64,000 bases of DNA from Candidatus Thermoflexus tengchongensis (GTDB lineage: Bacteria > Chloroflexota > Anaerolineae > Thermoflexales > Thermoflexaceae). The notes under the pieces are model-generated. The model was not told the origin of the DNA and did no database searches. It saw only the letters and a list, made by a program, of their open reading frames with translations. The position numbers and the translations under genes were made by a program. Positions 1 to 64,000 of this stretch are shown here, in pieces; position 1 is the stretch's first letter; each line of letters opens with the position of its first letter. The stretch covers positions 1-64,000 of the forward strand of contig JAEVEX010000075.1 of the NCBI GenBank assembly GCA_016842085.1. Direction: 5' to 3'.

Positions 1-76
1 GAGGATCGTGATCTCGATGGTTAATCAGTTGTTGGCGTTCCTCTTCCGTCAATGTTACTGTTCTACGTCGGGCCAT
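1..76 (-). CDS. IS630-type transposase, N-terminal fragment (cut by window edge)
   Basis: The reverse strand opens with ATG at 76, preceded by a clear AAAGGAG ribosome binding site, and encodes MARRRTVTLTEEERQQLINH followed by RDHDP before the window ends. This opening, a basic start then LTxEERxxL and an HDP triplet, is typical of the N-terminal helix-turn-helix of IS630/Tc1-like transposases and of the stand-alone HTH half of split versions. The DDE catalytic part would lie beyond the left edge. It is transcribed in the same direction as the VWA gene that ends 38 bases upstream. Terminal inverted repeats cannot be judged from this side. Confidence 0.6.
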   Translation of the reverse strand, partial: MARRRTVTLTEEERQQLINHRDHDP

Positions 77-114
77 CTTTCGCTCCTTTCATGCGTGATG
101 ACCCGAGTATGCCT

Positions 115-1272
115 TTACCGATCTTGATTGTCAAAACTCATTAGAATTCGCTCCATCACCTCCAGGAGTTTGCGGGGGGTAGCAGCGAACACCGGGATCT
201 CGAGGGCAGCGATCCGACGCGCGAGCTCCTTATTGTAGACCGGCTGTCCGTCTTCCAGAGCAAGCAAACACAGCACCTTCACCCGGCTCTCGCGAAGCGC
301 TTTTAACGTCATCAGCAGCGATTGGGGGTCTCCTCCCTCAAACAGGTCGGTGATCAGTATGAAGATGCACTTCTCGGGCTGTCGAACCAGATTCGCGCCG
401 TAAGCAACTGCCCGGGCGATGTCGGTGCCTCCACCCAACTGCAGGCCGAACAACAGATCCACCGGATCACCATTTAAATGATCGCTCAGATCCACAATCG
501 CTGTGCTGAACAGGATGAGATGGGTCTGCAGCACATTCAGGGAGGCGAAGATGGAGGCCATAATGCTGGCGTGGATGGCTGATCGAGCCATGCTGCCGCT
601 TTGATCCACGAGGAGGATGATCTGCCAGTCCCGGAAACGGCGCTCGTTTGACCAGAAATAGAAACGCTCGGGAATGATGAGGCGGCGCTCCGGCATGTAT
701 CGCCTGAGGTTGCGGCGGATCGTGGTGGGCCAATCCAGATTTCGATAGGTTCGCCGTGGGGCATGGCGGTTACGCCGCAAGGCGCCCAACACGGTTTGAC
801 GCACCCGGTTTTCCAGCTGACGTCGGAGGTCCTCAGCCACTGAGCGGATGATCTCCCGCACCACCCCCTGCACCGCGTCAGGGATCTGGGATTTGAAGCG
901 GAGCAGGGTGGTTACCAGCTGGATATCCGGCTCCAGGCGGGAGAGCACCTCGGGCTGCATGAGAAGCTGAGGGAGCCCAGTCCGCTCGAAGGCGTCCCGC
1001 TGAACCATGGCCAGGACTTCACCGGTGAAGAGGGCATGCATCAGGTCCAGCCAGCGGGGAAGATAGAGGGCCGGATCCTCCGTCCCCCCCAGTCGAGCCT
1101 GGTCCTCATAGACGAAAGCCAGCGCTCGATCGAGATCGACGATGGAGACATCCGGGGGGATATCCAGAAGGGAGGCATCCAGAGCCTCCAAGCGGAAGGC
1201 CGGATTCCTCTCCTCCGCCGATTTCCCCAACACCAGCCGCCAGCGCAGCAGGGCTTCCTCACGCTCCCTCAT
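115..1272 (-). CDS. VWA domain protein, YehP-like partner of MoxR ATPase
   Basis: 385 residues. The C-terminal half (about 217-385) is a von Willebrand A domain with an intact metal-ion-dependent adhesion site: DQSGS at 223-227, GGTD around 283 and ITD around 309. The N-terminal half is helical and charged. Its length and position at the end of a MoxR/DUF5682 operon match E. coli YehP. I chose ATG 1272 over longer frames because a GGGGGG-type ribosome binding site lies 8 bases upstream and because longer starts would run deep into the preceding gene. The 14-base overlap with that gene suggests translational coupling. By family precedent VWA/MoxR pairs act as metal-dependent chaperones or assembly factors; the client is unknown. 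Confidence 0.8.
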   Translation of the reverse strand: MREREEALLRWRLVLGKSAEERNPAFRLEALDASLLDIPPDVSIVDLDRALAFVYEDQARLGGTEDPALYLPRWLDLMHALFTGEVLAMVQRDAFERTGLPQLLMQPEVLSRLEPDIQLVTTLLRFKSQIPDAVQGVVREIIRSVAEDLRRQLENRVRQTVLGALRRNRHAPRRTYRNLDWPTTIRRNLRRYMPERRLIIPERFYFWSNERRFRDWQIILLVDQSGSMARSAIHASIMASIFASLNVLQTHLILFSTAIVDLSDHLNGDPVDLLFGLQLGGGTDIARAVAYGANLVRQPEKCIFILITDLFEGGDPQSLLMTLKALRESRVKVLCLLALEDGQPVYNKELARRIAALEIPVFAATPRKLLEVMERILMSFDNQDR

Positions 1273-2497
1273 TCCCAGACCCCCCTTTGAGGATCTGCCG
1301 GGCGATCTTCTGCTTGATCGGATCGCTCCCATGGCGCCAGCGCGCCGCAAGGTATCGAGCGACCTCTCCGAAAGGCTGAAGCGCACGCTCATCGACAGCG
1401 CGGAGGAAGGGGAGCAGGAGACTGTCGCCCAGCTCCGCGGCCCGTCGGATGGCGTCGTCCCCAGGAGCGGCATATTTCAGCAACCGGGGGATGAGCCGAT
1501 AGTCCATGGTTGCCTCGATGTGAAGAGCCCATAGATGGGGATCCAGGTCGGGGATGGATCGAAGCAGCTGGGTGACCCGTGGATGGGGAAGACGGGCCAG
1601 GAGCTCCATGCGGCGCTCGAGGGCGTGCCCCGTATGATGGATCTGGGTGACCACTTCCTCTATAAGAGGGCTATCCTCCGGCAGCTGCATGAGGTCGAAG
1701 CGGTAAAGACGGAGCAATTCCCGGAACGAAGATCGGCTCCAGCCTTCAGCGCAGCGGGCGCTGATAAAGGTTTCCAGGGGGACTTCGGGGGTGGGCAACG
1801 AGGGCGACATCCCCAGGACCTTCAGCCACCGCAGCAATGGCATGGAAGGCGGGCATTTCTTCAAATGGGATTCGATCCTTCGAGAGGGCACAATCCCCTC
1901 CTCGTGGAGCCGGAGGAGGATCTCCCACGCTCGAATACGGATCATCATGTTTCGGGCCCCAAGCATGCGCGTGAGGAAAGGAAGGGCTGAGATACCCAGC
2001 GCTTGCAACCGCTCACCGGCAGCCTGAGTCGTGATGGAATGGGAAAGGCCGATGAGGATCGGATCGAGGGGCTCATCCGGCTCCCAGCGCTCGATCTGAT
2101 GGCGCACAAGAGGCACTGTAACGATCAACGGCGCATGGCCCTCCAGGAATGCCAGCCATAGTTCCTCAGGAACAGGATCCAGGTTCAGCCATGCACCCGG
2201 CGACGGGCGATGCGAAACGGATGTCTCCGGGAGGCGATGAAGGGGCATAGTCCGAAGGCCGATCTGGCGACTGACCTCCCACAGACGAACCAGCTCGTTC
2301 ATTACAAACGCTTGCTCATCCTCATGGGCAAGGTTTGTATCCCTGACGGCCTCAATCCGCTCGGCGAGGGCTTCCCAGCCGAGGGCGCGGGCGGGCTCCG
2401 CCAGCTGGATCAGAGGCTCAAGCGCGCCGGGCGTATCCAGACCTAATGCGAGGGCATGTCGGATAGCCGAACGGAGTTCCTGGGCGATGGGGTGCAT
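1259..2497 (-). CDS. Helical-repeat protein in the MoxR-VWA operon, unknown function
   Basis: 412 residues, almost wholly alpha-helical by composition, with Leu/Arg-rich blocks such as LLRWLKVLG, LLARLPHPRV and LIPRLLKYAA that look like degenerate HEAT/ARM-type repeats. I recognise no catalytic motif. It starts inside the end of the DUF5682 gene and overlaps the VWA gene by 14 bases, so all are co-translated. ATG 2497 is preferred over GTG 2503 because GGAG lies 5 bases upstream of it. In E. coli yehLMPQ there is no obvious counterpart in this slot. A scaffold role between the ATPase and the VWA protein is a guess. A DUF5691-type protein is one alternative that I cannot test here. Confidence 0.65.
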   Translation of the reverse strand: MHPIAQELRSAIRHALALGLDTPGALEPLIQLAEPARALGWEALAERIEAVRDTNLAHEDEQAFVMNELVRLWEVSRQIGLRTMPLHRLPETSVSHRPSPGAWLNLDPVPEELWLAFLEGHAPLIVTVPLVRHQIERWEPDEPLDPILIGLSHSITTQAAGERLQALGISALPFLTRMLGARNMMIRIRAWEILLRLHEEGIVPSRRIESHLKKCPPSMPLLRWLKVLGMSPSLPTPEVPLETFISARCAEGWSRSSFRELLRLYRFDLMQLPEDSPLIEEVVTQIHHTGHALERRMELLARLPHPRVTQLLRSIPDLDPHLWALHIEATMDYRLIPRLLKYAAPGDDAIRRAAELGDSLLLPFLRAVDERALQPFGEVARYLAARWRHGSDPIKQKIARQILKGGSGNEGA

Positions 2498-4803
2498 AGC
2501 CACTCCAGCGCATGCAACAGGCTTTCCACTTCTGATGGCTCAATCTCGACCGTTAGGGATCCCATCCATCGGTGGATGGGAGATGCTTCCTCAAGGAGGA
2601 TCGACTGCAGATGGGCTATGAGGTAATCCCGGCTGCTCCTGCTGAGGGAACGAAAGGCGCGACGGAGCGCCGGCAGGATGCGGACGAATTGATCCCTTGG
2701 TATAGACATCAGGAATTCGTGGAGCTGAGCGACAAGGGGACGGGAGCGCGTTAACCCCGGGTTGGCGTCAAGGAGCCCCTCGATCAACTGAGCCCCTCGG
2801 AGGGGAGGATTGGCAGGAGATGTCTCACGCCGGATGATACGAAGGAGATCGGCCCGCTCCACCTCGTCTGCGTTGACCATCAACAGCCCTGCCCCGATCC
2901 CGCGCAGATAGGGATGCGTGAGCTCGGAGAGAACGATCTGATACAGAGATTGTCGCCACAGAGAGGCCTCCGGATCCGGGAGGCGCCGCGCCATCTCGTC
3001 TATCAGCTGCATTCCCTGGCCGACGGTTCGTGCCTCCTCGTCACCGCATTGAGCGCCTGTTAGCAGGCAGAAACAGGCACGATCGTAAAGGCGTTGGAGA
3101 AGGGGTTCAAAGACCTCTTTTCGCACGGAGCGAGAGGCGCCATATTCGATTAATGCAGCTACCCGATAGGCCGCTGTGGCCAGGGCCACGAAATCTCCTT
3201 CCTGAATGGAGGCCTCCTCCAGAGCAGCAAGGCCCTCCTCATAAAGCTCGGGGAGGTCACATAGGACCGCCTCAAAAACCGCCCGGCTCACCGACTCCAG
3301 ATCCTGGTGAGCAGTCAGCTGCAGGCGGATCTGATAGCTGGCGACCTCCCGCAAGGTGTTCCCATATCGAACAGCCTCTGCGAGCGCGATGTCAATCACA
3401 GGCGTCCAGCCGACCTGCCAGTGTTCCCGCAGGTGCCCCAGATGGGCGAGGGTCCTGGCCTCGCCACCCACATAGCGCGCGAAAGGGATCCCGGCCGTGG
3501 CGACCCGATGCAGGAAAACAGACTGATGAACCGCATGGGGCTCGGCCAGGTTGAGCCGCAGGTCCGTCGGCTCATCCCGGATGGGAATCCCCAGCCGCTG
3601 AGCCAGCAGATAGAACTCCTCCTGCAAGGGGAGGCGCTGGCCGTGTGGGGGGACATGGCCGACCCGCTCGCCGATAAGCACCCGCCGGAGGGGTGCCTGG
3701 ACCCGCATGGCGCTTCCGCGACCGAAGATCGTGATGCAGGCATCCCTTAGCTCGTCAACCCCGGGTTGGCTTTTGGTCCGCATCGAGGCCAGCACCATGG
3801 CCAAACGGAAAGCCTCGATCGCATCGGCCAGGGAGGCCAGATCTCCCTGATGCTGCATCTGCGCCACCAATCGAGTTAGCGCCACGCATGTTGCCATCTC
3901 CAGGGACCCATGCTCCCAGACATCCTGGTAGAACTGAGGTGCCCGATTGCCCGCCCCATATCCGGATTGCTCCGAGAGCCGAAGGAAGGAGAACGGGATA
4001 ACGGCGAACTCCACTGGCGGGTTCTGGAGGAAGGGATGGTTCAGATCCGGGGGAACATGGAAATCCGGCCGGGCCATCGCCGCGCTGTGGGCCGCGCCGA
4101 CGACCAGGAGGATCGCTTCGGGCGGGATCCCTTCCGCAATGACGCGCTCAACACAGTGCCACATGTAGGCATTCCGCAGGTCGTCCAGCTCGGAAGGAGT
4201 TCCCTCCCGGAGGACCAGTTCCCCCCATACCTGGAGCTGCTGGAGGAGGGTAGGGGTGTCCAGCCGCCCAGACTCGAACACCGCTTCCCACCACTCCTCG
4301 TGAGTGCGAAACCCCATCCGTCGGGCCACCCGCTCCCAGAGCGAAAGATCCGTGGGAGGCAGTGACGCATGGCGATCATCGGATAGGGAGAGGCCCAGCA
4401 CGGCGCAGGCCGGGATGTCGCAGAAGCGGGCCGGGATGCCCATAGCCCGCGCCACCCGAAGGGCCACCAGTTCCGGAGAGTAGTCGCAGAATGGATAGAA
4501 ACAAAACCGGGGGGGAAGGTCAGCGCGAGCCGTTTCCCCGCGGGGTTCCGGCTGTCGGTAGGCCATCAGGGCAATGGGTGCCACCACCTGGGGATCTGTG
4601 AGCAGATCGATCAAATGATTCGCATCGCTTGGCCCTTCCACCAGAACCCGCTGCGGGCGAACAGACCGGATCACGTGCTCCACAGCTCGCGCCAGCGCCG
4701 GGGAGTGATGGCGGATTGGAACTACATGAACTCCCCGCACGCGCACGGCGGGCGAACTTATAGAGTTCTGAGCAGTCGGCGGGCTTCCGCGATCTCCTTC
4801 CAT
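2443..4803 (-). CDS. DUF5682 / YehM-like protein
   Basis: 786 residues. The N-terminus carries the family hallmark of VHVVPIRHHSPA followed by VLVEGPSDAN, after which come long helical segments. This arrangement and the length match the DUF5682 family (E. coli YehM is about 760 residues). These proteins are encoded beside MoxR-class AAA+ ATPases and VWA proteins, and their biochemical role is not established. The frame overlaps the upstream ATPase gene by 46 bases and the downstream helical-repeat gene by 55. The start is uncertain: ATG 4803 is the annotated choice, but a GTG just before the conserved HVVPIRHHSP block would shorten the protein by about 20 residues and remove most of the overlap. 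Confidence 0.8.
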   Translation of the reverse strand: MEGDRGSPPTAQNSISSPAVRVRGVHVVPIRHHSPALARAVEHVIRSVRPQRVLVEGPSDANHLIDLLTDPQVVAPIALMAYRQPEPRGETARADLPPRFCFYPFCDYSPELVALRVARAMGIPARFCDIPACAVLGLSLSDDRHASLPPTDLSLWERVARRMGFRTHEEWWEAVFESGRLDTPTLLQQLQVWGELVLREGTPSELDDLRNAYMWHCVERVIAEGIPPEAILLVVGAAHSAAMARPDFHVPPDLNHPFLQNPPVEFAVIPFSFLRLSEQSGYGAGNRAPQFYQDVWEHGSLEMATCVALTRLVAQMQHQGDLASLADAIEAFRLAMVLASMRTKSQPGVDELRDACITIFGRGSAMRVQAPLRRVLIGERVGHVPPHGQRLPLQEEFYLLAQRLGIPIRDEPTDLRLNLAEPHAVHQSVFLHRVATAGIPFARYVGGEARTLAHLGHLREHWQVGWTPVIDIALAEAVRYGNTLREVASYQIRLQLTAHQDLESVSRAVFEAVLCDLPELYEEGLAALEEASIQEGDFVALATAAYRVAALIEYGASRSVRKEVFEPLLQRLYDRACFCLLTGAQCGDEEARTVGQGMQLIDEMARRLPDPEASLWRQSLYQIVLSELTHPYLRGIGAGLLMVNADEVERADLLRIIRRETSPANPPLRGAQLIEGLLDANPGLTRSRPLVAQLHEFLMSIPRDQFVRILPALRRAFRSLSRSSRDYLIAHLQSILLEEASPIHRWMGSLTVEIEPSEVESLLHALEWLCTPSPRNSVRLSDMPSH

Positions 4804-5852
4804 ACGCGCCCCCGGCGTTTGCGGGCGACTGTCTCGATATATTCGCCTAATACCTCCAGATCGCTCCGGTCCTCTTTGGCCACAGCGCCGATGAGCAGGC
4901 TCAGCAGATGTTCCCCTCGCACCCTGCCCTCTCCGAAATAGTGAGCCAGCAGGGCGCCTCCGAACAGCACGCTGATAGCTTCAGCGGTGCTCATCACTGT
5001 GGAAGGGCGCCGGACCTTCTGCTGACCATCCAGGGTCTGCCCCATCCGCAGCTCCTGGAACACCGTCGCCAGCGTCTCCAACAGATCATCGGAGAGCTTG
5101 AGAGGCAATCCCTGCTCCTCTAACATCTCCAGGGTGCGCTGGCGGATGACCTGGATCTCTTGCTGGAGGTCTGTCAGGACGGGCAGCTCCACAAAGTTGA
5201 AGCGTCGCTTGAGGGCGGAGGACATCTCATTGACGCCTCGATCACGGGTGTTGGCAGTGGCGATGATATTGAACCCTCGTCGGGCATATTCGATCCGTCC
5301 CAGCTCGGGGATAGCGATCGCCTTTTCAGAAAGGATGGAGATCAGGGCATCCTGAACCTCAGAGGCACAGCGGGTGATCTCCTCCAGCCGTGCGATCTGA
5401 CCCTGACGCATCGCCGTGAGAACCGGACTGGGCACCAGAGCACGCTCGCTGGGGCCCTCCGTCACCAGGAGGGCGTAATTCCACGAGTATTTGATCTGAT
5501 CCTCAGTGGTCCCGGCGGTGCCCTGGACGATTAGCTGGGAGGTGCCGCAGATCGCGGCGCTCAGGTGTTCAGACAGCCACGACTTGGCTGTTCCCGGCTC
5601 GCCGACCAGCAGTAAGGCCCGATCGCTGGCCAGCGTGGCGATGGCGATCTGCACCCGCTCCCGATCGCCGATATACTTCGGCCGGATCTGGAGCTCGGCG
5701 CTCCCAAGGATAAATACCTCCACCGCACGAGGGGAAAGCTGCCATCCAGATGGCCTGGACCATTGATCCCAGGCCTGGAGGCGCTCAAGCTCCTCCCGGC
5801 ACCGCACCTCCGCAGGAACACGGATAATCGTAGGAAGGGCGGGGTGGTCCAT
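4758..5852 (-). CDS. MoxR-family AAA+ ATPase, YehL-like
   Basis: 364 residues. Walker A is GEPGTAKS at 84-91. The Walker B position reads ARLEEI at 154-159, with an acidic pair but a weak hydrophobic strand. Sensor 1 is IATANTRD at 197-204, and the arginine-finger region is SALKRRF at 212-218. This is the usual MoxR layout. First gene of the four-gene operon, so its product probably powers remodelling carried out with the VWA and DUF5682 proteins. ATG 5852 is chosen over GTG 5879 because GGAGG sits at the right distance before it. Assignment to the YehL subgroup rests on the neighbours and length, not on a tree. Confidence 0.85.
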   Translation of the reverse strand: MDHPALPTIIRVPAEVRCREELERLQAWDQWSRPSGWQLSPRAVEVFILGSAELQIRPKYIGDRERVQIAIATLASDRALLLVGEPGTAKSWLSEHLSAAICGTSQLIVQGTAGTTEDQIKYSWNYALLVTEGPSERALVPSPVLTAMRQGQIARLEEITRCASEVQDALISILSEKAIAIPELGRIEYARRGFNIIATANTRDRGVNEMSSALKRRFNFVELPVLTDLQQEIQVIRQRTLEMLEEQGLPLKLSDDLLETLATVFQELRMGQTLDGQQKVRRPSTVMSTAEAISVLFGGALLAHYFGEGRVRGEHLLSLLIGAVAKEDRSDLEVLGEYIETVARKRRGRVWKEIAEARRLLRTL

Positions 5853-5937
5853 AGAGCCTCCGGCCTCCAGGTTTCCCACGGCCTCTCACCAGGAATCGAG
5901 GACAAGGATAAATCTATGCCCGAGATCTGGCAATGGG

Positions 5938-5965
5938 GCTCCCTACTTATCGGATCTGAGGGAGC
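5938..5965. promoter_or_regulatory. Small inverted repeat between divergent genes
   Basis: GCTCCCT at 5938-5944 pairs with AGGGAGC at 5959-5965 around a 14-base loop. It lies in the 251-base space between the leftward moxR operon and the rightward GH31 gene, so it could be an operator or part of a leader hairpin. I found no convincing -35/-10 pair for either gene. Confidence 0.25.
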
Positions 5966-6103
5966 TTGCGCAGCACCTTCCACACCGGTAGAACCCTATT
6001 GCGATCATACGCCCGAGGCCAGAGAGGACAAAGCAGCGAATCACCGGTCTTCCGGTATCATGGAAACCGTATGCGCTGAAAATCCGAACGGAGCATACCT
6101 TCG

Positions 6104-8497
6104 ATGGATCTCCGAAAAGCCCTTCTGGCCCTCCGCTTTGTGGGTCTGCGCACCGCGTTCCGAGCTGTGCGCGCGGCCCGGGAAAGAGATCGATGGGAAG
6201 GCAAAACGACGTCAGCGGTCCCCACAGCCTGGCAGACCGTGAAGCCCCTGGAAACGATGAAACCGCTTCCAGACGGCGCTCACTTCGCCGGGCCGGATGC
6301 GGAGCTGGAGATCCGCTTTCTGGCCCCGGAGGTCGTCCGCCTCACCTGGACTCCCGGCGTCCCCCCGCCGCCTTACGCGGTGGTCCGGGAGCGCCTGACA
6401 GAGGTATCTGTCTCCCATGAGAGGCAAACGGATGGATGGTCCCTGGAAAGCACGGCGATGCGCCTGGAGGTCCGGACGGATGGGTGGATCCGCTTTCGCG
6501 ATCCTTCGGGAACGATCTGGCGGGAGGAGGAACCGCCCGCGCGTGCCGGGGACGCGTGGCGCCATCGAATCCGGCTCGGCCCGGAGGAGCGGATCTACGG
6601 CCTGGGGGAGCGTGCCGCTCCCCTGAACCGGCGGGGCCGGACCTACCGTATGTGGAACCGCGATCCCGGCGGAAGCTACGGCCCCGGGATGGACCCCCTT
6701 TACCTGAGCATTCCCCTCTGGCTCAGCCTGCGCCCCGAGGGAGGCTACCTGGTCTTCTATGAGAACCCCTTTGAGGCGATCTTCGATCTGGGGGCGACGG
6801 AGCCGGATATCGCCTGCCTGACGTTCACCGGGGGAGCATTGCGCTATTTCATCTGCATGGGGCCTCCGGACCAGGCGCTGGCGCGTTACACCGCCCTCAC
6901 CGGACGCCCACCCATGCCACCTCGCTGGGCTCTGGGCTTCCACCAGTCCCGCTGGAGCTACGAGAGCGCCGACGAAGTGCGGGCGGTGGTTCAGGGGTTC
7001 CGGGATCACGACCTCCCACTCCATGCCATCCACCTGGACATCGATTACATGGACGGTTACCGGGTGTTCACCGTGGATCGCCGACGGTTCCCCGATCTTC
7101 CCGGATTGATCCGCGAACTGGAAGGGCAGGGGATTCGAACCGTTGTGATCCTGGATCCCGGGGTGAAAATCGATCCGGGTTATTCCGTATATCAGGAAGG
7201 GATGGCCCGGGGCGCGTTCTGTCGTCTGCCGGATGGGAAAGTCTACCGCGGGCTGGTATGGCCGGGCTGGTGCGCCTTCCCCGATTTCACCGATCCGGCG
7301 GTCCGCGAGTGGTGGGGCAGCCATTATCGTCCTTTCGTTGAGATGGGCGTCGCCGGCTTCTGGCATGACATGAACGAGCCCACGACGTTCGTCGCGTGGG
7401 GGGAGCCCACATTTCCCCGTGTTGTGCGCCATGCCATGGAGGGACGGGGAGGGGATCATCGGGAGGCCCATAACCTTTACGGCCTGCTCATGAACCGTGC
7501 GGCGTGGGAGGCGTTGCGGCAGCTGCATCCGGAGCGGCGCCCTTTTCTCCTCACCCGCTCCGGCTGGGCGGGGATGCAGCGTTACGCGTGGAACTGGACA
7601 GGGGATACGGAAAGCACCTGGGCGGCGCTACGCCAGACCATCTCCACAGTCCTCGGCCTGGGCCTCTCCGGTGTCCCGTATACCGGCCCTGATATCGGGG
7701 GGTTCAGCGGGGCGCCGACGGCGGAGCTCTTCGTCCGCTGGTTTCAGGCGGCGACATTCATGCCCTTGTTCCGAAACCATGCGGCGAAGGGCACGCCCCA
7801 GCGTGAGCCCTGGGTCTTCGGCGAGCCGGCCCTTTCGATCATCCGGGAATTCCTCCGCCTGCGCGTCCGCCTGCTGCCGTATCTTTACACTCTGGCCTGG
7901 GAGACAGCACAGACCGGAGCGCCGCTCATGCGCCCGCTCTTCTGGCTGGATCCGAAAGATCCAGCCCTCTGGGAGATTGAGGACGCATTTCTCCTGGGCT
8001 CATCGCTGCTGGTGGCGCCGGTGATGGAGGAGGGAGCGCGTTCACGGAAGGTGTTTCTTCCTGGCGGGGAGTGGTATGACTTCTGGAGCGATCAGCGCTT
8101 CACGGGCCCCGGGGTTATAGAGGTGGAAGCCCCCCTGGAGCGCATCCCGGTCTTCGTCCGCGCGGGAAGCATCCTGCCGATGGCGGAGGACGGGCTCACC
8201 CTGCACCTGTATGGGCCATCCGAGGGGGAAGGGGAGGGGAGCCTCTATCAGGACGCCGGGGATGGCTTCGGCCCCTATCGGGTGGATCGGTTCCACGGGT
8301 GGCGGGAGGAAGGCGTGCTGCGCATCCGCCGCACATGGGAAGGGGATCTTCCATGGCCGGAGGAGGGGCTTCGGTTTCAGATCCACGGATTCATCCCGAC
8401 CCGTGCGGTCGTGGATGGGCGCTCTGTTCCGGTGAAGGGGCAAACGCTGATCGTTCCTCCCTTTGAGGAGCTGATCGTGGAGATCGAATCCGCCTGA
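6104..8497 (+). CDS. GH31 family glycosidase, probable alpha-glucosidase
   Basis: 797 residues, the normal GH31 size, with an N-terminal beta-sandwich, a central TIM barrel and C-terminal beta domains. The nucleophile motif WHDMNE has its Asp at 422, and the acid/base motif WTGDTE has its Asp at 501. The active-site segments PPRWALGFHQSRWSY and LDIDYMDGY are also present. The family retains anomeric configuration and mostly cleaves alpha-glucosides or alpha-xylosides; LDIDYMDGY resembles the maltose/isomaltose-type enzymes. No signal peptide is evident, so the enzyme is probably cytoplasmic. A GGAG lies 12 bases before the ATG, which is far for a ribosome binding site, so a later in-frame ATG near residue 52 remains possible. 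Confidence 0.9.
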   Translation: MDLRKALLALRFVGLRTAFRAVRAARERDRWEGKTTSAVPTAWQTVKPLETMKPLPDGAHFAGPDAELEIRFLAPEVVRLTWTPGVPPPPYAVVRERLTEVSVSHERQTDGWSLESTAMRLEVRTDGWIRFRDPSGTIWREEEPPARAGDAWRHRIRLGPEERIYGLGERAAPLNRRGRTYRMWNRDPGGSYGPGMDPLYLSIPLWLSLRPEGGYLVFYENPFEAIFDLGATEPDIACLTFTGGALRYFICMGPPDQALARYTALTGRPPMPPRWALGFHQSRWSYESADEVRAVVQGFRDHDLPLHAIHLDIDYMDGYRVFTVDRRRFPDLPGLIRELEGQGIRTVVILDPGVKIDPGYSVYQEGMARGAFCRLPDGKVYRGLVWPGWCAFPDFTDPAVREWWGSHYRPFVEMGVAGFWHDMNEPTTFVAWGEPTFPRVVRHAMEGRGGDHREAHNLYGLLMNRAAWEALRQLHPERRPFLLTRSGWAGMQRYAWNWTGDTESTWAALRQTISTVLGLGLSGVPYTGPDIGGFSGAPTAELFVRWFQAATFMPLFRNHAAKGTPQREPWVFGEPALSIIREFLRLRVRLLPYLYTLAWETAQTGAPLMRPLFWLDPKDPALWEIEDAFLLGSSLLVAPVMEEGARSRKVFLPGGEWYDFWSDQRFTGPGVIEVEAPLERIPVFVRAGSILPMAEDGLTLHLYGPSEGEGEGSLYQDAGDGFGPYRVDRFHGWREEGVLRIRRTWEGDLPWPEEGLRFQIHGFIPTRAVVDGRSVPVKGQTLIVPPFEELIVEIESA

Positions 8498-8509
8498 ATG
8501 AAGCTGCGC

Positions 8510-8624
8510 GTCGATTAAAATCGGCCTCGTGAGGCGCTGGCCTCTTGCGCCGATTGAAATCGGCCTTGCGGGACGCTTCGCGCCGAACGTCGGCCGAAGG
8601 CCCCCAGGGTCGAATTCATTCGAC
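8510..8624. repeat. Modular palindromic repeat, copy 1
   Basis: The unit starts with GCGCCGATTGAAATCGGCCT at 8547-8566 and ends with GGTCGAATTCATTCGAC at 8608-8624. Both ends are palindromic in their cores (CGATT-GA-AATCG and GTCGAAT-TC-ATTCGAC). The middle is a short hairpin-rich filler including GACGCTTCGCGCC. A variant of the left end, TCGATTAAAATCGGCCT, sits just before it at 8511-8527. The same two ends bracket two further units at 27172-27286 and 27289-27410 with different fillers. It lies downstream of the GH31 stop codon. Confidence 0.75.
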
Positions 8625-8708
8625 ATGCATATGCGCCAGCGTGGAAATCCTCCCGGCCGGCCTTCAGGGCAGGATCGCTGCAAACGGTCGTCCTTCCGCC
8701 TCCTGAGC

Positions 8709-8758
8709 GGAAACGGGAAAATATAACCCGGTTCGTTCGCGGGGCCTTCCCGTTTTCC
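8709..8758. promoter_or_regulatory. Inverted repeat upstream of aldolase gene
   Basis: GGAAACGGGAA at 8709-8719 is complementary to TTCCCGTTTTCC at 8747-8758 apart from one extra base. It could be a terminator for the GH31 transcript or an operator for the aldolase gene. No clear T-run follows. Confidence 0.3.
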
Positions 8759-8884
8759 ATTCGCGCCGTTATTCCATCCGGGTTTGGATTCGATCGGGAA
8801 GGGGAGGGGGCTCGTCTCGCTCCCTGCCCCCCTGGATCTCAGGAGCGTGCGCCCTATCCTTCACACATCACGGAGGCAAATGGG

Positions 8885-9529
8885 ATGCGATGGGGAATCC
8901 GGGAACGACGCTTGCGGGAGGCGCTGGTGGAGATCGGGGCCCGGCTATACGCCCGCGGCCTGGTCTCCGCAAACGATGGGAACTTCTCGGTCCGTCTGGA
9001 TGAAAGGCGCATCCTGATCACCCCTCGCGGGCGGAGCAAAGGGCATTTACGCCCTGAGGATCTCGTGGTCATCGATCGGGAAGGTCGTGTGATCCAGCCC
9101 GGGCGCGGCATGGCCATGCCCTCCTCGGAGTGGCCTATGCATGTGGAAGCTTACCGGCAGCGTCCGGATGCCGGCGCGGTCCTTCACGCGCATCCTCCCT
9201 TCACGGTAGCGCTCACCGTGGCGGGCGTGCCCTTTCCCTCAGAGGTCCTGCCCGAAGTCGTGATGACCGTAGGGAAGGTGCCGACCGCCCGGCTGGCGGT
9301 GCCCAGCTCCGAGGATGACGCCCTGGCCATCCGGGAGTGGATCCGGGAGCATGACGCGGTGCTGTTGCCCCACCACGGGGTGGTAACCGTGGGGCGGACC
9401 GTGGAGGAGGCATGGGTGATCCTGGAGCGGATTGAGTATGCGGCGAAAGTCTATCTGCTGAGCCGGATGCTGGGGGAGGCCCGGCCGCTGCCCCCGGAGT
9501 TCCTGGCCGCCCTGGCGACGTCGGGCTAA
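8885..9529 (+). CDS. Class II aldolase/adducin family protein
   Basis: 214 residues, typical for L-fuculose-phosphate aldolase and relatives. The zinc ligands are visible: HAH at 101-103, HH at 163-164, and the catalytic glutamate in SSEW at 82. The phosphate-binding blocks SANDGNFS and TPRGRSKG are intact. The enzyme cleaves or forms a 2-hydroxy sugar phosphate to give dihydroxyacetone phosphate plus an aldehyde. The natural substrate (fuculose, rhamnulose, ribulose or methylthioribulose phosphate) cannot be told from sequence. GGAGG stands eight bases before ATG. It follows the GH31 gene at 387 bases, so a shared operon is doubtful, although both act on sugars. Confidence 0.88.
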   Translation: MRWGIRERRLREALVEIGARLYARGLVSANDGNFSVRLDERRILITPRGRSKGHLRPEDLVVIDREGRVIQPGRGMAMPSSEWPMHVEAYRQRPDAGAVLHAHPPFTVALTVAGVPFPSEVLPEVVMTVGKVPTARLAVPSSEDDALAIREWIREHDAVLLPHHGVVTVGRTVEEAWVILERIEYAAKVYLLSRMLGEARPLPPEFLAALATSG

Positions 9530-9668
9530 CCCTTTCGCTCATACGGGCATACGAGGCACAGGGATTCCTGATCGCTGGCTATCATGATCAGGGATTACGC
9601 AAGCGGGTCTCCTGCAAGAGGAAGAGCCATCCCGTTCCCCCCGGGCTCAAGCTCAACGGCGCAAGGCC

Positions 9669-9679
9669 TATGATAAAAT
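9669..9679 (+). promoter_or_regulatory. Probable -10 region of the small truncated ORF
   Basis: TATGATAAAAT matches a sigma-70 -10 core (TATGAT or TAAAAT), and a strong GGGGAGG ribosome binding site and ATG follow at 9698. A similar TATAAAAT stands before the Uma2 genes at 18508-18515. No good -35 is seen. Confidence 0.4.
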
Positions 9680-9697
9680 CAAGCGGGGAGGTTCTGG

Positions 9698-9847
9698 ATG
9701 GGGTTTACGGTTCGGGATTTTAACGATCTGATTCGTCTGCTGGACCGGCACCCGGAGTGGGTGGAGGCCCTGCGTCAGCGTCTGCTGACCCGGGAGCTGC
9801 TGACGTCCCCCCGGACCCTTGCTCCCGCGGAACACAAACCCTCATGA
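9698..9847 (+). pseudogene. Truncated N-terminus of a helical protein (DUF3782-like)
   Basis: 49 codons behind a strong GGGGAGG site: MGFTVRDFNDLIRLLDRHPE followed by WVEALRQRLLTRELL, then an unrelated proline-rich tail to TGA. The opening (a short strand, then LLxxHPEWxEALRxxLLTxELL) is the usual N-terminus of longer coiled-coil proteins with a PD-(D/E)XK nuclease-like C-terminus (DUF3782-type) that are common in Chloroflexota and cyanobacteria. Here the coiled coil and nuclease are missing and AT-rich DNA with a recombinase gene follows, so I read it as a gene cut by insertion or deletion. A genuine small protein is still possible. Confidence 0.5.
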
Positions 9848-9912
9848 GAGAATCCCCACAGCCTATCAGCACACATCACATTTTGCAAAACTTAATTTAA
9901 GAGAGGTAATAT

Positions 9913-10599
9913 ATGAGCAAAAATCGTCTTTTATCTGGAATTATCTCAGAAAATGTTCTTTTCAAGCCCAAAGAGGCTGCGCGACTGCTGGGGGTGACGG
10001 AACGCTGTCTACGCGGGTGGGCCCGGTCCGGCAAGATTGTGGCTGTTCGAACTGCCGGTGGACATTATCGATATCCGCTGGAGTCGATTCTGAAGGCATT
10101 GCGAGATCAGAGGGGTTCAAATCCCACGGACCGCAGTGTTGCTTTATATGCGCGGGGTCTTCGGTATAGACAGATCCAGGAGCAACTCCGTGTGCTACGG
10201 CAGGTTGCATTGGAGATAGGCTATCAGGTGATCTACGAGGAATACGATCTACAGCGCGGTCACCAGCTGGGGGCCGGGCTTCAGCGTCTTCTGCTGCTGG
10301 CCCGGGAGCAAGCATTTCGGGCGGTGCTGGTGACCTCCTACAGCCGGCTGGGGTGGCTGGGGGCAGCGGATCCACGCTTTTTTCATCTGATGTTTGCGCT
10401 CTTCGGAGTGCAACTCATACCCCTCTCGCCCTTTGAGGAATCGGTGGGACCGGAAGAGCTGCTGGAGGATTTTCATTCTCTGCATCAGGTTCTTGGCGGA
10501 CATCTGAGTCCGAAGGGGAGACGGGCGAACAAGAAGATCCTGAGAGCGCTCGAGCGGATCCGGGCGGGCTATCCGTCCGAGGAGGATGGGGGGCCTTGA
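9913..10599 (+). CDS. IS607-like MerR-HTH serine recombinase, catalytic motif degenerate
   Basis: 228 residues. Residues 15-65 form a MerR-type helix-turn-helix (FKPKEAARLLGVTERCLRGW) as in IS607 TnpA, and 73-190 follow the resolvase fold. The active-site strand that should read YARVSS reads YARGLR (79-84), so the nucleophilic serine is absent. The later DRLGRS-like motif reads SRLGWL (144-149), keeping one arginine. The protein is therefore probably unable to cut DNA and may act only as a DNA-binding protein, or the element is decaying. No TnpB gene follows. The surroundings (9840-9960 and 10620-10670) are AT-rich compared with the neighbours, a sign of transfer. AGAGAGG stands before ATG. 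Confidence 0.75.
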   Translation: MSKNRLLSGIISENVLFKPKEAARLLGVTERCLRGWARSGKIVAVRTAGGHYRYPLESILKALRDQRGSNPTDRSVALYARGLRYRQIQEQLRVLRQVALEIGYQVIYEEYDLQRGHQLGAGLQRLLLLAREQAFRAVLVTSYSRLGWLGAADPRFFHLMFALFGVQLIPLSPFEESVGPEELLEDFHSLHQVLGGHLSPKGRRANKKILRALERIRAGYPSEEDGGP

Positions 10600-10633
10600 G
10601 GGGATGGCAGAGGGGGGATGGTGCGCTCCTTAT

Positions 10634-10661
10634 GATTTGTATAAGGTATGTTAAACAAATC
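10634..10661. repeat. Inverted repeat in AT-rich DNA after the recombinase
   Basis: GATTTGT at 10634-10640 and ACAAATC at 10655-10661 are exact reverse complements, and CCTTAT (10628-10633) with ATAAGG (10641-10646) forms an overlapping alternative stem. The segment may mark the right end or a recombination site of the IS607-like insertion. Confidence 0.3.
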
Positions 10662-10690
10662 AAAATGCGTCGGGCCCGGATGCCCCCGGT

Positions 10691-10720
10691 TTGCCTGCCC
10701 CCTCCCGATCGGCTTACAAT
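10691..10720 (+). promoter_or_regulatory. Promoter of the P-type ATPase gene
   Basis: TTGCCT (10691-10696), an 18-base spacer and TACAAT (10715-10720) fit a sigma-70 promoter. It would give a leader of about 110 bases before the GTG at 10840. Confidence 0.5.
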
Positions 10721-10769
10721 AAAGCCAGCGATCGCTCCGGGGATTCCCTGGAGGCCTTCGAGCTGGAGA

Positions 10770-10801
10770 CCATGGCCCACGATCGAATCGGACGGCCATG
10801 G
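10770..10801 (+). promoter_or_regulatory. Hairpin in the leader of the metal ATPase gene
   Basis: CCATGGCC at 10770-10777 and GGCCATGG at 10794-10801 form a perfect 8-bp stem within the predicted leader. Each arm is itself a near-palindrome, so it could also bind a dimeric metal regulator. No regulator gene is adjacent. Confidence 0.3.
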
Positions 10802-10839
10802 TCGTTTGCGGATTTTTGCGGGCCAGAGGAGGCACAACC

Positions 10840-12729
10840 GTGGAAGAAACCTTCGAGGGCCGATGGTTCACCTACCCTCCCCTTCGAAACGCGCTGATCG
10901 CCGGTCTGCTCGCCGGGCTGGCCTTCGCCCTCGGCCATCTGGAGTGGATCCCACCCACAGGGGAGATCGTGCTGTATATGATCGCGATCCCCCTGGGCGG
11001 CTTTCACTGGTCGCGGGAAGGCCTGGAGAAACTGATCAGGCACCGGGAAGTGGACATCGAGCTGCTCATGCTGGCCGCCACGATCGGCGCCGCCGCCCTC
11101 GGCCTCTGGGATGAGGCGGCCGCCCTGGTCTTCCTCTACGGCACAGCCGAGGGCCTGGAGGAGCTCGTTTACGCCCGGACCCGGGCCTCGATCCGAAAGC
11201 TGCTGGATCTGACCCCGAAAGAGGCCTGTGTGCTCCGGAACGGCCAGGAGCAGATCATCTCTGCCCAGGACCTGCGGGTTGGGGACATCTTCCTCGTCCG
11301 CCCCGGTGAGTCGATCCCCACCGATGGCCTCATCCTGGAGGGACGCTCCACGGTGAACGAGGCCCCGGTGACCGGCGAATCGATCCCGGTGGAGAAGAAA
11401 GCCGGGATGCCGGTCTTCGCCGGAACGATCAATCTGGAAGGGATGCTCAAAGTTCAGGCCACGGCCACCTTCGAAAACAACACGCTGGCCCGGATCATCC
11501 ACCTGGTGGAGGAGGCCCAGGAACGGAAGGGCCAGACGCAGCTCTTCATCGAGCGCTTCGGGCGCGTGTATTCCCCCGCGGTTCTCCTGAGCGCCACGCT
11601 GATGGTGCTCCTCCCTGCCCTTCTGGGTGCTCCCCTTCGCGACTGGGCGATCCGGGCAGTGACCCTGGTGGTCGCGGCAGCCCCATGCGCTCTCGTGATG
11701 TCCACGCCGGTCGCCATCGCGGCCGGCATCGGCCGGGCGGGGCTTCGCGGCGTGCTGATCAAAGGCGGCATCCACCTGGAGAACCTGGGCCGGATCCGCG
11801 GGGTGGCCTTCGATAAGACCGGGACGCTGACCCGGGGCGAGCCGGCGGTCACCGATGTCCTCGCTCTGCATGGCGACGAACGGGAAGTGCTCCGCCTGGC
11901 GTTCAGCGTGGAACGCTACTCGGAACACCCGCTGGCCCGGGCGATTGTGCGGAAGGCCGAGGAGATGGGCATCCGCAACGAGGAGGTCGAGGAGGTCCAG
12001 GAGTTCTCCACCATCGCCGGTTATGGAGCGATGGCGCGAGCGGGCGATCAAAGGATCTATGTCGGCAAGCCCGGCCTGTTCCGGAAGCTGGGCCTGGAGG
12101 TGGATCCCAACGCCCTCCCCGGCGGGTTCCAGGAAGCGGGAAAGACGCTGGTGCTGGTGGGAACGGAGACCGGCCTGAAAGGCGTAATCGCCATGCAGGA
12201 TATGATCCGACCGCAGGCGCGGGAGGCCATCCAGGAGCTCCACCGGATGGGGGTGAAAGTGGCGATGCTGACCGGAGACCGGGAGGCGACGGCCCGGGCC
12301 ATTGCGGCGGAGATGGGCATCGATGAGGTGAAGGCCGATCTCAAGCCCGAAGACAAGGTGAAGGCCATCCGGGAGCTGGAGCGGAAGATCGGGCCGGTGG
12401 CCATGGTGGGCGATGGGATCAATGACGCCCCGGCGCTGGCCCAGGCCACGGTGGGCATCGCCATGGGCGTTGCGGGCACGGATGCGGCCATTGAAGCGGC
12501 CGACGTCGCCCTGATGGCCGATGATCTGCGCCAGGTGGCCTTCGCGATCCGGCTGGGCCGGAAAGCGCGGCGGATCATCATGCAGAACATCGCCTTCTCC
12601 ATACTGGTCCTCGCCGTGCTGATCCCGCTGACCGTCGCCGGGCAGATCTCTGTGACCCTTGCCGTCCTGGCCCATGAAATCTCCGAGCTCCTGGCGGTCG
12701 CCAACGGCCTCCGGGCGGCGCGGGTCTGA
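10840..12729 (+). CDS. P1B-type heavy-metal-translocating ATPase with APC motif
   Basis: 629 residues. The phosphorylated aspartate is D325 in DKTGT. TGES, the P1B-specific HP (SEHPLARA), MLTGD and GDGINDAP are all present. The membrane metal site in TM4 reads APC (281-283) instead of CPC or SPC, and the last membrane helix has HEISE. Six membrane segments and no N-terminal metal-binding domain recall the P1B-4 group (SPC plus HEGGT), but the cargo cannot be inferred. GTG 10840 is preferred to ATG 10798 because GAGGAGG lies eight bases before it. The following recombinase gene starts 31 bases downstream. Confidence 0.88.
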   Translation: MEETFEGRWFTYPPLRNALIAGLLAGLAFALGHLEWIPPTGEIVLYMIAIPLGGFHWSREGLEKLIRHREVDIELLMLAATIGAAALGLWDEAAALVFLYGTAEGLEELVYARTRASIRKLLDLTPKEACVLRNGQEQIISAQDLRVGDIFLVRPGESIPTDGLILEGRSTVNEAPVTGESIPVEKKAGMPVFAGTINLEGMLKVQATATFENNTLARIIHLVEEAQERKGQTQLFIERFGRVYSPAVLLSATLMVLLPALLGAPLRDWAIRAVTLVVAAAPCALVMSTPVAIAAGIGRAGLRGVLIKGGIHLENLGRIRGVAFDKTGTLTRGEPAVTDVLALHGDEREVLRLAFSVERYSEHPLARAIVRKAEEMGIRNEEVEEVQEFSTIAGYGAMARAGDQRIYVGKPGLFRKLGLEVDPNALPGGFQEAGKTLVLVGTETGLKGVIAMQDMIRPQAREAIQELHRMGVKVAMLTGDREATARAIAAEMGIDEVKADLKPEDKVKAIRELERKIGPVAMVGDGINDAPALAQATVGIAMGVAGTDAAIEAADVALMADDLRQVAFAIRLGRKARRIIMQNIAFSILVLAVLIPLTVAGQISVTLAVLAHEISELLAVANGLRAARV

Positions 12730-12760
12730 GCATGAAGAACGCTTCCACAGAGGGGGATCG

Positions 12761-13783
12761 ATGACCGAGGCGCTGGGCCTGCGCAGCGCGGTGCTGGCCT
12801 TTCTGGAGAGCCTGGCCATTCGATACGGCCGGCGCCCCCGCACGATCCAGACGTATCGAACCGCTCTCCAGCGTTTCCTGGAGTATCTATCGGCGCTGGA
12901 TGTGGATCCCGATCAGCGGACGACGGCGGATCTGGACCCCGGGATCGTGCGGGATTTCATCACCTATCTGGAGGGGCGATACCGGGAGGAAGGCCGGACG
13001 CTGCCGGCAGCCACCCGCCAGACCTATCTGGCGGCCCTGGTGGGCTGGGTGAATTTCCTTCTGGATGAGGGCCTGTGGGAGCTGCCGCCTGAGGAAGCCC
13101 GCCGGCTGGTGCGGGAGTTGCGGTCGCAACGGGGGCGACCCTCCCCTCCCCTGCCCCGGCTCCCCCGGGAGGAGATCCTGGAGGCCCTGATCCAGGCCGC
13201 CCGTTCCCGGCCGCCCGCCCGCTCCCGTGGGAAGGAGCTGCTCCGCCTCCGGGATCTCGCGATGCTCCTGGTCCTGCGCAGCAGTGGGATCCGGGTGGGC
13301 GAGCTGGTGGCCCTCCGGCGGGGCGATTTCGACCCCGCCCAGGGGATCCTGTGGGTGCGTCACGGGAAAGGCGGGAAGGAGCGGCTGGCGTTCCTGGATC
13401 GGGCGGCGGCCCAGGCCCTTCAGGCCTATCTGCAGGCCCGGGATGCCGGGGCGCGGGGCAAGGCGGTGGATCACCGGCCGCTGTTCGCCCGGCATGATCG
13501 GGGCGCGGGGGATGTCGTGCGACCCCTGACCCCGGAGGGGGTCCGGCGGGCACTGATGACGCTGGCCCGGGAGGCCGGCCTGGAGGAAGCCCTCACGCCG
13601 CATCAATTTCGCCATTATTTCGCCACGCGGATCCTGGAGGCCACGGGGGATCTGGCCGCGGTTCAGGATCTGCTGGGACATGCCTCCCCGACCACCACCC
13701 GCCGCTACGCCCGGGTCTCCCCGAAGCGGCTCCGTGCGGTCCACCGCCAGGCCTTCGAAGGGTCGGAGCCGGATCCACGCTGA
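12761..13783 (+). CDS. Tyrosine recombinase, XerC/XerD-like
   Basis: 340 residues: N-terminal SAM-like core-binding domain (about 8-120) and C-terminal catalytic domain. All catalytic residues are in place: R178 in SSGIRVGEL, a lysine in GKGGKER (203-206), H281 and R284 in HQFRH, H307 in LLGHAS and the nucleophile Y316 in TTTRRYAR. The size fits chromosome-dimer-type Xer enzymes, but many mobile elements also carry such genes, and no phage or integron genes lie nearby. GAGGGGG precedes ATG by a few bases. It sits only 31 bases after the metal ATPase gene and may share its transcript. Confidence 0.85.
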   Translation: MTEALGLRSAVLAFLESLAIRYGRRPRTIQTYRTALQRFLEYLSALDVDPDQRTTADLDPGIVRDFITYLEGRYREEGRTLPAATRQTYLAALVGWVNFLLDEGLWELPPEEARRLVRELRSQRGRPSPPLPRLPREEILEALIQAARSRPPARSRGKELLRLRDLAMLLVLRSSGIRVGELVALRRGDFDPAQGILWVRHGKGGKERLAFLDRAAAQALQAYLQARDAGARGKAVDHRPLFARHDRGAGDVVRPLTPEGVRRALMTLAREAGLEEALTPHQFRHYFATRILEATGDLAAVQDLLGHASPTTTRRYARVSPKRLRAVHRQAFEGSEPDPR

Positions 13784-13855
13784 GCACGGCCTGGCCCCGC
13801 TGACCCGCCTCGAGGTGCCGACAACGTATCCTGATTCGGAAAGGAGGAGCTCCAG

Positions 13856-14593
13856 ATGTCCTCTCGAACCCTCTCTTACGGCAAATGTTTCCTCTGCGGC
13901 GAGACGCTCGCCAAAAGCGCCGTCGGCCGCCACCTGGCGAAGTGCGTGCCTGCCCATGAAAAAGTGGGCAGGGGCCGGCCCGCGCGCCTCTTCCACCTGC
14001 GGGTGGAAGGCCGCTACGCCCCTGCATACTGGCTGCATCTTGAAATCCCCGCCAGCGCCACACTCCTCGACCTGGACGATTTCCTGCGCGCGATCTGGCT
14101 GGAATGCTGCGACCACCTGAGCGCCTTCACCATCCGGAACGTGCGCTACGAACGCGACACCGGCATGGTGGATGCGATGTGGAAGGACATCTTCGGCTCC
14201 CCATGGCCGATCGCCAGCATGAAGGTCAAACTGCACCAGGTGCTCTCGGTCGGAGATCGGTTCACCCACGAATACGACTACGGCACGACCACCGAGCTCC
14301 AGCTGAAGGTGATCAGCGAGCGGATGGGATTCGCGCCGAAGGGAGAGATCCGCCTGCTGGCGCGCAACTACGCCCCCGACCTGCGCTGCGAAGTCTGCGG
14401 CAGGCCGGCGGAGGTCCTGTATGTCTTTGAATATCCATACGAGTCTTATTGTGAGGAACACGGCCTGGAAAAACATGGCGATGAGGGCCTGATGCCCATC
14501 GTCAACTCGCCGCGCGTGGGCGTATGTGGCTACACGGGTCCCTTCGATGAGTCCCTGCGCTTCGAGGAGAGGATACCGGTCGGCAAAGGATGA
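13856..14593 (+). CDS. pRiA4b ORF-3-like protein with zinc-finger ends
   Basis: 245 residues. The core (about 45-165) matches the plasmid pRiA4b ORF-3 / IS1096 TnpR-like fold: LEIPASATLLDLDDFLRAIW and a later VGDRFTHEYDYGTTTELQL. It is flanked by two zinc-binding candidates: CFLC..H..C near residues 11-30 and CEVCG..C..H near residues 180-205. The family appears on plasmids, in transposons and as orphan chromosomal genes; its function is unknown. An excellent AAAGGAGGAG site precedes ATG. The two zinc modules suggest nucleic-acid or protein binding, which is an inference. Confidence 0.78.
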   Translation: MSSRTLSYGKCFLCGETLAKSAVGRHLAKCVPAHEKVGRGRPARLFHLRVEGRYAPAYWLHLEIPASATLLDLDDFLRAIWLECCDHLSAFTIRNVRYERDTGMVDAMWKDIFGSPWPIASMKVKLHQVLSVGDRFTHEYDYGTTTELQLKVISERMGFAPKGEIRLLARNYAPDLRCEVCGRPAEVLYVFEYPYESYCEEHGLEKHGDEGLMPIVNSPRVGVCGYTGPFDESLRFEERIPVGKG

Positions 14594-14633
14594 CGGGAGA
14601 TTTCGGCCTCCGGAAACCGCTGGCCGAACAGGT

Positions 14634-14662
14634 TTGCATGACTTCCGTTTTCGGGTCAAAAT
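14634..14662 (+). promoter_or_regulatory. Promoter of the small helical protein gene
   Basis: TTGCAT (14634-14639), a 17-base spacer and CAAAAT (14657-14662) form a plausible sigma-70 promoter about 35 bases upstream of the ATG at 14697. Confidence 0.5.
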
Positions 14663-14696
14663 GAACATGGCCTGAAAAACTTCCAGGGGGTGACGC

Positions 14697-14912
14697 ATGG
14701 CTGAGGCGCGGAAGCGATGGCCGGAGGAGGCACGGACGCATCTGCGAGCGGCTTCCCGGGAGCTCCGGGAGGCCATGAAGGCGATGCTCCCGGAGGGCTT
14801 CTGGCGGCATCTGCGCGCCGCACGCCGGGAAACCCTGCTGGCATTGCGCACGGCCCTGGACGCGTGGCTGGAAGAGGAAGAGAAGACACAGACCGGCCCC
14901 CGACCCTCCTGA
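14697..14912 (+). CDS. Small charged helical protein, unknown
   Basis: 71 residues rich in Arg, Glu, Ala and Leu, predicted as two or three amphipathic helices (ARTHLRAASRELREAMKAML and FWRHLRAARRETLLALRTAL). It has no signal peptide or catalytic motif. A promoter and a GGGGG site precede it, so it is likely a real gene and not chance coding. The heptad-like spacing of Leu and Ala suggests oligomerisation. I do not recognise a named family. Confidence 0.55.
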   Translation: MAEARKRWPEEARTHLRAASRELREAMKAMLPEGFWRHLRAARRETLLALRTALDAWLEEEEKTQTGPRPS

Positions 14913-14927
14913 ATCCGGGAATCCCAG

Positions 14928-15233
14928 ATGAGAGAGCTCCTGGACTTCACGGGCCGCCGGATCCGTCTGACCGCGGAGCGCTGGTCTCATATCCAGGAAC
15001 ACCCGGAGATGCGAGGACAGGAGGATCGAATCGCTGAGACCCTCCGGGAGCCAGATGTGGTCATCCTCAGCCGCCGGGATCCATCTGTTATTCTCTATCA
15101 CAAATTCTTCGAGTCTACGTCAGTTAGCTCTAAATATTTAATGGTGGCGGTCAAGATTCTTCATGAAGACGCTTTTGTGATCACTGCTTTCTTCACGAAT
15201 CAAATAAAGAAAGGAGAACAATTATGGCCATGA
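14928..15233 (+). CDS. Putative RelE/BECR-fold nuclease toxin (DUF4258-like)
   Basis: 101 residues: FTGRRIRLTAERWSHIQEHP, a helix, then IAETLREPDVVILSRRDPSV and a strand-rich tail ending KKGEQLWP. The xLTxERWxHIxxHPE opening and EPDxV block are typical of small phage-type BECR nuclease-like proteins often listed as DUF4258 or PBECR relatives. The partner gene for a DUF2283 protein overlaps its last ten bases, an arrangement repeatedly seen in such pairs. The toxin role is by analogy. The ribosome binding site is weak, so translation may depend on the small gene 15 bases upstream. Confidence 0.65.
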   Translation: MRELLDFTGRRIRLTAERWSHIQEHPEMRGQEDRIAETLREPDVVILSRRDPSVILYHKFFESTSVSSKYLMVAVKILHEDAFVITAFFTNQIKKGEQLWP

Positions 15234-15436
15234 TGCGACTCTGGTATGATCGAGAGGCGGACTTCATGGAAATCATATTTGAAGATAAACCTGGATACTT
15301 CCGGGAACTGGATGAGGATTTGTTTGAGCGTGTGGATGAGGACGGCCGGTTGATTGGATATGCGATCTTTAACATGACCCGGCATGAGCGCCAGACCCTG
15401 AAAATCCCGGTTCCGACGGTTTCGAATGCCTCCTGA
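15224..15436 (+). CDS. DUF2283 family small protein
   Basis: 70 residues: MRLWYDREADFMEIIFEDKP followed by LDEDLFERVDEDGRLIGYAI, the classic DUF2283 pattern of a short beta-sheet domain with D-x-E-x-D loops. These proteins usually accompany DUF4258-type partners and may be their antidotes. The start lies inside the upstream gene with GGAGA seven bases before it. The stop is 21 bases from the stop of the convergent UbiB-like gene. Confidence 0.8.
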   Translation: MAMMRLWYDREADFMEIIFEDKPGYFRELDEDLFERVDEDGRLIGYAIFNMTRHERQTLKIPVPTVSNAS

Positions 15437-15457
15437 TCGGGTGGATATCCATGTTGT

Positions 15458-17104
15458 TCACCCGCGCCGTCGCAACGGGCGAAGCCCCCACAACAGCCAC
15501 AACCCGCCGATCCCGAACAGCGCCCCGGCCAGCACAGGCTGCTGATTCGCGAACGCGAATAGCGCCAGCAGCACCCAGACGAACCCGGTGATCTGCCAGA
15601 CCAGCCGCTGAAACCCCTCCGCGATCAAAGCCAGCGTCTCCCGGGCCTCCGGGAACGTCACCTCCCAGCGGATCTCCCCGGCCAGGGAACGCTCGAGGAA
15701 GCGCCCCAGATCCCCGGGGATTCGCAGAAGCGGGCGCAGGATCTCGAGAGCCAGCTCGGCGAGAGACGGTGCCTCCTCTTCCAGCAGGCGACGGGCGAAG
15801 GGTTCCGCCTCGGTGAAGACGTTGAACCCCGGATCCAGACGGGTGACCAGACCCGCCAGGATCCCCAGGGTGCGCCCCAGGAGAAGGAATTCCTGGGGGA
15901 TTTGAAAAGGAAAGCGCTGGAGAAGCTCCCGGAACTCCAGGAATAACGCCTCCACCTCCGCCAGCGACCATTCCCGCAACTGCGCCATGGAAAGGCCCCA
16001 TATGTGGCTGAGCAGGCGTTCCACCGCCTGAGCGATCGCCTCCAGATCCGCTTCCGGCAACAGGAATCCCATGGCATGCATGGCCCGGACGATCCGCCAC
16101 GCGTCCCGGGTTCCCAGACCGATGGCGGCCTCCCGCAACCAGCGGCGGGCCTCTGGCGCGATCCGCCCCACCATGCCGAAGTCCACAAAGGTCAGCCGGA
16201 AGGGGCGACCCTCATCGGCGGTCGCCTCGCCGTCAAGGGGTTCGACAAAGAGATTGCCCGGATGGGGATCTGCATGGAAAAAGCCATCGTAGAAGACCTG
16301 CCGCAGATAGGTCTGGTAGAGCCGCCGGGCGACGGCCGTCCGGGAGATGCCCGCGGCTTCTATGGCGGCGAGATCCGTGATCTTGATCGCCGTCACATCT
16401 TCCAGGACCAGCACCCGCCGCCGGATATGGGACCAGAACGGCCGCGGGATGCGGACGCCCGGATCGTCCGCGAAGTTCCGGGCGAACTGCTCCGCATGCC
16501 GGGCCTCCGCCACGTAATCCAGTTCCATCCACAGCGTGCGAGCGAACTCCTGCAACAGACGGTCCAGATGGACCCGCCGGCGCAGGGGCGGATAAAGGGA
16601 AAGGATCCGCGCGACGGCGGTCAGGGCGGCCAGATCAGCGGCGAGCAGCCGCTCGATGCCCGGGCGCTGCACCTTCACCATCACCGGTGTCCCATCCGGA
16701 AGCCATGCCCGATGGACCTGCCCCAGGGAGGCCCCAGCGGTGGCCACGGGCTCAAAGGCCCGGAAGGCGGCCTCCACGGGTTGCCCCAGTTCCCTCTCGA
16801 GCAGGGGGCGGATCCGCTCGAAAGGCTCCGCTGGCACCTCATCCTGGAGCTGGGCCAGCTCCTCGGTGACGAAATCCGGCAGCAGATCCACCCGCGCGCT
16901 CAGGAACTGGCCCAGCTTGATCAGCGCACCGCCCAGCCGCACCGCCAGATCCCGGAACGCCGCTGCCCAACCCCGATAGCGCCGGGGCGCGGTCTCTCGC
17001 ACCCACGCCGGGCGCAGCCGTCGCAGGAGAAGTTCCCACACCATGACATGCACCAGCAATCGAAGGGCGAAACCCAGCACCCGAAAGAACCGCACATATC
17101 CCAT
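15458..17104 (-). CDS. UbiB/ABC1-family atypical kinase
   Basis: 548 residues. The ABC1 hallmarks are present: KxGQ as KLGQ at 63-66, the alanine-rich nucleotide loop AGASLGQ at 123-129, catalytic lysine in VKVQ at 144, ExD in ELDYVAEARHAEQF, HADPHPGN, and the metal-binding DFG in DFGMVG. The C-terminus has two membrane helices, placing it at the inner face of the membrane. The family hydrolyses ATP and supports isoprenoid quinone handling. No quinone biosynthesis genes lie nearby. ATG 17104 follows a GAGGG site eight bases upstream; an upstream in-frame start would add 22 poorly conserved residues. Confidence 0.88.
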   Translation of the reverse strand: MGYVRFFRVLGFALRLLVHVMVWELLLRRLRPAWVRETAPRRYRGWAAAFRDLAVRLGGALIKLGQFLSARVDLLPDFVTEELAQLQDEVPAEPFERIRPLLERELGQPVEAAFRAFEPVATAGASLGQVHRAWLPDGTPVMVKVQRPGIERLLAADLAALTAVARILSLYPPLRRRVHLDRLLQEFARTLWMELDYVAEARHAEQFARNFADDPGVRIPRPFWSHIRRRVLVLEDVTAIKITDLAAIEAAGISRTAVARRLYQTYLRQVFYDGFFHADPHPGNLFVEPLDGEATADEGRPFRLTFVDFGMVGRIAPEARRWLREAAIGLGTRDAWRIVRAMHAMGFLLPEADLEAIAQAVERLLSHIWGLSMAQLREWSLAEVEALFLEFRELLQRFPFQIPQEFLLLGRTLGILAGLVTRLDPGFNVFTEAEPFARRLLEEEAPSLAELALEILRPLLRIPGDLGRFLERSLAGEIRWEVTFPEARETLALIAEGFQRLVWQITGFVWVLLALFAFANQQPVLAGALFGIGGLWLLWGLRPLRRRG

Positions 17105-17255
17105 GGGGATCCCTCGCCTCCGGGCGTTCCACACCCCTGAATTCTGGCCCAGCGGAAGAACCCCAGGCAAACCTGTCTGATAGAAAATAAGGGGTAGCGG
17201 GGCGGTCGGTGAAGCGGCCCGCCCTGCGATCTCCTAACCCCTCCGGGAGCCCTGT

Positions 17256-18464
17256 ATGGAGATTCCTGTTCCATCCGCCCGTCTTTATCTGAAGCCGGAG
17301 CACGACCGGCCGGTCCGTCGTCATCACCCCTGGATCTTCTCGGGAGCCCTGGGCCGCCTGGAGGGTCCGGTGGAGGATGGCGGCCTGGTGGAGGTCTTCG
17401 CCTTCGAGGGCGAATGGCTCGCCCGGGGCTATCTCAACCGGCGCTCCCAGATCCTGGTCCGCCTGCTCACCTGGGATCCCCAGGAGGCGATCGATGCGTC
17501 CTTCTGGCGGCAGCGCCTGGAGCGGGCGGCCCGGGCCCGCCAGGCGCTCCGCCTGGAGGAGCGGACCACCGCCTATCGCCTGGTTTTCGCCGAGAGCGAC
17601 GGGCTGCCCGGGCTCATCATCGACCGTTACAACGATTTCCTGGTTCTCCAGTCCCTCACGATGGGGATCGAACGCTGGAAACCCTTCCTCGTCCGCTTGC
17701 TCCAGGAGCTGTTCCAGCCCCGGGGGATCTACGAGCGAAGCGACGTGGACGTGCGGGAGAAGGAAGGGCTGCCGCCCCGATGCGGGCTCCTGACGGGCGA
17801 GGCCCCGCCGGATCGGCTGGTCATCTCCGAGCATGGGCTTCGCTTCTACGTGGATCTGCGACGGGGGCACAAGACCGGCTTCTATCTGGATCAGCGGGAG
17901 AACCGTCACCGGGCGGCTGCCTATCTCAACGGCGCGGAGGAAGTCCTCAACGCCTTCTCCTACACCGGCGCCTTCGCCGTCTATGCCCTGGCCGCTGGAG
18001 CCCGGCAGGTGGTGAATGTGGATACCTCCGGGGAAGCGCTGCAGCTGGCCCTCGAGAATGCCCGGCTGAACGGCTTCGATCCGGGACGGGTGGAAAACGT
18101 GGAGGGGGACGCCTTTCAGGTGCTGCGACGCTTCGTCGCTGCCGGGCGGCGGTTCGATGCCGTGATCCTGGACCCTCCGAAGTTCGCCTACGCTCAGGCT
18201 CACCTGAACCGCGCGGCCCGCGGTTACAAGGACATCAATCTCCAGGCCCTGCGCCTGATCCGGCCCGGCGGTCTGCTGATCACCTTCTCGTGCTCCGGCC
18301 TGGTTTCCCCGGAGCTCTTTCAGAAGATCGTCTTCGCCGCCGCCGAGGACGCGGGGCGGGAGGTCCAGATCCTGGAGAAGCTCTCCCAGGGCCCGGATCA
18401 CCCCATCCGCCTTTCCTTCCCTGAATCCGAATATCTCAAAGGCCTGATCTGCCGGGTCTGGTGA
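17256..18464 (+). CDS. rlmI: 23S rRNA (cytosine-C5)-methyltransferase, RlmI-type
   Basis: 402 residues: N-terminal PUA domain (about 10-85, with HHPWIFSGA and ARGYLNRRSQI), a central RlmI-like linker, and a class I Rossmann methyltransferase. The motifs NAFSYTGAFAVYAL (SAM binding), LDPPKF near 306 and FSCSG near 343 are those of the RlmI/RsmB-like m5C enzymes; in E. coli RlmI modifies C1962 of 23S rRNA. RGHKTGFYLDQRENR is also diagnostic. GGGAG lies before ATG. The target position is inferred from the family. Confidence 0.88.
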   Translation: MEIPVPSARLYLKPEHDRPVRRHHPWIFSGALGRLEGPVEDGGLVEVFAFEGEWLARGYLNRRSQILVRLLTWDPQEAIDASFWRQRLERAARARQALRLEERTTAYRLVFAESDGLPGLIIDRYNDFLVLQSLTMGIERWKPFLVRLLQELFQPRGIYERSDVDVREKEGLPPRCGLLTGEAPPDRLVISEHGLRFYVDLRRGHKTGFYLDQRENRHRAAAYLNGAEEVLNAFSYTGAFAVYALAAGARQVVNVDTSGEALQLALENARLNGFDPGRVENVEGDAFQVLRRFVAAGRRFDAVILDPPKFAYAQAHLNRAARGYKDINLQALRLIRPGGLLITFSCSGLVSPELFQKIVFAAAEDAGREVQILEKLSQGPDHPIRLSFPESEYLKGLICRVW

Positions 18465-18507
18465 AGCGCCCGGGCCACGTCATGCCGCGCCATGCGGAGC
18501 CTTCCGG

Positions 18508-18515
18508 TATAAAAT
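18508..18515 (+). promoter_or_regulatory. -10 element upstream of Uma2 pair
   Basis: TATAAAAT stands about 33 bases before the ATG at 18548 and looks like a -10 box. The -35 is not clear. Confidence 0.4.
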
Positions 18516-18547
18516 GGGAACAGCAACGATGGAGAAGGGAGGCCGGG

Positions 18548-19120
18548 ATGGGTGTGGCGCTTCCCCTGCGCCGGTTCACGGTGGAGGAATATCACCGGCT
18601 GGCCGAGGCTGGTATTCTCACCGAAGACGATCGCGTGGAGCTCATCGAAGGAGAACTGGTGAAAATGAGTCCCATCGGCAGCCGGCACGCCGCCTGTGTT
18701 CGCCGCCTCGCGGACTGGTTCTTCACACATCATGGCCATCGCTTCTTGGTGAGCGTCCAGGATCCGATCTCCCTCGGCCCCTATTCGGAGCCGCAGCCGG
18801 ATCTGGCGCTGTTGCGGCCGCGGGCGGATTTCTACGCCTCGGCCCACCCCGGGCCTTCGGATGTGCTGCTGGTCATCGAGGTGGCGGAGTCCTCCGCCGA
18901 TTACGACCGGGAGCACAAGCTCCCCCTCTACGGCCGGGCGGGCATCCCGGAAGCCTGGGTGGTGGATCTGAGCCGGGGGGAAGTGGTGGTGGGGCGGGAT
19001 CCCTCCCCCGAAGGCTACCGGACGGTCCGGATCGCCCGGCGGGGCGAAACCCTCTCCCCCCTCGCCTTCCCCGACCTCGCCCTCCCCGTTGAGGAGATCC
19101 TGGGAGGAGGCGCGGAATGA
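18548..19120 (+). CDS. Uma2 family (DUF820) PD-(D/E)XK endonuclease, copy 1
   Basis: 190 residues. FTVEEYHRLAEAGILTEDDR followed by VELIEGELVKM is the Uma2 N-terminus. The nuclease core is present with the acidic and lysine residues in PQPDLALLRP and VLLVIEVAESSADYDREHKL (Asp, Glu-x-Ala and Lys). The family is greatly expanded in cyanobacteria and Chloroflexota; the biological role is unsettled. ATG 18548 has GGGAGG upstream. The gene overlaps the next Uma2 gene by four bases (ATGA). Its 3' half is almost identical in DNA to that of copy 2. Confidence 0.88.
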   Translation: MGVALPLRRFTVEEYHRLAEAGILTEDDRVELIEGELVKMSPIGSRHAACVRRLADWFFTHHGHRFLVSVQDPISLGPYSEPQPDLALLRPRADFYASAHPGPSDVLLVIEVAESSADYDREHKLPLYGRAGIPEAWVVDLSRGEVVVGRDPSPEGYRTVRIARRGETLSPLAFPDLALPVEEILGGGAE

Positions 19121-19677
19121 TCCCATCGGTGATGGTCCGCAAGTTCACGGTGGAAGAATATCATCGGCTGGCGAAGGCGGGTATCCTCACCGAAGACGAT
19201 CGCGTGGAGCTCATCGAAGGAGTCTTGTTTCAGATGCCTCCCATCGGCAGCGCGCACGCTGGAAGCGTCGATCGCCTGACCATGCGGCTGGCGCCCGCCC
19301 TCCAGGGGCGGTGCATCGTTCGCGTGCAAAGCCCCATCCGTCTGGGTCCTTATTCGGAGCCGCAGCCGGATCTCACGCTGTTGCGGCCGCGGGCGGATTT
19401 CTATGCCTCCGCCCACCCCGGGCCTTCGGATGTGCTGCTGGTCATCGAGGTGGCGGAGTCCTCCGCCGACTACGACCGGGAGCACAAGCTCCCCCTCTAC
19501 GGTCAGGCGGGCATCCCGGAAGCCTGGGTGGTGGATCTGGCCCGGGGGGAAGTGGTGGTGGGGCGGGATCCCTCCCCCGAAGGCTACCGGACGGTCCGGA
19601 TCGCCCGGCGGGGCGAAACCCTCTCCCCCCTCGCCTTCCCCGACCTCGCCCTCCCCGTTGAGGAGATCCTGGGGTAA
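19117..19677 (+). CDS. Uma2 family (DUF820) PD-(D/E)XK endonuclease, copy 2
   Basis: 186 residues, a tandem paralogue of the preceding gene, with the same active-site layout (PQPDLTLLRP, VIEVAESSADYDREHKL). The N-terminal third differs clearly from copy 1 (for example MPPIGSAHAGSVDRLTMRLA), whereas the C-terminal half differs by only about ten bases over some 320, and 131 bases (18974-19104 and 19543-19673) are identical. This pattern suggests gene conversion after an older duplication. The gene is translationally coupled to copy 1 and ends 13 bases from a convergent gene. Confidence 0.88.
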   Translation: MIPSVMVRKFTVEEYHRLAKAGILTEDDRVELIEGVLFQMPPIGSAHAGSVDRLTMRLAPALQGRCIVRVQSPIRLGPYSEPQPDLTLLRPRADFYASAHPGPSDVLLVIEVAESSADYDREHKLPLYGQAGIPEAWVVDLARGEVVVGRDPSPEGYRTVRIARRGETLSPLAFPDLALPVEEILG

Positions 19678-19689
19678 GCGGATGGCGGA

Positions 19690-20949
19690 TCACACGCGGT
19701 GGACGGTGATCCGGCGGAGTGCTTCCAGGAACCGATCGATCTCCTCCAGTGTGTTGTAATGCAGCGCGCCCACGCGCACCAGTCCCCCCTGCCCTTCCAC
19801 GCCGAGACGCTCCGTCACTCCCAGCGCGTAGAAATTCCCATCCCACCCATAGATCCCCTCCCGCCCCAGCGCCTCCGCGATCTCCCGGGGATGCCGGCCG
19901 CGAATCCGGAAAGAGACGGTGGGCACCCGCTCCGCCCAGCGGGCCATCGTGCGGATGCCGTAGATGGTGAGGCCGGGGATCTCCTCCAGTCCTTCCAGCA
20001 GCCGCGCACACAGCGCCCGCTCATGTTCCCGGATTTTCTCCATAGCGGCGCGGATCGCGGCGCGTCGGGAGGGATCCGCTGGACTTCCGAAGCGTCGGCC
20101 GATATCCGCCAGATAGTCGATGGCGGCGATCAGCCCGGCCAGCCCCTCATGGTTTTGCGTTCCCGTTTCAAAGGCCTCAGGCGGATGATCCGGCGCCGGG
20201 CGCACTTTATAAGGGCGGAGCGCCATCAGCCGATCCCTTCGGCCGTAAAGGATCCCCACATGGGGACCGAAGAACTTGTAGGCGGAGCAGACCAGGAAGT
20301 CGCAGCCCAGCTCCTGCACATCGATCAAGAGATGAGGCGCGGCGTGCACCGCGTCCACGTAGACCCAGGCACCGGCCGCATGGGCCATCTCGATGATGCG
20401 GCGCACCGGGTTCACGGTGCCCAGGGCATTGGAAGCATAGCCCACAGCCACCAGGCGGGTGCGCTCGGAGAGCGCCCGGGCCAGCCCCTCCAGATCCAGC
20501 GTGCCGTCTTCCGGGTGGAAATCCACCCAGCGGATGATCGCGCCGCGTTCCTCCAGGGCCAGCCAGGGCGCGACGTTGGCATCGTGATCCAGCCGGGTGA
20601 CCACGATCTCGTCCCCGGGGCGCAGCGTCCGACCGATCGCCCGGCTGATCTGGAAGGTCAGCGTGGTCATGTTTGGGCCGAAGACGATCTCCTCCGGCGA
20701 GGCGCCCACCAGATCCGCAGCAGCCTCCCGGGCCCCGGCGATCAGCGCATCGACCCGTCGGCTGGTGGGGAAGGCCCCGTGAGTGTTGGCGTTCGCTTCC
20801 ACCATCGCCCGGGCCATCGCCTCGATCACGCGCCGGGGCACCTGGGATCCCCCCGGCCCATCCAGGAACACCGGGATCTTCCCCTCGATCTCCTCCCCGA
20901 GGGCGGGGAACTCCTTCCGGATCTCCCACACCCATTCCGCAGTGGTCAT
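19690..20949 (-). CDS. Cysteine desulfurase-like PLP enzyme (VC1184 type)
   Basis: 419 residues of the class V aminotransferase fold. The cofactor lysine is K225 in SAYKFFGPH. D199 and H202 in VDAVHAAPH are the usual pyridine-nitrogen and ring-stacking residues. Substrate-loop features such as NANTHGAFPTSRR fit the cysteine desulfurase-like subgroup exemplified by VC1184. No iron-sulfur or thio-modification genes lie nearby, and I see no obvious mobile catalytic cysteine loop, so it may act on another substrate such as an isopenicillin-epimerase-like amino acid. AAGGAGG precedes ATG. Confidence 0.82.
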   Translation of the reverse strand: MTTAEWVWEIRKEFPALGEEIEGKIPVFLDGPGGSQVPRRVIEAMARAMVEANANTHGAFPTSRRVDALIAGAREAAADLVGASPEEIVFGPNMTTLTFQISRAIGRTLRPGDEIVVTRLDHDANVAPWLALEERGAIIRWVDFHPEDGTLDLEGLARALSERTRLVAVGYASNALGTVNPVRRIIEMAHAAGAWVYVDAVHAAPHLLIDVQELGCDFLVCSAYKFFGPHVGILYGRRDRLMALRPYKVRPAPDHPPEAFETGTQNHEGLAGLIAAIDYLADIGRRFGSPADPSRRAAIRAAMEKIREHERALCARLLEGLEEIPGLTIYGIRTMARWAERVPTVSFRIRGRHPREIAEALGREGIYGWDGNFYALGVTERLGVEGQGGLVRVGALHYNTLEEIDRFLEALRRITVHRV

Positions 20950-21008
20950 CTCGGGACCTCCTTATGGGAATTGATCCTCGGGCTTCGAGAACAGTGGTCC
21001 TGCATCGC

Positions 21009-22352
21009 CTACGAGCCCGGAGGGCCTCCGTCAAAGGGCCCTTGCCGGAGGAGGCCCTGGATCAGCAGTTCCAGCCGCCCGAGGGCCCGAATGGGAAAGA
21101 TGAGCTGGCCCAGCCAGAGATCCTCGAGAGGAACCGGCCCCATGTGCGGCACATCGCCAAACCCATAGCGGGCCAGCAGGATCAGGTTCCAGGCCACAGC
21201 GACCCCGCTGAGGGCGAGAACCGGCCGCATCCCCCAGCGGGCCCGCGCGGCCTCGTAAAGCGCAGTGAGCCCGAGGGCGAACCCCGCGAACAAACCGGTC
21301 AGCAGCCGCGGTCCGAAAGCCGCCGCTCCGGACCAGGCGCTCCACGAGCCGACGATATAGATCTGGGCGCCGGTTTGCGCCAGGATGAAATGGGCCCATC
21401 GGGGACAGGCGCGCCGGAGCGGCCCGATCAGGCCCAGCAGCGCGAAGGCGGCGATGGGGGTCCAGAGGAAAAGCCCCCGGTTTGTGGAGAACAACACCTC
21501 CAGCAGGTGCGGGGCGCGCCCGTCGAAGGATCCCGCCCCCGCGATCCCGTAGGGATTTCCCACCACCCACTGCCCGAACACCACCCGCCAGACGATCATC
21601 TGGGGCAGGAAGCCGACCCCCGCCCCGATCCCCAGGGCCGCCAGCCGGGAAAGCCCTTCGCGGGGCGCCCGGCGAAGCCTCGCCAGATCCTCCAGCGCCG
21701 GCCAGATCAGCAAAGAGGCGTTCTGATAGCGAACGGTGGCCGCCAGCCCGCCGATCAGCCCCAGCCGCAGCCGGGCCCCACCGGTAGGCGTGTTCGTCCG
21801 GGCCCATTCCCACAAAAACACGGCGTTCACAAAGAAGTCCACCGCGTGGGCCATAAAGGGATGAGCGGACATATAGAACACCAGCGGCGAGGCCAGCCAT
21901 GCTGTCAGCACCCCTCCCAGGGCGCAGGCCGGCGAAGCGATCCGGCGGGCCATCATCCGGAGCAGCTCCAGGCCGATGAGCGCATAGAGGGCGGACCCCA
22001 GCGCGCTCATGATCCGATAGGGCGCGCTGTAGCCATCGGGCTCCCAGGGGATCCCCAGGGCGTTCCCCAGGTGGACGATGAGGTGAGCGGTCATGAAGAA
22101 CGGTGACCATAGCAGCGCCGGTCCAACCGGCCATTCGTTGATCCGATATCCGGTGGGCGACCGCCCACGCTCTTTCCCATATCCGAAGTGAGCGAATTCC
22201 TCGCTGACGTCCAGGCTGTGGCGAATCACGGCCGCGCGCAGCCAGGCGTAATACGCGACGGTATCCATCCCATGCAGCTGCGGGCGAAAAAGGAGCAGGA
22301 GGATCCCAAGCCAGACGCCGGCGAGAATGGCCCGATGATGGCTCTCCTTCAT
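21009..22352 (-). CDS. Polytopic membrane protein, GT39-like
   Basis: 447 residues with about ten hydrophobic segments. The first loop carries GMDTVAYYAWLRAAVIRHSL and later RINEWPVGPALLWSPFF, the layout of lipid-linked-sugar-dependent mannosyl- and arabinosyltransferase-like proteins of the GT-C fold. ATG 22352 has a GGAGGAGG site and overlaps the stop of the upstream gene by four bases. It probably transfers a sugar from a polyprenyl donor on the outer face. The acceptor is unknown. Confidence 0.65.
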   Translation of the reverse strand: MKESHHRAILAGVWLGILLLLFRPQLHGMDTVAYYAWLRAAVIRHSLDVSEEFAHFGYGKERGRSPTGYRINEWPVGPALLWSPFFMTAHLIVHLGNALGIPWEPDGYSAPYRIMSALGSALYALIGLELLRMMARRIASPACALGGVLTAWLASPLVFYMSAHPFMAHAVDFFVNAVFLWEWARTNTPTGGARLRLGLIGGLAATVRYQNASLLIWPALEDLARLRRAPREGLSRLAALGIGAGVGFLPQMIVWRVVFGQWVVGNPYGIAGAGSFDGRAPHLLEVLFSTNRGLFLWTPIAAFALLGLIGPLRRACPRWAHFILAQTGAQIYIVGSWSAWSGAAAFGPRLLTGLFAGFALGLTALYEAARARWGMRPVLALSGVAVAWNLILLARYGFGDVPHMGPVPLEDLWLGQLIFPIRALGRLELLIQGLLRQGPFDGGPPGS

Positions 22353-23545
22353 GGGGCTCGCCTCCTCCCGATCTCCCGGGCCAGCAGGATCCACAGCCCC
22401 AGCGCGCCCAGCGTCCCCAGATCCAGCAGAGGCGTCCACCCGACGAAGGCATGCCAGGCCAGCCCCCAGAGGGCAACCGCGCCGGCGCTAACCGCCAGGG
22501 TGGCATTCCAGATCCGGGAACGTTGGCCAGCCTGGCGGAGCAGCGCCCCGAGAGCCAGGCTGAGCATAACGCCGTGATGATACCATGTGCCTGGGTTGAC
22601 CAGAAAGACGGCGGCCGTCACCCACGCCGCCCGGTCCTCCAGGGGTTCCCGGGGCGTTCCGGGCCGGCCCAGGCCGGCCAGGGTGAGGAGAACGATTGCC
22701 CCGGCCAGGGCCCCGCCGATCCATCGGGCTGCCGCTGGCGCATCGATCGGCGCGAATCCGTAGGGATGGTGGGTCAACCAGCGGATGGCCATAGAGGGCA
22801 GGTTCTGGGCCGGCGGATAAGCGCCGCCGGCACTGGCCATCGGCGCTCGAAGGAACTCCAGGGCGGGCACCCCGAAGACCAGGACGCTCATGCCCAGGGA
22901 GAGCGCGATCCCCAGCGCCAGCCCCCGCAGCACCCGCCATCGACCCTCCCAGAGCAGGAGGCCGGCCACCCCAATGGCCAGCGGCTTCAACATCAGGCTC
23001 ATCCCCAGCAGGAACCCTCCCCTTCCCTCCCGCCCCTGTCGGATCGTCTGGAGGGCGAGGACGGCGAGCAGAACGACCACCGGATTGACCTGGCCGGCGT
23101 AGAGGCTGACCAGGAACGGTGGGAAGAGCCCCACGCTCATCCGGATCAGCGCTCGCTGTTGGGGACGACCCGGTTCACCGAAGAGACACGCCAGGGCCTC
23201 TGCCGTCAGCAGCGCGCCCATGGCCTGGAGGAAAATCCAAAGCCCCAGCCCCCGGTCGGGAAGCGTCAGCATGGGGAGGACCAGCAGCGCGGTGAGCGGG
23301 GGATAGCGATAGGGCGGCGCGTAGCGCTCAAACCCCAGGGCCGCAGCGGCCCGCGCGTAGTCGGTTTCGTCCCACTGATAGATGTTCTCCCCGCGCTGGA
23401 ACCCCCAGGCGGCCATCACATAAGGGGGATAATCCACGGGCGAATGGCGCAGGAGGATCCACACCCCCGCGGCGGCGTAAAATAGAATGAGGGCGATCCG
23501 GCTGAGGATCTCCCCGTGAAAGAGGATGGAATGGATGCCCCTCAT
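22349..23545 (-). CDS. GT87-family (DUF2029) membrane glycosyltransferase
   Basis: 398 residues with about ten membrane helices. HSPVDYPPYVMAAWGFQRGE followed by YAPPYRYPPLTAL, together with LYAGQVNPVVVLL and LMLKPLAIGVAGLLLWEGR, are typical of the GT87/DUF2029 group related to polyprenol-phosphate-mannose-dependent alpha-mannosyltransferases. The start is uncertain: ATG 23545 or GTG 23569. Co-directional and overlapping (ATGA) with the GT39-like gene, so the pair likely builds or decorates one glycolipid or cell-surface glycan. Confidence 0.75.
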   Translation of the reverse strand: MRGIHSILFHGEILSRIALILFYAAAGVWILLRHSPVDYPPYVMAAWGFQRGENIYQWDETDYARAAAALGFERYAPPYRYPPLTALLVLPMLTLPDRGLGLWIFLQAMGALLTAEALACLFGEPGRPQQRALIRMSVGLFPPFLVSLYAGQVNPVVVLLAVLALQTIRQGREGRGGFLLGMSLMLKPLAIGVAGLLLWEGRWRVLRGLALGIALSLGMSVLVFGVPALEFLRAPMASAGGAYPPAQNLPSMAIRWLTHHPYGFAPIDAPAAARWIGGALAGAIVLLTLAGLGRPGTPREPLEDRAAWVTAAVFLVNPGTWYHHGVMLSLALGALLRQAGQRSRIWNATLAVSAGAVALWGLAWHAFVGWTPLLDLGTLGALGLWILLAREIGRRRAP

Positions 23546-23602
23546 CGCAGGAGCGCTCCCTTCTTTCACCTCGCTGCGCTTCGCTCAGGCCGGCACGCGG
23601 CG

Positions 23603-23755
23603 TCAGCGTGCTTTCGCCAGCGGAAGCCACACCGTCACCCGGGTTCCCTTTCCCGCCTCGCTGTCTATCGTGATCCTCCCTCCGTGTCCTTCAACGATCT
23701 CTTTCACCACGGCCAGCCCGATCCCCATCCCTCCGAGGCGTCGCGTGGTGCTTCC
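23603..23755 (-). pseudogene. Histidine kinase remnant (C-terminal ATPase G2 box)
   Basis: On the reverse strand the frame ending with TGA at 23603 reads [20 protein letters not shown], then [20 protein letters not shown] and VWLPLAKAR. This is an excellent match to the last 50 residues of a sensor histidine kinase (G2 box GMGIGLA and the strand following EGHGGRI). A stop codon lies about ten codons further upstream, and the H box, N box and sensor parts are absent. It is a gene remnant, presumably left by deletion before the glycosyltransferase genes. Confidence 0.75.
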
Positions 23756-23880
23756 ATTCCTGACCTTCCGATCCAATGAGCACCCTCAGGCCTCCCTCAG
23801 GCACCGGGGAAGTCCGAGCAGCATGGGCTTCTCTGGCTCGGATGCTTTTATGAATGATATTACAACCAGCATCCTGGCAT

Positions 23881-23921
23881 GCCCGATGGGGCTCCTGCCC
23901 CGGTCATGGGCCCCATCGGGC
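23881..23921. promoter_or_regulatory. 12-bp perfect inverted repeat upstream of ppdK
   Basis: GCCCGATGGGGC at 23881-23892 and GCCCCATCGGGC at 23910-23921 are exact complements around a 17-base loop. It is about 60 bases before the ppdK -35 box. It could end a transcript entering from the left or be a regulator site. Confidence 0.4.
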
Positions 23922-23977
23922 AACCCATTTGTGAAAAATTTCACTCATTGGCCCCAGCGAAAGGGAGGGGCATCCGG

Positions 23978-24006
23978 TTGCTGAAATCCGCTACATGTCC
24001 TATCAT
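23978..24006 (+). promoter_or_regulatory. ppdK promoter
   Basis: TTGCTG at 23978-23983, exactly 17 bases, then TATCAT at 24001-24006. The marR promoter at 57917-57945 has the same -10 sequence and spacing. Predicted leader is about 50 bases with AGGAGGA before the ATG at 24064. Confidence 0.6.
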
Positions 24007-24063
24007 TTTCTTTTGAAACCTGTTGCCAGCATACCCCGATCCAGCCTCACAGGAGGAAGCGGG

Positions 24064-27012
24064 ATGAAGAAATGGGTTTACCTCTTTGAAGAGGGCTATC
24101 GGGAGATCCCGGCGGAGCGCCGGCGGGATCTCCTCGGCGGCAAGGGCGCGGGGCTGGCGGAGATGGCCGGAGCGGGCCTTCCGGTTCCCCCGGGCTTCAC
24201 CATCACCACCGAGGCCTGCAACGCCTATTTCGCAGCGGGCAAGCAGTTCCCCGAAGGCATGTGGGAGCAGGTCCTGGAGGCCCTCCATCGGGTGGAAGAG
24301 AAAGTCGGCCGTCGCTTCGGTGACCCCCAGAACCCCCTCCTGGTCTCGGTCCGCTCGGGCGCCAAATTCTCCATGCCCGGGATGATGGACACCGTCCTCA
24401 ACGTCGGCCTGACCGATGAAACCGTCCACGACCTGATCGCCCAGACCGGCGACGAGCGCTTCGCCTACGATGCCTATCGCCGCCTCATCCAGATGTTCGG
24501 CCGCATCGTCAAAGGCATCCCCGGTGAGAAGTTCGAGCATATCCTGGACCGCTACAAGGCGAAGACGAAGGGCAAGCAGGATACGGATCTCACGGCCGAG
24601 ATGCTCCGGGACATTGTGGAGGACTTCAAGGCCCTTTACCGCAAGGAGCTGGAGGAGGAATTCCCCCAGGATCCCCTGGAGCAGCTCCGCCAGGCGATCC
24701 GGGCCGTGTTCGACTCCTGGTTCGGCAAGCGGGCGGTGGACTATCGCAACTTCTACAAGATCCCGCATGACCTGGGCACCGCATGCAACGTCCAGACCAT
24801 GGTCTTCGGCAACATGGGCTTCGACTCGGCCACCGGCGTGGCCTTCACCCGCAACCCGGCTACGGGCGAGAAGGAGCTTTACGGGGAGTATCTCCCCAAC
24901 GCCCAGGGGGAGGATGTGGTGGCCGGCATCCGCACGCCCCTCAAGATCACGAAAAAGGCCTCCCAGGAATGGGCCCGGGAGCACGGGATCTCTGAGGAGG
25001 AGCGCCGTCTGCGGTATCCGAGCCTCGAGGAGCTGATGCCGGAAACCTACCGCCAGTTCCTGGAGGTGGCTGCCCTGCTGGAGCGCCACTACCGGGACGT
25101 CCAGGATCTGGAGTTCACCATCGAACGCGGGCGGCTCTGGATGCTCCAGACCCGCACCGGCAAGCGCACGGCCAGGGCTGCCGTCAAGATCGCCGTGGAC
25201 ATGGTCCATGAGGGGCTCATCACCAAAGAAGAGGCCGTGATGCGGGTGGAGCCGGAGCAAATCAACCAGCTGCTTCTCCCGCGTTTCGATGAGAAGGCCA
25301 AGGAACGAGCCCGTGAGAAGGGCGAGCTGCTGGCACGCGGCCTCAATGCCTCCCCGGGCGCGGCCACCGGCCATGCGGTCTTCGACGCCGACACGGCAGA
25401 GGCCTGGGGCCGTGACGGCCGCCCGGTGATCCTGGTGCGCCCGGAGACCACGCCGGACGATGTGCACGGGATGATCGCCGCCCGGGGCATCCTCACCCAG
25501 CGCGGTGGGGCGACCTCCCACGCAGCGGTGGTGGCCCGCGGCCTGGGCAAGCCGGCGGTGGTGGGCTGTGAGGTGCTGCAGATCGATCTGGAGCGCAAGC
25601 AGTTCTCCGTCAATGGCCGGGTGATCCGCGAGGGCGATTTCATCTCCATCGACGGCTCCACCGGCGAGGTCTTCGCCGGCCAGATCCCCACCATCGATCC
25701 CAACCTGGCGGAGGAGCGGGAGCTGGTGGAATTGCTCTCCTGGGCCGATGAGTTCCGTCGCCTCCAGGTCTGGGCCAATGCGGATTACCCGCGGGATGCC
25801 CGCAAGGCCCGGGAGTTCGGCGCGGAGGGCATTGGCCTGGCTCGCACCGAGCATATGTTCTTCGAGACCGACCGCCTGCCCTACGTGCGCCAGATAATCC
25901 TCAACGCCCCTGAGGCCCAGCGCCTGATGGATCAGCTGCGGGCGGCGCAGCAGGCCGTCCAGGCCCGGCCCGACGATCCGAAGGCCCAGAAGGCCCTCCG
26001 TGAGGCGGAGCGGGCCGTTCGGACCTCGAAGGCCGTCCGGGCTTATCGTAAAGCCCTGGATCGCCTGCTGCCGGTCCAGCGGAAGGATTTCGAGGGGCTC
26101 TTCGAGGCCATGGACGGGTTACCTGTGATCATCCGGCTCATCGACCCGCCCATGCATGAGTTCCTGCCGCGCTATGAGGAGCTCCTGGCCGAGGTGGTGG
26201 AGTTGCGAACCCGCATCGAGGAGCGCCGCAAGATCAAGGGCTACCGCCCGCGCAAAGGCGAGAAATCCCTCAAGCAGATGGAAGAGGAGCTGGCGGAGAA
26301 GGAGGCGCTCCTGCGGGCAGTCAACGCCATGCGGGAGATGAACCCCATGCTGGGCCTGCGGGGCATCCGCCTGGGCATCCTCTACCCCGACATCATCCGG
26401 CTCCAGGTCCGGGCGATCTTCGAAGCTGCCTGCAACGTGAAGCGGCGGGGCATCACGCCCAGGCCGGAGATCATGATCCCCCTCAGCGCCGATGTGAAGG
26501 AGCTCCAGATCGTCCGGGAGATCGTGGATGAGGTGGCCCGGGATGTAATGGCCCGGGAGGGGATGGAAATCGAATACAAGTTCGGGACCATGATTGAGGT
26601 CCCGCGGGCCGCCCTGCTGGCGGGCGAGATCGCCCAGGTGGCCGAATTCTTCTCCTTCGGCACCAACGATCTGACTCAGACCGTGTGGGCCATCAGCCGG
26701 GATGACGCGGAGGGCAAGTTCCTGCTGCGGTATCTGGAGGAGAAGATCCTCCCGGAGAACCCCTTCCAGGTGCTGGATCGCAAGGGCGTGGGCCGGCTGA
26801 TGCGGATGGCCGTGGAGGAGGGCCGCCGCACCCGTCCGGATCTGGAGGTGGGCATCTGTGGGGAGCACGGCGGGGATCCTTCCTCGATTGAGTTCTGCCA
26901 TGAAATCGGGCTCAACTACGTCAGTGCCTCGCCATACCGGGTTCCGGTGGCCCGTCTGGCGGCGGCCCAGGCGGCTCTGAAGGAGCGGGCGGCGCGGATC
27001 GAAACCCGTTAA
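24064..27012 (+). CDS. ppdK: Pyruvate, phosphate dikinase
   Basis: 982 residues, versus about 875-900 for most PPDKs. Order: ATP-grasp nucleotide domain (LLGGKGAGLAEM, VRSGAKFSMPGMMDT), swivelling phosphohistidine domain with H486 in GGATSHAAVVARG, and PEP/pyruvate TIM barrel with C932 in GICGEHGGD. The extra length comes mainly from a charged helical insert at about 614-660 in the barrel and an extended helical hairpin at about 705-745 (RTRIEERRKIKGYRPRKGEK). The enzyme interconverts pyruvate, ATP and phosphate with PEP, AMP and diphosphate. It stands alone under its own promoter and ends in a hairpin. The ATG is chosen for its AGGAGGA site. Confidence 0.95.
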   Translation: MKKWVYLFEEGYREIPAERRRDLLGGKGAGLAEMAGAGLPVPPGFTITTEACNAYFAAGKQFPEGMWEQVLEALHRVEEKVGRRFGDPQNPLLVSVRSGAKFSMPGMMDTVLNVGLTDETVHDLIAQTGDERFAYDAYRRLIQMFGRIVKGIPGEKFEHILDRYKAKTKGKQDTDLTAEMLRDIVEDFKALYRKELEEEFPQDPLEQLRQAIRAVFDSWFGKRAVDYRNFYKIPHDLGTACNVQTMVFGNMGFDSATGVAFTRNPATGEKELYGEYLPNAQGEDVVAGIRTPLKITKKASQEWAREHGISEEERRLRYPSLEELMPETYRQFLEVAALLERHYRDVQDLEFTIERGRLWMLQTRTGKRTARAAVKIAVDMVHEGLITKEEAVMRVEPEQINQLLLPRFDEKAKERAREKGELLARGLNASPGAATGHAVFDADTAEAWGRDGRPVILVRPETTPDDVHGMIAARGILTQRGGATSHAAVVARGLGKPAVVGCEVLQIDLERKQFSVNGRVIREGDFISIDGSTGEVFAGQIPTIDPNLAEERELVELLSWADEFRRLQVWANADYPRDARKAREFGAEGIGLARTEHMFFETDRLPYVRQIILNAPEAQRLMDQLRAAQQAVQARPDDPKAQKALREAERAVRTSKAVRAYRKALDRLLPVQRKDFEGLFEAMDGLPVIIRLIDPPMHEFLPRYEELLAEVVELRTRIEERRKIKGYRPRKGEKSLKQMEEELAEKEALLRAVNAMREMNPMLGLRGIRLGILYPDIIRLQVRAIFEAACNVKRRGITPRPEIMIPLSADVKELQIVREIVDEVARDVMAREGMEIEYKFGTMIEVPRAALLAGEIAQVAEFFSFGTNDLTQTVWAISRDDAEGKFLLRYLEEKILPENPFQVLDRKGVGRLMRMAVEEGRRTRPDLEVGICGEHGGDPSSIEFCHEIGLNYVSASPYRVPVARLAAAQAALKERAARIETR

Positions 27013-27046
27013 GGGTTTTCCCGGATTCTTTCCCCTTCCCGACTTT

Positions 27047-27089
27047 GTGGGGTTGGGGTGGGAAGTGGGAAGCCCTACCCCAACCCCAC
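27047..27089 (+). terminator. Hairpin downstream of ppdK
   Basis: GTGGGGTTGGGGT at 27047-27059 and ACCCCAACCCCAC at 27077-27089 are perfect 13-base complements with a 17-base loop, starting 35 bases after the ppdK stop. No T-run follows, as is common in GC-rich thermophiles. One arm is G-rich, so a quadruplex is an alternative. Confidence 0.6.
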
Positions 27090-27171
27090 GCGGGAGTTGC
27101 TGGGGCTTTCAGGGCCGGTCTGTCCCCGCGGGCCGGCCCCGGCCAGCCATCGGCCAGAGGTCTCTCGGATT

Positions 27172-27286
27172 GCGCCGATTGAAATCGGCCTCCAGGCGCT
27201 ATGCGGCTCGCGTCGGCAGAGGCCGACGCGAGAAGCCCTTCGGCCGGCCGATCGGCCGAAGGGCTTTGAGGTCGAATTCATTCGAC
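27172..27286. repeat. Modular palindromic repeat, copy 2
   Basis: Left end GCGCCGATTGAAATCGGCCT at 27172-27191, identical to copy 1. Right end GGTCGAATTCATTCGAC at 27270-27286, also identical. The filler is different: two strong hairpins, CTCGCGTCGGC/GCCGACGCGAG (27208-27231) and CCCTTCGGCCG/CGGCCGAAGGG (27237-27263). Confidence 0.8.
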
Positions 27287-27288
27287 GC

Positions 27289-27410
27289 ATTGAAATCGGC
27301 CTCCCGAGGCGCTTCGCGCCAGGCGTCGGCCTCCGCCGACGGGAAAATCCTCTTCCGGCCTGCGAAGGCCGGCCACCGGCCAAAGGCCCCCGAGGTCGAA
27401 TTCATTCGAC
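27289..27410. repeat. Modular palindromic repeat, copy 3
   Basis: Follows copy 2 after two bases. Left end ATTGAAATCGGCCT at 27289-27302 (the first bases of the motif are lost). Right end GGTCGAATTCATTCGAC at 27394-27410. Filler contains GGCGCTTCGCGCC, GTCGGCctccGCCGAC, a GGGAAAATCCT block and a GGCCTGCGAAGGCC hairpin. Related blocks (GGAAATCCT, CCGGCCGGCCTTC) follow copy 1 at 8641-8662. Confidence 0.8.
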
Positions 27411-27417
27411 CTGGACA

Positions 27418-28128
27418 CTACGTGGTGAGGAATGCGACCCCGTGTTCTCGCAGGCTGGTGTATTGGCCCCGGCCGATGATCAGATGATCCAGCACCCGGA
27501 TCCCCAGCAACTGCCCGGCGGCCACCAGATCTCGCGTGAGGGCGATGTCCTCCGGGGATGGGGTGGGATCCCCCGAAGGATGATTGTGGGCGATGATCAT
27601 CGAGACCGCGTTGCGTCGGATAGCTTCGCGAAAGATCTCTGCGGGTCGCACCAGGGTGGTGTTGACATTTCCCACGTAGATGGTGGGGATGGCGAGGACC
27701 CGTCCCCGGGTATCCAGCAGGAGGACCCTGAGGGTTTCCTGCTCCAGATCGGCCATGTCGGCCAGCAGGAGATAGGCATCGTGGGCCGAGCGCACCTGAT
27801 GGCGTTCCCCGGGCGTGGCGGCGGCGACTCGACGTCCCAGCTCCAGAGCAGCCTGGATCTGGGCGGCCTTGGCCAGGCCGATGCCTGGGATCCGGGCCAG
27901 CTCGTGGGTGGGCGTTCGGGCCAGACCGGCCAGCCCTACGCATGCCTGGAGCACCCGATGAGCCAGGTGCAGTGCGTTCTCCCCTCGCCGGCCGGTTCGA
28001 AGCAGGATCGCCAGCAGCTCCGCGGTTGAAAGCACCCCAGGCCCATGCTGGATCAGGCGTTCCCGGGGTCGTTCGCTTTCTGGAAGGTCCTTCATGGTGA
28101 GCCATGAGTGGGCGGAATAGGGCTCCAT
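27418..28128 (-). CDS. radC: RadC family protein (JAB-domain)
   Basis: 236 residues. N-terminal UPF0758 helix-hairpin-helix part (LAILLRTGRRGENALHLAHR, ARIPGIGLAKAAQIQAALEL) and C-terminal JAB/MPN metalloprotease-like domain with the zinc motif HNHPSGDPTPSPEDIALT (H-x-H-x10-D) and a preceding glutamate in PAEIFREAI. Once linked to DNA repair, its role is now considered unknown. ATG 28128 is selected for an AGGGGA site; an in-frame GTG at 28167 is less likely. A TATCAT box on the reverse strand at 28176-28181 may be its -10. Confidence 0.9.
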   Translation of the reverse strand: MEPYSAHSWLTMKDLPESERPRERLIQHGPGVLSTAELLAILLRTGRRGENALHLAHRVLQACVGLAGLARTPTHELARIPGIGLAKAAQIQAALELGRRVAAATPGERHQVRSAHDAYLLLADMADLEQETLRVLLLDTRGRVLAIPTIYVGNVNTTLVRPAEIFREAIRRNAVSMIIAHNHPSGDPTPSPEDIALTRDLVAAGQLLGIRVLDHLIIGRGQYTSLREHGVAFLTT

Positions 28129-28264
28129 CCCGGTGATCCCCTGTTCTGTGGGCTGGTGCTTCCTCACCTGTAGTTATGATAGCGAGGAGGGGGTATTGGG
28201 GCGTGATGGAGGATCCCCTGGCCTTTCTCTGGAGTTTTGCCGTGTGGGTTGTGCCCGAAATTTT

Positions 28265-29350
28265 TTAATCGGGGCTCTTCAGGCCGCTTCCGGTGAGCAT
28301 CAGCACAACTGCGCGGTCGGTCTCCTGAAGGACCTGGGGCCAGATGGTCATGGCCAGGGCGCCTGTGGGTTCCACGAACAATCCCTGTCGAGCCAGGGAT
28401 TCCCGGGCGTTCTGGATTTCTGATTCGGAGACAGCCAGGATGGCGCCTTCGGTGATCCGGGCAGCCTGCAGGATTTCCGGGCCGCGGGGAGGTGCGGCGA
28501 TGCGAACGCCCTCGGCGATAGTTTCCCCCTCGGCAACGGGAGCCGGTGTCTCCAGACCTGCGGCGAAGGCCTGGGCCAGGGGGGCGCAGGCAGCGGCCTG
28601 GACGCCGTAGAGTCGGGGGAGCCGATCGATGTAGCCCGCCGCCTGGAGCGCTTCAAAGCCCAGGAAAAGGCCCAGGAAGAGCATTCCGTGCCCCAGGGGG
28701 GTGATCACTGCGTCCGGAGCTCGTCCCAGCTGCTCCCAGATCTCCCAGGCGGCGGCGGCCAGGCCCAGCAGGATGAAGGGATTGTAGACATGGCTGGCGT
28801 AGATCCCGTCCTGCTCCAGAGCCTGCATCAGCGCGGCGGTGGCCTGAGCACGGGGCCCGGGGACTTCGACCAGATGGGCACCCATCGCGCGCATCTGGGC
28901 TTTTTTGACGGGAGAGGCGTGAGCGGGCACGAAGAGGGTAGCCTGGAGGCCTGCGCGAGCGGCATAGGCGGCCAGCGAGGCGCCTGCGTTCCCCGAGGAG
29001 TCATCCATTACGTGGTGTGCTTCCATTTCCCGCAGGGCGCTCAAGCCAGTGGCGGTGCCCCGATCTTTATAGGATCCCGTGGGCATTACGTAATCCAGTT
29101 TGGCCCATAAGTGCGGTTCGATGGAAGATAAAGGGATCAGAGGGGTCCACCCTTCCCCCATGGTGATGGGATCCTGCTGGAAGGGCCACAGTTCCGCGTA
29201 GCGCCAGATTCCGGGCTGGCGAGGGCGGATGGCCCGGTGATCGAAGGGCAGCGGGCGGGGGGGTTCCCAGGGCCCCCCGCAGTCGCAGTGCCATCGGGTG
29301 GGATGATAGGTGGCGATCTGACGGCAGCGGGCGCACTGGACGGTCCACAT
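28265..29350 (-). CDS. Threonine synthase-like PLP-dependent enzyme
   Basis: 361 residues. The N-terminus has a zinc-ribbon-like C-x2-C (CARC) and C-x-C (CDC) followed by a fold-type II PLP domain. The cofactor lysine is in PTGSYKDRG, the phosphate loop is DSSGNAGASLAAYA, and the C-terminal serine-type pyridine contact is in LTGSGLKSP. These are the hallmarks of threonine synthase-like proteins, shorter than canonical ThrC. No thrA/thrB lies near, so a different beta- or gamma-replacement is possible. The gene starts 13 bases after the PIG-L gene and probably shares its operon. Confidence 0.8.
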   Translation of the reverse strand: MWTVQCARCRQIATYHPTRWHCDCGGPWEPPRPLPFDHRAIRPRQPGIWRYAELWPFQQDPITMGEGWTPLIPLSSIEPHLWAKLDYVMPTGSYKDRGTATGLSALREMEAHHVMDDSSGNAGASLAAYAARAGLQATLFVPAHASPVKKAQMRAMGAHLVEVPGPRAQATAALMQALEQDGIYASHVYNPFILLGLAAAAWEIWEQLGRAPDAVITPLGHGMLFLGLFLGFEALQAAGYIDRLPRLYGVQAAACAPLAQAFAAGLETPAPVAEGETIAEGVRIAAPPRGPEILQAARITEGAILAVSESEIQNARESLARQGLFVEPTGALAMTIWPQVLQETDRAVVLMLTGSGLKSPD

Positions 29351-29362
29351 GGATGAGGCTCC

Positions 29363-30052
29363 TTACCCTTCCAGGATGATGCGTCGGAAGCTTTCAGCGA
29401 GGATCTCCCGGCCATCGATCGGGTGTCGCAGTCGTTCCCGTAGCCGCTGTTCCAGCGCCAGGGGGTCCCGGATCTGACTGGCATGGCACTGGAGAGCGGC
29501 CATTTTCAACGCGAAGACGTCCGTGATGTCCACCCAGTGGTTAGCGTATTCGGTGGTGGAGAGATAGATCTCCCGGACCCGGTGGGGTTCCAGCCCCTCC
29601 TGGAGCAGCTCCGGGAAATACATGGGGTTTCCCGCGGCTGGGAAGATCGCGTCCAGGGTGGCCAGCCCGATGGCTCGATGGTCGTTGTGGTTGATATAGC
29701 GGTTGCCCCGGATCAGGGTTTGCGGATCCATGGTGACCACGATTTCAGGCCGGTAGCGGCGGATCATGCGGGTGATATCCCGGCGCAGTTCGAGGTTGGG
29801 CTCCAGGGTGCCATCGCTATAGTTCAGGAAGATCACCTCGCGCACCCCCAGCACAGAGGCAGCCTGTCGCTGTTCATGCTCGCGAATGGCGGCAAGCCGT
29901 TCAGGGGTCATGGTGGGATCATCGCTTCCTTTTTCGCCGCGGGTGGCGAGGCAGTAAATGACCTCGTGTCCCTCCCGGACCCACCGGGCGATGGTGCCTC
30001 CCGCGGCGAATTCGGGGTCATCGGGATGGGCCATCACCACCAGGATTCGCAT
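29363..30052 (-). CDS. PIG-L/LmbE family deacetylase
   Basis: 229 residues. The zinc motif AHPDDPEF is at 8-15 and the third ligand region is NHNDHRAIG. The family removes acetyl groups from N-acetylglucosamine conjugates, including the BshB step of bacillithiol and the MshB step of mycothiol synthesis, and from lipid-linked GlcNAc. Neither bshA/bshC nor msh genes are visible, so the substrate is open. ATG is preceded by AGGAGG. It lies directly before the threonine synthase-like gene. Confidence 0.87.
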   Translation of the reverse strand: MRILVVMAHPDDPEFAAGGTIARWVREGHEVIYCLATRGEKGSDDPTMTPERLAAIREHEQRQAASVLGVREVIFLNYSDGTLEPNLELRRDITRMIRRYRPEIVVTMDPQTLIRGNRYINHNDHRAIGLATLDAIFPAAGNPMYFPELLQEGLEPHRVREIYLSTTEYANHWVDITDVFALKMAALQCHASQIRDPLALEQRLRERLRHPIDGREILAESFRRIILEG

Positions 30053-30107
30053 GGCCGGTTCCTCCTGATCTTTCTATTATGGAAATGCCATATGGAGAAG
30101 CGGATGG

Positions 30108-30512
30108 TTATCCCCGGCTTCGAAGCACTCCCTCCGTTCGCACGGTGTAGTTGTGTGGGCATAGAAAGATCTCCAGGAAGATTCGTTCGATCTCCTCGGC
30201 GATGGCGGAAGGATTTTCCCCGGTGAAGGTTTTGCTCGGATTGTTTTCCCGAAGCCGTGAGGGGATTTGCCAGCCCATGGCGCGCAGGCGGTCTAACATG
30301 GCTGGCGAAAGCGGGCGGGCCTTACGGCGAGGTCCCCAATCTCCGCTGCAGACCTCCCCTTTTAAGCCTTCCGGTGTTCGTTCGAACTGGACATATGCCA
30401 GAGGACGCCCCGGGATTTCAAAGACGACGACGCTTCCGGGTGGTGTGTTCAGCAGCTCCTGAAGGTGATGGGTGAACAGATCCAGGCGCTGTTCCCGGGT
30501 GGATGCCTTCAT
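30108..30512 (-). CDS. TY-Chap/YbjN-like small protein
   Basis: 134 residues. The pattern VVVFEIPGRPLAYVQFERTP, a short hairpin, LSPAMLDRLRAMGWQIP and a long helix AIAEEIERIFLEIFL recalls the type III secretion chaperone-like (TY-Chap, YbjN) fold found in actinobacteria and Chloroflexota. No enzyme motif is present. ATG 30512 is used because AGAGG sits eight bases before it; an upstream ATG at 30554 lacks a site. Protein-binding function is assumed from the fold only. Confidence 0.5.
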   Translation of the reverse strand: MKASTREQRLDLFTHHLQELLNTPPGSVVVFEIPGRPLAYVQFERTPEGLKGEVCSGDWGPRRKARPLSPAMLDRLRAMGWQIPSRLRENNPSKTFTGENPSAIAEEIERIFLEIFLCPHNYTVRTEGVLRSRG

Positions 30513-30664
30513 TTGCTGGCCTCTGAGAGTGTCTCTTGATACCGATATCGTCATGTCGGTGAGGCTGAGCGGGCTATCCGGATGGCCGGCTCAGCTCATG
30601 CACAGCCGCGCCGTGAGACCAACTGCGCGCTTTCTATCTTTCTACATTGTAACCCAATCCTCCC

Positions 30665-30687
30665 TTGGAGCCTCACCGAGGCTCCAG
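30665..30687 (-). terminator. Hairpin after the redoxin gene
   Basis: GGAGCCTC (30667-30674) and GAGGCTCC (30678-30685) form a perfect stem with a three-base loop, extended by a T-A pair and a G-T wobble. It lies 13 bases downstream of the redoxin stop codon. A TACAAT-like -10 for the next gene follows at 30646-30651 on the same strand. Confidence 0.5.
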
Positions 30688-30699
30688 ATGGGCGGAAAC

Positions 30700-31179
30700 T
30701 CAGCCGGGTCGGAAGACAGGGTCCTCGTTATATGTGATGGGGTGGGAGGGGACGTTCAATTTCCGGGCGATCTGCTGGGAGATTGCCTCCAGATCATCCC
30801 GAACAAAGCCCACCGTGATGTGGAGGATCTGGCCCTGAGGGTCGATCACGAAAATGGTGGGCACATGGGTCAGGCGGTAGGCGGTGGAGCTGGTGAACTG
30901 ATGATCCGCCAGGATGGGGAAAGATAAGCGAAGCTCCCGGGCAAAGCTTTGAAGAACGGGAAGGGGATCCTGTCCGATGCCCAGCAACCGCCACTCGGGT
31001 GAGGGGTAAGCGCGGTGGAGATTTTCCAGGCGGGGCAGAATCAGGCGGCATGCAGGGCATGATTCTTTGAAGAAGACCAGAACGGTTAAACAGCCTTCTG
31101 GCTGTTCCAGGTAAGGCTGTCCATCCAGTGTGAGCCCGACCAGAAGAGGGGCGCGGTCTCCTCGCTGGAGTGTGGTCAT
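30700..31179 (-). CDS. Thioredoxin-fold protein (TlpA/AhpC-TSA like)
   Basis: 159 residues without a signal peptide, so cytoplasmic. The redox motif is CPAC at 41-44, the helix and DPLPVLQSFARELRLSFPIL block are peroxiredoxin-like, and the cis-proline is in HVPTIFVID. It is probably a thiol-disulfide reductase or a thiol peroxidase of the BCP/TlpA type. AAGGAGG precedes ATG. The hairpin after its stop codon suggests it ends a transcript. Confidence 0.82.
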   Translation of the reverse strand: MTTLQRGDRAPLLVGLTLDGQPYLEQPEGCLTVLVFFKESCPACRLILPRLENLHRAYPSPEWRLLGIGQDPLPVLQSFARELRLSFPILADHQFTSSTAYRLTHVPTIFVIDPQGQILHITVGFVRDDLEAISQQIARKLNVPSHPITYNEDPVFRPG

Positions 31180-31212
31180 TGGTGCCTCCTTCTTGTTCCC
31201 TTCTGAATGGAA

Positions 31213-32616
31213 TCAGGCCCAGCTCCTCGGAAGTGGAAGCTTCTTTCCCCGGTTCATGATGTTCTTCGGGTCGAAGAGAAGCTTGATCGCCCAGAATTTC
31301 TCGATCACGGTTGGCGGAAAGGCTTGTGGAATGAAATCCAGTTTCAGCATTCCGATGCCGTGTTCGCCGGAGAGGACGCCTCCCAGTTCCAGGGCGGCCT
31401 GGAAGATCCGGGTGGCGGCCTGGGCGACGCGGTTCATCTCGTCTGGATTGCGGCGATCGCAAAGCAATGTGGGATGCAGGTTTCCATCTCCAATGTGTCC
31501 GTAAAGCACGATCGGGACACCGGTTTCCTGGGCGATCTGCTGAATACGGCGGACCATCTGGGGGATGCGGGAGCGAGGGACGGTGATATCTTCGCTGAAT
31601 TTATGGGGTGCCAGTCGGGCGATGGCGGGAGAGGCTTGGCGACGAGGTTCCCACAGGCTGGTAGCGGACTCGGGATCTGTGGCTATGCGAACCACCCGGC
31701 CGCCAAAGGTCTGAACCCCCCGGGTCATCCGGGCCAGATCCCCCTGCACGGCTTCTTCCTCGCCATCCGCTGCCAGCAACAGGAGCGCCTCCGCTTCCAC
31801 CGGCAACCCGTAAGGGTGAAAGGCTTCCACCGCTCGCATCACCCCCTGGTCCATCAGCTCCGCCATCAATGGCAACACGCCGGAACTTAAGATCGCGACG
31901 ACCGCTTCGCACGCGGACTCCAGATGATCAAAGGCCACCGCCAGCGCCCCCAGCGCCGGCGGCCGCGGCAACAGACGAACCGTCACCTCCGTGATCACCC
32001 CCAGGGTTCCCTCCGATCCGATGAACAGATGCTTGAGGTCATACCCCGATACATCTTTCATCACCCGACCCCCCAGCCGTAATACTTCCCCACCCGGGAC
32101 GACCACCTCCATCCCCAGGACATAATCCCGGGTCACCCCATATTTCAAGCAGCGTGGCCCCCCCGCATTGGTCGCCACGTTGCCCCCTATGGTGGACATA
32201 TACAACGAGGCCGGGTCCGGGGGATAAAACCACCCCTGAGCCTCCACCGCTTTCTGAAGCTCATAGGTGATCACCCCGGGCTGGACCACCGCCACCCCAT
32301 CCGCTGGATCGATTTCCAGAATCCGATTCATCCGGGCCAGGCTTAAGCAGATCCCCCCATTGATCGGCACCGATCCCCCAGCCAGCCCCGTCCCTCCACC
32401 CCGCGGAACCACCGGCACTTCCAGCTCATTGGCTATGCGAAGCACCCAGGCCACGTCTGCTGTGGATTCCGCATGAATCACCACCTCCGGCACCCCCTCC
32501 GCCCACGTGGCATCATACCCATAAACCAGCCGCTCCACCGGGTGAATGGAAATCTGATCGGGACGCAAACGCTCCCGTAACCGCCCAATCACCTCATCCA
32601 TGGATCGATCCTTCAT
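31213..32616 (-). CDS. glcD: FAD-binding oxidase, glycolate/lactate dehydrogenase GlcD-like
   Basis: 467 residues of the vanillyl-alcohol-oxidase superfamily: FAD-binding PCMH domain with VVPRGGGTGLAGGSVP and GGNVATNAGGPRCLKYG, and the C-terminal GlcD substrate domain with YGHIGDGNLHP and SGEHGIGMLK. It oxidises a 2-hydroxy acid (glycolate or D-lactate). The partners GlcE and GlcF are not adjacent, so it may be a single-subunit D-lactate-type dehydrogenase. ATG 32616 has GGAGGAG just before it; a TTG at 32640 is a poor alternative. Confidence 0.9.
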   Translation of the reverse strand: MKDRSMDEVIGRLRERLRPDQISIHPVERLVYGYDATWAEGVPEVVIHAESTADVAWVLRIANELEVPVVPRGGGTGLAGGSVPINGGICLSLARMNRILEIDPADGVAVVQPGVITYELQKAVEAQGWFYPPDPASLYMSTIGGNVATNAGGPRCLKYGVTRDYVLGMEVVVPGGEVLRLGGRVMKDVSGYDLKHLFIGSEGTLGVITEVTVRLLPRPPALGALAVAFDHLESACEAVVAILSSGVLPLMAELMDQGVMRAVEAFHPYGLPVEAEALLLLAADGEEEAVQGDLARMTRGVQTFGGRVVRIATDPESATSLWEPRRQASPAIARLAPHKFSEDITVPRSRIPQMVRRIQQIAQETGVPIVLYGHIGDGNLHPTLLCDRRNPDEMNRVAQAATRIFQAALELGGVLSGEHGIGMLKLDFIPQAFPPTVIEKFWAIKLLFDPKNIMNRGKKLPLPRSWA

Positions 32617-32805
32617 CTTCTCCTCCAGCCTCCCAGACAAGACAGCTACTCCTTCAGATCACAGGGAAAAGAAACATGCGGAAGGACCCGGAGGCGCTGA
32701 AGGCACTTCCCCCAGCCCTTAAAGCCCTCCAGGGGAACCGGAAGAGGGTTGGCCTGGCTTTCCTCCAAGCACCCAGGGGATGAGCCCGGATGAATCGCCC
32801 ATGCT

Positions 32806-34227
32806 TCAATAAGCGTTCGGGCTGCGGAAGGTCAGGGTCTGGACCAGGGTGCGCAGCAGGATCTTGATGTCCAGCCACAAGGACCAGTTCTCCACATACC
32901 ACAGATCATACTTGGTTCGTTCCGTAATGGAGGTGTCCCCCCGTAAGCCGTTGATCTGAGCCCATCCGGTGATGCCCGCTTTCTCCCGATGGCGCTCCAT
33001 ATAGCGGGGGATCACCCGCCGGAACTGTTCGACATAAACGGGGCGCTCCGGGCGAGGACCTACCAGGCTCATATCCCCCAGGAGAACGTTGATGAGCTGC
33101 GGCAGCTCATCCAGATTGAGCCGCCGCAGGATCGCCCCCACCCGGGTGCGTCGCGGATCGTCCGGACGCGTCCACCCCGGCCCCTCCTTCTCCGCATCCG
33201 CTCGCATGGATCGGAACTTCAACATCAGGAAGGGCCGCCCATCCAGCCCCATACGCTCCTGCACATAGAAAACCGGTCCTGGAGAATCCAGCTTGATCAG
33301 AATGGCGATCAGCAACATCACCGGTGAGAGCAGGATCAGCCCGATGCTGGCCCCCACGATATCCATGGCCCGTTTGAGCACCAGCTTCCAGCCCCGCTGG
33401 GCCACATCTCGCACCGTCAACAACGGCAACCCGCCCAGATCATCCAGGGAAGGTTGCGTGGCGATCAGCTGGAAGACATCCGGGTAGATTTTGATGGAGA
33501 GGTTGCTTCGCTCGCAGAGAGAAATGAGGCGCAACACTTCGCTATGGGGAGCTTCGGGGACGGCAATGAGCACTTCATCCACATCCCGCGCATAGACCAG
33601 ATCCGGGAGATCCTCGGCAGTTCCGATGACCGGGATCCCGGCGACCTGGGTCGCGCCGTTGCTGTGCAGGGCCACCACGCCGATCACCTCGTAGCCAAAC
33701 CAGGGCGCTCCCTGAATGCGACGGATCACGGCCTCGGCCGCCTCCCCTGTTCCCACAATCAGTATACGGCTGCGATCCCAGCCCCGGGCCCGCAACGTTC
33801 CCCACAGGATGCGCAGGAGCATCCGCCCTGTGCTGATCAGCAGAATGCCCAGGATCCAGGCATAGAAAACCATCGCCCGCGGGTAGTCGAAAGCGAGGAG
33901 AGTCTCTTTGAAAACCAGGGAGACGGTAGCCACCGTGAAGATCACCGCCAGGGAGAATGCCCCCGCAACCCGCGAGATCTCATCCAGGCGGGAGGTCGCC
34001 CGGCCCAGATGGTATAGGCGGTGAAGGAAAAACATCACCGCCGTCCACCCCAGCAGAACCCCCATCATCGGGAGATATTTCTCAAACCCCCCGACGTTCT
34101 GAGGCGGATAAGGCCATGGCCACCGGACCCGGATCTGGTAAGCGGCATAAAAAGCAAGAGCAGCCCACCCCAGGTCGCTGGAAAGCAGGAGCGTGTTTAA
34201 CAGCCAGCGAGCGCGCCTCCGATTCAT
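32806..34227 (-). CDS. Polyprenyl-phosphate sugar-1-phosphate transferase (WbaP/WcaJ type)
   Basis: 473 residues: five N-terminal membrane helices, a CoA-binding-like Rossmann domain ([18 protein letters not shown]) and the C-terminal bacterial sugar transferase domain with [56 protein letters not shown] and a conserved WAQINGLRG. It starts the lipid-linked repeat unit of an exopolysaccharide or O-antigen by moving a sugar-1-phosphate onto undecaprenyl phosphate at the inner membrane. It stands at the end of the surface-glycan block, 70 bases after the GT2 gene. Confidence 0.92.
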
Positions 34228-34297
34228 TCTTTAACCTCCCCTCCGCTTTTCTGTCGCTCGCATCCGTGTTTGCCCGGTTAGGCCTTCAGGATACACG

Positions 34298-35221
34298 CTA
34301 TCCGGATCCATGAAGGCGATCCGCGTTCTTTAAATCCCGCCGCATTTCCTGCCACAACCGCCAGCCGCCTTTCAATACCAGTCCGGCCCGCACCAGGAGA
34401 TCCAGCCAGCCCGGCGTGGTTGGCCGATAATGCTTCCGGTAAAAGATCCACATCGCCCGATTGAACTCGTACCGGGCCCGCGGGCTCATCCGGCTGGATG
34501 CCCTCTTGACGTGGAGGACGACGACCTCAGGATAATAGTAGATCTTCCACCCGGCCTGTTTCATGCGATACGCCCAATCCAGATCTTCCCCATACATGAA
34601 AAACGACTCATCCAGCAACCCCACCTGCATGATCGCCTCACGGCGCACCATCATGAAGGCACCCACCACGGAATCCACCTCATACGTCTGATCCGGATCG
34701 AGGAAGGTCAGGTTGTATCGGGCGAAACGCGGGCTCTTCGGGAACAGCCGGCTTAAACCGGAGAACCGATAGAAAGCCACCTCAGGGGTGGGAAAGCTCC
34801 GACGGCAGGCCAGGTCCATGGAGCCATCCGGCCGAACGATCTTGGGGCCCGCTGCTCCCGCCTCCGGATGGGCCTCCATAAAGTCCACCATCCGAGCCAG
34901 GGCATCCGGCGGCACCTCAGTATCTGGGTTGAGCAGCAGGGCATAACGCGGTCTGGGCTCCGCGTTCGGAACCCCAAAGCCGAAGGAGCGCAGGCCCAGG
35001 TTATTGGCATAGGCGTAGCCGCCGTTCACCGGACTTCGGATCACCCGAACTCCAGGGAATTCCTGCTCCACCATATCCGGGCTGCCATCGACGGAGGCGT
35101 TGTCCACCACACAAATCTCAAAAGTAACGCCCTGACTGGCCTGCACGGTCTGAAGGCAGCGCCGGAGCAATTCCCGCGTGTTGTAGTTGACGATCACCAC
35201 TCCGACATCCAGACCGGGCAT
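34298..35221 (-). CDS. GT2 family glycosyltransferase (rhamnosyltransferase-like)
   Basis: 307 residues, GT-A fold. [19 protein letters not shown] opens the domain, the NPDTEV motif supplies the metal-binding DxD-like site, and [19 protein letters not shown] holds the probable catalytic ED. The C-terminal helix FYRKHY is typical of rhamnosyl- and N-acetylglucosaminyl-type GT2 enzymes. It is cytoplasmic and lies in the surface-glycan block. ATG 35221 follows GAGGG. Confidence 0.9.
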
Positions 35222-35367
35222 CGTTAGAACCCTCACTGGATCACCTGATTGCAAACACCCGCTATGGATTCCGGCAGGAGTTACGCCTTACAAAACCCTC
35301 CCGGGGAGATACGCCTCGAATCAAGTCTGGCGTCCCATCGTGATTCGGAAGCACGGCATCCCCCGCC

Positions 35368-36276
35368 CTACCGCAGCTCACCCACCACCACCAGCCGGTG
35401 GGTATCCACCAGGTAAGGATAACAGGTGATCAGGGTGACCACCGGGTCGCGGGTTGGTGCCATCACCTCGACCTGGGTGGGAAGAACGATCTGCTTCTGG
35501 ACCACGACGTAGCGATAGGCCTGGTTGCCGGCGTAAACCCAGATCTCATCCCCCGGCCGGAGCTTCTCCAGATCGCGGAAGATCTCCCCATAGATATCAT
35601 TGTGGGCCGCCAGCACCATATTCCCCCGCTCGCCCGGATTGGCGGTTCCGGGATGATGGCCCACGCCTTTCTTCAGCGCCTCCCAATCGGTGCCCGGGAC
35701 GATCGGGGCATCCACGCCGATCGCCGGGATCACGATACGGGAGGGACTGCGGGGGCCCGGCGTGATGGGCACCGGTGTGGGGAGCGCCGCCACCAGCGCC
35801 CTCAGGTGCTCCGGGATCTCGTCGGGGTTCGGGGCGGGCCCTCCCGGCGCTGTCGGCGGGCGGTGCCCGCCCGGCAGGACCACCGCCTGAATCAGCGGCG
35901 TCGGCGAGGGAGTGATCCGGGCCGCCACCGCCTCCGATTGCATCCCCCGCATGGTCTGCCAGGAAAACAGGAGCAACGCCACCGCGCCCGCCACCGCCGC
36001 GACCTCGATCGCCAGCAACAGGCGATCCCTCCATGCCGACCACGAGGGGCGAGGGAAGCGAATTCGAAATCGGGGTCGACGTTCCCCCCACTCCACTTCG
36101 GAGTGATAGATCGGATCCGGGGGAAGCGACGGAGGCTCCGGGGCTGCCGGCGTGGGAGCAGAAGGAGAAGACTCTACCGGCAGACGGCCCTCCTGGATCC
36201 AGCGCTTCAGACGGATCTCCCGTCGCTTGAGCGCCAGCGCCCGCTCGAGATCCTCAATGCCCGGCTCTTTCCCCAT
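35368..36276 (-). CDS. Sortase
   Basis: 302 residues. N-terminal cytoplasmic part (1-85), one membrane helix at about 87-105, a proline-rich linker, then a sortase domain: H225 in LAAHND, catalytic C285 in TLITCYP and R294 in DTHRL. The TLITC motif and the short domain fit class D/E or Chloroflexota sortases. It anchors proteins carrying a C-terminal sorting signal to the cell surface or to one another. No LPxTG-like protein is encoded nearby in the window, so its substrate lies elsewhere. A hairpin separates it from the flavoprotein gene upstream. Confidence 0.9.
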   Translation of the reverse strand: MGKEPGIEDLERALALKRREIRLKRWIQEGRLPVESSPSAPTPAAPEPPSLPPDPIYHSEVEWGERRPRFRIRFPRPSWSAWRDRLLLAIEVAAVAGAVALLLFSWQTMRGMQSEAVAARITPSPTPLIQAVVLPGGHRPPTAPGGPAPNPDEIPEHLRALVAALPTPVPITPGPRSPSRIVIPAIGVDAPIVPGTDWEALKKGVGHHPGTANPGERGNMVLAAHNDIYGEIFRDLEKLRPGDEIWVYAGNQAYRYVVVQKQIVLPTQVEVMAPTRDPVVTLITCYPYLVDTHRLVVVGELR

Positions 36277-36303
36277 ATCGCTTCACCGCTCGAAACTGCC
36301 TCC

Positions 36304-36325
36304 CCCTCAGCCCCCGGGCTGAGGG
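36304..36325 (-). terminator. Perfect 10-bp hairpin after the flavoprotein gene
   Basis: CCCTCAGCCC (36304-36313), two bases, GGGCTGAGGG (36316-36325). It lies between the stop of the flavoprotein gene at 36345 and the start of the sortase gene at 36276, so on the reverse strand it would end the flavoprotein transcript or attenuate sortase expression. Confidence 0.55.
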
Positions 36326-36344
36326 AAGCGAGATGTCGATCGCC

Positions 36345-37673
36345 TTATGCCCGGAAACTCCCCCGGTCCAGAACCCGATCCTCCAGCCGCATATAACCCC
36401 GGATGAGATGGCCGAGGGCAAACCGGATGGGCTCCGGAGGCCATGGGATCACCCGCCGGTTCACAAAGAAGAGATCGGTGAGAGCCGTCCGACGTTCCAG
36501 GATCAGATCCCGCACGATCTGACCGTTCATGGTGGTCAGGGCCACCCCATGGCCGATGCATCCCAGGGTGTAAACGGCGCGGCGATCCCCCAGGAAGCCG
36601 ATCGCCGGGGCCATGTCGATGGTCACCGATACCGGCCCACCCCATCGGTATTCGATCCGCACCCCGCGCAGGGATGGGAAAACCCGGGGGATGTAAGCTT
36701 CCAGCTCCCGGAAAATCCGCTCGTTCTCATCCAGGTCCATCTGTTTACTGAAAGGAACGCCCACATCGCCCCCGCCCATTAACAACCGGTTATCCGGCGT
36801 CAGGCGATAATAGTGAACCAGGTTGCGGGCATCCTCGATCCCCTGTCGATTCCGCCAGCCGATGGGCTCGAGCCGATCCGCAGACAGAGGCTCCGTTAAC
36901 ACGATATACGTGAACGCGGGAACCTGCTTGCGCCGGAGAGGGGGGAGCAGGTGCGAGTACGCATTGGTCGCGAACACGATCTTCTCCGCATGCACAACCC
37001 CTTGAGGCGTGCGCAGCTGAAAACCGTTCGGGCGTCGCTCGATGGAGCGCACCGGGGTTCCTTCGTAGATGCGAACGCCCAGGCCTTCCGCCGCCCGCTT
37101 TAAACCGCGAACATATTTCACGGGGTTCAGAAGAGCGCAGCGAGGCTCCCACCACGCGCCCAGATACAGCGGGGAATTCACCTGTTCCCGAACCGCCGCC
37201 GCATCCAGCCACTCGATCCCGGTCAACCCGAGGCGGTGGGCGAGCTCGATCTCCTCCCGGATCCGCCGGACGTAAGCCGGGGAAGTGGCCACCCGCAGGA
37301 ACCCTGGACGTTCATAGTCGCAGTCGATGTGGTAGCGAGCGACCAGTTCCCCCACATAATCCACCGCCTGCTCCATATAGCGATGCGCTTCCGCCGCAGC
37401 CTGGCGCCCGAAGCGTAAAGCGGTCAGGGAAAGGGTGAGGCCAAACAGGGTCATGGCGAAGCCCGCATTCCGACCGCTGGCCCCATAGCCCACAAACGCC
37501 TGCTCCAGCACCACCACCTTCAACCCCGGCTCCGCCTCTTTCAGATGAAGGGCGGAGGAGAGCCCGGCGAAGCCGGCTCCCAGGATCGCCACATCCGCGC
37601 GTTCCTCGCCCACCAGGGGCGAGTTCGGCGTGTAGGGTCCGGCCGTGAGGAGCCAGAAGCTCTCAGATCCCAC
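36345..37673 (-). CDS. FAD-dependent amino acid oxidase-like protein
   Basis: 442 residues. The dinucleotide motif [17 protein letters not shown], the [13 protein letters not shown] block and the C-terminal [18 protein letters not shown] fit the glycine oxidase/gamma-glutamylputrescine oxidase (DAO) family. Substrate unknown. GTG 37673 is the start because GGGAGGG lies seven bases upstream; an open frame reaching 37874 would enter the methyltransferase gene. It interrupts a glycan locus and may share the methyltransferase transcript. Confidence 0.82.
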
Positions 37674-37696
37674 GGAACGTCCCTCCCGGTAAGCGG

Positions 37697-38548
37697 TTAT
37701 TCCGGCCGAACGGCAACGGCGAACACCTCCCGCTCGAAAAACCAGCGGAAGGGAATCCAGTGAAACGCGATGTGACGCAGGACGCGAAAGATCCAGCCCT
37801 CCTGCCGGTTCTGCGGCGGGGTGGCCAGCCAGACCTTGATCCGGCGGAATCCCGTTCGGCGCAATGCCCACCACAAGCCGAGCGGACCCTGCTCATTTAC
37901 ATGGACCGCCTCATTGATCGGGACGTTAAGGGCGCGCGGGTTCGGCGGATAAAGATGCCCCAGGCCCTGAAGGGTGCGCACCAGCCGGACCAGCGGGTAA
38001 GCGTAAGCATCATACCAGCGGTTCGGCGCCGTATGGATGACCAGCATCCCTCCCGGTTTCAAAACCCGGTAAGCCTCTCGCAGAGCGAGGCGAAGCTCCC
38101 ACGGGAAGAGGTGCTCCACCACATCGAACATCAGCACCCGATCGAACACCCGGCTGGCGAAGGGGAGGAACTTGGCGTCTGCCTGGGCGAGGCCGGCCGG
38201 AGCCTGCAGGTCCCCTGCCCGCCGCAGGAGATCGGCCGAGAGCCGGACAGCTGCCTCCGCGTAATCGATTCCCGTGGCGTAAGCCCCCAACCGGGCACAA
38301 TGGCGAACAATCTCCCCCCGCCCGCAGCCCACATCCAGCACCCGCATGCCGGGCTTGACTTCGGCCACCGCAAAAGCCGCCTGAAGCCTCCGGGAGAGGT
38401 GTTCCCCCTGCGTGCGCAGGAATTCCTCGTAGCCCTCGCAGGCAGAGAGGAAATAATCCTCCCCGTAAAGATGCGGTGGAAGGGAAGGTCCATGGTCGGA
38501 AGACGGTTTTCGAATCAACCCGGTTCTCACTCCAGGGAGAAAAATCAT
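37697..38548 (-). CDS. Class I SAM-dependent methyltransferase
   Basis: 283 residues. SAM motif I is [11 protein letters not shown], followed by [24 protein letters not shown] and [17 protein letters not shown], the UbiE/UbiG-like pattern of small-molecule or sugar methyltransferases. The position among glycosyltransferases suggests modification of a glycan or its lipid carrier. No good ribosome binding site is seen at ATG 38548, so the exact start is open. Confidence 0.82.
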
Positions 38549-38623
38549 TCTTCGGGGCCGGGCCAGCCGCCAGAGGTGGCTGACCCAGCCTTAGAAGCCC
38601 TTTAGTGCGCAACTCCTATCCCA

Positions 38624-39298
38624 TTATAGAGCAGGGTCTGCAGGCTGGCCCTGAGCAACCCGCCAGCCTGCGAAGGCCACCAGTCCCCATCCCAGCAGGT
38701 AAAGCCACCACAGGAACTCCGCCGGGCGAGCCCGGCCGATCGCCTCCAGCCCCCCGGGGAGCGCATGCAACGCGGGGGCCATCACCGTGTAGAGCGCGAT
38801 CACCGTCCCAATCCCCCCCACCCCGACCGATAGCCGGTCCAGTCGGATGGACCGCCCCTCCTCGCTTCGGCGAGCCATCCGCACGCCCACCCCCATCATC
38901 AGCGCCGCGGCCAGCATCGGAGCCCAGACCGGCCCCCACCATGGCAGAGGGATCAGGAAAAGAAGATCCCAATCCCCCAGGGAGGCCGGCCATCCGATGA
39001 ATACCCGAAGCCAGACATAATACAGAATGTCCCACATGCCCCAGGCATAAAGGAAGAGGCCCCAGCGGGCCGCATGGGTGCGACCGGCCAGCCAGCCGGC
39101 TGTGAACAGCATCACCAGGGTAGCGATCTCCCGGCCCAGCTCAATCGGGGTTAGCCAATCGGGACGAACCGGCGTATCCCGTAGCAGATCCGTAATACCA
39201 TACACCTGTCGCAAATACACGACCACCGCGCTCTCCACATACGCCATGGCCACCGTGAAGAGGCTCAGGACCAGCAGCCGCTCCTTCCACCCGGACAT
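38624..39298 (-). CDS. Hypothetical polytopic membrane protein
   Basis: 224 residues with six or seven hydrophobic helices. Conserved-looking stretches are AYVESAVVVYLRQVYGI in the first helix and WGMWDILYYVWLRVFIGWPA plus FLIPLPWWGPVWAP in the middle. I have seen such sequences only as uncharacterised membrane proteins. ATG 39298 has a GGAGGAGG site. That site can pair with an upstream complementary segment, which hints at translational control. The role in the glycan locus is unknown. Confidence 0.65.
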   Translation of the reverse strand: MSGWKERLLVLSLFTVAMAYVESAVVVYLRQVYGITDLLRDTPVRPDWLTPIELGREIATLVMLFTAGWLAGRTHAARWGLFLYAWGMWDILYYVWLRVFIGWPASLGDWDLLFLIPLPWWGPVWAPMLAAALMMGVGVRMARRSEEGRSIRLDRLSVGVGGIGTVIALYTVMAPALHALPGGLEAIGRARPAEFLWWLYLLGWGLVAFAGWRVAQGQPADPAL

Positions 39299-39424
39299 CG
39301 GTGCCTCCTCCTCAGGGGTTAAGTTCATGGAATGGCGCAGCTGGCCTCCCCGGGGGCTGGGCGAGGCACCTTTAATGCCCCGCATAGCCCCAGAAGGGTT
39401 TTCCCCATGGCCTTTCAGGCCATG
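39299..39424 (-). promoter_or_regulatory. Structured leader that can mask the ribosome binding site
   Basis: On the reverse strand GGTGCCTC (39370-39363) is complementary to GAGGCACC (39307-39300), the latter overlapping the end of the GGAGGAGG ribosome binding site. Further upstream CATGGCCT and AGGCCATG (39424-39406) form a perfect 8-bp, 3-base-loop hairpin. I do not recognise a known riboswitch. The whole gene-free stretch 39299-39609 is 311 bases long and otherwise shows only possible promoter-like A/T blocks near 39445-39460. Confidence 0.4.
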
Positions 39425-39609
39425 CGAAGAAGCGGAGCTATCTCCTCTATTTTCTATGCATTCGCGGAAGGGCTGGACAGGAGGGGTAACGCCCTGGAAG
39501 GCGGATCGCCTATCGACACAAAGGACGGCGGAGAGAACCGCCTGTCCGGTTGAAAGAAGGGAAAGAGGGGCCTTCCGGTCCTCGGGACGGGAGTCGAAGG
39601 GCGTAAACC

Positions 39610-40725
39610 TCATGAATGGCGTAACAATTCGCGGAGCGATTCCCAGATCGTCCGCGCGCACGCCTCCCAGGAGAACCGTTTTCGGTTCGCATGGCCCCGG
39701 GCGATCTGCTCCGCGCGAAAACCCGGATCCCGGGCGAGGCGATCCAGGGCCTCCACCCAGGGATCCGGATCATCGGGAGGAAGAAGGAGAGCGCCCTCAC
39801 CGGCTACCTCCCGCAGGCTCCCGTTCGGGGTGCAGAGGACCGGCACTCCACATGCCTGGGCTTCCAGAACGGGGAAACCGAACCCTTCATACAGCGACGG
39901 AAGCAAAAAGGCTTCCGCCTGGCTGAGCAACGCGCCCCGGCTTTCATCATCCACGTAGCCGGTCAGGATCAGGCGGCCCGCCCAGATCGGATCCCGGCGC
40001 AGGCGCTCGAAGACCGGATCGGGCCATCCGGGCTTGCCGATGATCACGACCTGGCCTTCCCACCCCGCGGCCATCCGACGGGCGATGATCCGCAGGATCA
40101 GGCTGAAGTTCTTCCGGGGATGGATCGTTCCCACAGAGATCACATAGGGCCGCTGGATCCCGAAACGACGGAGGATGGACTCGGGATCCGCGGGGATGGG
40201 CGGGGGATCGTAACCGGGATAGGCCACCACGATTTTCTCCGGGCGGATCCCATAAAAACGAACGAGGTCCACCCCCGTCGCCTGCGAATCGGCGAACACC
40301 ACGTGGGCGACCGCCGCGCTCCAGCGGGTGGAGAGATCCAGATAAAGCCGCTGAAACAGCGGATGGGCCCGGGGGAAATACCGGTAGCCCAAGTCATGAA
40401 CCGTGACAGCGCTCGGCGGGTGATAAAGAGGGATCACATGTGCGGGGACGAAAAGCGCCGCCGGCGGGTGACAGAGCATCTCCCAGGAGAGACGTAGATG
40501 AGTCCACAACCGGGGAAAGGAGAGGATCCACTGCTCCACCCATGGAGAGCGCGGAAAAAGCCCCGGCGGAGGAGGATCCCGGAAATACAACCGGAGACGC
40601 ACGCCTTCCGCCTCCGCCAGGGGGATGAGGGCTCGAACGACGGCCTGAGCATAGCGTTCGACCCCGGTGGGTTGGGCCAGCGTGGTCCGGCTCGCATCGA
40701 TGCCAAGGATCCGCTCCCGAGCCAT
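39610..40725 (-). CDS. GT4 family glycosyltransferase
   Basis: 371 residues, GT-B fold. The donor-binding half shows VISVGTIHPRKNFSLIL, GYVDDESRGALLSQA and the nucleotide-sugar EX7E motif region LPSLYEGFGFPVLEAQACG. The family includes mannosyltransferases such as WbaZ/MtfB. The N-terminus ILGIDASRTT is typical. It would extend a lipid-linked glycan on the cytoplasmic face. Its ATG has only a GGGAG directly abutting it, so initiation may be weak. A strong hairpin 20 bases upstream separates it from the dehydrogenase gene. Confidence 0.9.
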   Translation of the reverse strand: MARERILGIDASRTTLAQPTGVERYAQAVVRALIPLAEAEGVRLRLYFRDPPPPGLFPRSPWVEQWILSFPRLWTHLRLSWEMLCHPPAALFVPAHVIPLYHPPSAVTVHDLGYRYFPRAHPLFQRLYLDLSTRWSAAVAHVVFADSQATGVDLVRFYGIRPEKIVVAYPGYDPPPIPADPESILRRFGIQRPYVISVGTIHPRKNFSLILRIIARRMAAGWEGQVVIIGKPGWPDPVFERLRRDPIWAGRLILTGYVDDESRGALLSQAEAFLLPSLYEGFGFPVLEAQACGVPVLCTPNGSLREVAGEGALLLPPDDPDPWVEALDRLARDPGFRAEQIARGHANRKRFSWEACARTIWESLRELLRHS

Positions 40726-40745
40726 CTCCCGCGCTCAGACGGAGA

Positions 40746-40797
40746 ATGCTTCCGGATGGGAAGGGCATCCCTCTGCGACCTTCCCACCCGGAAGCAT
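40746..40797 (-). terminator. 19-bp hairpin after the alcohol dehydrogenase gene
   Basis: 40746-40764 and 40779-40797 are complementary over 19 bases with one mismatch (ATGCTTCCGG then TGGGAAGG on the left), loop 14 bases, starting 14 bases after the stop codon at 40812. It probably ends the long catabolic transcript before the glycan genes. Confidence 0.7.
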
Positions 40798-40811
40798 AAC
40801 ACAGGTTCCGA

Positions 40812-41942
40812 TCACGCGAACCGCACCACCTGACGCACCACCTCCCCTCGCGCCAGCGCGTCGAAGCCTTCGTTGATCTCCTCCAGACGGATCGTCCGGC
40901 TGAGGAGCAGATCCACAGGCAACATCCCGGCCTGATAAAGCGTCAGGAAACGCGGAAGATCCCGGCGGGGGACGGCGGAGCCCATATAGGAGCCTTTAAT
41001 GGTTCGCTCCTCCCCGACAATGCTTACCACGGGCACGCTGAACAACCGCTCGGGATGCGGCAGGCCGATGGTGACGGTGGTGCCTCCCCGTCGAGTGGCC
41101 TGGTAAGCCTGGGCCAGCACCCGCTCGTTGCCCACGCTCTCGAAGGCATAGTGGACACCGCCCCCGGTGAGATCCCGGATGGCGGTGACCGGATCGGTCT
41201 CCTGCGCGTTCACCCCGTGGGTCGCTCCCGCCTTCCGGGCCAGTTCCAGCTTCTCCGGCCGGATATCCACAGCGATGATCGGATAGGCGCCCGCGAGGCG
41301 CGCGCCCATCACGACGCTGAGCCCGACCCCGCCCAGCCCGAAAACCGCCACGCTCATCCCGGGCTCCACCCGCGCGGTATTCACCACCGCGCCCACGCCG
41401 GTCATCACCGCGCAGCCGAACAGGGCGGCTTTCTCCAGCGGGATCTCCGGATCGATGCGGATCAGGGATTCCTGGGCCGCGACGGTGAACCGGGAGAAGG
41501 CCGAGACCCCGAGATGATGATGAAGGAACTCCCCTGCGGCGTTCCGGAACCGCCGCGCCCCGCTGAGCAAAACCCCCGTCGCGTTGGCCCGATTGCCGTT
41601 CTCGCACAGGACCGGGCGGCCGATGGCGCAGTAAAAACACCGGCCGCACATGGGGACGAACGAAAAGACCACATGGTCGCCGGGCTTCAGGTCGTGAACG
41701 CCCGGGCCCACCTCCCGCACGATGCCCGCCGCCTCATGACCCAGGACCATGGGCATGGGTCGCGGCCGGGAGCCATCGATGACCGACAGATCCGAGTGAC
41801 AGAGGCCAGCCGCCGCGACCTCCACCAGCACCTCCCCGGGTCCCGGTCCTTCGAGCTCGACTTCCTCCACCGACAGGGGACGGGTTTCCTCATAAGGCAT
41901 GGGTTTCCCCATCTCGTAGAGGATCGCCGCCTGGGTTTTCAT
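40812..41942 (-). CDS. Zinc-dependent alcohol dehydrogenase
   Basis: 376 residues, medium-chain dehydrogenase/reductase. Catalytic zinc ligands C48 and H69-E70 (LCHSD, GHE), structural zinc cysteines C99, C102, C105 and C113, and the NAD-binding motif VFGLGGVGLSVVMGARLAG. The family oxidises primary alcohols, formaldehyde-glutathione adducts or aryl alcohols. Substrate unknown. It lies 22 bases after the aldehyde dehydrogenase gene, so the two would convert an alcohol to an acid. AGGAGGTG precedes ATG. Confidence 0.9.
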   Translation of the reverse strand: MKTQAAILYEMGKPMPYEETRPLSVEEVELEGPGPGEVLVEVAAAGLCHSDLSVIDGSRPRPMPMVLGHEAAGIVREVGPGVHDLKPGDHVVFSFVPMCGRCFYCAIGRPVLCENGNRANATGVLLSGARRFRNAAGEFLHHHLGVSAFSRFTVAAQESLIRIDPEIPLEKAALFGCAVMTGVGAVVNTARVEPGMSVAVFGLGGVGLSVVMGARLAGAYPIIAVDIRPEKLELARKAGATHGVNAQETDPVTAIRDLTGGGVHYAFESVGNERVLAQAYQATRRGGTTVTIGLPHPERLFSVPVVSIVGEERTIKGSYMGSAVPRRDLPRFLTLYQAGMLPVDLLLSRTIRLEEINEGFDALARGEVVRQVVRFA

Positions 41943-41964
41943 TCCGCACCTCCTGATCGCCTGA

Positions 41965-43419
41965 TCATGGAGCAGGGCGGATGACCACCATATGGACGTT
42001 GGTCATCTCCTCGATGGCGTAGCGCACACCCTCCCTCCCCAGGCCACTTCCCTTCACACCTCCATAGGGCATGTGATCCGCCCGGTAGCTGGGCGTGTCG
42101 TTGATGATGATCCCGCCGAAATCCAGCCCCTGGATGGCCCGCAGCACGCGGTTGATGTCCCGGGTGAACACCGCCACCTGCAGCCCATACTCGGTGGCGT
42201 TGGCGGCCGCCAGGGCTTCCTCAAAGTCCTCCGCGTCCAGCACCGATGCCACCGGCCCGAACACCTCCTCCCGCACCACCCGCATCTCCGGCCGCACCCG
42301 GATCAGCACAGTGGGCCACACGACCGGCCCCTCCCGCCGGGCGCCCGTGACCGCCTCGGCGCCGCCGTGGAGGGCCTCCTGGATCCATCCCTCCACCCGC
42401 ATGGCCTCCCGCTCGTCGATCAGCGGCCCCACATCCACCCGTTCGTCCAGGGGATCCCCTACCACCATCTCCGAGGCCGCACGGCTGAAGGTCTCCACCA
42501 GCGGCTCGAAGATCCTCCGCACCCCATAGATCCGCTGAACCGAGATGCAGACCTGGCCGGAGTTGTAGAAGGCCCCCACGGCCAGCCGCCGCGCCACCCA
42601 ATCCAGATCCTTCACATCCTCAGCCACGATCACCGGTGTGGTGTTGCCCAGCTCCAGTGTGAGCTTCTTGATCCCTACCACCCGGGTCAGCCGATCCCCA
42701 ACGGCCCGGCTCCCGGTGAAGCTCACCTTTCCGACCCCGGGATGGGCCGCCAGCCATTCGCCCACCGTGCCGCCCGGCCCGAAGATCAGGTTGAACCCTC
42801 CCGCCGGGACGCCGGAGGCTTCCAGCACCTGGGCCAGCTTCACGGCGGTCAGGGGCGTGGCGCTGGCTGGCTTCAAAACCACCGCGTTCCCCGCGGCCAG
42901 GGCCGGTGCGACCTTATGCGCCACCAGGTTCAGCGGGAAGTTGAATGGCGTGATGGCGGCCACCACGCCCACCGGCCGCCGCACGTAGAACCCGAAGTAT
43001 CCCTCTCCGGCGGGCACCGCGTCCAGGGGGATCACCTCCCCCTCAATGCGCCGGGCCTCCTCCGCGGCGATGGTGAAGGTCCAGATAGCCCGCTCCACCT
43101 CCGCGCGGGCCCACTTCAACGCCTTCCCCGCCTCGGCGGCGATCAGCCGGGCGAATTCCTCTTTCCGCTCCCGGATCCGTTCCGCTGCCCCCCGCAGGAT
43201 CTCCGCCCGTCGCCAGGCAGGCAACGACGCCATCGCCTTCGCACCCTCCTGCGCCGCCGCCACCGCTGCCTCCACATCCTCCCGCCGGGCCTCCGGAACG
43301 GTCCCGATCACCTCCCCCGTGTATTTGTCCCGAACCGGGATCGGCGTCCCGCCATCCACCCACTGGCCCCCGATGAACTGCTTCGCCTCCCCAAACAGAA
43401 CCCGCTCGCGAATCGCCAT
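41965..43419 (-). CDS. Aldehyde dehydrogenase
   Basis: 484 residues of the NAD(P)-dependent ALDH superfamily. The catalytic cysteine is in NSGQVCIS, the general-base glutamate in LELGNTTPVIV, and the cofactor motif FTGSRAVGDRL is clear. Closest in pattern to lactaldehyde, succinate-semialdehyde and non-phosphorylating glyceraldehyde-3-phosphate dehydrogenases. ATG 43419 has AGGAGGTG. It is separated by about 105 bases from the substrate-binding protein gene upstream. Confidence 0.9.
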   Translation of the reverse strand: MAIRERVLFGEAKQFIGGQWVDGGTPIPVRDKYTGEVIGTVPEARREDVEAAVAAAQEGAKAMASLPAWRRAEILRGAAERIRERKEEFARLIAAEAGKALKWARAEVERAIWTFTIAAEEARRIEGEVIPLDAVPAGEGYFGFYVRRPVGVVAAITPFNFPLNLVAHKVAPALAAGNAVVLKPASATPLTAVKLAQVLEASGVPAGGFNLIFGPGGTVGEWLAAHPGVGKVSFTGSRAVGDRLTRVVGIKKLTLELGNTTPVIVAEDVKDLDWVARRLAVGAFYNSGQVCISVQRIYGVRRIFEPLVETFSRAASEMVVGDPLDERVDVGPLIDEREAMRVEGWIQEALHGGAEAVTGARREGPVVWPTVLIRVRPEMRVVREEVFGPVASVLDAEDFEEALAAANATEYGLQVAVFTRDINRVLRAIQGLDFGGIIINDTPSYRADHMPYGGVKGSGLGREGVRYAIEEMTNVHMVVIRPAP

Positions 43420-43525
43420 GATGCACCTCCTGTTCGGGCTGAGATCGTCCCCCATCCAGGGGAAGAAGCCGGGCAGGCTTCATCGATTCCCCCTCCAGGT
43501 TACCATGAGTCCGCCATCCAGTCCC

Positions 43526-44665
43526 TCAAAAGATCCCCACCTCCGGCGGCGGGGTGATGGCCTCGCCCCGGAACGTCCAGATGGGATCCAGGATCCGGAA
43601 GGGGTAATCGGGGTGGGCTTTGGTCTCGCCCCACACGACATCCGCCACCACCTGATGATCCTCCCGGCGCAGGACGATCCAGCCCATGGGCGCCTGGTAG
43701 CCGATGCCCTCCAGATAGGGGATGAGCGCCTCCGGCTCCAGCGTCCCGGCCCGCCGGATCGCCATGGCCAGCAGACGGAGGCCGAGGTAAGCATTCTGGG
43801 CATTGTAGCTGGGATAGCGGCCATAATGCTGGAAGTAAGCCGCCACGAAGCGCCGGTTCTCCGGCGTCTCCGGCCATCGGAACCAGTAGCGGGTTCCCAC
43901 CCAGAGCCCTTCGGGCATCTCATCGCCCAGGGCCTCCAGCACCTCCAGGGCGGCTCCCAGCTCCATGAAGACGGCGCAGCGCCGGAACAGCCCCATGGCC
44001 TTCCCCTGCTGGATCAGGCGGACCAGATCGCCGCCCCACGAGGAGATCCAGAGCGCCTCCGCCCCCGAGCGCATCGCCCGCTGGATCCAGGGGGTGAGAT
44101 CCTCCGCCCCTGGTGGGTGGAAGATCCCCTCCGGGAGCAGCTCGGTCTCCGGCTTGAGCTCCCGCAGAAACCGGGAGAAATACGCCCACGAGAAATAGCC
44201 GAAGGAGTAATCCGGCCCCAGGGTGGTCCAGGTGGTGTAGGGCAACGGAGCCACCAGGAGGGCCCCCGCCCGGGCGTTCTGGGCGACGTTGATGCTGCAG
44301 CGGAACACATACGGGTTGAAGAGCTCCCCGGTGATCCGCGGGCTGGCCGCGTGGGTGATCATCAGCACCGCCCGGAGCTCCGGAAGCAAGGGGACCACGG
44401 CCTCGGCAATGGCGCTGGAGTCGATGCCGATGAACAGACGGATGCCCAGCTCCCGCGCCATACGGCGGACGGTCTCCACAGCGTGGATCGGGTTTTTCTC
44501 GTCCTCGATGAACAGCTCTACCGGCTGGCCCAGGAGGCCGCCAGCAGCGTTGATCTCCTCCGCGGCCAGCTCGAGGCCTCGCCGGGCGGAGGCTCCATAG
44601 GCGGCCGCTGCCCCGGAAAGGGCATACAGGGCGCCGATGCGGATCGCCGACCCCGGAAGCCCCAT
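43526..44665 (-). CDS. LivK-type substrate-binding protein without signal peptide
   Basis: 379 residues with the type I periplasmic-binding fold: IRIGALYALSGAAAAYGASA, GLELAAEEINAAGGLLGQPV and the hinge regions are as in LivK, UrtA and AmiC. It begins directly with the first beta strand; there is no signal peptide or lipobox, unlike the two other binding proteins of this locus. It may be an AmiC-like cytoplasmic sensor, or the secretion signal may be lost. ATG 44665 overlaps the livF stop region, with GGGGAG five bases before it. An alternative GTG at 44671 would not add a signal peptide. Confidence 0.8.
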   Translation of the reverse strand: MGLPGSAIRIGALYALSGAAAAYGASARRGLELAAEEINAAGGLLGQPVELFIEDEKNPIHAVETVRRMARELGIRLFIGIDSSAIAEAVVPLLPELRAVLMITHAASPRITGELFNPYVFRCSINVAQNARAGALLVAPLPYTTWTTLGPDYSFGYFSWAYFSRFLRELKPETELLPEGIFHPPGAEDLTPWIQRAMRSGAEALWISSWGGDLVRLIQQGKAMGLFRRCAVFMELGAALEVLEALGDEMPEGLWVGTRYWFRWPETPENRRFVAAYFQHYGRYPSYNAQNAYLGLRLLAMAIRRAGTLEPEALIPYLEGIGYQAPMGWIVLRREDHQVVADVVWGETKAHPDYPFRILDPIWTFRGEAITPPPEVGIF

Positions 44666-44667
44666 TC

Positions 44668-45324
44668 TCACTCCCCTTCCCCGGTAGCCTGGATCTCCCC
44701 ACGCTCGATGGTGTAGATGCGGGCGGCCAGGGCGCTGACACGATGCAGATCGGACTCCGCGATCAGGATCGCCATGCCCTTTAACTGGAGATCCCGCAAG
44801 ATCTCCCCCATGCGGAGGGCCATAGCGGGCGCCAGCCCCTCGAAGGGCTCATCCAGGAGCAGCAGGCGGGCTCCGGGCATCAGCGCCCGGGCCAGGGCCA
44901 CCAGCTTCTGCTGGCCACCGCTCAGCTGCGCCGCTCGCCGTCCGGCCAGCTCCTCCACCTCCGGCATCAAACGGTAAATCCAGCGGAGACGGTCCGGGGC
45001 GTCCCGCATCCCGATCGCCCAGGCCGGGAGCAGGAGGTTCTCCTCCACGGTGAGCGGGCCGATCAGGCGGCGATCCTCGGGCACGTAGCCGATCCCCAGG
45101 CTGGCCCGTCGGTGGGCCGGGAGACGGGTCAGATCCGCCCGCTCAAAACGGATGGAACCGGAGCGGACCGGAACCAGCCCCATGATCGCGCGCAGGGTGG
45201 TGGTCTTGCCCGCTCCATTGCGGCCCACCAGTCCGATAATCCGCCCCTCCGGCACCTCCAGACTCACCCCCCGGAGGATCGGGAAGCCTCGAAGCGAGAC
45301 GTGGACGTTCTCCAGCTCCAGCAT
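44668..45324 (-). CDS. livF: Branched-chain amino acid-type ABC transporter ATPase LivF (system 1)
   Basis: 218 residues. Walker A GRNGAGKTT, Q-loop, signature LSGGQQK, Walker B LLLLDEP and switch histidine/serine region IAESDLH (the usual H is replaced by a serine-containing ESD variant). Short LivF form. It drives import together with LivG, LivM and LivH encoded just upstream. Only three bases separate it from livG. Confidence 0.9.
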   Translation of the reverse strand: MLELENVHVSLRGFPILRGVSLEVPEGRIIGLVGRNGAGKTTTLRAIMGLVPVRSGSIRFERADLTRLPAHRRASLGIGYVPEDRRLIGPLTVEENLLLPAWAIGMRDAPDRLRWIYRLMPEVEELAGRRAAQLSGGQQKLVALARALMPGARLLLLDEPFEGLAPAMALRMGEILRDLQLKGMAILIAESDLHRVSALAARIYTIERGEIQATGEGE

Positions 45325-45327
45325 CCC

Positions 45328-46074
45328 TCACTCCCACCCCAGCACAGCGCGTCGGACCGCAGCGTCCGCAAACAGGGTCTGGGGATCACCGTCCGCCACC
45401 ACGCGGCCGCTGTGGAAGACCAGCACCCGCTCCGCATAGCGATACACCACTTCCATATCGTGCTCCACGAAGAGCGTGGTCACCCCGGAACGCCGCAGGA
45501 CCTCCATCACGACCTCCATAACCTCAAACTTGTCCCGGGTGCTGACCCCGCTGGTCGGCTCGTCCATCAGGAGCACGGCCGGCCGCAGGGCCAGCGCCAT
45601 GGCCACATCGAGGAGCTTGCGGCCTCCCTCCGGCAGCTCCCCCACTGGCCGCTCCGCGTGATCCGTTAGGTTGAACGCAGCGAGAAGCTCCAGCGCCTCC
45701 GCTACTTCATGGTCCCGCCGCAGCGGCCGCCAGAAGTCCAACCCCCGCCCGCTCCGGGCAGCGATCGCCAGCAACATGTTCTCCAGGACCGTCAGCCCGG
45801 GGTAAAGCTGCGGGATCTGGAAGGAGCGGACGATACCCATCCGGGTGATGGTTCGGGGCGGAAGCCCCGTGATGTCCGTCCCCCGATACAGGATCCGACC
45901 TCGATCCGGCCGGAGGTAGCCGGTGATCAGGTTGAGGAAGGTCGTCTTCCCGGCCCCGTTAGGCCCTACCAGACCCACCCGCTCCCCGGATCGGATCTGC
46001 ACATTCACATCCTCGGCCGCCACCACCCGGCCAAAGGTCCGGGTCAGGCCCCGCGTTTCCAGGACCACGACCAT
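45328..46074 (-). CDS. livG: Branched-chain amino acid-type ABC transporter ATPase LivG (system 1)
   Basis: 248 residues. Walker A GPNGAGKTT and Walker B VLLMDEP are intact and the switch motif is EHDMEVV. The signature, usually LSGGQ or LSYGQ, reads LPEGGRK, a tolerated LivG variant. LivG-specific RSFQIPQLYPGLTVLENML follows. The start overlaps the end of livM by 31 bases. Confidence 0.9.
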   Translation of the reverse strand: MVVVLETRGLTRTFGRVVAAEDVNVQIRSGERVGLVGPNGAGKTTFLNLITGYLRPDRGRILYRGTDITGLPPRTITRMGIVRSFQIPQLYPGLTVLENMLLAIAARSGRGLDFWRPLRRDHEVAEALELLAAFNLTDHAERPVGELPEGGRKLLDVAMALALRPAVLLMDEPTSGVSTRDKFEVMEVVMEVLRRSGVTTLFVEHDMEVVYRYAERVLVFHSGRVVADGDPQTLFADAAVRRAVLGWE

Positions 46075-47012
46075 CCCGACATCCTCCGAGCGATGAGCTC
46101 ATAGAGCGTCCAGAGCCCTCCGGGCGCGAACCCCACGATGACCAGCATGATCAGGCCCAGCCCCATCTGCCAGGTGTAAGGGAAATATTTATAGGTGTAA
46201 GTTCGGAGGAACTCGAAGACAATCGATCCGGCCAGCGGGGCGAAGACGCTCCCCGTCCCGCCCAGGAGGGCCACGAAGACGAATTCCCCTGAAGTGGTCC
46301 AGTAGGCCAGGTTAGGATCGACATGGCCCACGCTCATCGCGCTCAGGGCGCCGCCCAGGCCGCCCATCGCGCCCACCAGCAGGACCGCGAGGTAAAGAGC
46401 GCGGCTCACGGAAAGGCCCAGATATTCCACCCGCACCTCGTTATCCCGGATCGCCCGCATCGTGTAGCCTAAGGGGGATCGGAGATACCGGAAGATCAGG
46501 AAGACCATCGCCCCGACCCCGACGAGGGTGAACAGATACAGAACGGATCCCAGCTGCGCTTCTGGGGGGCTCCATCCCAGGAACGTCGGAGGAGCGATAC
46601 GCAGGCCATCGGTCCCGCCGGTGATGCGGTAGGCCTTCACCAGGATCCCGTAGAAGATCATCGAAAAGGCCAGGGTGAGCATGGCGAAGAAGATTCCCCG
46701 GTAGCGGGCCAGGAGCGGCCCAACGAGCGCGGCGATCCCCAGTCCAGCCCCGGCCCCCAGGATCGCCCCCAGGAAGGCGTCCCGGATCCCCAGATCCCGC
46801 ATAGCGAACCCCACCGCATAGGCTCCCGCGGCGAAGAAGAGCCCCTGCCCGAAGGAGACAAGCCCGGCCTGCATCAACAGGACCACCCCCAGCACCAGCA
46901 ATCCCCGGGCCAGGGCGAGGGTGAGGAGAAAGCGGCTCCAGCCGGGCAGAAGAAGGCCCAGCCCGACGAACAACGCGATCAGGATCAGCCCACCGAGGCG
47001 GTGGAGGTTCAT
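46044..47012 (-). CDS. livM: Branched-chain amino acid-type ABC permease LivM (system 1)
   Basis: 322 residues, about nine membrane helices. LVSFGQGLFFAAGAYAVGFA and ALLGGTGSVFAPLAGSIVFE are the LivM signatures that contact the ATPases. It shares ATGA with the end of livH. Forms the channel with LivH. Confidence 0.9.
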   Translation of the reverse strand: MNLHRLGGLILIALFVGLGLLLPGWSRFLLTLALARGLLVLGVVLLMQAGLVSFGQGLFFAAGAYAVGFAMRDLGIRDAFLGAILGAGAGLGIAALVGPLLARYRGIFFAMLTLAFSMIFYGILVKAYRITGGTDGLRIAPPTFLGWSPPEAQLGSVLYLFTLVGVGAMVFLIFRYLRSPLGYTMRAIRDNEVRVEYLGLSVSRALYLAVLLVGAMGGLGGALSAMSVGHVDPNLAYWTTSGEFVFVALLGGTGSVFAPLAGSIVFEFLRTYTYKYFPYTWQMGLGLIMLVIVGFAPGGLWTLYELIARRMSGWSWSWKRGA

Positions 47013-47905
47013 ACCCGCCGCACCTCCTCGATGGCGAACAGGCCCTGCGGACGGAACAGCAGGACCAGCGCCATGACGAGATAGATCGCGAAGAGCTCCA
47101 GCTCCGGGATCCGATGCACCATCAGGGAGCGGACCACGCCCACCAGGAGGGCCCCGATGGCCGAGCCCTCCAGGCTTCCCAGCCCCCCGATCACCACCAC
47201 CGCGAAGGCCAGGACGATCACTTCCACCGAGAGGCCGGGGACCACGGAGATCATCGGCGCGGTGAAAGCGCCCCCCAGGGCGGCCAGGATCGCCCCCAGG
47301 GTGAAGGTGAGGAGGAAGAGCCGGGGCACGTTCGCCCCCAGCGCCACGCTGATCTCGGGATCATGGATGATGGCCACCACCAGCCGGCCGACGCGGGTGC
47401 GATGAAGGAAGAGATACAGCCCCCCGCTGGCCAGCAGGGCGACTCCAATGAGCAGGAGGCTGTAGCCCGGATATGGGATGCCCGCCAGCTGGACCGTCCC
47501 CAGCAGCCCGTAGGGTTTATAGGCGTAATAGGGGTTCACGCCCCACACGAGCTTCATCCCATCTTCCAGGATCAGGAAGAGGGCATAGGTGGCCAGGAGC
47601 TGGTAAACGGGATCCCGTCCGTAGATCCATCGCAACAGCCCCCGCTCGATCAGCGGGCCAGCCACGATCCCGATGATCAGCGCGGCGCCGAGCAGCGCTA
47701 CATAGCTCCCGGGAGGCCAGAGCCCCCGATCAAAATAGAACAGCACCGCCGAAGCCGCCGCGTATGCCCCCATGGCGTAAAGGCTCCCATGGGCTAGGTT
47801 CAGGATCCGCAACACCCCGTAGATCAGGGTGAGCCCTGCCGAGATCAGGAAAAGCCAGGAGGCATACACCAGCCCATCGATCAGGATGATCGCCAGTTGC
47901 TCCAT
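47009..47905 (-). CDS. livH: Branched-chain amino acid-type ABC permease LivH (system 1)
   Basis: 298 residues, about eight membrane helices. GLTLIYGVLRILNLAHGSLY opens the domain and VVIGGLGSLEGSAIGALLVG is the coupling loop. ATG 47905 is chosen for its AGGAGAGGG site. It lies 75 bases after the binding-protein gene. Confidence 0.9.
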   Translation of the reverse strand: MEQLAIILIDGLVYASWLFLISAGLTLIYGVLRILNLAHGSLYAMGAYAAASAVLFYFDRGLWPPGSYVALLGAALIIGIVAGPLIERGLLRWIYGRDPVYQLLATYALFLILEDGMKLVWGVNPYYAYKPYGLLGTVQLAGIPYPGYSLLLIGVALLASGGLYLFLHRTRVGRLVVAIIHDPEISVALGANVPRLFLLTFTLGAILAALGGAFTAPMISVVPGLSVEVIVLAFAVVVIGGLGSLEGSAIGALLVGVVRSLMVHRIPELELFAIYLVMALVLLFRPQGLFAIEEVRRV

Positions 47906-47980
47906 CCCTCTCCTCTCCATGCTCCGCTCCATGTCGGAGGGGAAGCCGGGGCCTGCACCCCGGCTTCCCCTCTATTCGGG

Positions 47981-49411
47981 TTACGGGCACTTCGCTCCGG
48001 GGAACCCCTGGGCGATCCAGTCCGGGGTCTTCATGCCATCCGGCGGGTTCACACATTCCGCAGGGAACTCCATCACGTCGGTGAGCTTCACCTCCCCGGT
48101 CGCCGGATCGAAGTCCCCGGTGATCCCCAGGACCACCGGCTCCACCGCCTGATGGCCCTTGCCCAGGGCCATGCGAATCGTCCCGCTGGGGGTCTCGAAT
48201 TCCAGATGCTCAAAGGCGGCGATCACCTGATCCCCCGTCGGCCACTTCCCGCCGTTGGCGGCGATGGCCTTCTCGTAGGCGGCCTTCACGCCCAGGATGG
48301 CCTGGGCGATATGGTAAGAGGGATAGACCGGGCGGACCACGTAGCGGTCTTTATAGATCTTCACGAACCAGTCGTTGAGCGGTGTCTTCGGGGCCAGGAC
48401 GCCGTGAGGGCCACGGGCGGCGATCACAACACCCTTTGGCATGTCCCGGCCCAGGCGGGGGAGGATGGTATCTCCGGTGGTCAGGACAACCAGGCTCTGC
48501 TGGAAGAGCCCGCGGGGGGATGCCTGGATCACGAAAGCCTCCAGATCGCCGCCCCAGAAGCTGGAGTGGACTACCTCCGGACGGGCGGCCAGCAGGGCGG
48601 AGAGCTCGGCGGAATACTCACCGGCAAACAGCTTGGGGAAATGCTCCCCTGCCACCTGGACGTCGGGCTTCAGCTTGCGAACCGAATCCCGGAAGGCGGC
48701 CCAGGAGTCCTGGCCCCAGGCGTAGTTCTGGTTGATCCCGGCGATGCTGCGGAGATTGGGCTTCATCCGCAGGATATAGCGGGCCGCGCCGACGTTCTCG
48801 ATCACCTGATGGGCATGGGTGCGAAACACATACCGGTAATCCCGTTCCTCGAAGATCTGATTGGTGCCGCAGTCGAAGAGCACCGTGAGGGTCTTGAGCT
48901 CCTCTGCCACCGGCGCCACCGCCAGGCAATCGGCGCTGGAGATGTAGCCGATCACCAGATCCACTTTCTCCTCGAGGACGAGACGGCGGAACTCCGCGAC
49001 CTGCTTCTCCGCCCCTCCGGCCTCGTCCACATAAATGGCCTGGATCGGCACGCCTCCGATGCCTTTCTGGTCATACGGGGCGGGCGCCTTGCCCGCATTC
49101 AGGTTCTCAATCAGCACCTCCGCGGCGTTGCGGGCCGGCACCCCGAAGGGCGAGGCCGCCGGACCGGAGAGGAAGGTCACGATGCCGATCTTGAGGGCCG
49201 CCGGCGCGCCCGGGACGGCTGGAGTTGGCGTGGGCGGCGCTGCCGTCGGTGTCGGGCCGGCTGGTGCCGGGGTGGGGCTCGGCGCAGGGGCCACCGTCGT
49301 CGGCGTGGGCGGCACCGGGGACGGCGTGGGGGTGGGTGTAGCCGCCGGAACGCACGCTCCGATCAGGAGCGCCAGGATCAGCCCACTCCATAGCCAGCGC
49401 TTCGCATTCAT
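47981..49411 (-). CDS. Lipoprotein substrate-binding protein (LivK type, system 1)
   Basis: 476 residues. Signal peptide with lipobox LIGAC; C20 would be lipidated. A Pro/Thr/Ala-rich linker (about 22-65) tethers the type I binding domain, which contains LKIGIVTFLSGPAASPFGVP and WGQDSWAAF. The ligand could be an amino acid, amide, urea or other small acid. GGAGGG precedes ATG 49411. First gene of the system 1 transporter and separated by 147 bases (nothing notable apart from AT-rich TTATAT) from the amidohydrolase gene. Confidence 0.9.
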   Translation of the reverse strand: MNAKRWLWSGLILALLIGACVPAATPTPTPSPVPPTPTTVAPAPSPTPAPAGPTPTAAPPTPTPAVPGAPAALKIGIVTFLSGPAASPFGVPARNAAEVLIENLNAGKAPAPYDQKGIGGVPIQAIYVDEAGGAEKQVAEFRRLVLEEKVDLVIGYISSADCLAVAPVAEELKTLTVLFDCGTNQIFEERDYRYVFRTHAHQVIENVGAARYILRMKPNLRSIAGINQNYAWGQDSWAAFRDSVRKLKPDVQVAGEHFPKLFAGEYSAELSALLAARPEVVHSSFWGGDLEAFVIQASPRGLFQQSLVVLTTGDTILPRLGRDMPKGVVIAARGPHGVLAPKTPLNDWFVKIYKDRYVVRPVYPSYHIAQAILGVKAAYEKAIAANGGKWPTGDQVIAAFEHLEFETPSGTIRMALGKGHQAVEPVVLGITGDFDPATGEVKLTDVMEFPAECVNPPDGMKTPDWIAQGFPGAKCP

Positions 49412-49558
49412 CGCTTCCCTCCTTTCTCGTAAGAAGTTCATCAGGCTCACATCCTTCCCTGACCCAAAGGGCCACGGGGAGGAGAGATATAAGCTGCGAG
49501 GGTCTTCGGTGCCCGCTGCGGCCTAAAAGCTCACAGGAAGAGGCCAGCCGCTTAACCC

Positions 49559-51163
49559 CTATGCCTCATACACTATCCGGCCCCCGATTACCGTCGCCCG
49601 GATAGGAATCGACTCCAGCGCTTCCGGATCAGTCTCAAAGGGATCGGCGCCCAGGACCACCAGATCCGCCCACCGGCCCGGTTCCAGGGTCCCCAGCTCG
49701 GCCTCGGCGAAGGCGGCGTAGGCGGCCCCGATGGTGTAAGCCCGCAGGGCTTCCTCGAGGGTGAAGGCCTCTTCGGGAACAAACGGGGTGCCGCTCTGGG
49801 TGCGGCGGACCACTGCCGCCTGGATCCCTTTCATGGGCGCGCCGTCCACCACAGGGCGATCGGAGCTCAACGCCACGGGCACGCCCCGCAGGGAGGCCAG
49901 GGGATAAGTCCATCGCATCCGCTCCTCGCCCAGCGCGATCCGGAAGCCGTCACCCAGCTCATAGAGAAAGCGAGGCTGGGTTACGACCACCACCTGCAGG
50001 CGCCGGATGCGCTCCAGGAGATCTGGGGCTAACACGCCACAGTGCTCGATGCGGGGGCGGAACCGTCCGGCTTCCGGCCCCATGACCTCCTCGATCGCAT
50101 CCAGGGCGACCTCGATGGCCCGATCCCCAATGGCGTGCATGGCCACCTGCCATCCCCCGGCATGGGCAAGCCGGATCAGCTCGAGCAACGTTTGGGGGTC
50201 TTTCACCAGCATGCCGGTGGCGTCGGGGGGATCCGCATAAGGCCGACGGAGGGCAGCGGTCCGGCCGATGAGGGAGCCGTCGATGAAGATCTTGATCGCC
50301 CCCAGCCGCAGGCGATCGCTTCCGAACCCGGTGTGAAGGCCGAAGGCGAAATCGAAGCGCCTGTCCCGGACGGCCAGCCGCTCCACGTCCACCATGAGCC
50401 AGACCCGCTGGGGGAGCAGCCCCTCCGCCACCGCTTCCTGGTAGGCCCGGAACTCCTCCGGCGCGATCCAGCCCGCCCAGGCATCCTGGGCGGCGGTGAT
50501 CCCCTCTTCGGCCATACGGCGGCCGGCGGCCGCCAGCGCGGCCTTCGTCTCCTCCAGCGTATAAGGAGGCAGGACCCGCTTGACCAGCTCCTGGGCGGTC
50601 TCCAGCAGCAGGCCGGTGGGCTCCCCGTCGGCATCGCGGACGATCCGGCCGCCGGGCGGGTCGGGCGTCTCCCGGGCGATCCCGGCGATCGCCAGGGCCT
50701 GCGAGTTCGCCACCCCCATGTGGCCGGAGATATGGGAGAGCCAGACGGGATGCTGAGGGGAGACCGGGTCCAGATCGTGGCGGGTGGGATGGCGACGCTC
50801 CCGCAGCTTGTTCTCGTTGTATCCTCCGCCTCGAATCCATTTGCCCGGCGGGGTCCGACGGACGTGGGCGGCCACGGCCGCCACGACATCGGCGATCGTC
50901 TGCGCCTCCCGCAGGTTGACCTCCACCAGGCTCAGGCCGAAGAGGAGGATGTGACAGTGAGCATCGTGGAAGCCCGGAAGCACCGTCCCCCCGCCAGCAT
51001 CCAGCACCCGGGTGCCCGGGCCGATCAGGGGCGCGATCTCCTCCTCGCGGCCCACGGCCAGGATCCGCCCGCGCCACGCGGCCAGGGCCTCCGCGAACGG
51101 AAGGCTTTCGGATAAGGTGCGGATGCGGGCGTTGCGAACCACAAAGTCCGCATGAATCCCCAT
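49559..51163 (-). CDS. YtcJ-like amidohydrolase
   Basis: 534 residues. Metal-dependent hydrolase with the beta-sandwich plus TIM barrel. HxH at H69 and H71 (HDAHCH), lysine in GAIKIFIDGSL, HAIGDRAIE, RIEHCG and the late aspartate SSDRP. These are the YtcJ group, which deacylates N-acyl amino acids or other amides. The start codon overlaps the stop of the upstream hydrolase gene (TGATG), so they are coupled. Located between two Liv-type transporters, it probably hydrolyses an imported amide. Confidence 0.9.
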   Translation of the reverse strand: MGIHADFVVRNARIRTLSESLPFAEALAAWRGRILAVGREEEIAPLIGPGTRVLDAGGGTVLPGFHDAHCHILLFGLSLVEVNLREAQTIADVVAAVAAHVRRTPPGKWIRGGGYNENKLRERRHPTRHDLDPVSPQHPVWLSHISGHMGVANSQALAIAGIARETPDPPGGRIVRDADGEPTGLLLETAQELVKRVLPPYTLEETKAALAAAGRRMAEEGITAAQDAWAGWIAPEEFRAYQEAVAEGLLPQRVWLMVDVERLAVRDRRFDFAFGLHTGFGSDRLRLGAIKIFIDGSLIGRTAALRRPYADPPDATGMLVKDPQTLLELIRLAHAGGWQVAMHAIGDRAIEVALDAIEEVMGPEAGRFRPRIEHCGVLAPDLLERIRRLQVVVVTQPRFLYELGDGFRIALGEERMRWTYPLASLRGVPVALSSDRPVVDGAPMKGIQAAVVRRTQSGTPFVPEEAFTLEEALRAYTIGAAYAAFAEAELGTLEPGRWADLVVLGADPFETDPEALESIPIRATVIGGRIVYEA

Positions 51164-51957
51164 CAGGCCCTCCGCTCCATCAATCGACATTCTTCGATGA
51201 ATTGCGTTAGCAAGGCGACCAGGCGATCGGGGGCTTCCTGGGCTGGGGAATGTCCGACACCGTGCCAGATCTCCAGGCTGCAGTTCGGGATGCGGGTGAA
51301 GAGCGTCGCGATCCCCTCAAAGGGGATCACCATATCCCGATCTCCCCACAGCACCAGGGTGGGCACCCGGAGTTCCGGGAGGCGTTCCACCACATGGAAG
51401 CGCGCCATGTCGTCCAGGGTGTCGAAGTAGGTTGCGGGGCCCCAGCGCAGGGCGTCGGCCACCAGCGCCTCCATCACCTCGGGCGCCGGCGGGGTAGCGA
51501 AGGCCAGCTGGATCATCGCCCGGATCCCTTCGGGATTGCCCTGCTGGGCCCGCACCCAGGCATCCATCTGGGGATCGGTGCGGGTGCCGAAGGGGGCCAG
51601 GGGGTTGACCAGCATAAGACCCTTCAGGCGCTCTGGATGATCCAGGGCGTAACGCAGGGCGATACCCCCACCCATGGAATGACCCACCAGGATGAAGGGG
51701 GAGAGCCCGAGGGCCTCCGCGAAGGCGTGAAGATCCGCCGCATAGCCCGCCAGGGTGTGCGTCCCCGACGCAGGATCCGACTCCCCGGCCCCCCGCAGAT
51801 CGACGGCGTAGCCGCGAACGCCCGGGGGCAGCCGGTCGAGGATCGGTAACCACCAGCGGTGGCTGCTCAGCCACCCGTGAACGAAGAGGACAACCTCCTC
51901 GCCCGCTCCCCGCTCTACGTAATGCATCCTCCCATCTCCGACGGAAACGAAGGGCAT
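51163..51957 (-). CDS. Alpha/beta hydrolase 1
   Basis: 264 residues. Oxyanion HGW, nucleophile S94 in GHSMGG, acid in WGDRDMV and base in GVGHSP make a complete triad. Esterase, lactonase or haloperoxidase-like activity is possible. GGGAGGTG precedes ATG. Followed immediately by the amidohydrolase and preceded after 57 bases by a second hydrolase, from which it differs clearly. Confidence 0.9.
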   Translation of the reverse strand: MPFVSVGDGRMHYVERGAGEEVVLFVHGWLSSHRWWLPILDRLPPGVRGYAVDLRGAGESDPASGTHTLAGYAADLHAFAEALGLSPFILVGHSMGGGIALRYALDHPERLKGLMLVNPLAPFGTRTDPQMDAWVRAQQGNPEGIRAMIQLAFATPPAPEVMEALVADALRWGPATYFDTLDDMARFHVVERLPELRVPTLVLWGDRDMVIPFEGIATLFTRIPNCSLEIWHGVGHSPAQEAPDRLVALLTQFIEECRLMERRA

Positions 51958-52014
51958 CCGGCACCTCCCGATTGGAAAGGGGAGAGGATTCGCCTCCTCT
52001 CCCCTCGCGACGGT

Positions 52015-52818
52015 TCACCCGATGAACTCCGCCAGCACCTGGGAGAACTTATCCGGCTCCTCGACCATGAGGGCATGGCCGCTGTTCTCGAACCACACCA
52101 CCCGGCAGTTCTTCAGGCGGGCGGCCATATACTCCACCCAGCCCCAGTGGCAGACCTTGTCATCCCGGCTGTGACAGATGAGGACCGGGATGTCGACCAT
52201 GGGCAACAGGTCCCGCAGGTCCTCCGTGATCAGAGTCCTGAAATACTTGTAGCCGACGTAGGCGGGCATCCGCAGCCAGTGGGAGTAGAGGAACCAGGTC
52301 TTGGTGGCCTGCATGTCCGTCCGCTTGAAGTTGTTGTCGGCGAAGGCGGCCATCACCTCCGGTAGCCCCCGGCGGATCCCCTCCAGGGCGGCCTGGGCTT
52401 CCTCCGGCGTCATCCCGTAGGGCTCCGAATCCGTGCGCACGAAGCGCGGGGTGGCCGGGGCTACCATCACCAGCCGCGTCACCCGGCGGTCGGTGTTGAA
52501 GTTGGCCACATACTTCAGGCCCACCCCGGCCCCCATGGACCAGCCGACGAAGGTCACGTCCCGCAGGTCCAGGGCCTTCATGAAGGCCTGAAGGTCCCGG
52601 CACATCTCGTCATAGGTGTATTCGGAATAGGGCTTGTCCGAATCCCCGTGGCCCCGGAGGTCCACGCAGATGCACCGGTAGCGATCGTGGAGATCCAGCA
52701 CCGCGTAGTTCCAGGTGTCCACGGTGGCGCTGTAGCCGGGGACGAAGAGGATCGGCTTCCCCTGTCCCCCATCCCGGTAGTGCATCCGGATCCCCGTATC
52801 CAGCTGGACGAACGGCAT
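52015..52818 (-). CDS. Alpha/beta hydrolase 2
   Basis: 267 residues. Nucleophile S94 in GWSMGA (Gly-Trp-Ser), acid in CHSRDDKV and base in NSGHAL. The nucleophile elbow with Trp, and the FVPGYSATVDTWN oxyanion region, fit esterases and C-C hydrolases. MPFVQL and MPFVSV starts show it shares an ancestor with hydrolase 1. AGGAGGG precedes ATG. Confidence 0.88.
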   Translation of the reverse strand: MPFVQLDTGIRMHYRDGGQGKPILFVPGYSATVDTWNYAVLDLHDRYRCICVDLRGHGDSDKPYSEYTYDEMCRDLQAFMKALDLRDVTFVGWSMGAGVGLKYVANFNTDRRVTRLVMVAPATPRFVRTDSEPYGMTPEEAQAALEGIRRGLPEVMAAFADNNFKRTDMQATKTWFLYSHWLRMPAYVGYKYFRTLITEDLRDLLPMVDIPVLICHSRDDKVCHWGWVEYMAARLKNCRVVWFENSGHALMVEEPDKFSQVLAEFIG

Positions 52819-52914
52819 GGCACCCTCCTTTCTGAAATGAATCAGAATGGATGTTTCCCAGAGCCCATGGGCCTCCTCCCCGCGTCGCAGGTTTGAAGCC
52901 GTGCGGGTTCCCCT

Positions 52915-54153
52915 TCACTCCCCGAAGAACCCGCTCACCGGCACCCAGCGCCCTTTCTGGACCTGGACAATGGCGATCTGCTTGATGCCCTGGTGCTCCG
53001 TCTCGCTGTAGCTGAAGGGCGGGGTGAGCCCGGTAGTGAAGTTCTTGAGGGACTCCAGAGCGGCGATGAATTTCTCGCGGGTGAGATCCGGGCCGGCCCG
53101 CTTCAGGGCCTCGACGATGATCTCCGCCACCGCGTAGGAGGAGATGCTGTAACCGCCCGGCTTCTCGTCCGGGAAGTATTTGGCCAGCACCTCGCGATAC
53201 TTCGCTGCCTCCGGCGCGTTCTCCGGATCCACCAGCCAGGCCCCGGCGTAGACTCCCTCGGCCGCATCGCCCGCGAGGGTGAGCAGGATCGGATCCGCCA
53301 GCACGTAGGTCATCAACCACTTCGGCCGGAAGCCGATCTTCTGGGCCTCCTTCAGCAGGCTGGCCGCCGGCACCTGGATGGCATAGACGAAGACCAGATC
53401 GGGGTTGGCCTGCTGGAGCTTGAGGGCATGAGCGCTGAAGTCCCGCTCGGCCGTCTCGTAGGGGACCATGGCCACCGGCTCCATCCCCCGGGCCTTCAAC
53501 GCCGCCACGAAGCTCTCTGCCCCTTCCTTCCCGAAGGCATCGTTCTGGTAGAACACGGCGATCCGCTTCGCCTTCAATTCCTCCACCGCGTATTTGGCCA
53601 TCAACCGCCCTTCCAGCTCATAGGTAGGCTGGATGCCGAACACCGTCTTCTTGAACGGCCTGGACCAGAGGGAGGAGCCGGAAGCCACACCGACCACGGG
53701 GACACCCTTTTCGATGGTGTAATCCAGGATGGCGGCGGTGGTGGCGGTGCCCAGGGGGCGGACGATGGCGAAGACCTCGTCCTGCTCCACCAGCTTCTTC
53801 GCCGCGGCTACGGTGTTCGCCGGGTTATACTGATCGTCCTCGACGATCAGCTGGATCTTGCGGCCGTGGACGCCCCCCTGATCGTTGATCCACCGGAAAT
53901 ACGCCTCCATCCCCCGCGCCAGCGGCTTGCCGATGGTGGATACCGGCCCGGAGAGGGCGCAGATCATGCCCAGCCGAATGGTATCGGCGGTAACTCCTGG
54001 GACCTTTGGGGCTGGGGTGGGCGTAGACAATGGGGGCGTCGGCGAAGCCGGTGCCGGCGTCGGGGACGGCGGGGAAGTGGGAGCGGGCGTGGCCGGCTGG
54101 GCGCACGCCGTCAGGATCAGCGCTAACAGCCACAGCAGACGGAACCCTTTCAT
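52915..54153 (-). CDS. Lipoprotein substrate-binding protein (LivK type, system 2)
   Basis: 412 residues. Signal peptide with lipobox LTAC (C17), proline-rich linker to about residue 50, then the type I binding domain with IRLGMICALSGPVSTIGKPL and FRWINDQGGVHGRKIQLIVE. ATG 54153 follows GGAGGTG; the open frame extends upstream to 54597 but without a site. It ends a transporter operon with livF, livMG and livH, and precedes hydrolase 2. Confidence 0.9.
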   Translation of the reverse strand: MKGFRLLWLLALILTACAQPATPAPTSPPSPTPAPASPTPPLSTPTPAPKVPGVTADTIRLGMICALSGPVSTIGKPLARGMEAYFRWINDQGGVHGRKIQLIVEDDQYNPANTVAAAKKLVEQDEVFAIVRPLGTATTAAILDYTIEKGVPVVGVASGSSLWSRPFKKTVFGIQPTYELEGRLMAKYAVEELKAKRIAVFYQNDAFGKEGAESFVAALKARGMEPVAMVPYETAERDFSAHALKLQQANPDLVFVYAIQVPAASLLKEAQKIGFRPKWLMTYVLADPILLTLAGDAAEGVYAGAWLVDPENAPEAAKYREVLAKYFPDEKPGGYSISSYAVAEIIVEALKRAGPDLTREKFIAALESLKNFTTGLTPPFSYSETEHQGIKQIAIVQVQKGRWVPVSGFFGE

Positions 54154-54194
54154 CGCACACCTCCTGGTCGTTTTTCGGAGACCCACTTTCGCCT

Positions 54195-54908
54195 TCAGCG
54201 GCCGAGATATAAGGCTTTGACCTCTGGATTTTCCCGAAGGGTCTGTGCTTCCCCCTGGAGACGGATCTCCCCGTTCTGAAGGATGTAAGCCCAGTGGGCC
54301 AGGGTCAGGGCCAGATACGCATTCTGCTCGGCGATCAGCAGCGTGGCCCCGGCCTCGTGAATATCCCGCAGGATCTCGAAGATGTGCTGGACCACCAGAG
54401 GGGCCAGCCCGAGGGAAGGTTCGTCCAGGAGCAACAGGCGCGGGCGGGCCATCAGCGCCCGCCCGATGGCCAGCATCTGCTGCTCCCCTCCCGAGAGGGT
54501 GCCGGCAGGCTGGGCACGGCGCTCCCGCAGGATCGGGAACAGGTGGAACACACGCTCCAAATCCGTCCGCACGGCTCGGAGATCCCGACGATGCCACGCC
54601 CCCAGCCGCAGGTTTTCCTCCACGGTGAGCTCCGGAAAGATGCCCCGCCCCTCAGGGACCAGCACGATCCCCCGCGCCACCCGCTGTTCGGGCGGCAACC
54701 GGTGGAGGGGATGCCCGGCGAAGGAGATGGTGCCCGCGAGGGGCGGTAAGAGGCCGGCGATCACCCGCAGGGTGGTCGTCTTCCCTGCCCCATTGGCCCC
54801 CAGCAGGGCCACCACTTCCCCTTCCCGAACTTCGAGGGAGATCCCGCGGAGGGCCAGGATCGGGCCATATCCGGCCGTCACCTCTGAAAGGATCAGGTCC
54901 GCGCTCAT
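54195..54908 (-). CDS. livF: ABC transporter ATPase LivF (system 2)
   Basis: 237 residues. Walker A GANGAGKTT, LivF-specific VLVPEGRGIFPELTVEENL, signature LSGGEQQ, Walker B LLLLDEPSLGLAP and IAEQNAY. Start ATG 54908 shares ATGA with the end of the livMG gene and has GGAGGGA before it. System 2 importer. Confidence 0.92.
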   Translation of the reverse strand: MSADLILSEVTAGYGPILALRGISLEVREGEVVALLGANGAGKTTTLRVIAGLLPPLAGTISFAGHPLHRLPPEQRVARGIVLVPEGRGIFPELTVEENLRLGAWHRRDLRAVRTDLERVFHLFPILRERRAQPAGTLSGGEQQMLAIGRALMARPRLLLLDEPSLGLAPLVVQHIFEILRDIHEAGATLLIAEQNAYLALTLAHWAYILQNGEIRLQGEAQTLRENPEVKALYLGR

Positions 54909-56761
54909 CCCCATCCCTCCTCGTGGGAGAGGGCCGCAGGCTGATGGTTTCGCTCCCACGGTTTCCCCAGATAGGCCTCGATCACGAGGGGGTTCTCCGC
55001 CACCTCAGCGGGGGTTCCCTGGGCGATCACCCGACCGAAGTTCAGCACCACGATTCGATCACAGAGCCCCATGACCAAGTTCATGTCGTGCTCGATCAGC
55101 AGAATGGAGCATCCGAAAGACTCCCGGATCTCGCGAAGCCGCTCCCGAAGGACGTGACGCTCCGCCGGATGCAGGCCGGCGGCGGGCTCGTCCAGAAGAA
55201 GCAGGCGAGGGCGAGCCACCAGCGCCCGGCCCAGCTCCACCCATTTGCGCTGGCCGAAGGCAAGGCTCCCCGCCGGGCGATCGGCCAGGGCCGACAGCCC
55301 GAGCCATTCCAGGATCTCCCAGGCCTGCTCCCGCAACCGGGCCTCCTCCCATCGGGCGGAGGGCCATCCCACCGCCACGGCCAGCAACCCGACCCGCGCC
55401 TGAGGGTGCTGCCCCACCAGCAGGTTCTCCAGGACCGTGAGGGCGGGGAAGATCTCCACGTTCTGGAAGGTGCGGGCGATCCCCAGCGTGACGATCTCAT
55501 GCGGCCGGCGGCTCAGCAGATCGTGACCCTCAAAGCGGATCGCCCCAGCGTCCGGGTCGTAAAAGCGGCTGATGAGGTTCAGCAGCGTCGTCTTCCCGGC
55601 GCCGTTCGGCCCGATCAGCCCCACGATCTCCCCGGGCTCCACCGCGAAGCTCACGCGATCGAGAGCCTGAAGCCCTCCGAAACACTTGGAGACCCCTATG
55701 ATCTCCAGGCGTCCGCCTTTCTGAGCTTCCATTGGGCCACGACCAATCCGAGCATGCACCTTTCCCCCTTCGGAGGTCAGGGAGGCGGAAGCAGGAATCC
55801 ATCGGCGCGTCCGCCGGTTCCACCCGCTCCAGAGGAGGCGCCACAGGCCCCCGGGGAGGAACATCGCCGCCAGGATGAGGAACACCCCATACAGCACATG
55901 GCGCAGATCCCCCGCCTCCGTCCGCCAGCCCAGAGCGGTCCCCAGGCCGCCGAGCGCATGGAACAGCACGGTCAGAGAGACCGCCCCCAGGACGGCGCCG
56001 GGCACGGAAGCCAGCCCTCCGATGATCAGGGCGCTGACCAGGAAAATCGAGTGGACAAGGGTTAACCCATCGGGGTCCACGCGGCCCACCCGGTAGGCCA
56101 GCAACCCGCCGGCGATCCCGGCGTAGAAGGCGCTGATCGCAAAGGCCAGGGTCCGATACCGGGCCAGGGAGATCCCGGCCGCCTGGGCCGCCGCCTCCCG
56201 ATCCCGCAGGGCGATCCAGGCGCGACCAAAGGGGCTCTGGAGCAAGCGGCGGGCAACCCCGGCGAGGAGGATCAGGACGATCCCGATCAGGAGATACTGG
56301 GCGGCGTCGCTGTGGAGGCTCCAGGGGCCCAGGGCCGGCGGGGGGACTTTCAGCCCCATGAAGCCGCCGGTGAGCGACTCCCAGCGCCGCAGGATCTCCA
56401 CCACGGCCACGCCGAACCCCAGGGTGGCGATAGCCAGATAGGGTCCGCTCAGCCGGAGAGCTGGCAACCCCAACCCCAGCCCGATCCCAGCGTTCAGAAG
56501 GCCTGCCACCGGCAACGCGAGCCAGAAGGGCACTCCCAGGCGCAGGTTGAGCAGCGCCACCCCATAGGCCCCGATGGCCATGAAGCCGGCGTGACCGATC
56601 GAGATCTGGCCCGCCACCCCTGTCAGGAGATCCAGACCGATGGCGGCGATCGCCCAGATCCCGGCCAAGCTGAGCACATAGAGGAAATAGCTGGGCAGCC
56701 CGAAAGCTGTGGCCACCAGGATCCCCGCCAGGAGTCCTCCCAGGGCGATCCGCCGTGCCAT
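54905..56761 (-). CDS. Fused LivM-LivG permease-ATPase (system 2)
   Basis: 618 residues. Residues 1 to about 325 are a LivM permease (VAGQISIGHAGFMAIGAYGV, IIGGLASVPGAVLGAVS). After a charged linker (about 325-350), residues 355-618 are a LivG ATPase with Walker A GPNGAGKTT, LivG-specific ARTFQNVEIFPALTVLENL, signature variant LAFGQRK, Walker B LLLLDEP and EHDMN. Fusion of the two proteins is known in several phyla and fixes their stoichiometry. GGAGGGG precedes ATG 56761. An upstream open stretch to 56926 has no site. Confidence 0.92.
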   Translation of the reverse strand: MARRIALGGLLAGILVATAFGLPSYFLYVLSLAGIWAIAAIGLDLLTGVAGQISIGHAGFMAIGAYGVALLNLRLGVPFWLALPVAGLLNAGIGLGLGLPALRLSGPYLAIATLGFGVAVVEILRRWESLTGGFMGLKVPPPALGPWSLHSDAAQYLLIGIVLILLAGVARRLLQSPFGRAWIALRDREAAAQAAGISLARYRTLAFAISAFYAGIAGGLLAYRVGRVDPDGLTLVHSIFLVSALIIGGLASVPGAVLGAVSLTVLFHALGGLGTALGWRTEAGDLRHVLYGVFLILAAMFLPGGLWRLLWSGWNRRTRRWIPASASLTSEGGKVHARIGRGPMEAQKGGRLEIIGVSKCFGGLQALDRVSFAVEPGEIVGLIGPNGAGKTTLLNLISRFYDPDAGAIRFEGHDLLSRRPHEIVTLGIARTFQNVEIFPALTVLENLLVGQHPQARVGLLAVAVGWPSARWEEARLREQAWEILEWLGLSALADRPAGSLAFGQRKWVELGRALVARPRLLLLDEPAAGLHPAERHVLRERLREIRESFGCSILLIEHDMNLVMGLCDRIVVLNFGRVIAQGTPAEVAENPLVIEAYLGKPWERNHQPAALSHEEGWG

Positions 56762-56777
56762 CGTTTCTCCCCTCCGG

Positions 56778-57656
56778 CTACACCCGACGAGCGATCGGAC
56801 GGCCCAGCAAGCCGGCCGGCCGCACCACCAGGACAGCGACGATGAGGGCGAAGGCGAAAGGTGTCTTGAGCTCCGTGGCGATGTATCCGGCCACCAGGTT
56901 CTCCAGGATCCCCAGGAGCCAGCCACCGATCACCGCCCCCGGGAGGCTGGTCATCCCGCCCAGAACGGCGGCGGCGAAGCCTTTGATGAGCAGCGGCAAC
57001 AGCGCATTCGGTTCCAGATAGACCAGGGGCGCGGCCAGGATCCCCGCGATGGCCCCCAGCCCGACCCCAATCCCCCAGGCCAGGGAAAGGATACGATCCA
57101 CCGGAATACCCATCAGCCGGGCAACCTCAGGGTTCTGAGTGACCGCCCGCAGGGCCAGGCCGATCCGGGTGAGCCGCAGAAAGGCATAGAGGGCCAGGGC
57201 GAGCAGCAGCCCCACCGTGAGGTTGAAGAGCTGCTCCCGGGTGATCACCGCCGGGCCCAGCCGCAGGGGCGGGCCGGAGACCATCGCGGGGAAGGTTCGG
57301 ATCTCATGGCCCCACAGGAGACCGGCCAGCCCGTTCAGGACCAGCGCCAGGCCCAGGGTGATCACCACCAGGGTCAATGGGGAGGCGCGCCGATGGCGCG
57401 CCAGACGCAGCGGGCCGCCCTCCACGAGGGCGCCCAGGAACGCGCCGAAGAGGACGGCGCCGAGGAGGGCGATCGGAAGCGGCCAGCGGGCCCGGAGCAG
57501 GGTGTAAGCGACGAAGGTGCTGATCATCGCCATGTCCCCATGGCCGAAGTTCACCACCTCCGAGGCCCGATAGATCAGCACCAGCCCCAGAGCCATCAAT
57601 CCATACAGAGCCCCCGCGGAAAGCCCTCCCGCCAGATAACGGATCAGCGCTTCCAT
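56778..57656 (-). CDS. livH: ABC permease LivH (system 2)
   Basis: 292 residues, about eight membrane helices. GLVLIYRASEVVNFGHGDMA at the start and FAAAVLGGMTSLPGAVIGGW in the coupling region are LivH signatures. First gene of the 15-gene leftward run. Upstream lies the space shared with marR, with a Pho-box-like repeat about 160 bases before the start. Confidence 0.92.
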   Translation of the reverse strand: MEALIRYLAGGLSAGALYGLMALGLVLIYRASEVVNFGHGDMAMISTFVAYTLLRARWPLPIALLGAVLFGAFLGALVEGGPLRLARHRRASPLTLVVITLGLALVLNGLAGLLWGHEIRTFPAMVSGPPLRLGPAVITREQLFNLTVGLLLALALYAFLRLTRIGLALRAVTQNPEVARLMGIPVDRILSLAWGIGVGLGAIAGILAAPLVYLEPNALLPLLIKGFAAAVLGGMTSLPGAVIGGWLLGILENLVAGYIATELKTPFAFALIVAVLVVRPAGLLGRPIARRV

Positions 57657-57815
57657 GCGCTTCCCCGGCCCTCCGTTTTGCGGCCTCGCCGCGACCCGGT
57701 TCTCCAGAGGACGCCGCCCGACCCCGATCGCCGATGCCCACCGGGCTCCGTCCGAATCCCCCCGGTTTCCCCGGGGGCATCCGGGACGATCTTCCCCGGA
57801 GCGCGTTCCTGAGGC

Positions 57816-57833
57816 GTTACAGAAAGGTTACAG
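57816..57833 (-). promoter_or_regulatory. Direct repeat resembling a Pho box
   Basis: On the reverse strand CTGTAAC, four bases CTTT, CTGTAAC. Two 7-base direct repeats with a 4-base spacer, one helical turn apart, is the architecture of PhoB-type response regulator sites. It points toward the livH operon, 160 bases before its start. No -10 was recognised 11 bases downstream. Confidence 0.4.
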
Positions 57834-57916
57834 ATCCGACCGGGCAGCTCCGGGCAGGATGCCCCGGCCCCTTCGCTCCTCCGGCCACCGGGCACAATCC
57901 CACCCAGGCTTTCCCC

Positions 57917-57945
57917 TTGACAAATGTCCGGGCGTCTGCTATCAT
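57917..57945 (+). promoter_or_regulatory. marR promoter
   Basis: Consensus TTGACA at 57917-57922, exactly 17 bases, TATCAT at 57940-57945. It is the best promoter in the window. The predicted start lies inside the palindrome that follows. Confidence 0.85.
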
Positions 57946-57966
57946 TACTTAGGACTCCTAAGTAAT
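57944..57966 (+). promoter_or_regulatory. Perfect 23-bp palindromic operator
   Basis: ATTACTTAGGA, one central C, TCCTAAGTAAT: 11 perfect complementary bases on each side. It overlaps the last two bases of the -10 box and the start point, just where a repressor would block RNA polymerase. MarR proteins bind such palindromes near their own genes; autoregulation is inferred. Confidence 0.8.
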
Positions 57967-57977
57967 GGAGCGCAACG

Positions 57978-58607
57978 ATGTCTCCCTTCAACCCGCGGGT
58001 GCGTTCGGAGCGGTTATCGGGGCAGATCGCCATCGCCCTCTACCGCATCGCCCAGGCGATCCAGATCATGCTGCGCCGGGCGGGGCAGGCTCATCGCCTC
58101 TCCCCTGCTCAGGTCCAGGCGCTCCTCTTCCTGGCTTATGCCCGACCCGGCGTGCGCACCATCGGCGGCCTGGCCCAGCGCCTGCAGACCACCATGGCGA
58201 CGGCCAGCGAGGTGGTCGACGCCCTGGAACGCAAGGGCCTGGTGGCCCGGGAACCATGGCCAGAGGACCACCGGATCATCGGCCTTCGCCTGACGGGGAA
58301 CGGGCGGCGCCGGGTGGCGGATCTGGAGGGCCTGCTGGACGACCTGGAGGCGGCGATCGCGGAGCTGCCCCCTGCCGACCAGCAAACGCTCCACCGGGCC
58401 CTGCAGCACATCGTGCGCCGTCTGGCGGCCGGCGGCCACGTGGTGGTCTATGAGATGTGCTGGGGCTGCGCCTTCTTCCGGCCCAACGTCCATCCCGATA
58501 ACCCCTCGGCCCCACACCACTGCGCCTTCATGGACGCCCCGCTGCGGGACGCGGACACCTATACGGAGTGCCCGGATTTCACCCCTCGCGAGGAGGTGCC
58601 AGCATGA
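57978..58607 (+). CDS. MarR-family regulator with C-terminal cysteine cluster
   Basis: 209 residues. A MarR winged helix at about 15-125 (TIGGLAQRLQTTMATASEVV is the recognition region, EDHRIIGLRLT the wing). The C-terminal 55 residues carry C161, C164, C182 and C198 with H172, H180 and H181 (CWGC, HHC, ECPDF), a candidate zinc or iron-sulfur site. It is the first gene of a unit with a glutaredoxin-like protein and a protoglobin, so it probably senses redox state, NO or oxygen. The 23-bp palindrome over its promoter is its likely site. The stop overlaps the next start (ATGA). Confidence 0.9.
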   Translation: MSPFNPRVRSERLSGQIAIALYRIAQAIQIMLRRAGQAHRLSPAQVQALLFLAYARPGVRTIGGLAQRLQTTMATASEVVDALERKGLVAREPWPEDHRIIGLRLTGNGRRRVADLEGLLDDLEAAIAELPPADQQTLHRALQHIVRRLAAGGHVVVYEMCWGCAFFRPNVHPDNPSAPHHCAFMDAPLRDADTYTECPDFTPREEVPA

Positions 58608-58891
58608 CCCGTGGAAGTCCTCTCCCCATCCGGATGTATGCGCGCCCGGATTGCGAGGACAGCGCCCTGGCCCGGGATCGGTTGCGGGAGCTGGGGATCC
58701 CCTTCGTCGAGATCAACATCGATGAGGACGAGGAAGCCGCCCGCTATGTGGAGCGCCTCAACCGCGGCTTCCGCAGCACCCCCACCCTCGTATTCGGAGA
58801 TGAAGCCTTCTACATCGTGGAGCCGACCGTGGAGCAGCTGGATGAGGCCCTGCGACGGGCAGGATATGAGATCCCTGTCCGCTCACGGTGA
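58604..58891 (+). CDS. Glutaredoxin-like protein, single active-site cysteine
   Basis: 95 residues, thioredoxin fold. The first strand and helix read MYARPDCEDSALARDRLREL: where glutaredoxins and mycoredoxins have CPxC, this has RPDC, so only C17 is left. The cis-proline TP at 59-60 is present, followed by LVFGDEAFYIVEP as in mycoredoxin-like proteins. It may work by a monothiol mechanism or only bind thiols. GAGGAGG precedes the ATG. Coupled to marR by a 4-base overlap. Confidence 0.82.
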   Translation: MTRGSPLPIRMYARPDCEDSALARDRLRELGIPFVEINIDEDEEAARYVERLNRGFRSTPTLVFGDEAFYIVEPTVEQLDEALRRAGYEIPVRSR

Positions 58892-58921
58892 GACTTTCAA
58901 ATCCTAAGAGGAGGCACAGCC

Positions 58922-59512
58922 ATGAGCGCACGAACGATTTCCGGCTACACGTATGGCACGGCGGAGGTCGCCCGTTCCCCGATCACCCGGGAGGATTTCG
59001 AGAACCTGAAAAAGGCCACCATGTTCACCGAGGAGGACGAGCGCTACCTGCGGATGGCCGGGGAGGTCCTGGCGGACCAGGTGGAGGACATCCTCGACCT
59101 CTGGTATGGCTGGGTGGGATCCCATCCCCACCTGGTGTATTACTTCTCCGGCCCGGACGGGAAGCCCGATATGAACTACCTCCAGGCCGTCCGCCAGCGC
59201 TTCGGCCAGTGGATCCTGGATACCTGCAATCGCCCCTATGACCAGGACTGGCTGAACTACCAGCAGGAGATCGGGCTCCGCCACCACCGCACGAAGAAGA
59301 ACCAGACCGATGGCGTGCGATCGGTGCCCCACATCCCGATGCGTTACCTGATCGCCTTCATCTACCCCATCACCTCCACCATCAGGCCCTTCCTGGCGAA
59401 GAAGGGCCACTCCCCGGAGGATGTGGAGAAGATGCATCAGGCCTGGACCAAGTCCGTGATCATGCAGGTGGCCCTCTGGTGCTATCCTTATACTCAGAAG
59501 GGAGACTGGTGA
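58922..59512 (+). CDS. Protoglobin
   Basis: 196 residues, single-domain globin. The extended N-terminal region and W61-Y62 in LDLWYGW match the distal Trp-Tyr pair of Methanosarcina acetivorans protoglobin; F94 in RQRFGQW lines the haem; the proximal histidine is H121 or H122 in EIGLRHH. Protoglobins bind O2, CO and NO and are found in archaea and in thermophilic Chloroflexota and other bacteria. GAGGAGG lies before ATG. Third gene of the MarR unit. Confidence 0.92.
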   Translation: MSARTISGYTYGTAEVARSPITREDFENLKKATMFTEEDERYLRMAGEVLADQVEDILDLWYGWVGSHPHLVYYFSGPDGKPDMNYLQAVRQRFGQWILDTCNRPYDQDWLNYQQEIGLRHHRTKKNQTDGVRSVPHIPMRYLIAFIYPITSTIRPFLAKKGHSPEDVEKMHQAWTKSVIMQVALWCYPYTQKGDW

Positions 59513-59520
59513 CCTTGCTG

Positions 59521-59557
59521 CCGGTGGGGCCCCTGTCCCTGGCTGGGGCCCCACCGG
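59521..59557 (+). terminator. 13-bp perfect hairpin between protoglobin and BTAD regulator genes
   Basis: CCGGTGGGGCCCC at 59521-59533 and GGGGCCCCACCGG at 59545-59557, loop 11 bases. It starts nine bases after the protoglobin stop and ends nine bases before the next ATG. It probably ends the MarR-protoglobin transcript; the lack of a T-run also allows attenuation of the next gene. Confidence 0.65.
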
Positions 59558-59566
59558 CCCCTGAAG

Positions 59567-62500
59567 ATGGCTCTGGAAGATCGGATTGCGCGCAGCCGGC
59601 TGATCCCGCCCCGGCCCCGGCCGGCCTGGGTGAGGCGCCCGCGCGTCGAAGCGCGGTTGCGGGAAGCCTTTCAGGCTCCGGTGACGGTGGTGCGGGCGGA
59701 TCCGGGCTACGGCAAGACCACCGCCGTCGCCCAGATGGTCCATTATGGGTTCTGGCCGGCCGCATGGTATAGCCTCGCGGAAACCGATCAGGATCCCCTG
59801 CTCTTCCTGGCCCACCTGATCGCCGCAGCTCAGACCCTGGACCCGGGTTGCGGGGCCCGCGCCCTGACGCTCCTCCAGTCCCCGGGAGGCGGGGCCCAGC
59901 ATGGCCCGGCCGTGATCGACACCCTGGCCAATGAGCTCCTGGATCGGCTCAGCCGGGATGCGCTGCTGATCCTGGACGATTACCACCTGGTCGAGGGCCC
60001 GGAGATCAACCCCCTGGTCGAGCGGCTCATCGAGCAGATGCCCCCTACCCTTCATCTCATCCTCCTCACCCGCCAGACCCCCGCCTTCCGCAACTTGGTC
60101 CGCTGGCGGGCTTACGGGGAGGTTCAGGAGATCACGACCGCCGATCTCGCCTTCACCCCCGAGGAGGTCCAGGCCCTTTTCACCGCCCACGGCGTCCCGC
60201 TTCCCCCTGAGGTGGTCCATCGGCTGGTGGAAGAGACCGAGGGATGGATCATCGCGCTCCTGATGATCCTGCACCGCCTTCGGGAGAGCGAGCGGGAAAC
60301 CCTGGAGACGCTCCTGGAACGGATCCCGGATACGCTGCCGGATCTCTTCGATTACTTCGCCGGGGAGGTGCTGAGCCGTCAGCCCCCGGAGATCCAGCGC
60401 TTCCTTCTGCAGACCAGCATCCTGACGGACCTGGATCCGGAGGTCTGCGCCGCCGTCCTGGAGAACCCGGAGGATCGCGCCCTGCTCCCTCTGATCGAAG
60501 GGCGGGGACTCTTCCTCAGCGTAAGCGGGGAAGGCCGTTATCGCTATCACCACCTGTTCCAGGAGTTCCTGCAGCGCCAGGCGCGGGTCCGGCTGGGAAG
60601 CTTGAAACCCCTGCACCGGCGCGCCGCCGCGTTCTATCAGGGGCGTGGGCAATGGGAATCCGCCATCGCCCATCTGATGGCCGCGGAGGCCTTCGAAGAG
60701 GCCGCCGGGCTTCTCGCCCTGGTGGCCGGACGGATGATCCAGCAGGGCCGCTACAGCACCCTCGCGGCCTGGATCGATCGCCTTCCACCTGCTGTTGTGG
60801 AGACCCGCGGAGAGCTGCTCCGGCATCGCGGGGATGCCGCCCGGCTGCTCAGCCGCTTCGAGGAGGCTCTTTCCTGGTATGAACGCGCCCGTCAGGCGGC
60901 CGCCCGGCGGGGGGATTCGATCGGGGAGGCGTATGCGCTGACCGGCCAGGCCCTGGTTTTCCTGGACACCGTGCAGCCGGCGCGGGCGGCCTCGCTCCTC
61001 CGGGAAGCCCTGCGCCGGATCGGCCGGGACGCTCCGGAGGAGCGTCTTCGCCTGCTAAGCCTGATGGCAGAGAATCTGCTGAACGCCGGCCGTCTCTCTC
61101 GGGCGGATCTCCTGCTCACCCTCCTCCGACGCCGGGATCCCACTGTGCTTCCTCCAGATGTGGAGATCCGCCTGCGGATCCGCCAGGGCCGCCTCGCCGA
61201 GGCCCGCCTTCAGGTGGAATCCCTCATCCGTGCGGCTCCCTGGGGGGCCGATCGCCAGCGGATCCCCCGATCGCATCGGGAGGCCACGATCCTGATGGCC
61301 TGGATCGGCGCGATGACCGGAGAAGGGGAGATGGCGCGCCGATATGCGGAACAGGGCCTGCGGATCGGCCGGGATCTCCGCTCGCCCATCGTCGAATGTG
61401 TGGCGCTCGCCCGTCTGGGCCACGGCTGGCTCTCCGGCCCGGATTATGATCTCCGGCGAGCCGAGGAGGCCTATCAGGAATCCCTGAGGGCGGCGGAGGA
61501 GATCCGGGTCCCCCGGTTCGAGGTGGAAGCTCACCTGGGGCTGACCGTCGTGGAAGGTCTGAAAGGGCGGCCGGGGCTGGCGATCGCCCACGGGCGGCGG
61601 GGGCTGGAGATCCTGGAGGAGGCCGGGGATGCCTATCTCTCGGCCGCCGTCTGGCTGGCCCTGGGGATCGCCGGGCTCTGGAATGGGGATCCCCACGCGA
61701 TGGAATGGCTGGAAGCAGCCATCCGTGCAGGGAGCCGGTGCGGGGAGCGCTATTTCTCCACCCTCGCCCGGCTCTGGCAGGCGTGGGCCCTCCTGAGGCA
61801 GGGAGAGCGTTCCGCCAGTTTGCTCCCCCTGAAGGCCGCCCTGGAAGCCATCCAGGCGGAAGGCTATGCCTTTATGCTCACCGGGACCCCGCTGCTGGGA
61901 TTGCGGGACCCGGGAGCCCGGCTGTTGCTGCTCCAGACCGCGCTCGGCGCTCGTATTGCTTCGGATTACCTCGGGACCTTGTGGTCTCAGGCTCTTCGGG
62001 CTTCCGCATCCCACGCTCCCTTCGGCCCCTGGGCGCTCCCTCCGGCGGAGAACCGCCCGTATCCGCCCCTGTATATCCAGACCCTGGGGCCTTTTCGGGT
62101 CTGGCGGGGGCTTTATGAGATCCCGGCGGAAGCCTGGGGGCGCACGCGGGCCCGCCGTCTCTTTCAGTTTTTGATCGCCCATCGCCGGCGCCCGGTGCAT
62201 CGGGAGGAGATCCTGGAGGCCCTCTGGCCGGATCGAGATCCGGCGAGCGCGGCCCTGGAGCTGCGGGTGACCCTCCATGCCCTCCACCGCGCCCTGGAGC
62301 CCACCCGGCGGCCCGGCCAGCCGCCCTTCTATGTGATCCGGGAAGGGGAATTCCTGCGCCTGAACCCTCAGGCGATCCTCCACATCGATGCCGACATGTT
62401 CGTCGCCCTGCTGGCCCGGGCGCAGGAGCGCGAGCCCCTCGCTCCCGATGAGGCCCTGGGCTGGCGGCGGCAGGCCCTAACGTTGATGCAGGGGGAGTTC

Positions 62501-62842
62501 CTGGAGGAATGCCGGTATGAAGACTGGGCAATCCCGGAGCGGGAGTATCTATCGGCCCTCTACCTGAACACCGCCGAACAGGTCGCGAAGGCCCTGGCGG
62601 CACGGAACGCCTGGGAGGAGGTGATCCCTATCGCCCAGCGGATCCTGGAGCGGGATCCTTACCACGAGGCCGCCTGCCAGCTGCTGGTTCAGGGATACTG
62701 GGCCCTCGGACAGCGCGCGCTGGCCGTTCGCACCTACGAGCGCTTCCGACAGCGCATGCGCAAGGAGCTGGGGGTCGAGCCGACGTTCTCTCTGGCTGCT
62801 CTGCGAACAATCCCCCCTCATTCGAGGGGATCCGCTGATTAG
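59567..62842 (+). CDS. STAND-TPR-SARP/BTAD transcriptional regulator
   Basis: 1091 residues. MalT/LuxR-like STAND NTPase (about 1-330): Walker A ADPGYGKTT at 44-52 and Walker B LLILDDYH near 136. Then TPR-type helical repeats (about 350-800). An OmpR-type winged helix (about 830-920, starting IQTLGPFRVWRG and followed by RRPVHREEILEALWP) and a BTAD domain (about 930-1080) with LMQGEFLEECRYEDWAIPER follow. Ligand-triggered oligomerisation is expected. No good ribosome binding site precedes ATG; the upstream hairpin sits where it would be. The target is unknown; the regulator stands beside the protoglobin unit and faces an EamA transporter. Confidence 0.9.
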   Translation: MALEDRIARSRLIPPRPRPAWVRRPRVEARLREAFQAPVTVVRADPGYGKTTAVAQMVHYGFWPAAWYSLAETDQDPLLFLAHLIAAAQTLDPGCGARALTLLQSPGGGAQHGPAVIDTLANELLDRLSRDALLILDDYHLVEGPEINPLVERLIEQMPPTLHLILLTRQTPAFRNLVRWRAYGEVQEITTADLAFTPEEVQALFTAHGVPLPPEVVHRLVEETEGWIIALLMILHRLRESERETLETLLERIPDTLPDLFDYFAGEVLSRQPPEIQRFLLQTSILTDLDPEVCAAVLENPEDRALLPLIEGRGLFLSVSGEGRYRYHHLFQEFLQRQARVRLGSLKPLHRRAAAFYQGRGQWESAIAHLMAAEAFEEAAGLLALVAGRMIQQGRYSTLAAWIDRLPPAVVETRGELLRHRGDAARLLSRFEEALSWYERARQAAARRGDSIGEAYALTGQALVFLDTVQPARAASLLREALRRIGRDAPEERLRLLSLMAENLLNAGRLSRADLLLTLLRRRDPTVLPPDVEIRLRIRQGRLAEARLQVESLIRAAPWGADRQRIPRSHREATILMAWIGAMTGEGEMARRYAEQGLRIGRDLRSPIVECVALARLGHGWLSGPDYDLRRAEEAYQESLRAAEEIRVPRFEVEAHLGLTVVEGLKGRPGLAIAHGRRGLEILEEAGDAYLSAAVWLALGIAGLWNGDPHAMEWLEAAIRAGSRCGERYFSTLARLWQAWALLRQGERSASLLPLKAALEAIQAEGYAFMLTGTPLLGLRDPGARLLLLQTALGARIASDYLGTLWSQALRASASHAPFGPWALPPAENRPYPPLYIQTLGPFRVWRGLYEIPAEAWGRTRARRLFQFLIAHRRRPVHREEILEALWPDRDPASAALELRVTLHALHRALEPTRRPGQPPFYVIREGEFLRLNPQAILHIDADMFVALLARAQEREPLAPDEALGWRRQALTLMQGEFLEECRYEDWAIPEREYLSALYLNTAEQVAKALAARNAWEEVIPIAQRILERDPYHEAACQLLVQGYWALGQRALAVRTYERFRQRMRKELGVEPTFSLAALRTIPPHSRGSAD

Positions 62843-62862
62843 GTCTGCACACGTCTTCAACA

Positions 62863-63771
62863 TCAATCCGCAGGAGGGAGAAGGGGCATGCGCCAGCGAG
62901 GGAGAGGCGCCCGGGGGGATTCCCGGATGACCAGCAGGATGCTGACGACCATCAACGACGCGCCGGCCCATTGAACCAGCGTCAGATGCTCGCCCAGCCA
63001 TCCCACAGCCAGAGCCACTGTGACCAGGATCTCCATCACCGTCAGCAGGGCGGTCTGAATCCCCCCCAGACGCTTGACCCCCGTGAACATCCCCAGCCGC
63101 GAGAGCATCAGGACAGCCGCCATCGCGAAGATCGGCCCCAGGGCGCCTGAAGGCACGGAGGAATGAGGGTTCCCGAAGATCCATCCGGCCACCGGCGTAA
63201 AGGCCGCCATCGCCGTCAGAGCGTAGAGGGTCAGGGTTTGAGCCGGCATCTCATACAGGACCCGCTGGCTCAGCACCACATGAAGCGCGTAGAAACCGCT
63301 GGAAAGCAACACCAGGAGCACGCCGGAGAGATCCGGCATTCCCTGAAAGCGCCCCAATAGCAGCAGGAGACCCAGGCTCGCCAGAAGCATCCGCAAACGG
63401 GTGAGACCCGGGATCGGCTCGCCATTGAGGCGGGTCATCACAGCCACCAGGATGGGATACATGGAATAGATGAGATGAGCCACTGCGGCGTCCAGGCGGT
63501 AAAGGCCCAGATAGTAAAAAACCGATCCCAGCGCATTGGTGAAGCCCACCGCCAGACAGCCCAGCAGACCGACCGGATAGATGTAGAGATAGCGCCGCCA
63601 GCGAGGGTGAATCAGATACAACGCCCAGAGGGCCAGGGCGGCCAGCCCGGTGCGCAGGATGACCACCGCCGTGGGATCCGCGCCTTCCTGATAGGCCAGC
63701 TTGGCCAGGATCGGCGCTCCCCCCAGCATGATCGCGGAAAACAACGCGGCCAGGATCCCCTGCCATTCCAT
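62863..63771 (-). CDS. EamA/DMT-superfamily transporter
   Basis: 302 residues with ten hydrophobic helices and two EamA repeats (AIMLGGAPILAKLAYQEGAD in the first, MLSRLGMFTGVKRLGGIQTA in the second). Exporter or importer of a metabolite in the inner membrane; substrate unknown. ATG 63771 follows the stop codon of the amidase gene (overlap TGATG), so the two are coupled. It converges on the BTAD gene with a 20-base gap. Confidence 0.85.
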   Translation of the reverse strand: MEWQGILAALFSAIMLGGAPILAKLAYQEGADPTAVVILRTGLAALALWALYLIHPRWRRYLYIYPVGLLGCLAVGFTNALGSVFYYLGLYRLDAAVAHLIYSMYPILVAVMTRLNGEPIPGLTRLRMLLASLGLLLLLGRFQGMPDLSGVLLVLLSSGFYALHVVLSQRVLYEMPAQTLTLYALTAMAAFTPVAGWIFGNPHSSVPSGALGPIFAMAAVLMLSRLGMFTGVKRLGGIQTALLTVMEILVTVALAVGWLGEHLTLVQWAGASLMVVSILLVIRESPRAPLPRWRMPLLPPAD

Positions 63772-64000
63772 CAGAGGCCTCGGTCTGAGCGATGAAGCCG
63801 AAGGATCGCCTGGATCTGGGCCATCAACATCCCCCGCCACGCTGCCCCGATCCGCCATCCGCCCGGGCACGGCACCGGCTCCAGCTCCTCGTGCCCCTTC
63901 ACCGCCTCGATCCCCAATCCCAGATGGTCCAGCAGATAGGCGATGAGCTGGGCCGTTGCGGTCAGCTGGCGCTCGCCCGGAGGGCGCTGGCGGAAATCCC
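63771..64000 (-). CDS. N-acetylmuramoyl-L-alanine amidase-type protein, C-terminal part
   Basis: The reverse strand from the window end reads DFRQRPPGERQLTATAQLIA, YLLDHLGLGIEAVKGHEELE and then PVPCPG, ending at TGA 63771-63773. This matches the end of a type 2 amidase (PGRP-like): the QLTATAQLIAYL helix, KGHEEL with a zinc histidine, and the PCPG turn. Most of the gene lies outside the window, so the domain architecture cannot be given. It would cleave the peptide side chain of peptidoglycan. Confidence 0.72.
   Translation of the reverse strand, partial: DFRQRPPGERQLTATAQLIAYLLDHLGLGIEAVKGHEELEPVPCPGGWRIGAAWRGMLMAQIQAILRLHRSDRGL

Follow-up and report, generated by a model that had tools for sequence, protein, structure and literature searches.

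Does the gene cluster formed by a MarR-family regulator, a glutaredoxin-like protein, and a protoglobin in Candidatus Thermoflexus tengchongensis constitute a genuine regulatory circuit, and what signal would it sense? The cluster lies in a 64,000-nucleotide stretch (the window), which belongs to a 3.9-Mb genome; its features are listed in Table 1. The original prediction placed the three genes under a palindromic site and proposed a gas- or redox-sensing circuit in which all three products act together.

The identities assigned to the three genes hold. The first product matches the Pfam MarR and MarR_2 domains and contains exactly the four predicted cysteines. Its AlphaFold (AF2) model (pLDDT 91) shows the usual MarR fold, to which the cysteine tail adds a loop-rich extension, and the top Foldseek matches are all MarR proteins, aligned over approximately 135-155 columns of its 209 residues. 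Thus, the winged-helix domain and the predicted fold both place the regulator in the MarR family. The second product has the glutaredoxin domain, a single cysteine, as predicted, which is the catalytic one and lies in the CEDS motif, and the TP cis-Pro motif (STPT), and it scores under every NCBIfam equivalog cut-off. The third product is a single-domain protoglobin with the proximal His and TyrB10. Its PDB match, over the full length, is 2veb from Methanosarcina acetivorans (Ma-Pgb; E 2e-90). The two share their heme-pocket residues, His121 and Tyr62 of the window protein corresponding to H120 and Y61, although Ma-Pgb is archaeal; Y61, F93, and H120 (Ma-Pgb numbering) are intact in 46 of 46 protoglobins from the loci.

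The ATG of the glutaredoxin-like gene overlaps the MarR stop codon (ATGA) and the protoglobin gene starts 30 nt past the next stop, a spacing that suggests one transcript, possibly ending at the hairpin just downstream. Further 3′ on the same strand, here and in other Thermoflexus genomes, follows a TPR/BTAD transcription activator (1091 aa; window 59567-62842). Among the clusters of neighboring open reading frames, clusters 2, 12, 14, and 26 are antisense artifacts of high-GC reading frames and were ignored.

Table 1. Coordinates of features in the window and, in the last row, in loci of relatives
Feature	Position	Strand	Description
Sigma-70 type promoter	57917..57945	+	-35 TTGACA 57917-57922; extended -10 TATCAT 57940-57945
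Putative operator	57943..57967	.	Perfect 25-bp palindrome CATTACTTAGGA-C-TCCTAAGTAATG, arms 57943-57954 and 57956-57967; overlaps -10
Conserved operator core	57949-57961		TTAGGANTCCTAA, within the palindrome
MarR-family regulator	57978..58607	+	209 aa; PF12802 E 1.3e-12, PF01047 E 2e-9
MarR C-terminal Cys4 tail	58410..58604	+	CX2C-X17-C-X15-C; C161, C164, C182, C198
Glutaredoxin-like protein	58604..58891	+	95 aa; Glutaredoxin PF00462 E 2.7e-12
Single-domain protoglobin	58922..59512	+	196 aa; Protoglobin PF11563 E 2e-39
Perfect 14-bp hairpin	59520..59558	+	Just 3′ of protoglobin stop; no T run
Protein with near-terminal SGDLSLP	L116:5803-6558, L132:1382-2137, L135:3077-3814, L095:5673-6434, L036:1712-2443		Adjoins the regulator in several phyla

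The promoter is near-consensus, as anticipated: its two hexamers make 11 of 12 consensus matches over a 17-nt spacer, TG precedes the -10 element, and it is the sole match in 3.5 kb, where 0.4 would be expected. The palindrome covers the -10 end of this promoter, so that the regulator has, like other MarR-family members, a candidate palindromic operator over its own promoter. The site had been described as flawless and 23 bp long; its symmetry is indeed perfect (12+1+12, arms 100% complementary), but the arms give 25 bp. Perfect arms of at least 12 nt are rare in Markov simulations of the window (none in nine of ten runs), and the window itself contains five, counting overlapping placements of longer hairpins. 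The weight of the palindrome as evidence comes from its conservation in relatives rather than from its rarity in simulations.

For the conservation analysis, the core TTAGGANTCCTAA was taken from the window and sought in all loci with a threshold of at least 10/12 matches. Such a site is present in 68 of the 80 relatives whose loci were read in a genome scan (L037-L116). In 887 kb there are 102 sites, versus 12 in shuffled sequence; at 11/12 or more the numbers are 66 and 0. The site is nearly always directly 5′ of the first gene of the operon, be it the regulator, the protoglobin, or another partner: it precedes MarR where MarR leads, and protoglobin where protoglobin leads. The 84 aligned non-redundant sites form an extended palindrome with TA on both outer sides and AT-rich flanks, and 43 of them, across phyla, have TTGACA 28-32 nt 5′ of the core. 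This fixed distance places the -10 hexamer on the left arm of the operator, a geometry that points to autorepression by promoter occlusion. Thus, the palindrome appears to be part of a real circuit, as predicted.

The exact core occurs once per genome, at this promoter, in the window genome, in G243, in Calidithermus (G446), and in G449 and G450; the regulator would therefore be mostly local. Further sites precede a thioredoxin-like gene in three loci (L031, L109, L113) and an unannotated exported protein in two (L116, L132). A one-mismatch site elsewhere in the window genome (G000:C63:66134), by another MarR gene and an ABC transporter, looks unrelated; a reversed control pattern has six matches at the same laxity. 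One congener, G002, has two overlapping copies of an altered operator, TTCGGACTCCGAAGTTCGGAGTCCGAA, at the same promoter (L006; L040:72-98); this naturally occurring variant would lend itself to studies of binding.

The scan found 461 relatives of the regulator, in Chloroflexota, Armatimonadota, Bipolaricaulota, Actinomycetota, Alphaproteobacteria, Nitrospirota, Planctomycetota, Bacillota, Acidobacteriota, Deinococcota, Cyanobacteriota, and Kryptonia, and plasmids add Bacteroidota; these labels come from record titles, and groups represented by a single genome may include binning errors. The closest named relative at the locus is Candidatus Thermoflexus japonica, with a MarR 93% identical. Conservation of the cysteines in orthologs was one of the checks proposed with the prediction, and C161, C164, C182, and C198 prove invariant in every alignment of relatives. 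Because the scan used the pattern PH[HY]C, H180 and C182 are in part fixed in L037-L116 by the way these loci were found; all four cysteines are nevertheless retained in the plasmid set and in the Thermus-type set, both found without this pattern. In Thermus-type members, where the tail has diverged, H180 is lost (CLTCRHLRREEGFFCALL...LACPDH), and Thermus is without the histidines. The likely ligands of a metal or cluster are therefore the four cysteines. The tail matches no family in Pfam, NCBIfam, or the PDB, a PDB profile search returning chance matches only, and AlphaFold models it poorly when given it alone (pLDDT 63.5).

The second proposed check was synteny. The three genes are consecutive in the same-genus genomes G001-G005 and G008, and other Chloroflexota families retain the trio (identity 53-63% for MarR and 35-81% for the glutaredoxin); a few Chloroflexota loci retain only MarR and protoglobin. 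The glutaredoxin-like relatives keep one cysteine, in C(E/D)D(S/T/A), and STPT. In three of the Thermoflexus genomes (G003, G004, G008) approximately 700 extra bases separate the glutaredoxin and protoglobin genes; the insert encodes a cupredoxin lipoprotein in G008 (L037:6097-6537) and G004 (L007:2539-2979), and the matching gap of G003 is in L003. All three have the copper nitrite reductase NirK above the cut-off, G001, G002, and G005 have neither insert nor NirK, and the window genome has NirK without the insert.

Beyond the genus, the loci were selected by the cysteine-tailed regulator (Cys-MarR) alone and not by protoglobin. Protoglobin is nearby in 48 of the 82 tabulated loci, spread over 12 groups: 3′ of MarR in Chloroflexota, Armatimonadota, Alphaproteobacteria, Nitrospirota, Planctomycetota, Bacillota, and Acidobacteriota, and 5′ of it in Bipolaricaulota, Actinomycetota, Deinococcota, Cyanobacteriota, and Bacteroidota. 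As one Armatimonadota case falls within Chloroflexota in the MarR tree, we state the linkage as covering at least 11 phyla. MarR and protoglobin tree distances are correlated (Mantel r 0.68; none of 999 permutations reached this value), so the two genes have mostly moved as a pair, even as their order changed. Among 400 evenly drawn Chloroflexota genomes, uncorrected for relatedness, Cys-MarR is present in 28, of which 25 have protoglobin, versus 44 of the 372 others (P 3e-18); in 22 of the 28 the two genes lie within 2 kb. Among 111 Deinococcota genomes, all six Methanosarcina-type protoglobins (at least 117 bits) lie within 2 kb of Cys-MarR, and the lower-scoring protoglobins among those listed do not.

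The glutaredoxin-like protein, in contrast, was found in Chloroflexota loci only among those examined. It is a Chloroflexota accessory, and other lineages have unrelated thiol proteins. Thus, the idea of a three-member circuit survives in part: Cys-MarR, the operator, and a heme protein form the constant core, whereas the glutaredoxin is not a universal member. In other lineages cytochrome P460 (in Kryptonia and the Thermus type), truncated or other globins, or thiol and peroxidase proteins accompany protoglobin or stand in its place. Nitrospira has an exported truncated globin and DUF2024 as partners, and cyanobacteria have a globin or TM_HPP; cupredoxin, AhpD-like, and AhpC/TSA proteins also occur. 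DUF2024 is directly 5′ of Cys-MarR in Nitrospira (L103:4683-4934, L104:4665-4940) and lies between protoglobin and Cys-MarR on a Hymenobacter plasmid (L036:3413-3676). An exported-looking protein of approximately 250 aa with a near-terminal SGDLSLP and no Pfam match also adjoins Cys-MarR (Table 1); with operator cores directly 5′ of it in L132 and L116, it is probably another target of the regulator.

A further link concerns nitrite reduction. NirS makes NO, and its d1 domain is found 1.2-1.8 kb from the regulator in 13 of the 26 Deinococcota genomes with Cys-MarR, all in the Thermus-type branch. In G496, the operator is followed by protoglobin, P460, and Cys-MarR, and then, facing them, a radical-SAM gene and nirS; in Thermus-type genomes the radical-SAM gene at this place (L130:2815-3942) passes the NCBIfam threshold for TIGR04053 but not the one for NirJ. 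Because the presence of nirS by itself is weakly associated with the regulator in Deinococcota (P 0.02), the argument rests on adjacency. The window genome encodes NirK elsewhere than at the locus (320 bits; cut-off 296).

Cys-MarR with its operator and heme partners thus has the look of a stress-sensing switch that is widespread and so far undescribed, with NO as its most likely signal. The predicted gas or redox sensing is suggested by the gene company: NirS, cytochrome P460, and several globins. Drawing on the gene set, the conserved promoter-overlapping operator, the invariant cysteines, and the links to heme proteins and NirS, all of them sequence evidence, we favor, at about even confidence, an autoregulated operon under a repressor that responds to NO or nitrosative stress through four C-terminal cysteines holding a metal or an Fe-S cluster. 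This metal site (an Fe-S cluster or zinc) would enable a MarR dimer to bind DNA, and the dimer, seated on TTAGGANTCCTAA over the -10 region, would block RNA polymerase. The Cys4 site would be attacked by NO, or by a reactive nitrogen species related to it, that either the cell's own nitrite reductase or neighbors produce, and the repressor would release the DNA. Protoglobin would then be made and would bind and convert NO or peroxynitrite; in vitro, Ma-Pgb catalyzes both peroxynitrite isomerization and nitrite reduction (PMC4020757). The co-made small thiol protein, glutaredoxin-like in Chloroflexota, may repair or reset modified thiols. That the protein represses, that it carries a metal, that NO is the signal, and that the thiol protein has a resetting role are all inferred. 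Several observations speak against NO: NirS linkage is confined to the branch where the tail has diverged, Thermus thermophilus has a separate NO regulator, NsrR (PMC5748679), and the AhpD-like, redoxin, thiol peroxidase, catalase, and HTHP partners point to peroxide or thiol stress.

These last partners suggest another scenario, in which the Cys4 site is a zinc/disulfide redox switch: peroxide, hypochlorite, or disulfide stress would oxidize the cysteines, the zinc would be lost, and repression would cease, and protoglobin and the thiol proteins would serve oxidative-stress defense. CX2C pairs suit zinc, and peroxidase or thiol neighbors occur in several phyla, thioredoxin-like proteins among them, with thiol peroxidase and thioredoxin in Nostoc and HTHP and catalase in Hymenobacter. 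However, the commonest partners are NO-reactive heme proteins and the Thermus-type loci adjoin NirS, so we regard this scenario as rather unlikely. The standard MarR fold would suit an ordinary ligand-responsive regulator, with a small molecule (heme, a phenolic, or a lipid) in the usual pocket, as MarR proteins such as the heme sensor PefR act by ligand binding, and with the Cys4 site as structural zinc only. Here conservation of the protein is highest at the cysteines, and no recurrent small-molecule catabolic or efflux gene lies beside the regulator, which makes such a mode of action quite improbable. Least probable is an O2 or CO switch tuning protoglobin for respiration or O2 delivery instead of detoxification: globins bind both gases and several hosts, judging by record titles, are spring-dwelling thermophiles whose habitat has steep O2 gradients, but cytochrome P460, the proximity of NirS, and the thiol partners would be left unexplained.

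The proposed NO-responsive repressor has parallels in known systems. In Corynebacterium, the winged-helix repressor ArnR carries a [4Fe-4S] cluster ligated by C-terminal cysteines, and NO lifts its repression of hmp (PMC12343034). A winged-helix repressor with a cysteine-ligated tail is thus an existing kind of protein. ArnR resembles our regulator in its MarR/ArsR-like winged helix, C-terminal cysteines, and globin target, but it has three cysteines (179, 193, and 223) and is almost confined to Actinobacteria (PMC12343034), whereas our regulator has four with a different spacing, CX2C-X17-C-X15-C; its MarR domain is clear, and its main partner is protoglobin. NsrR is likewise a local, Fe-S-based repressor of an NO-detoxifying globin, but it belongs to the Rrf2 family, which the regulator does not match in Pfam or NCBIfam, and differs in its cysteine arrangement; the NsrR site in Thermus is CTTGACCNNGGTCATGG (PMC5748679). 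We propose that the regulator works like NsrR and ArnR and belongs to neither group. Within Thermus, a MarR-family gene named norR is conserved and syntenic in denitrification islands (PMC9270275). It is probably the Thermus Cys-MarR member beside nirS; the text searched mentions no cysteine tail, operator, P460 or protoglobin partner, or wider family. A literature search that had most subscription journals outside its scope returned no MarR-protoglobin pairing of this sense and no description of the operator. Among the MarR proteins themselves, OhrR, MexR, and MgrA/SarZ are thiol-based sensors that rely on one or two cysteines of the core dimer. They share the fold and the use of cysteines with our regulator, but are not known to have its C-terminal Cys4 tail.

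What protoglobins do in the cell is not settled; proposals include the chemistry of NO and peroxynitrite, the metabolism of CO, and the binding of O2. Conservation of the regulator and its operator with protoglobin over much of the bacterial tree makes this role testable through the derepressing signal; the operator motif helps to find further members of the response, and the Cys4 domain stands without a match in the domain and structure collections. We tentatively suggest, while rating it below even, that these proteins represent a new class of NO sensors, namely MarR repressors whose four C-terminal cysteines form an Fe-S site and which share the operator TTAGGANTCCTAA, found in about a dozen phyla with protoglobin as their main target. 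If so, bacterial protoglobins would acquire a general role in NO defense, paralleling that of the NsrR-Hmp system.
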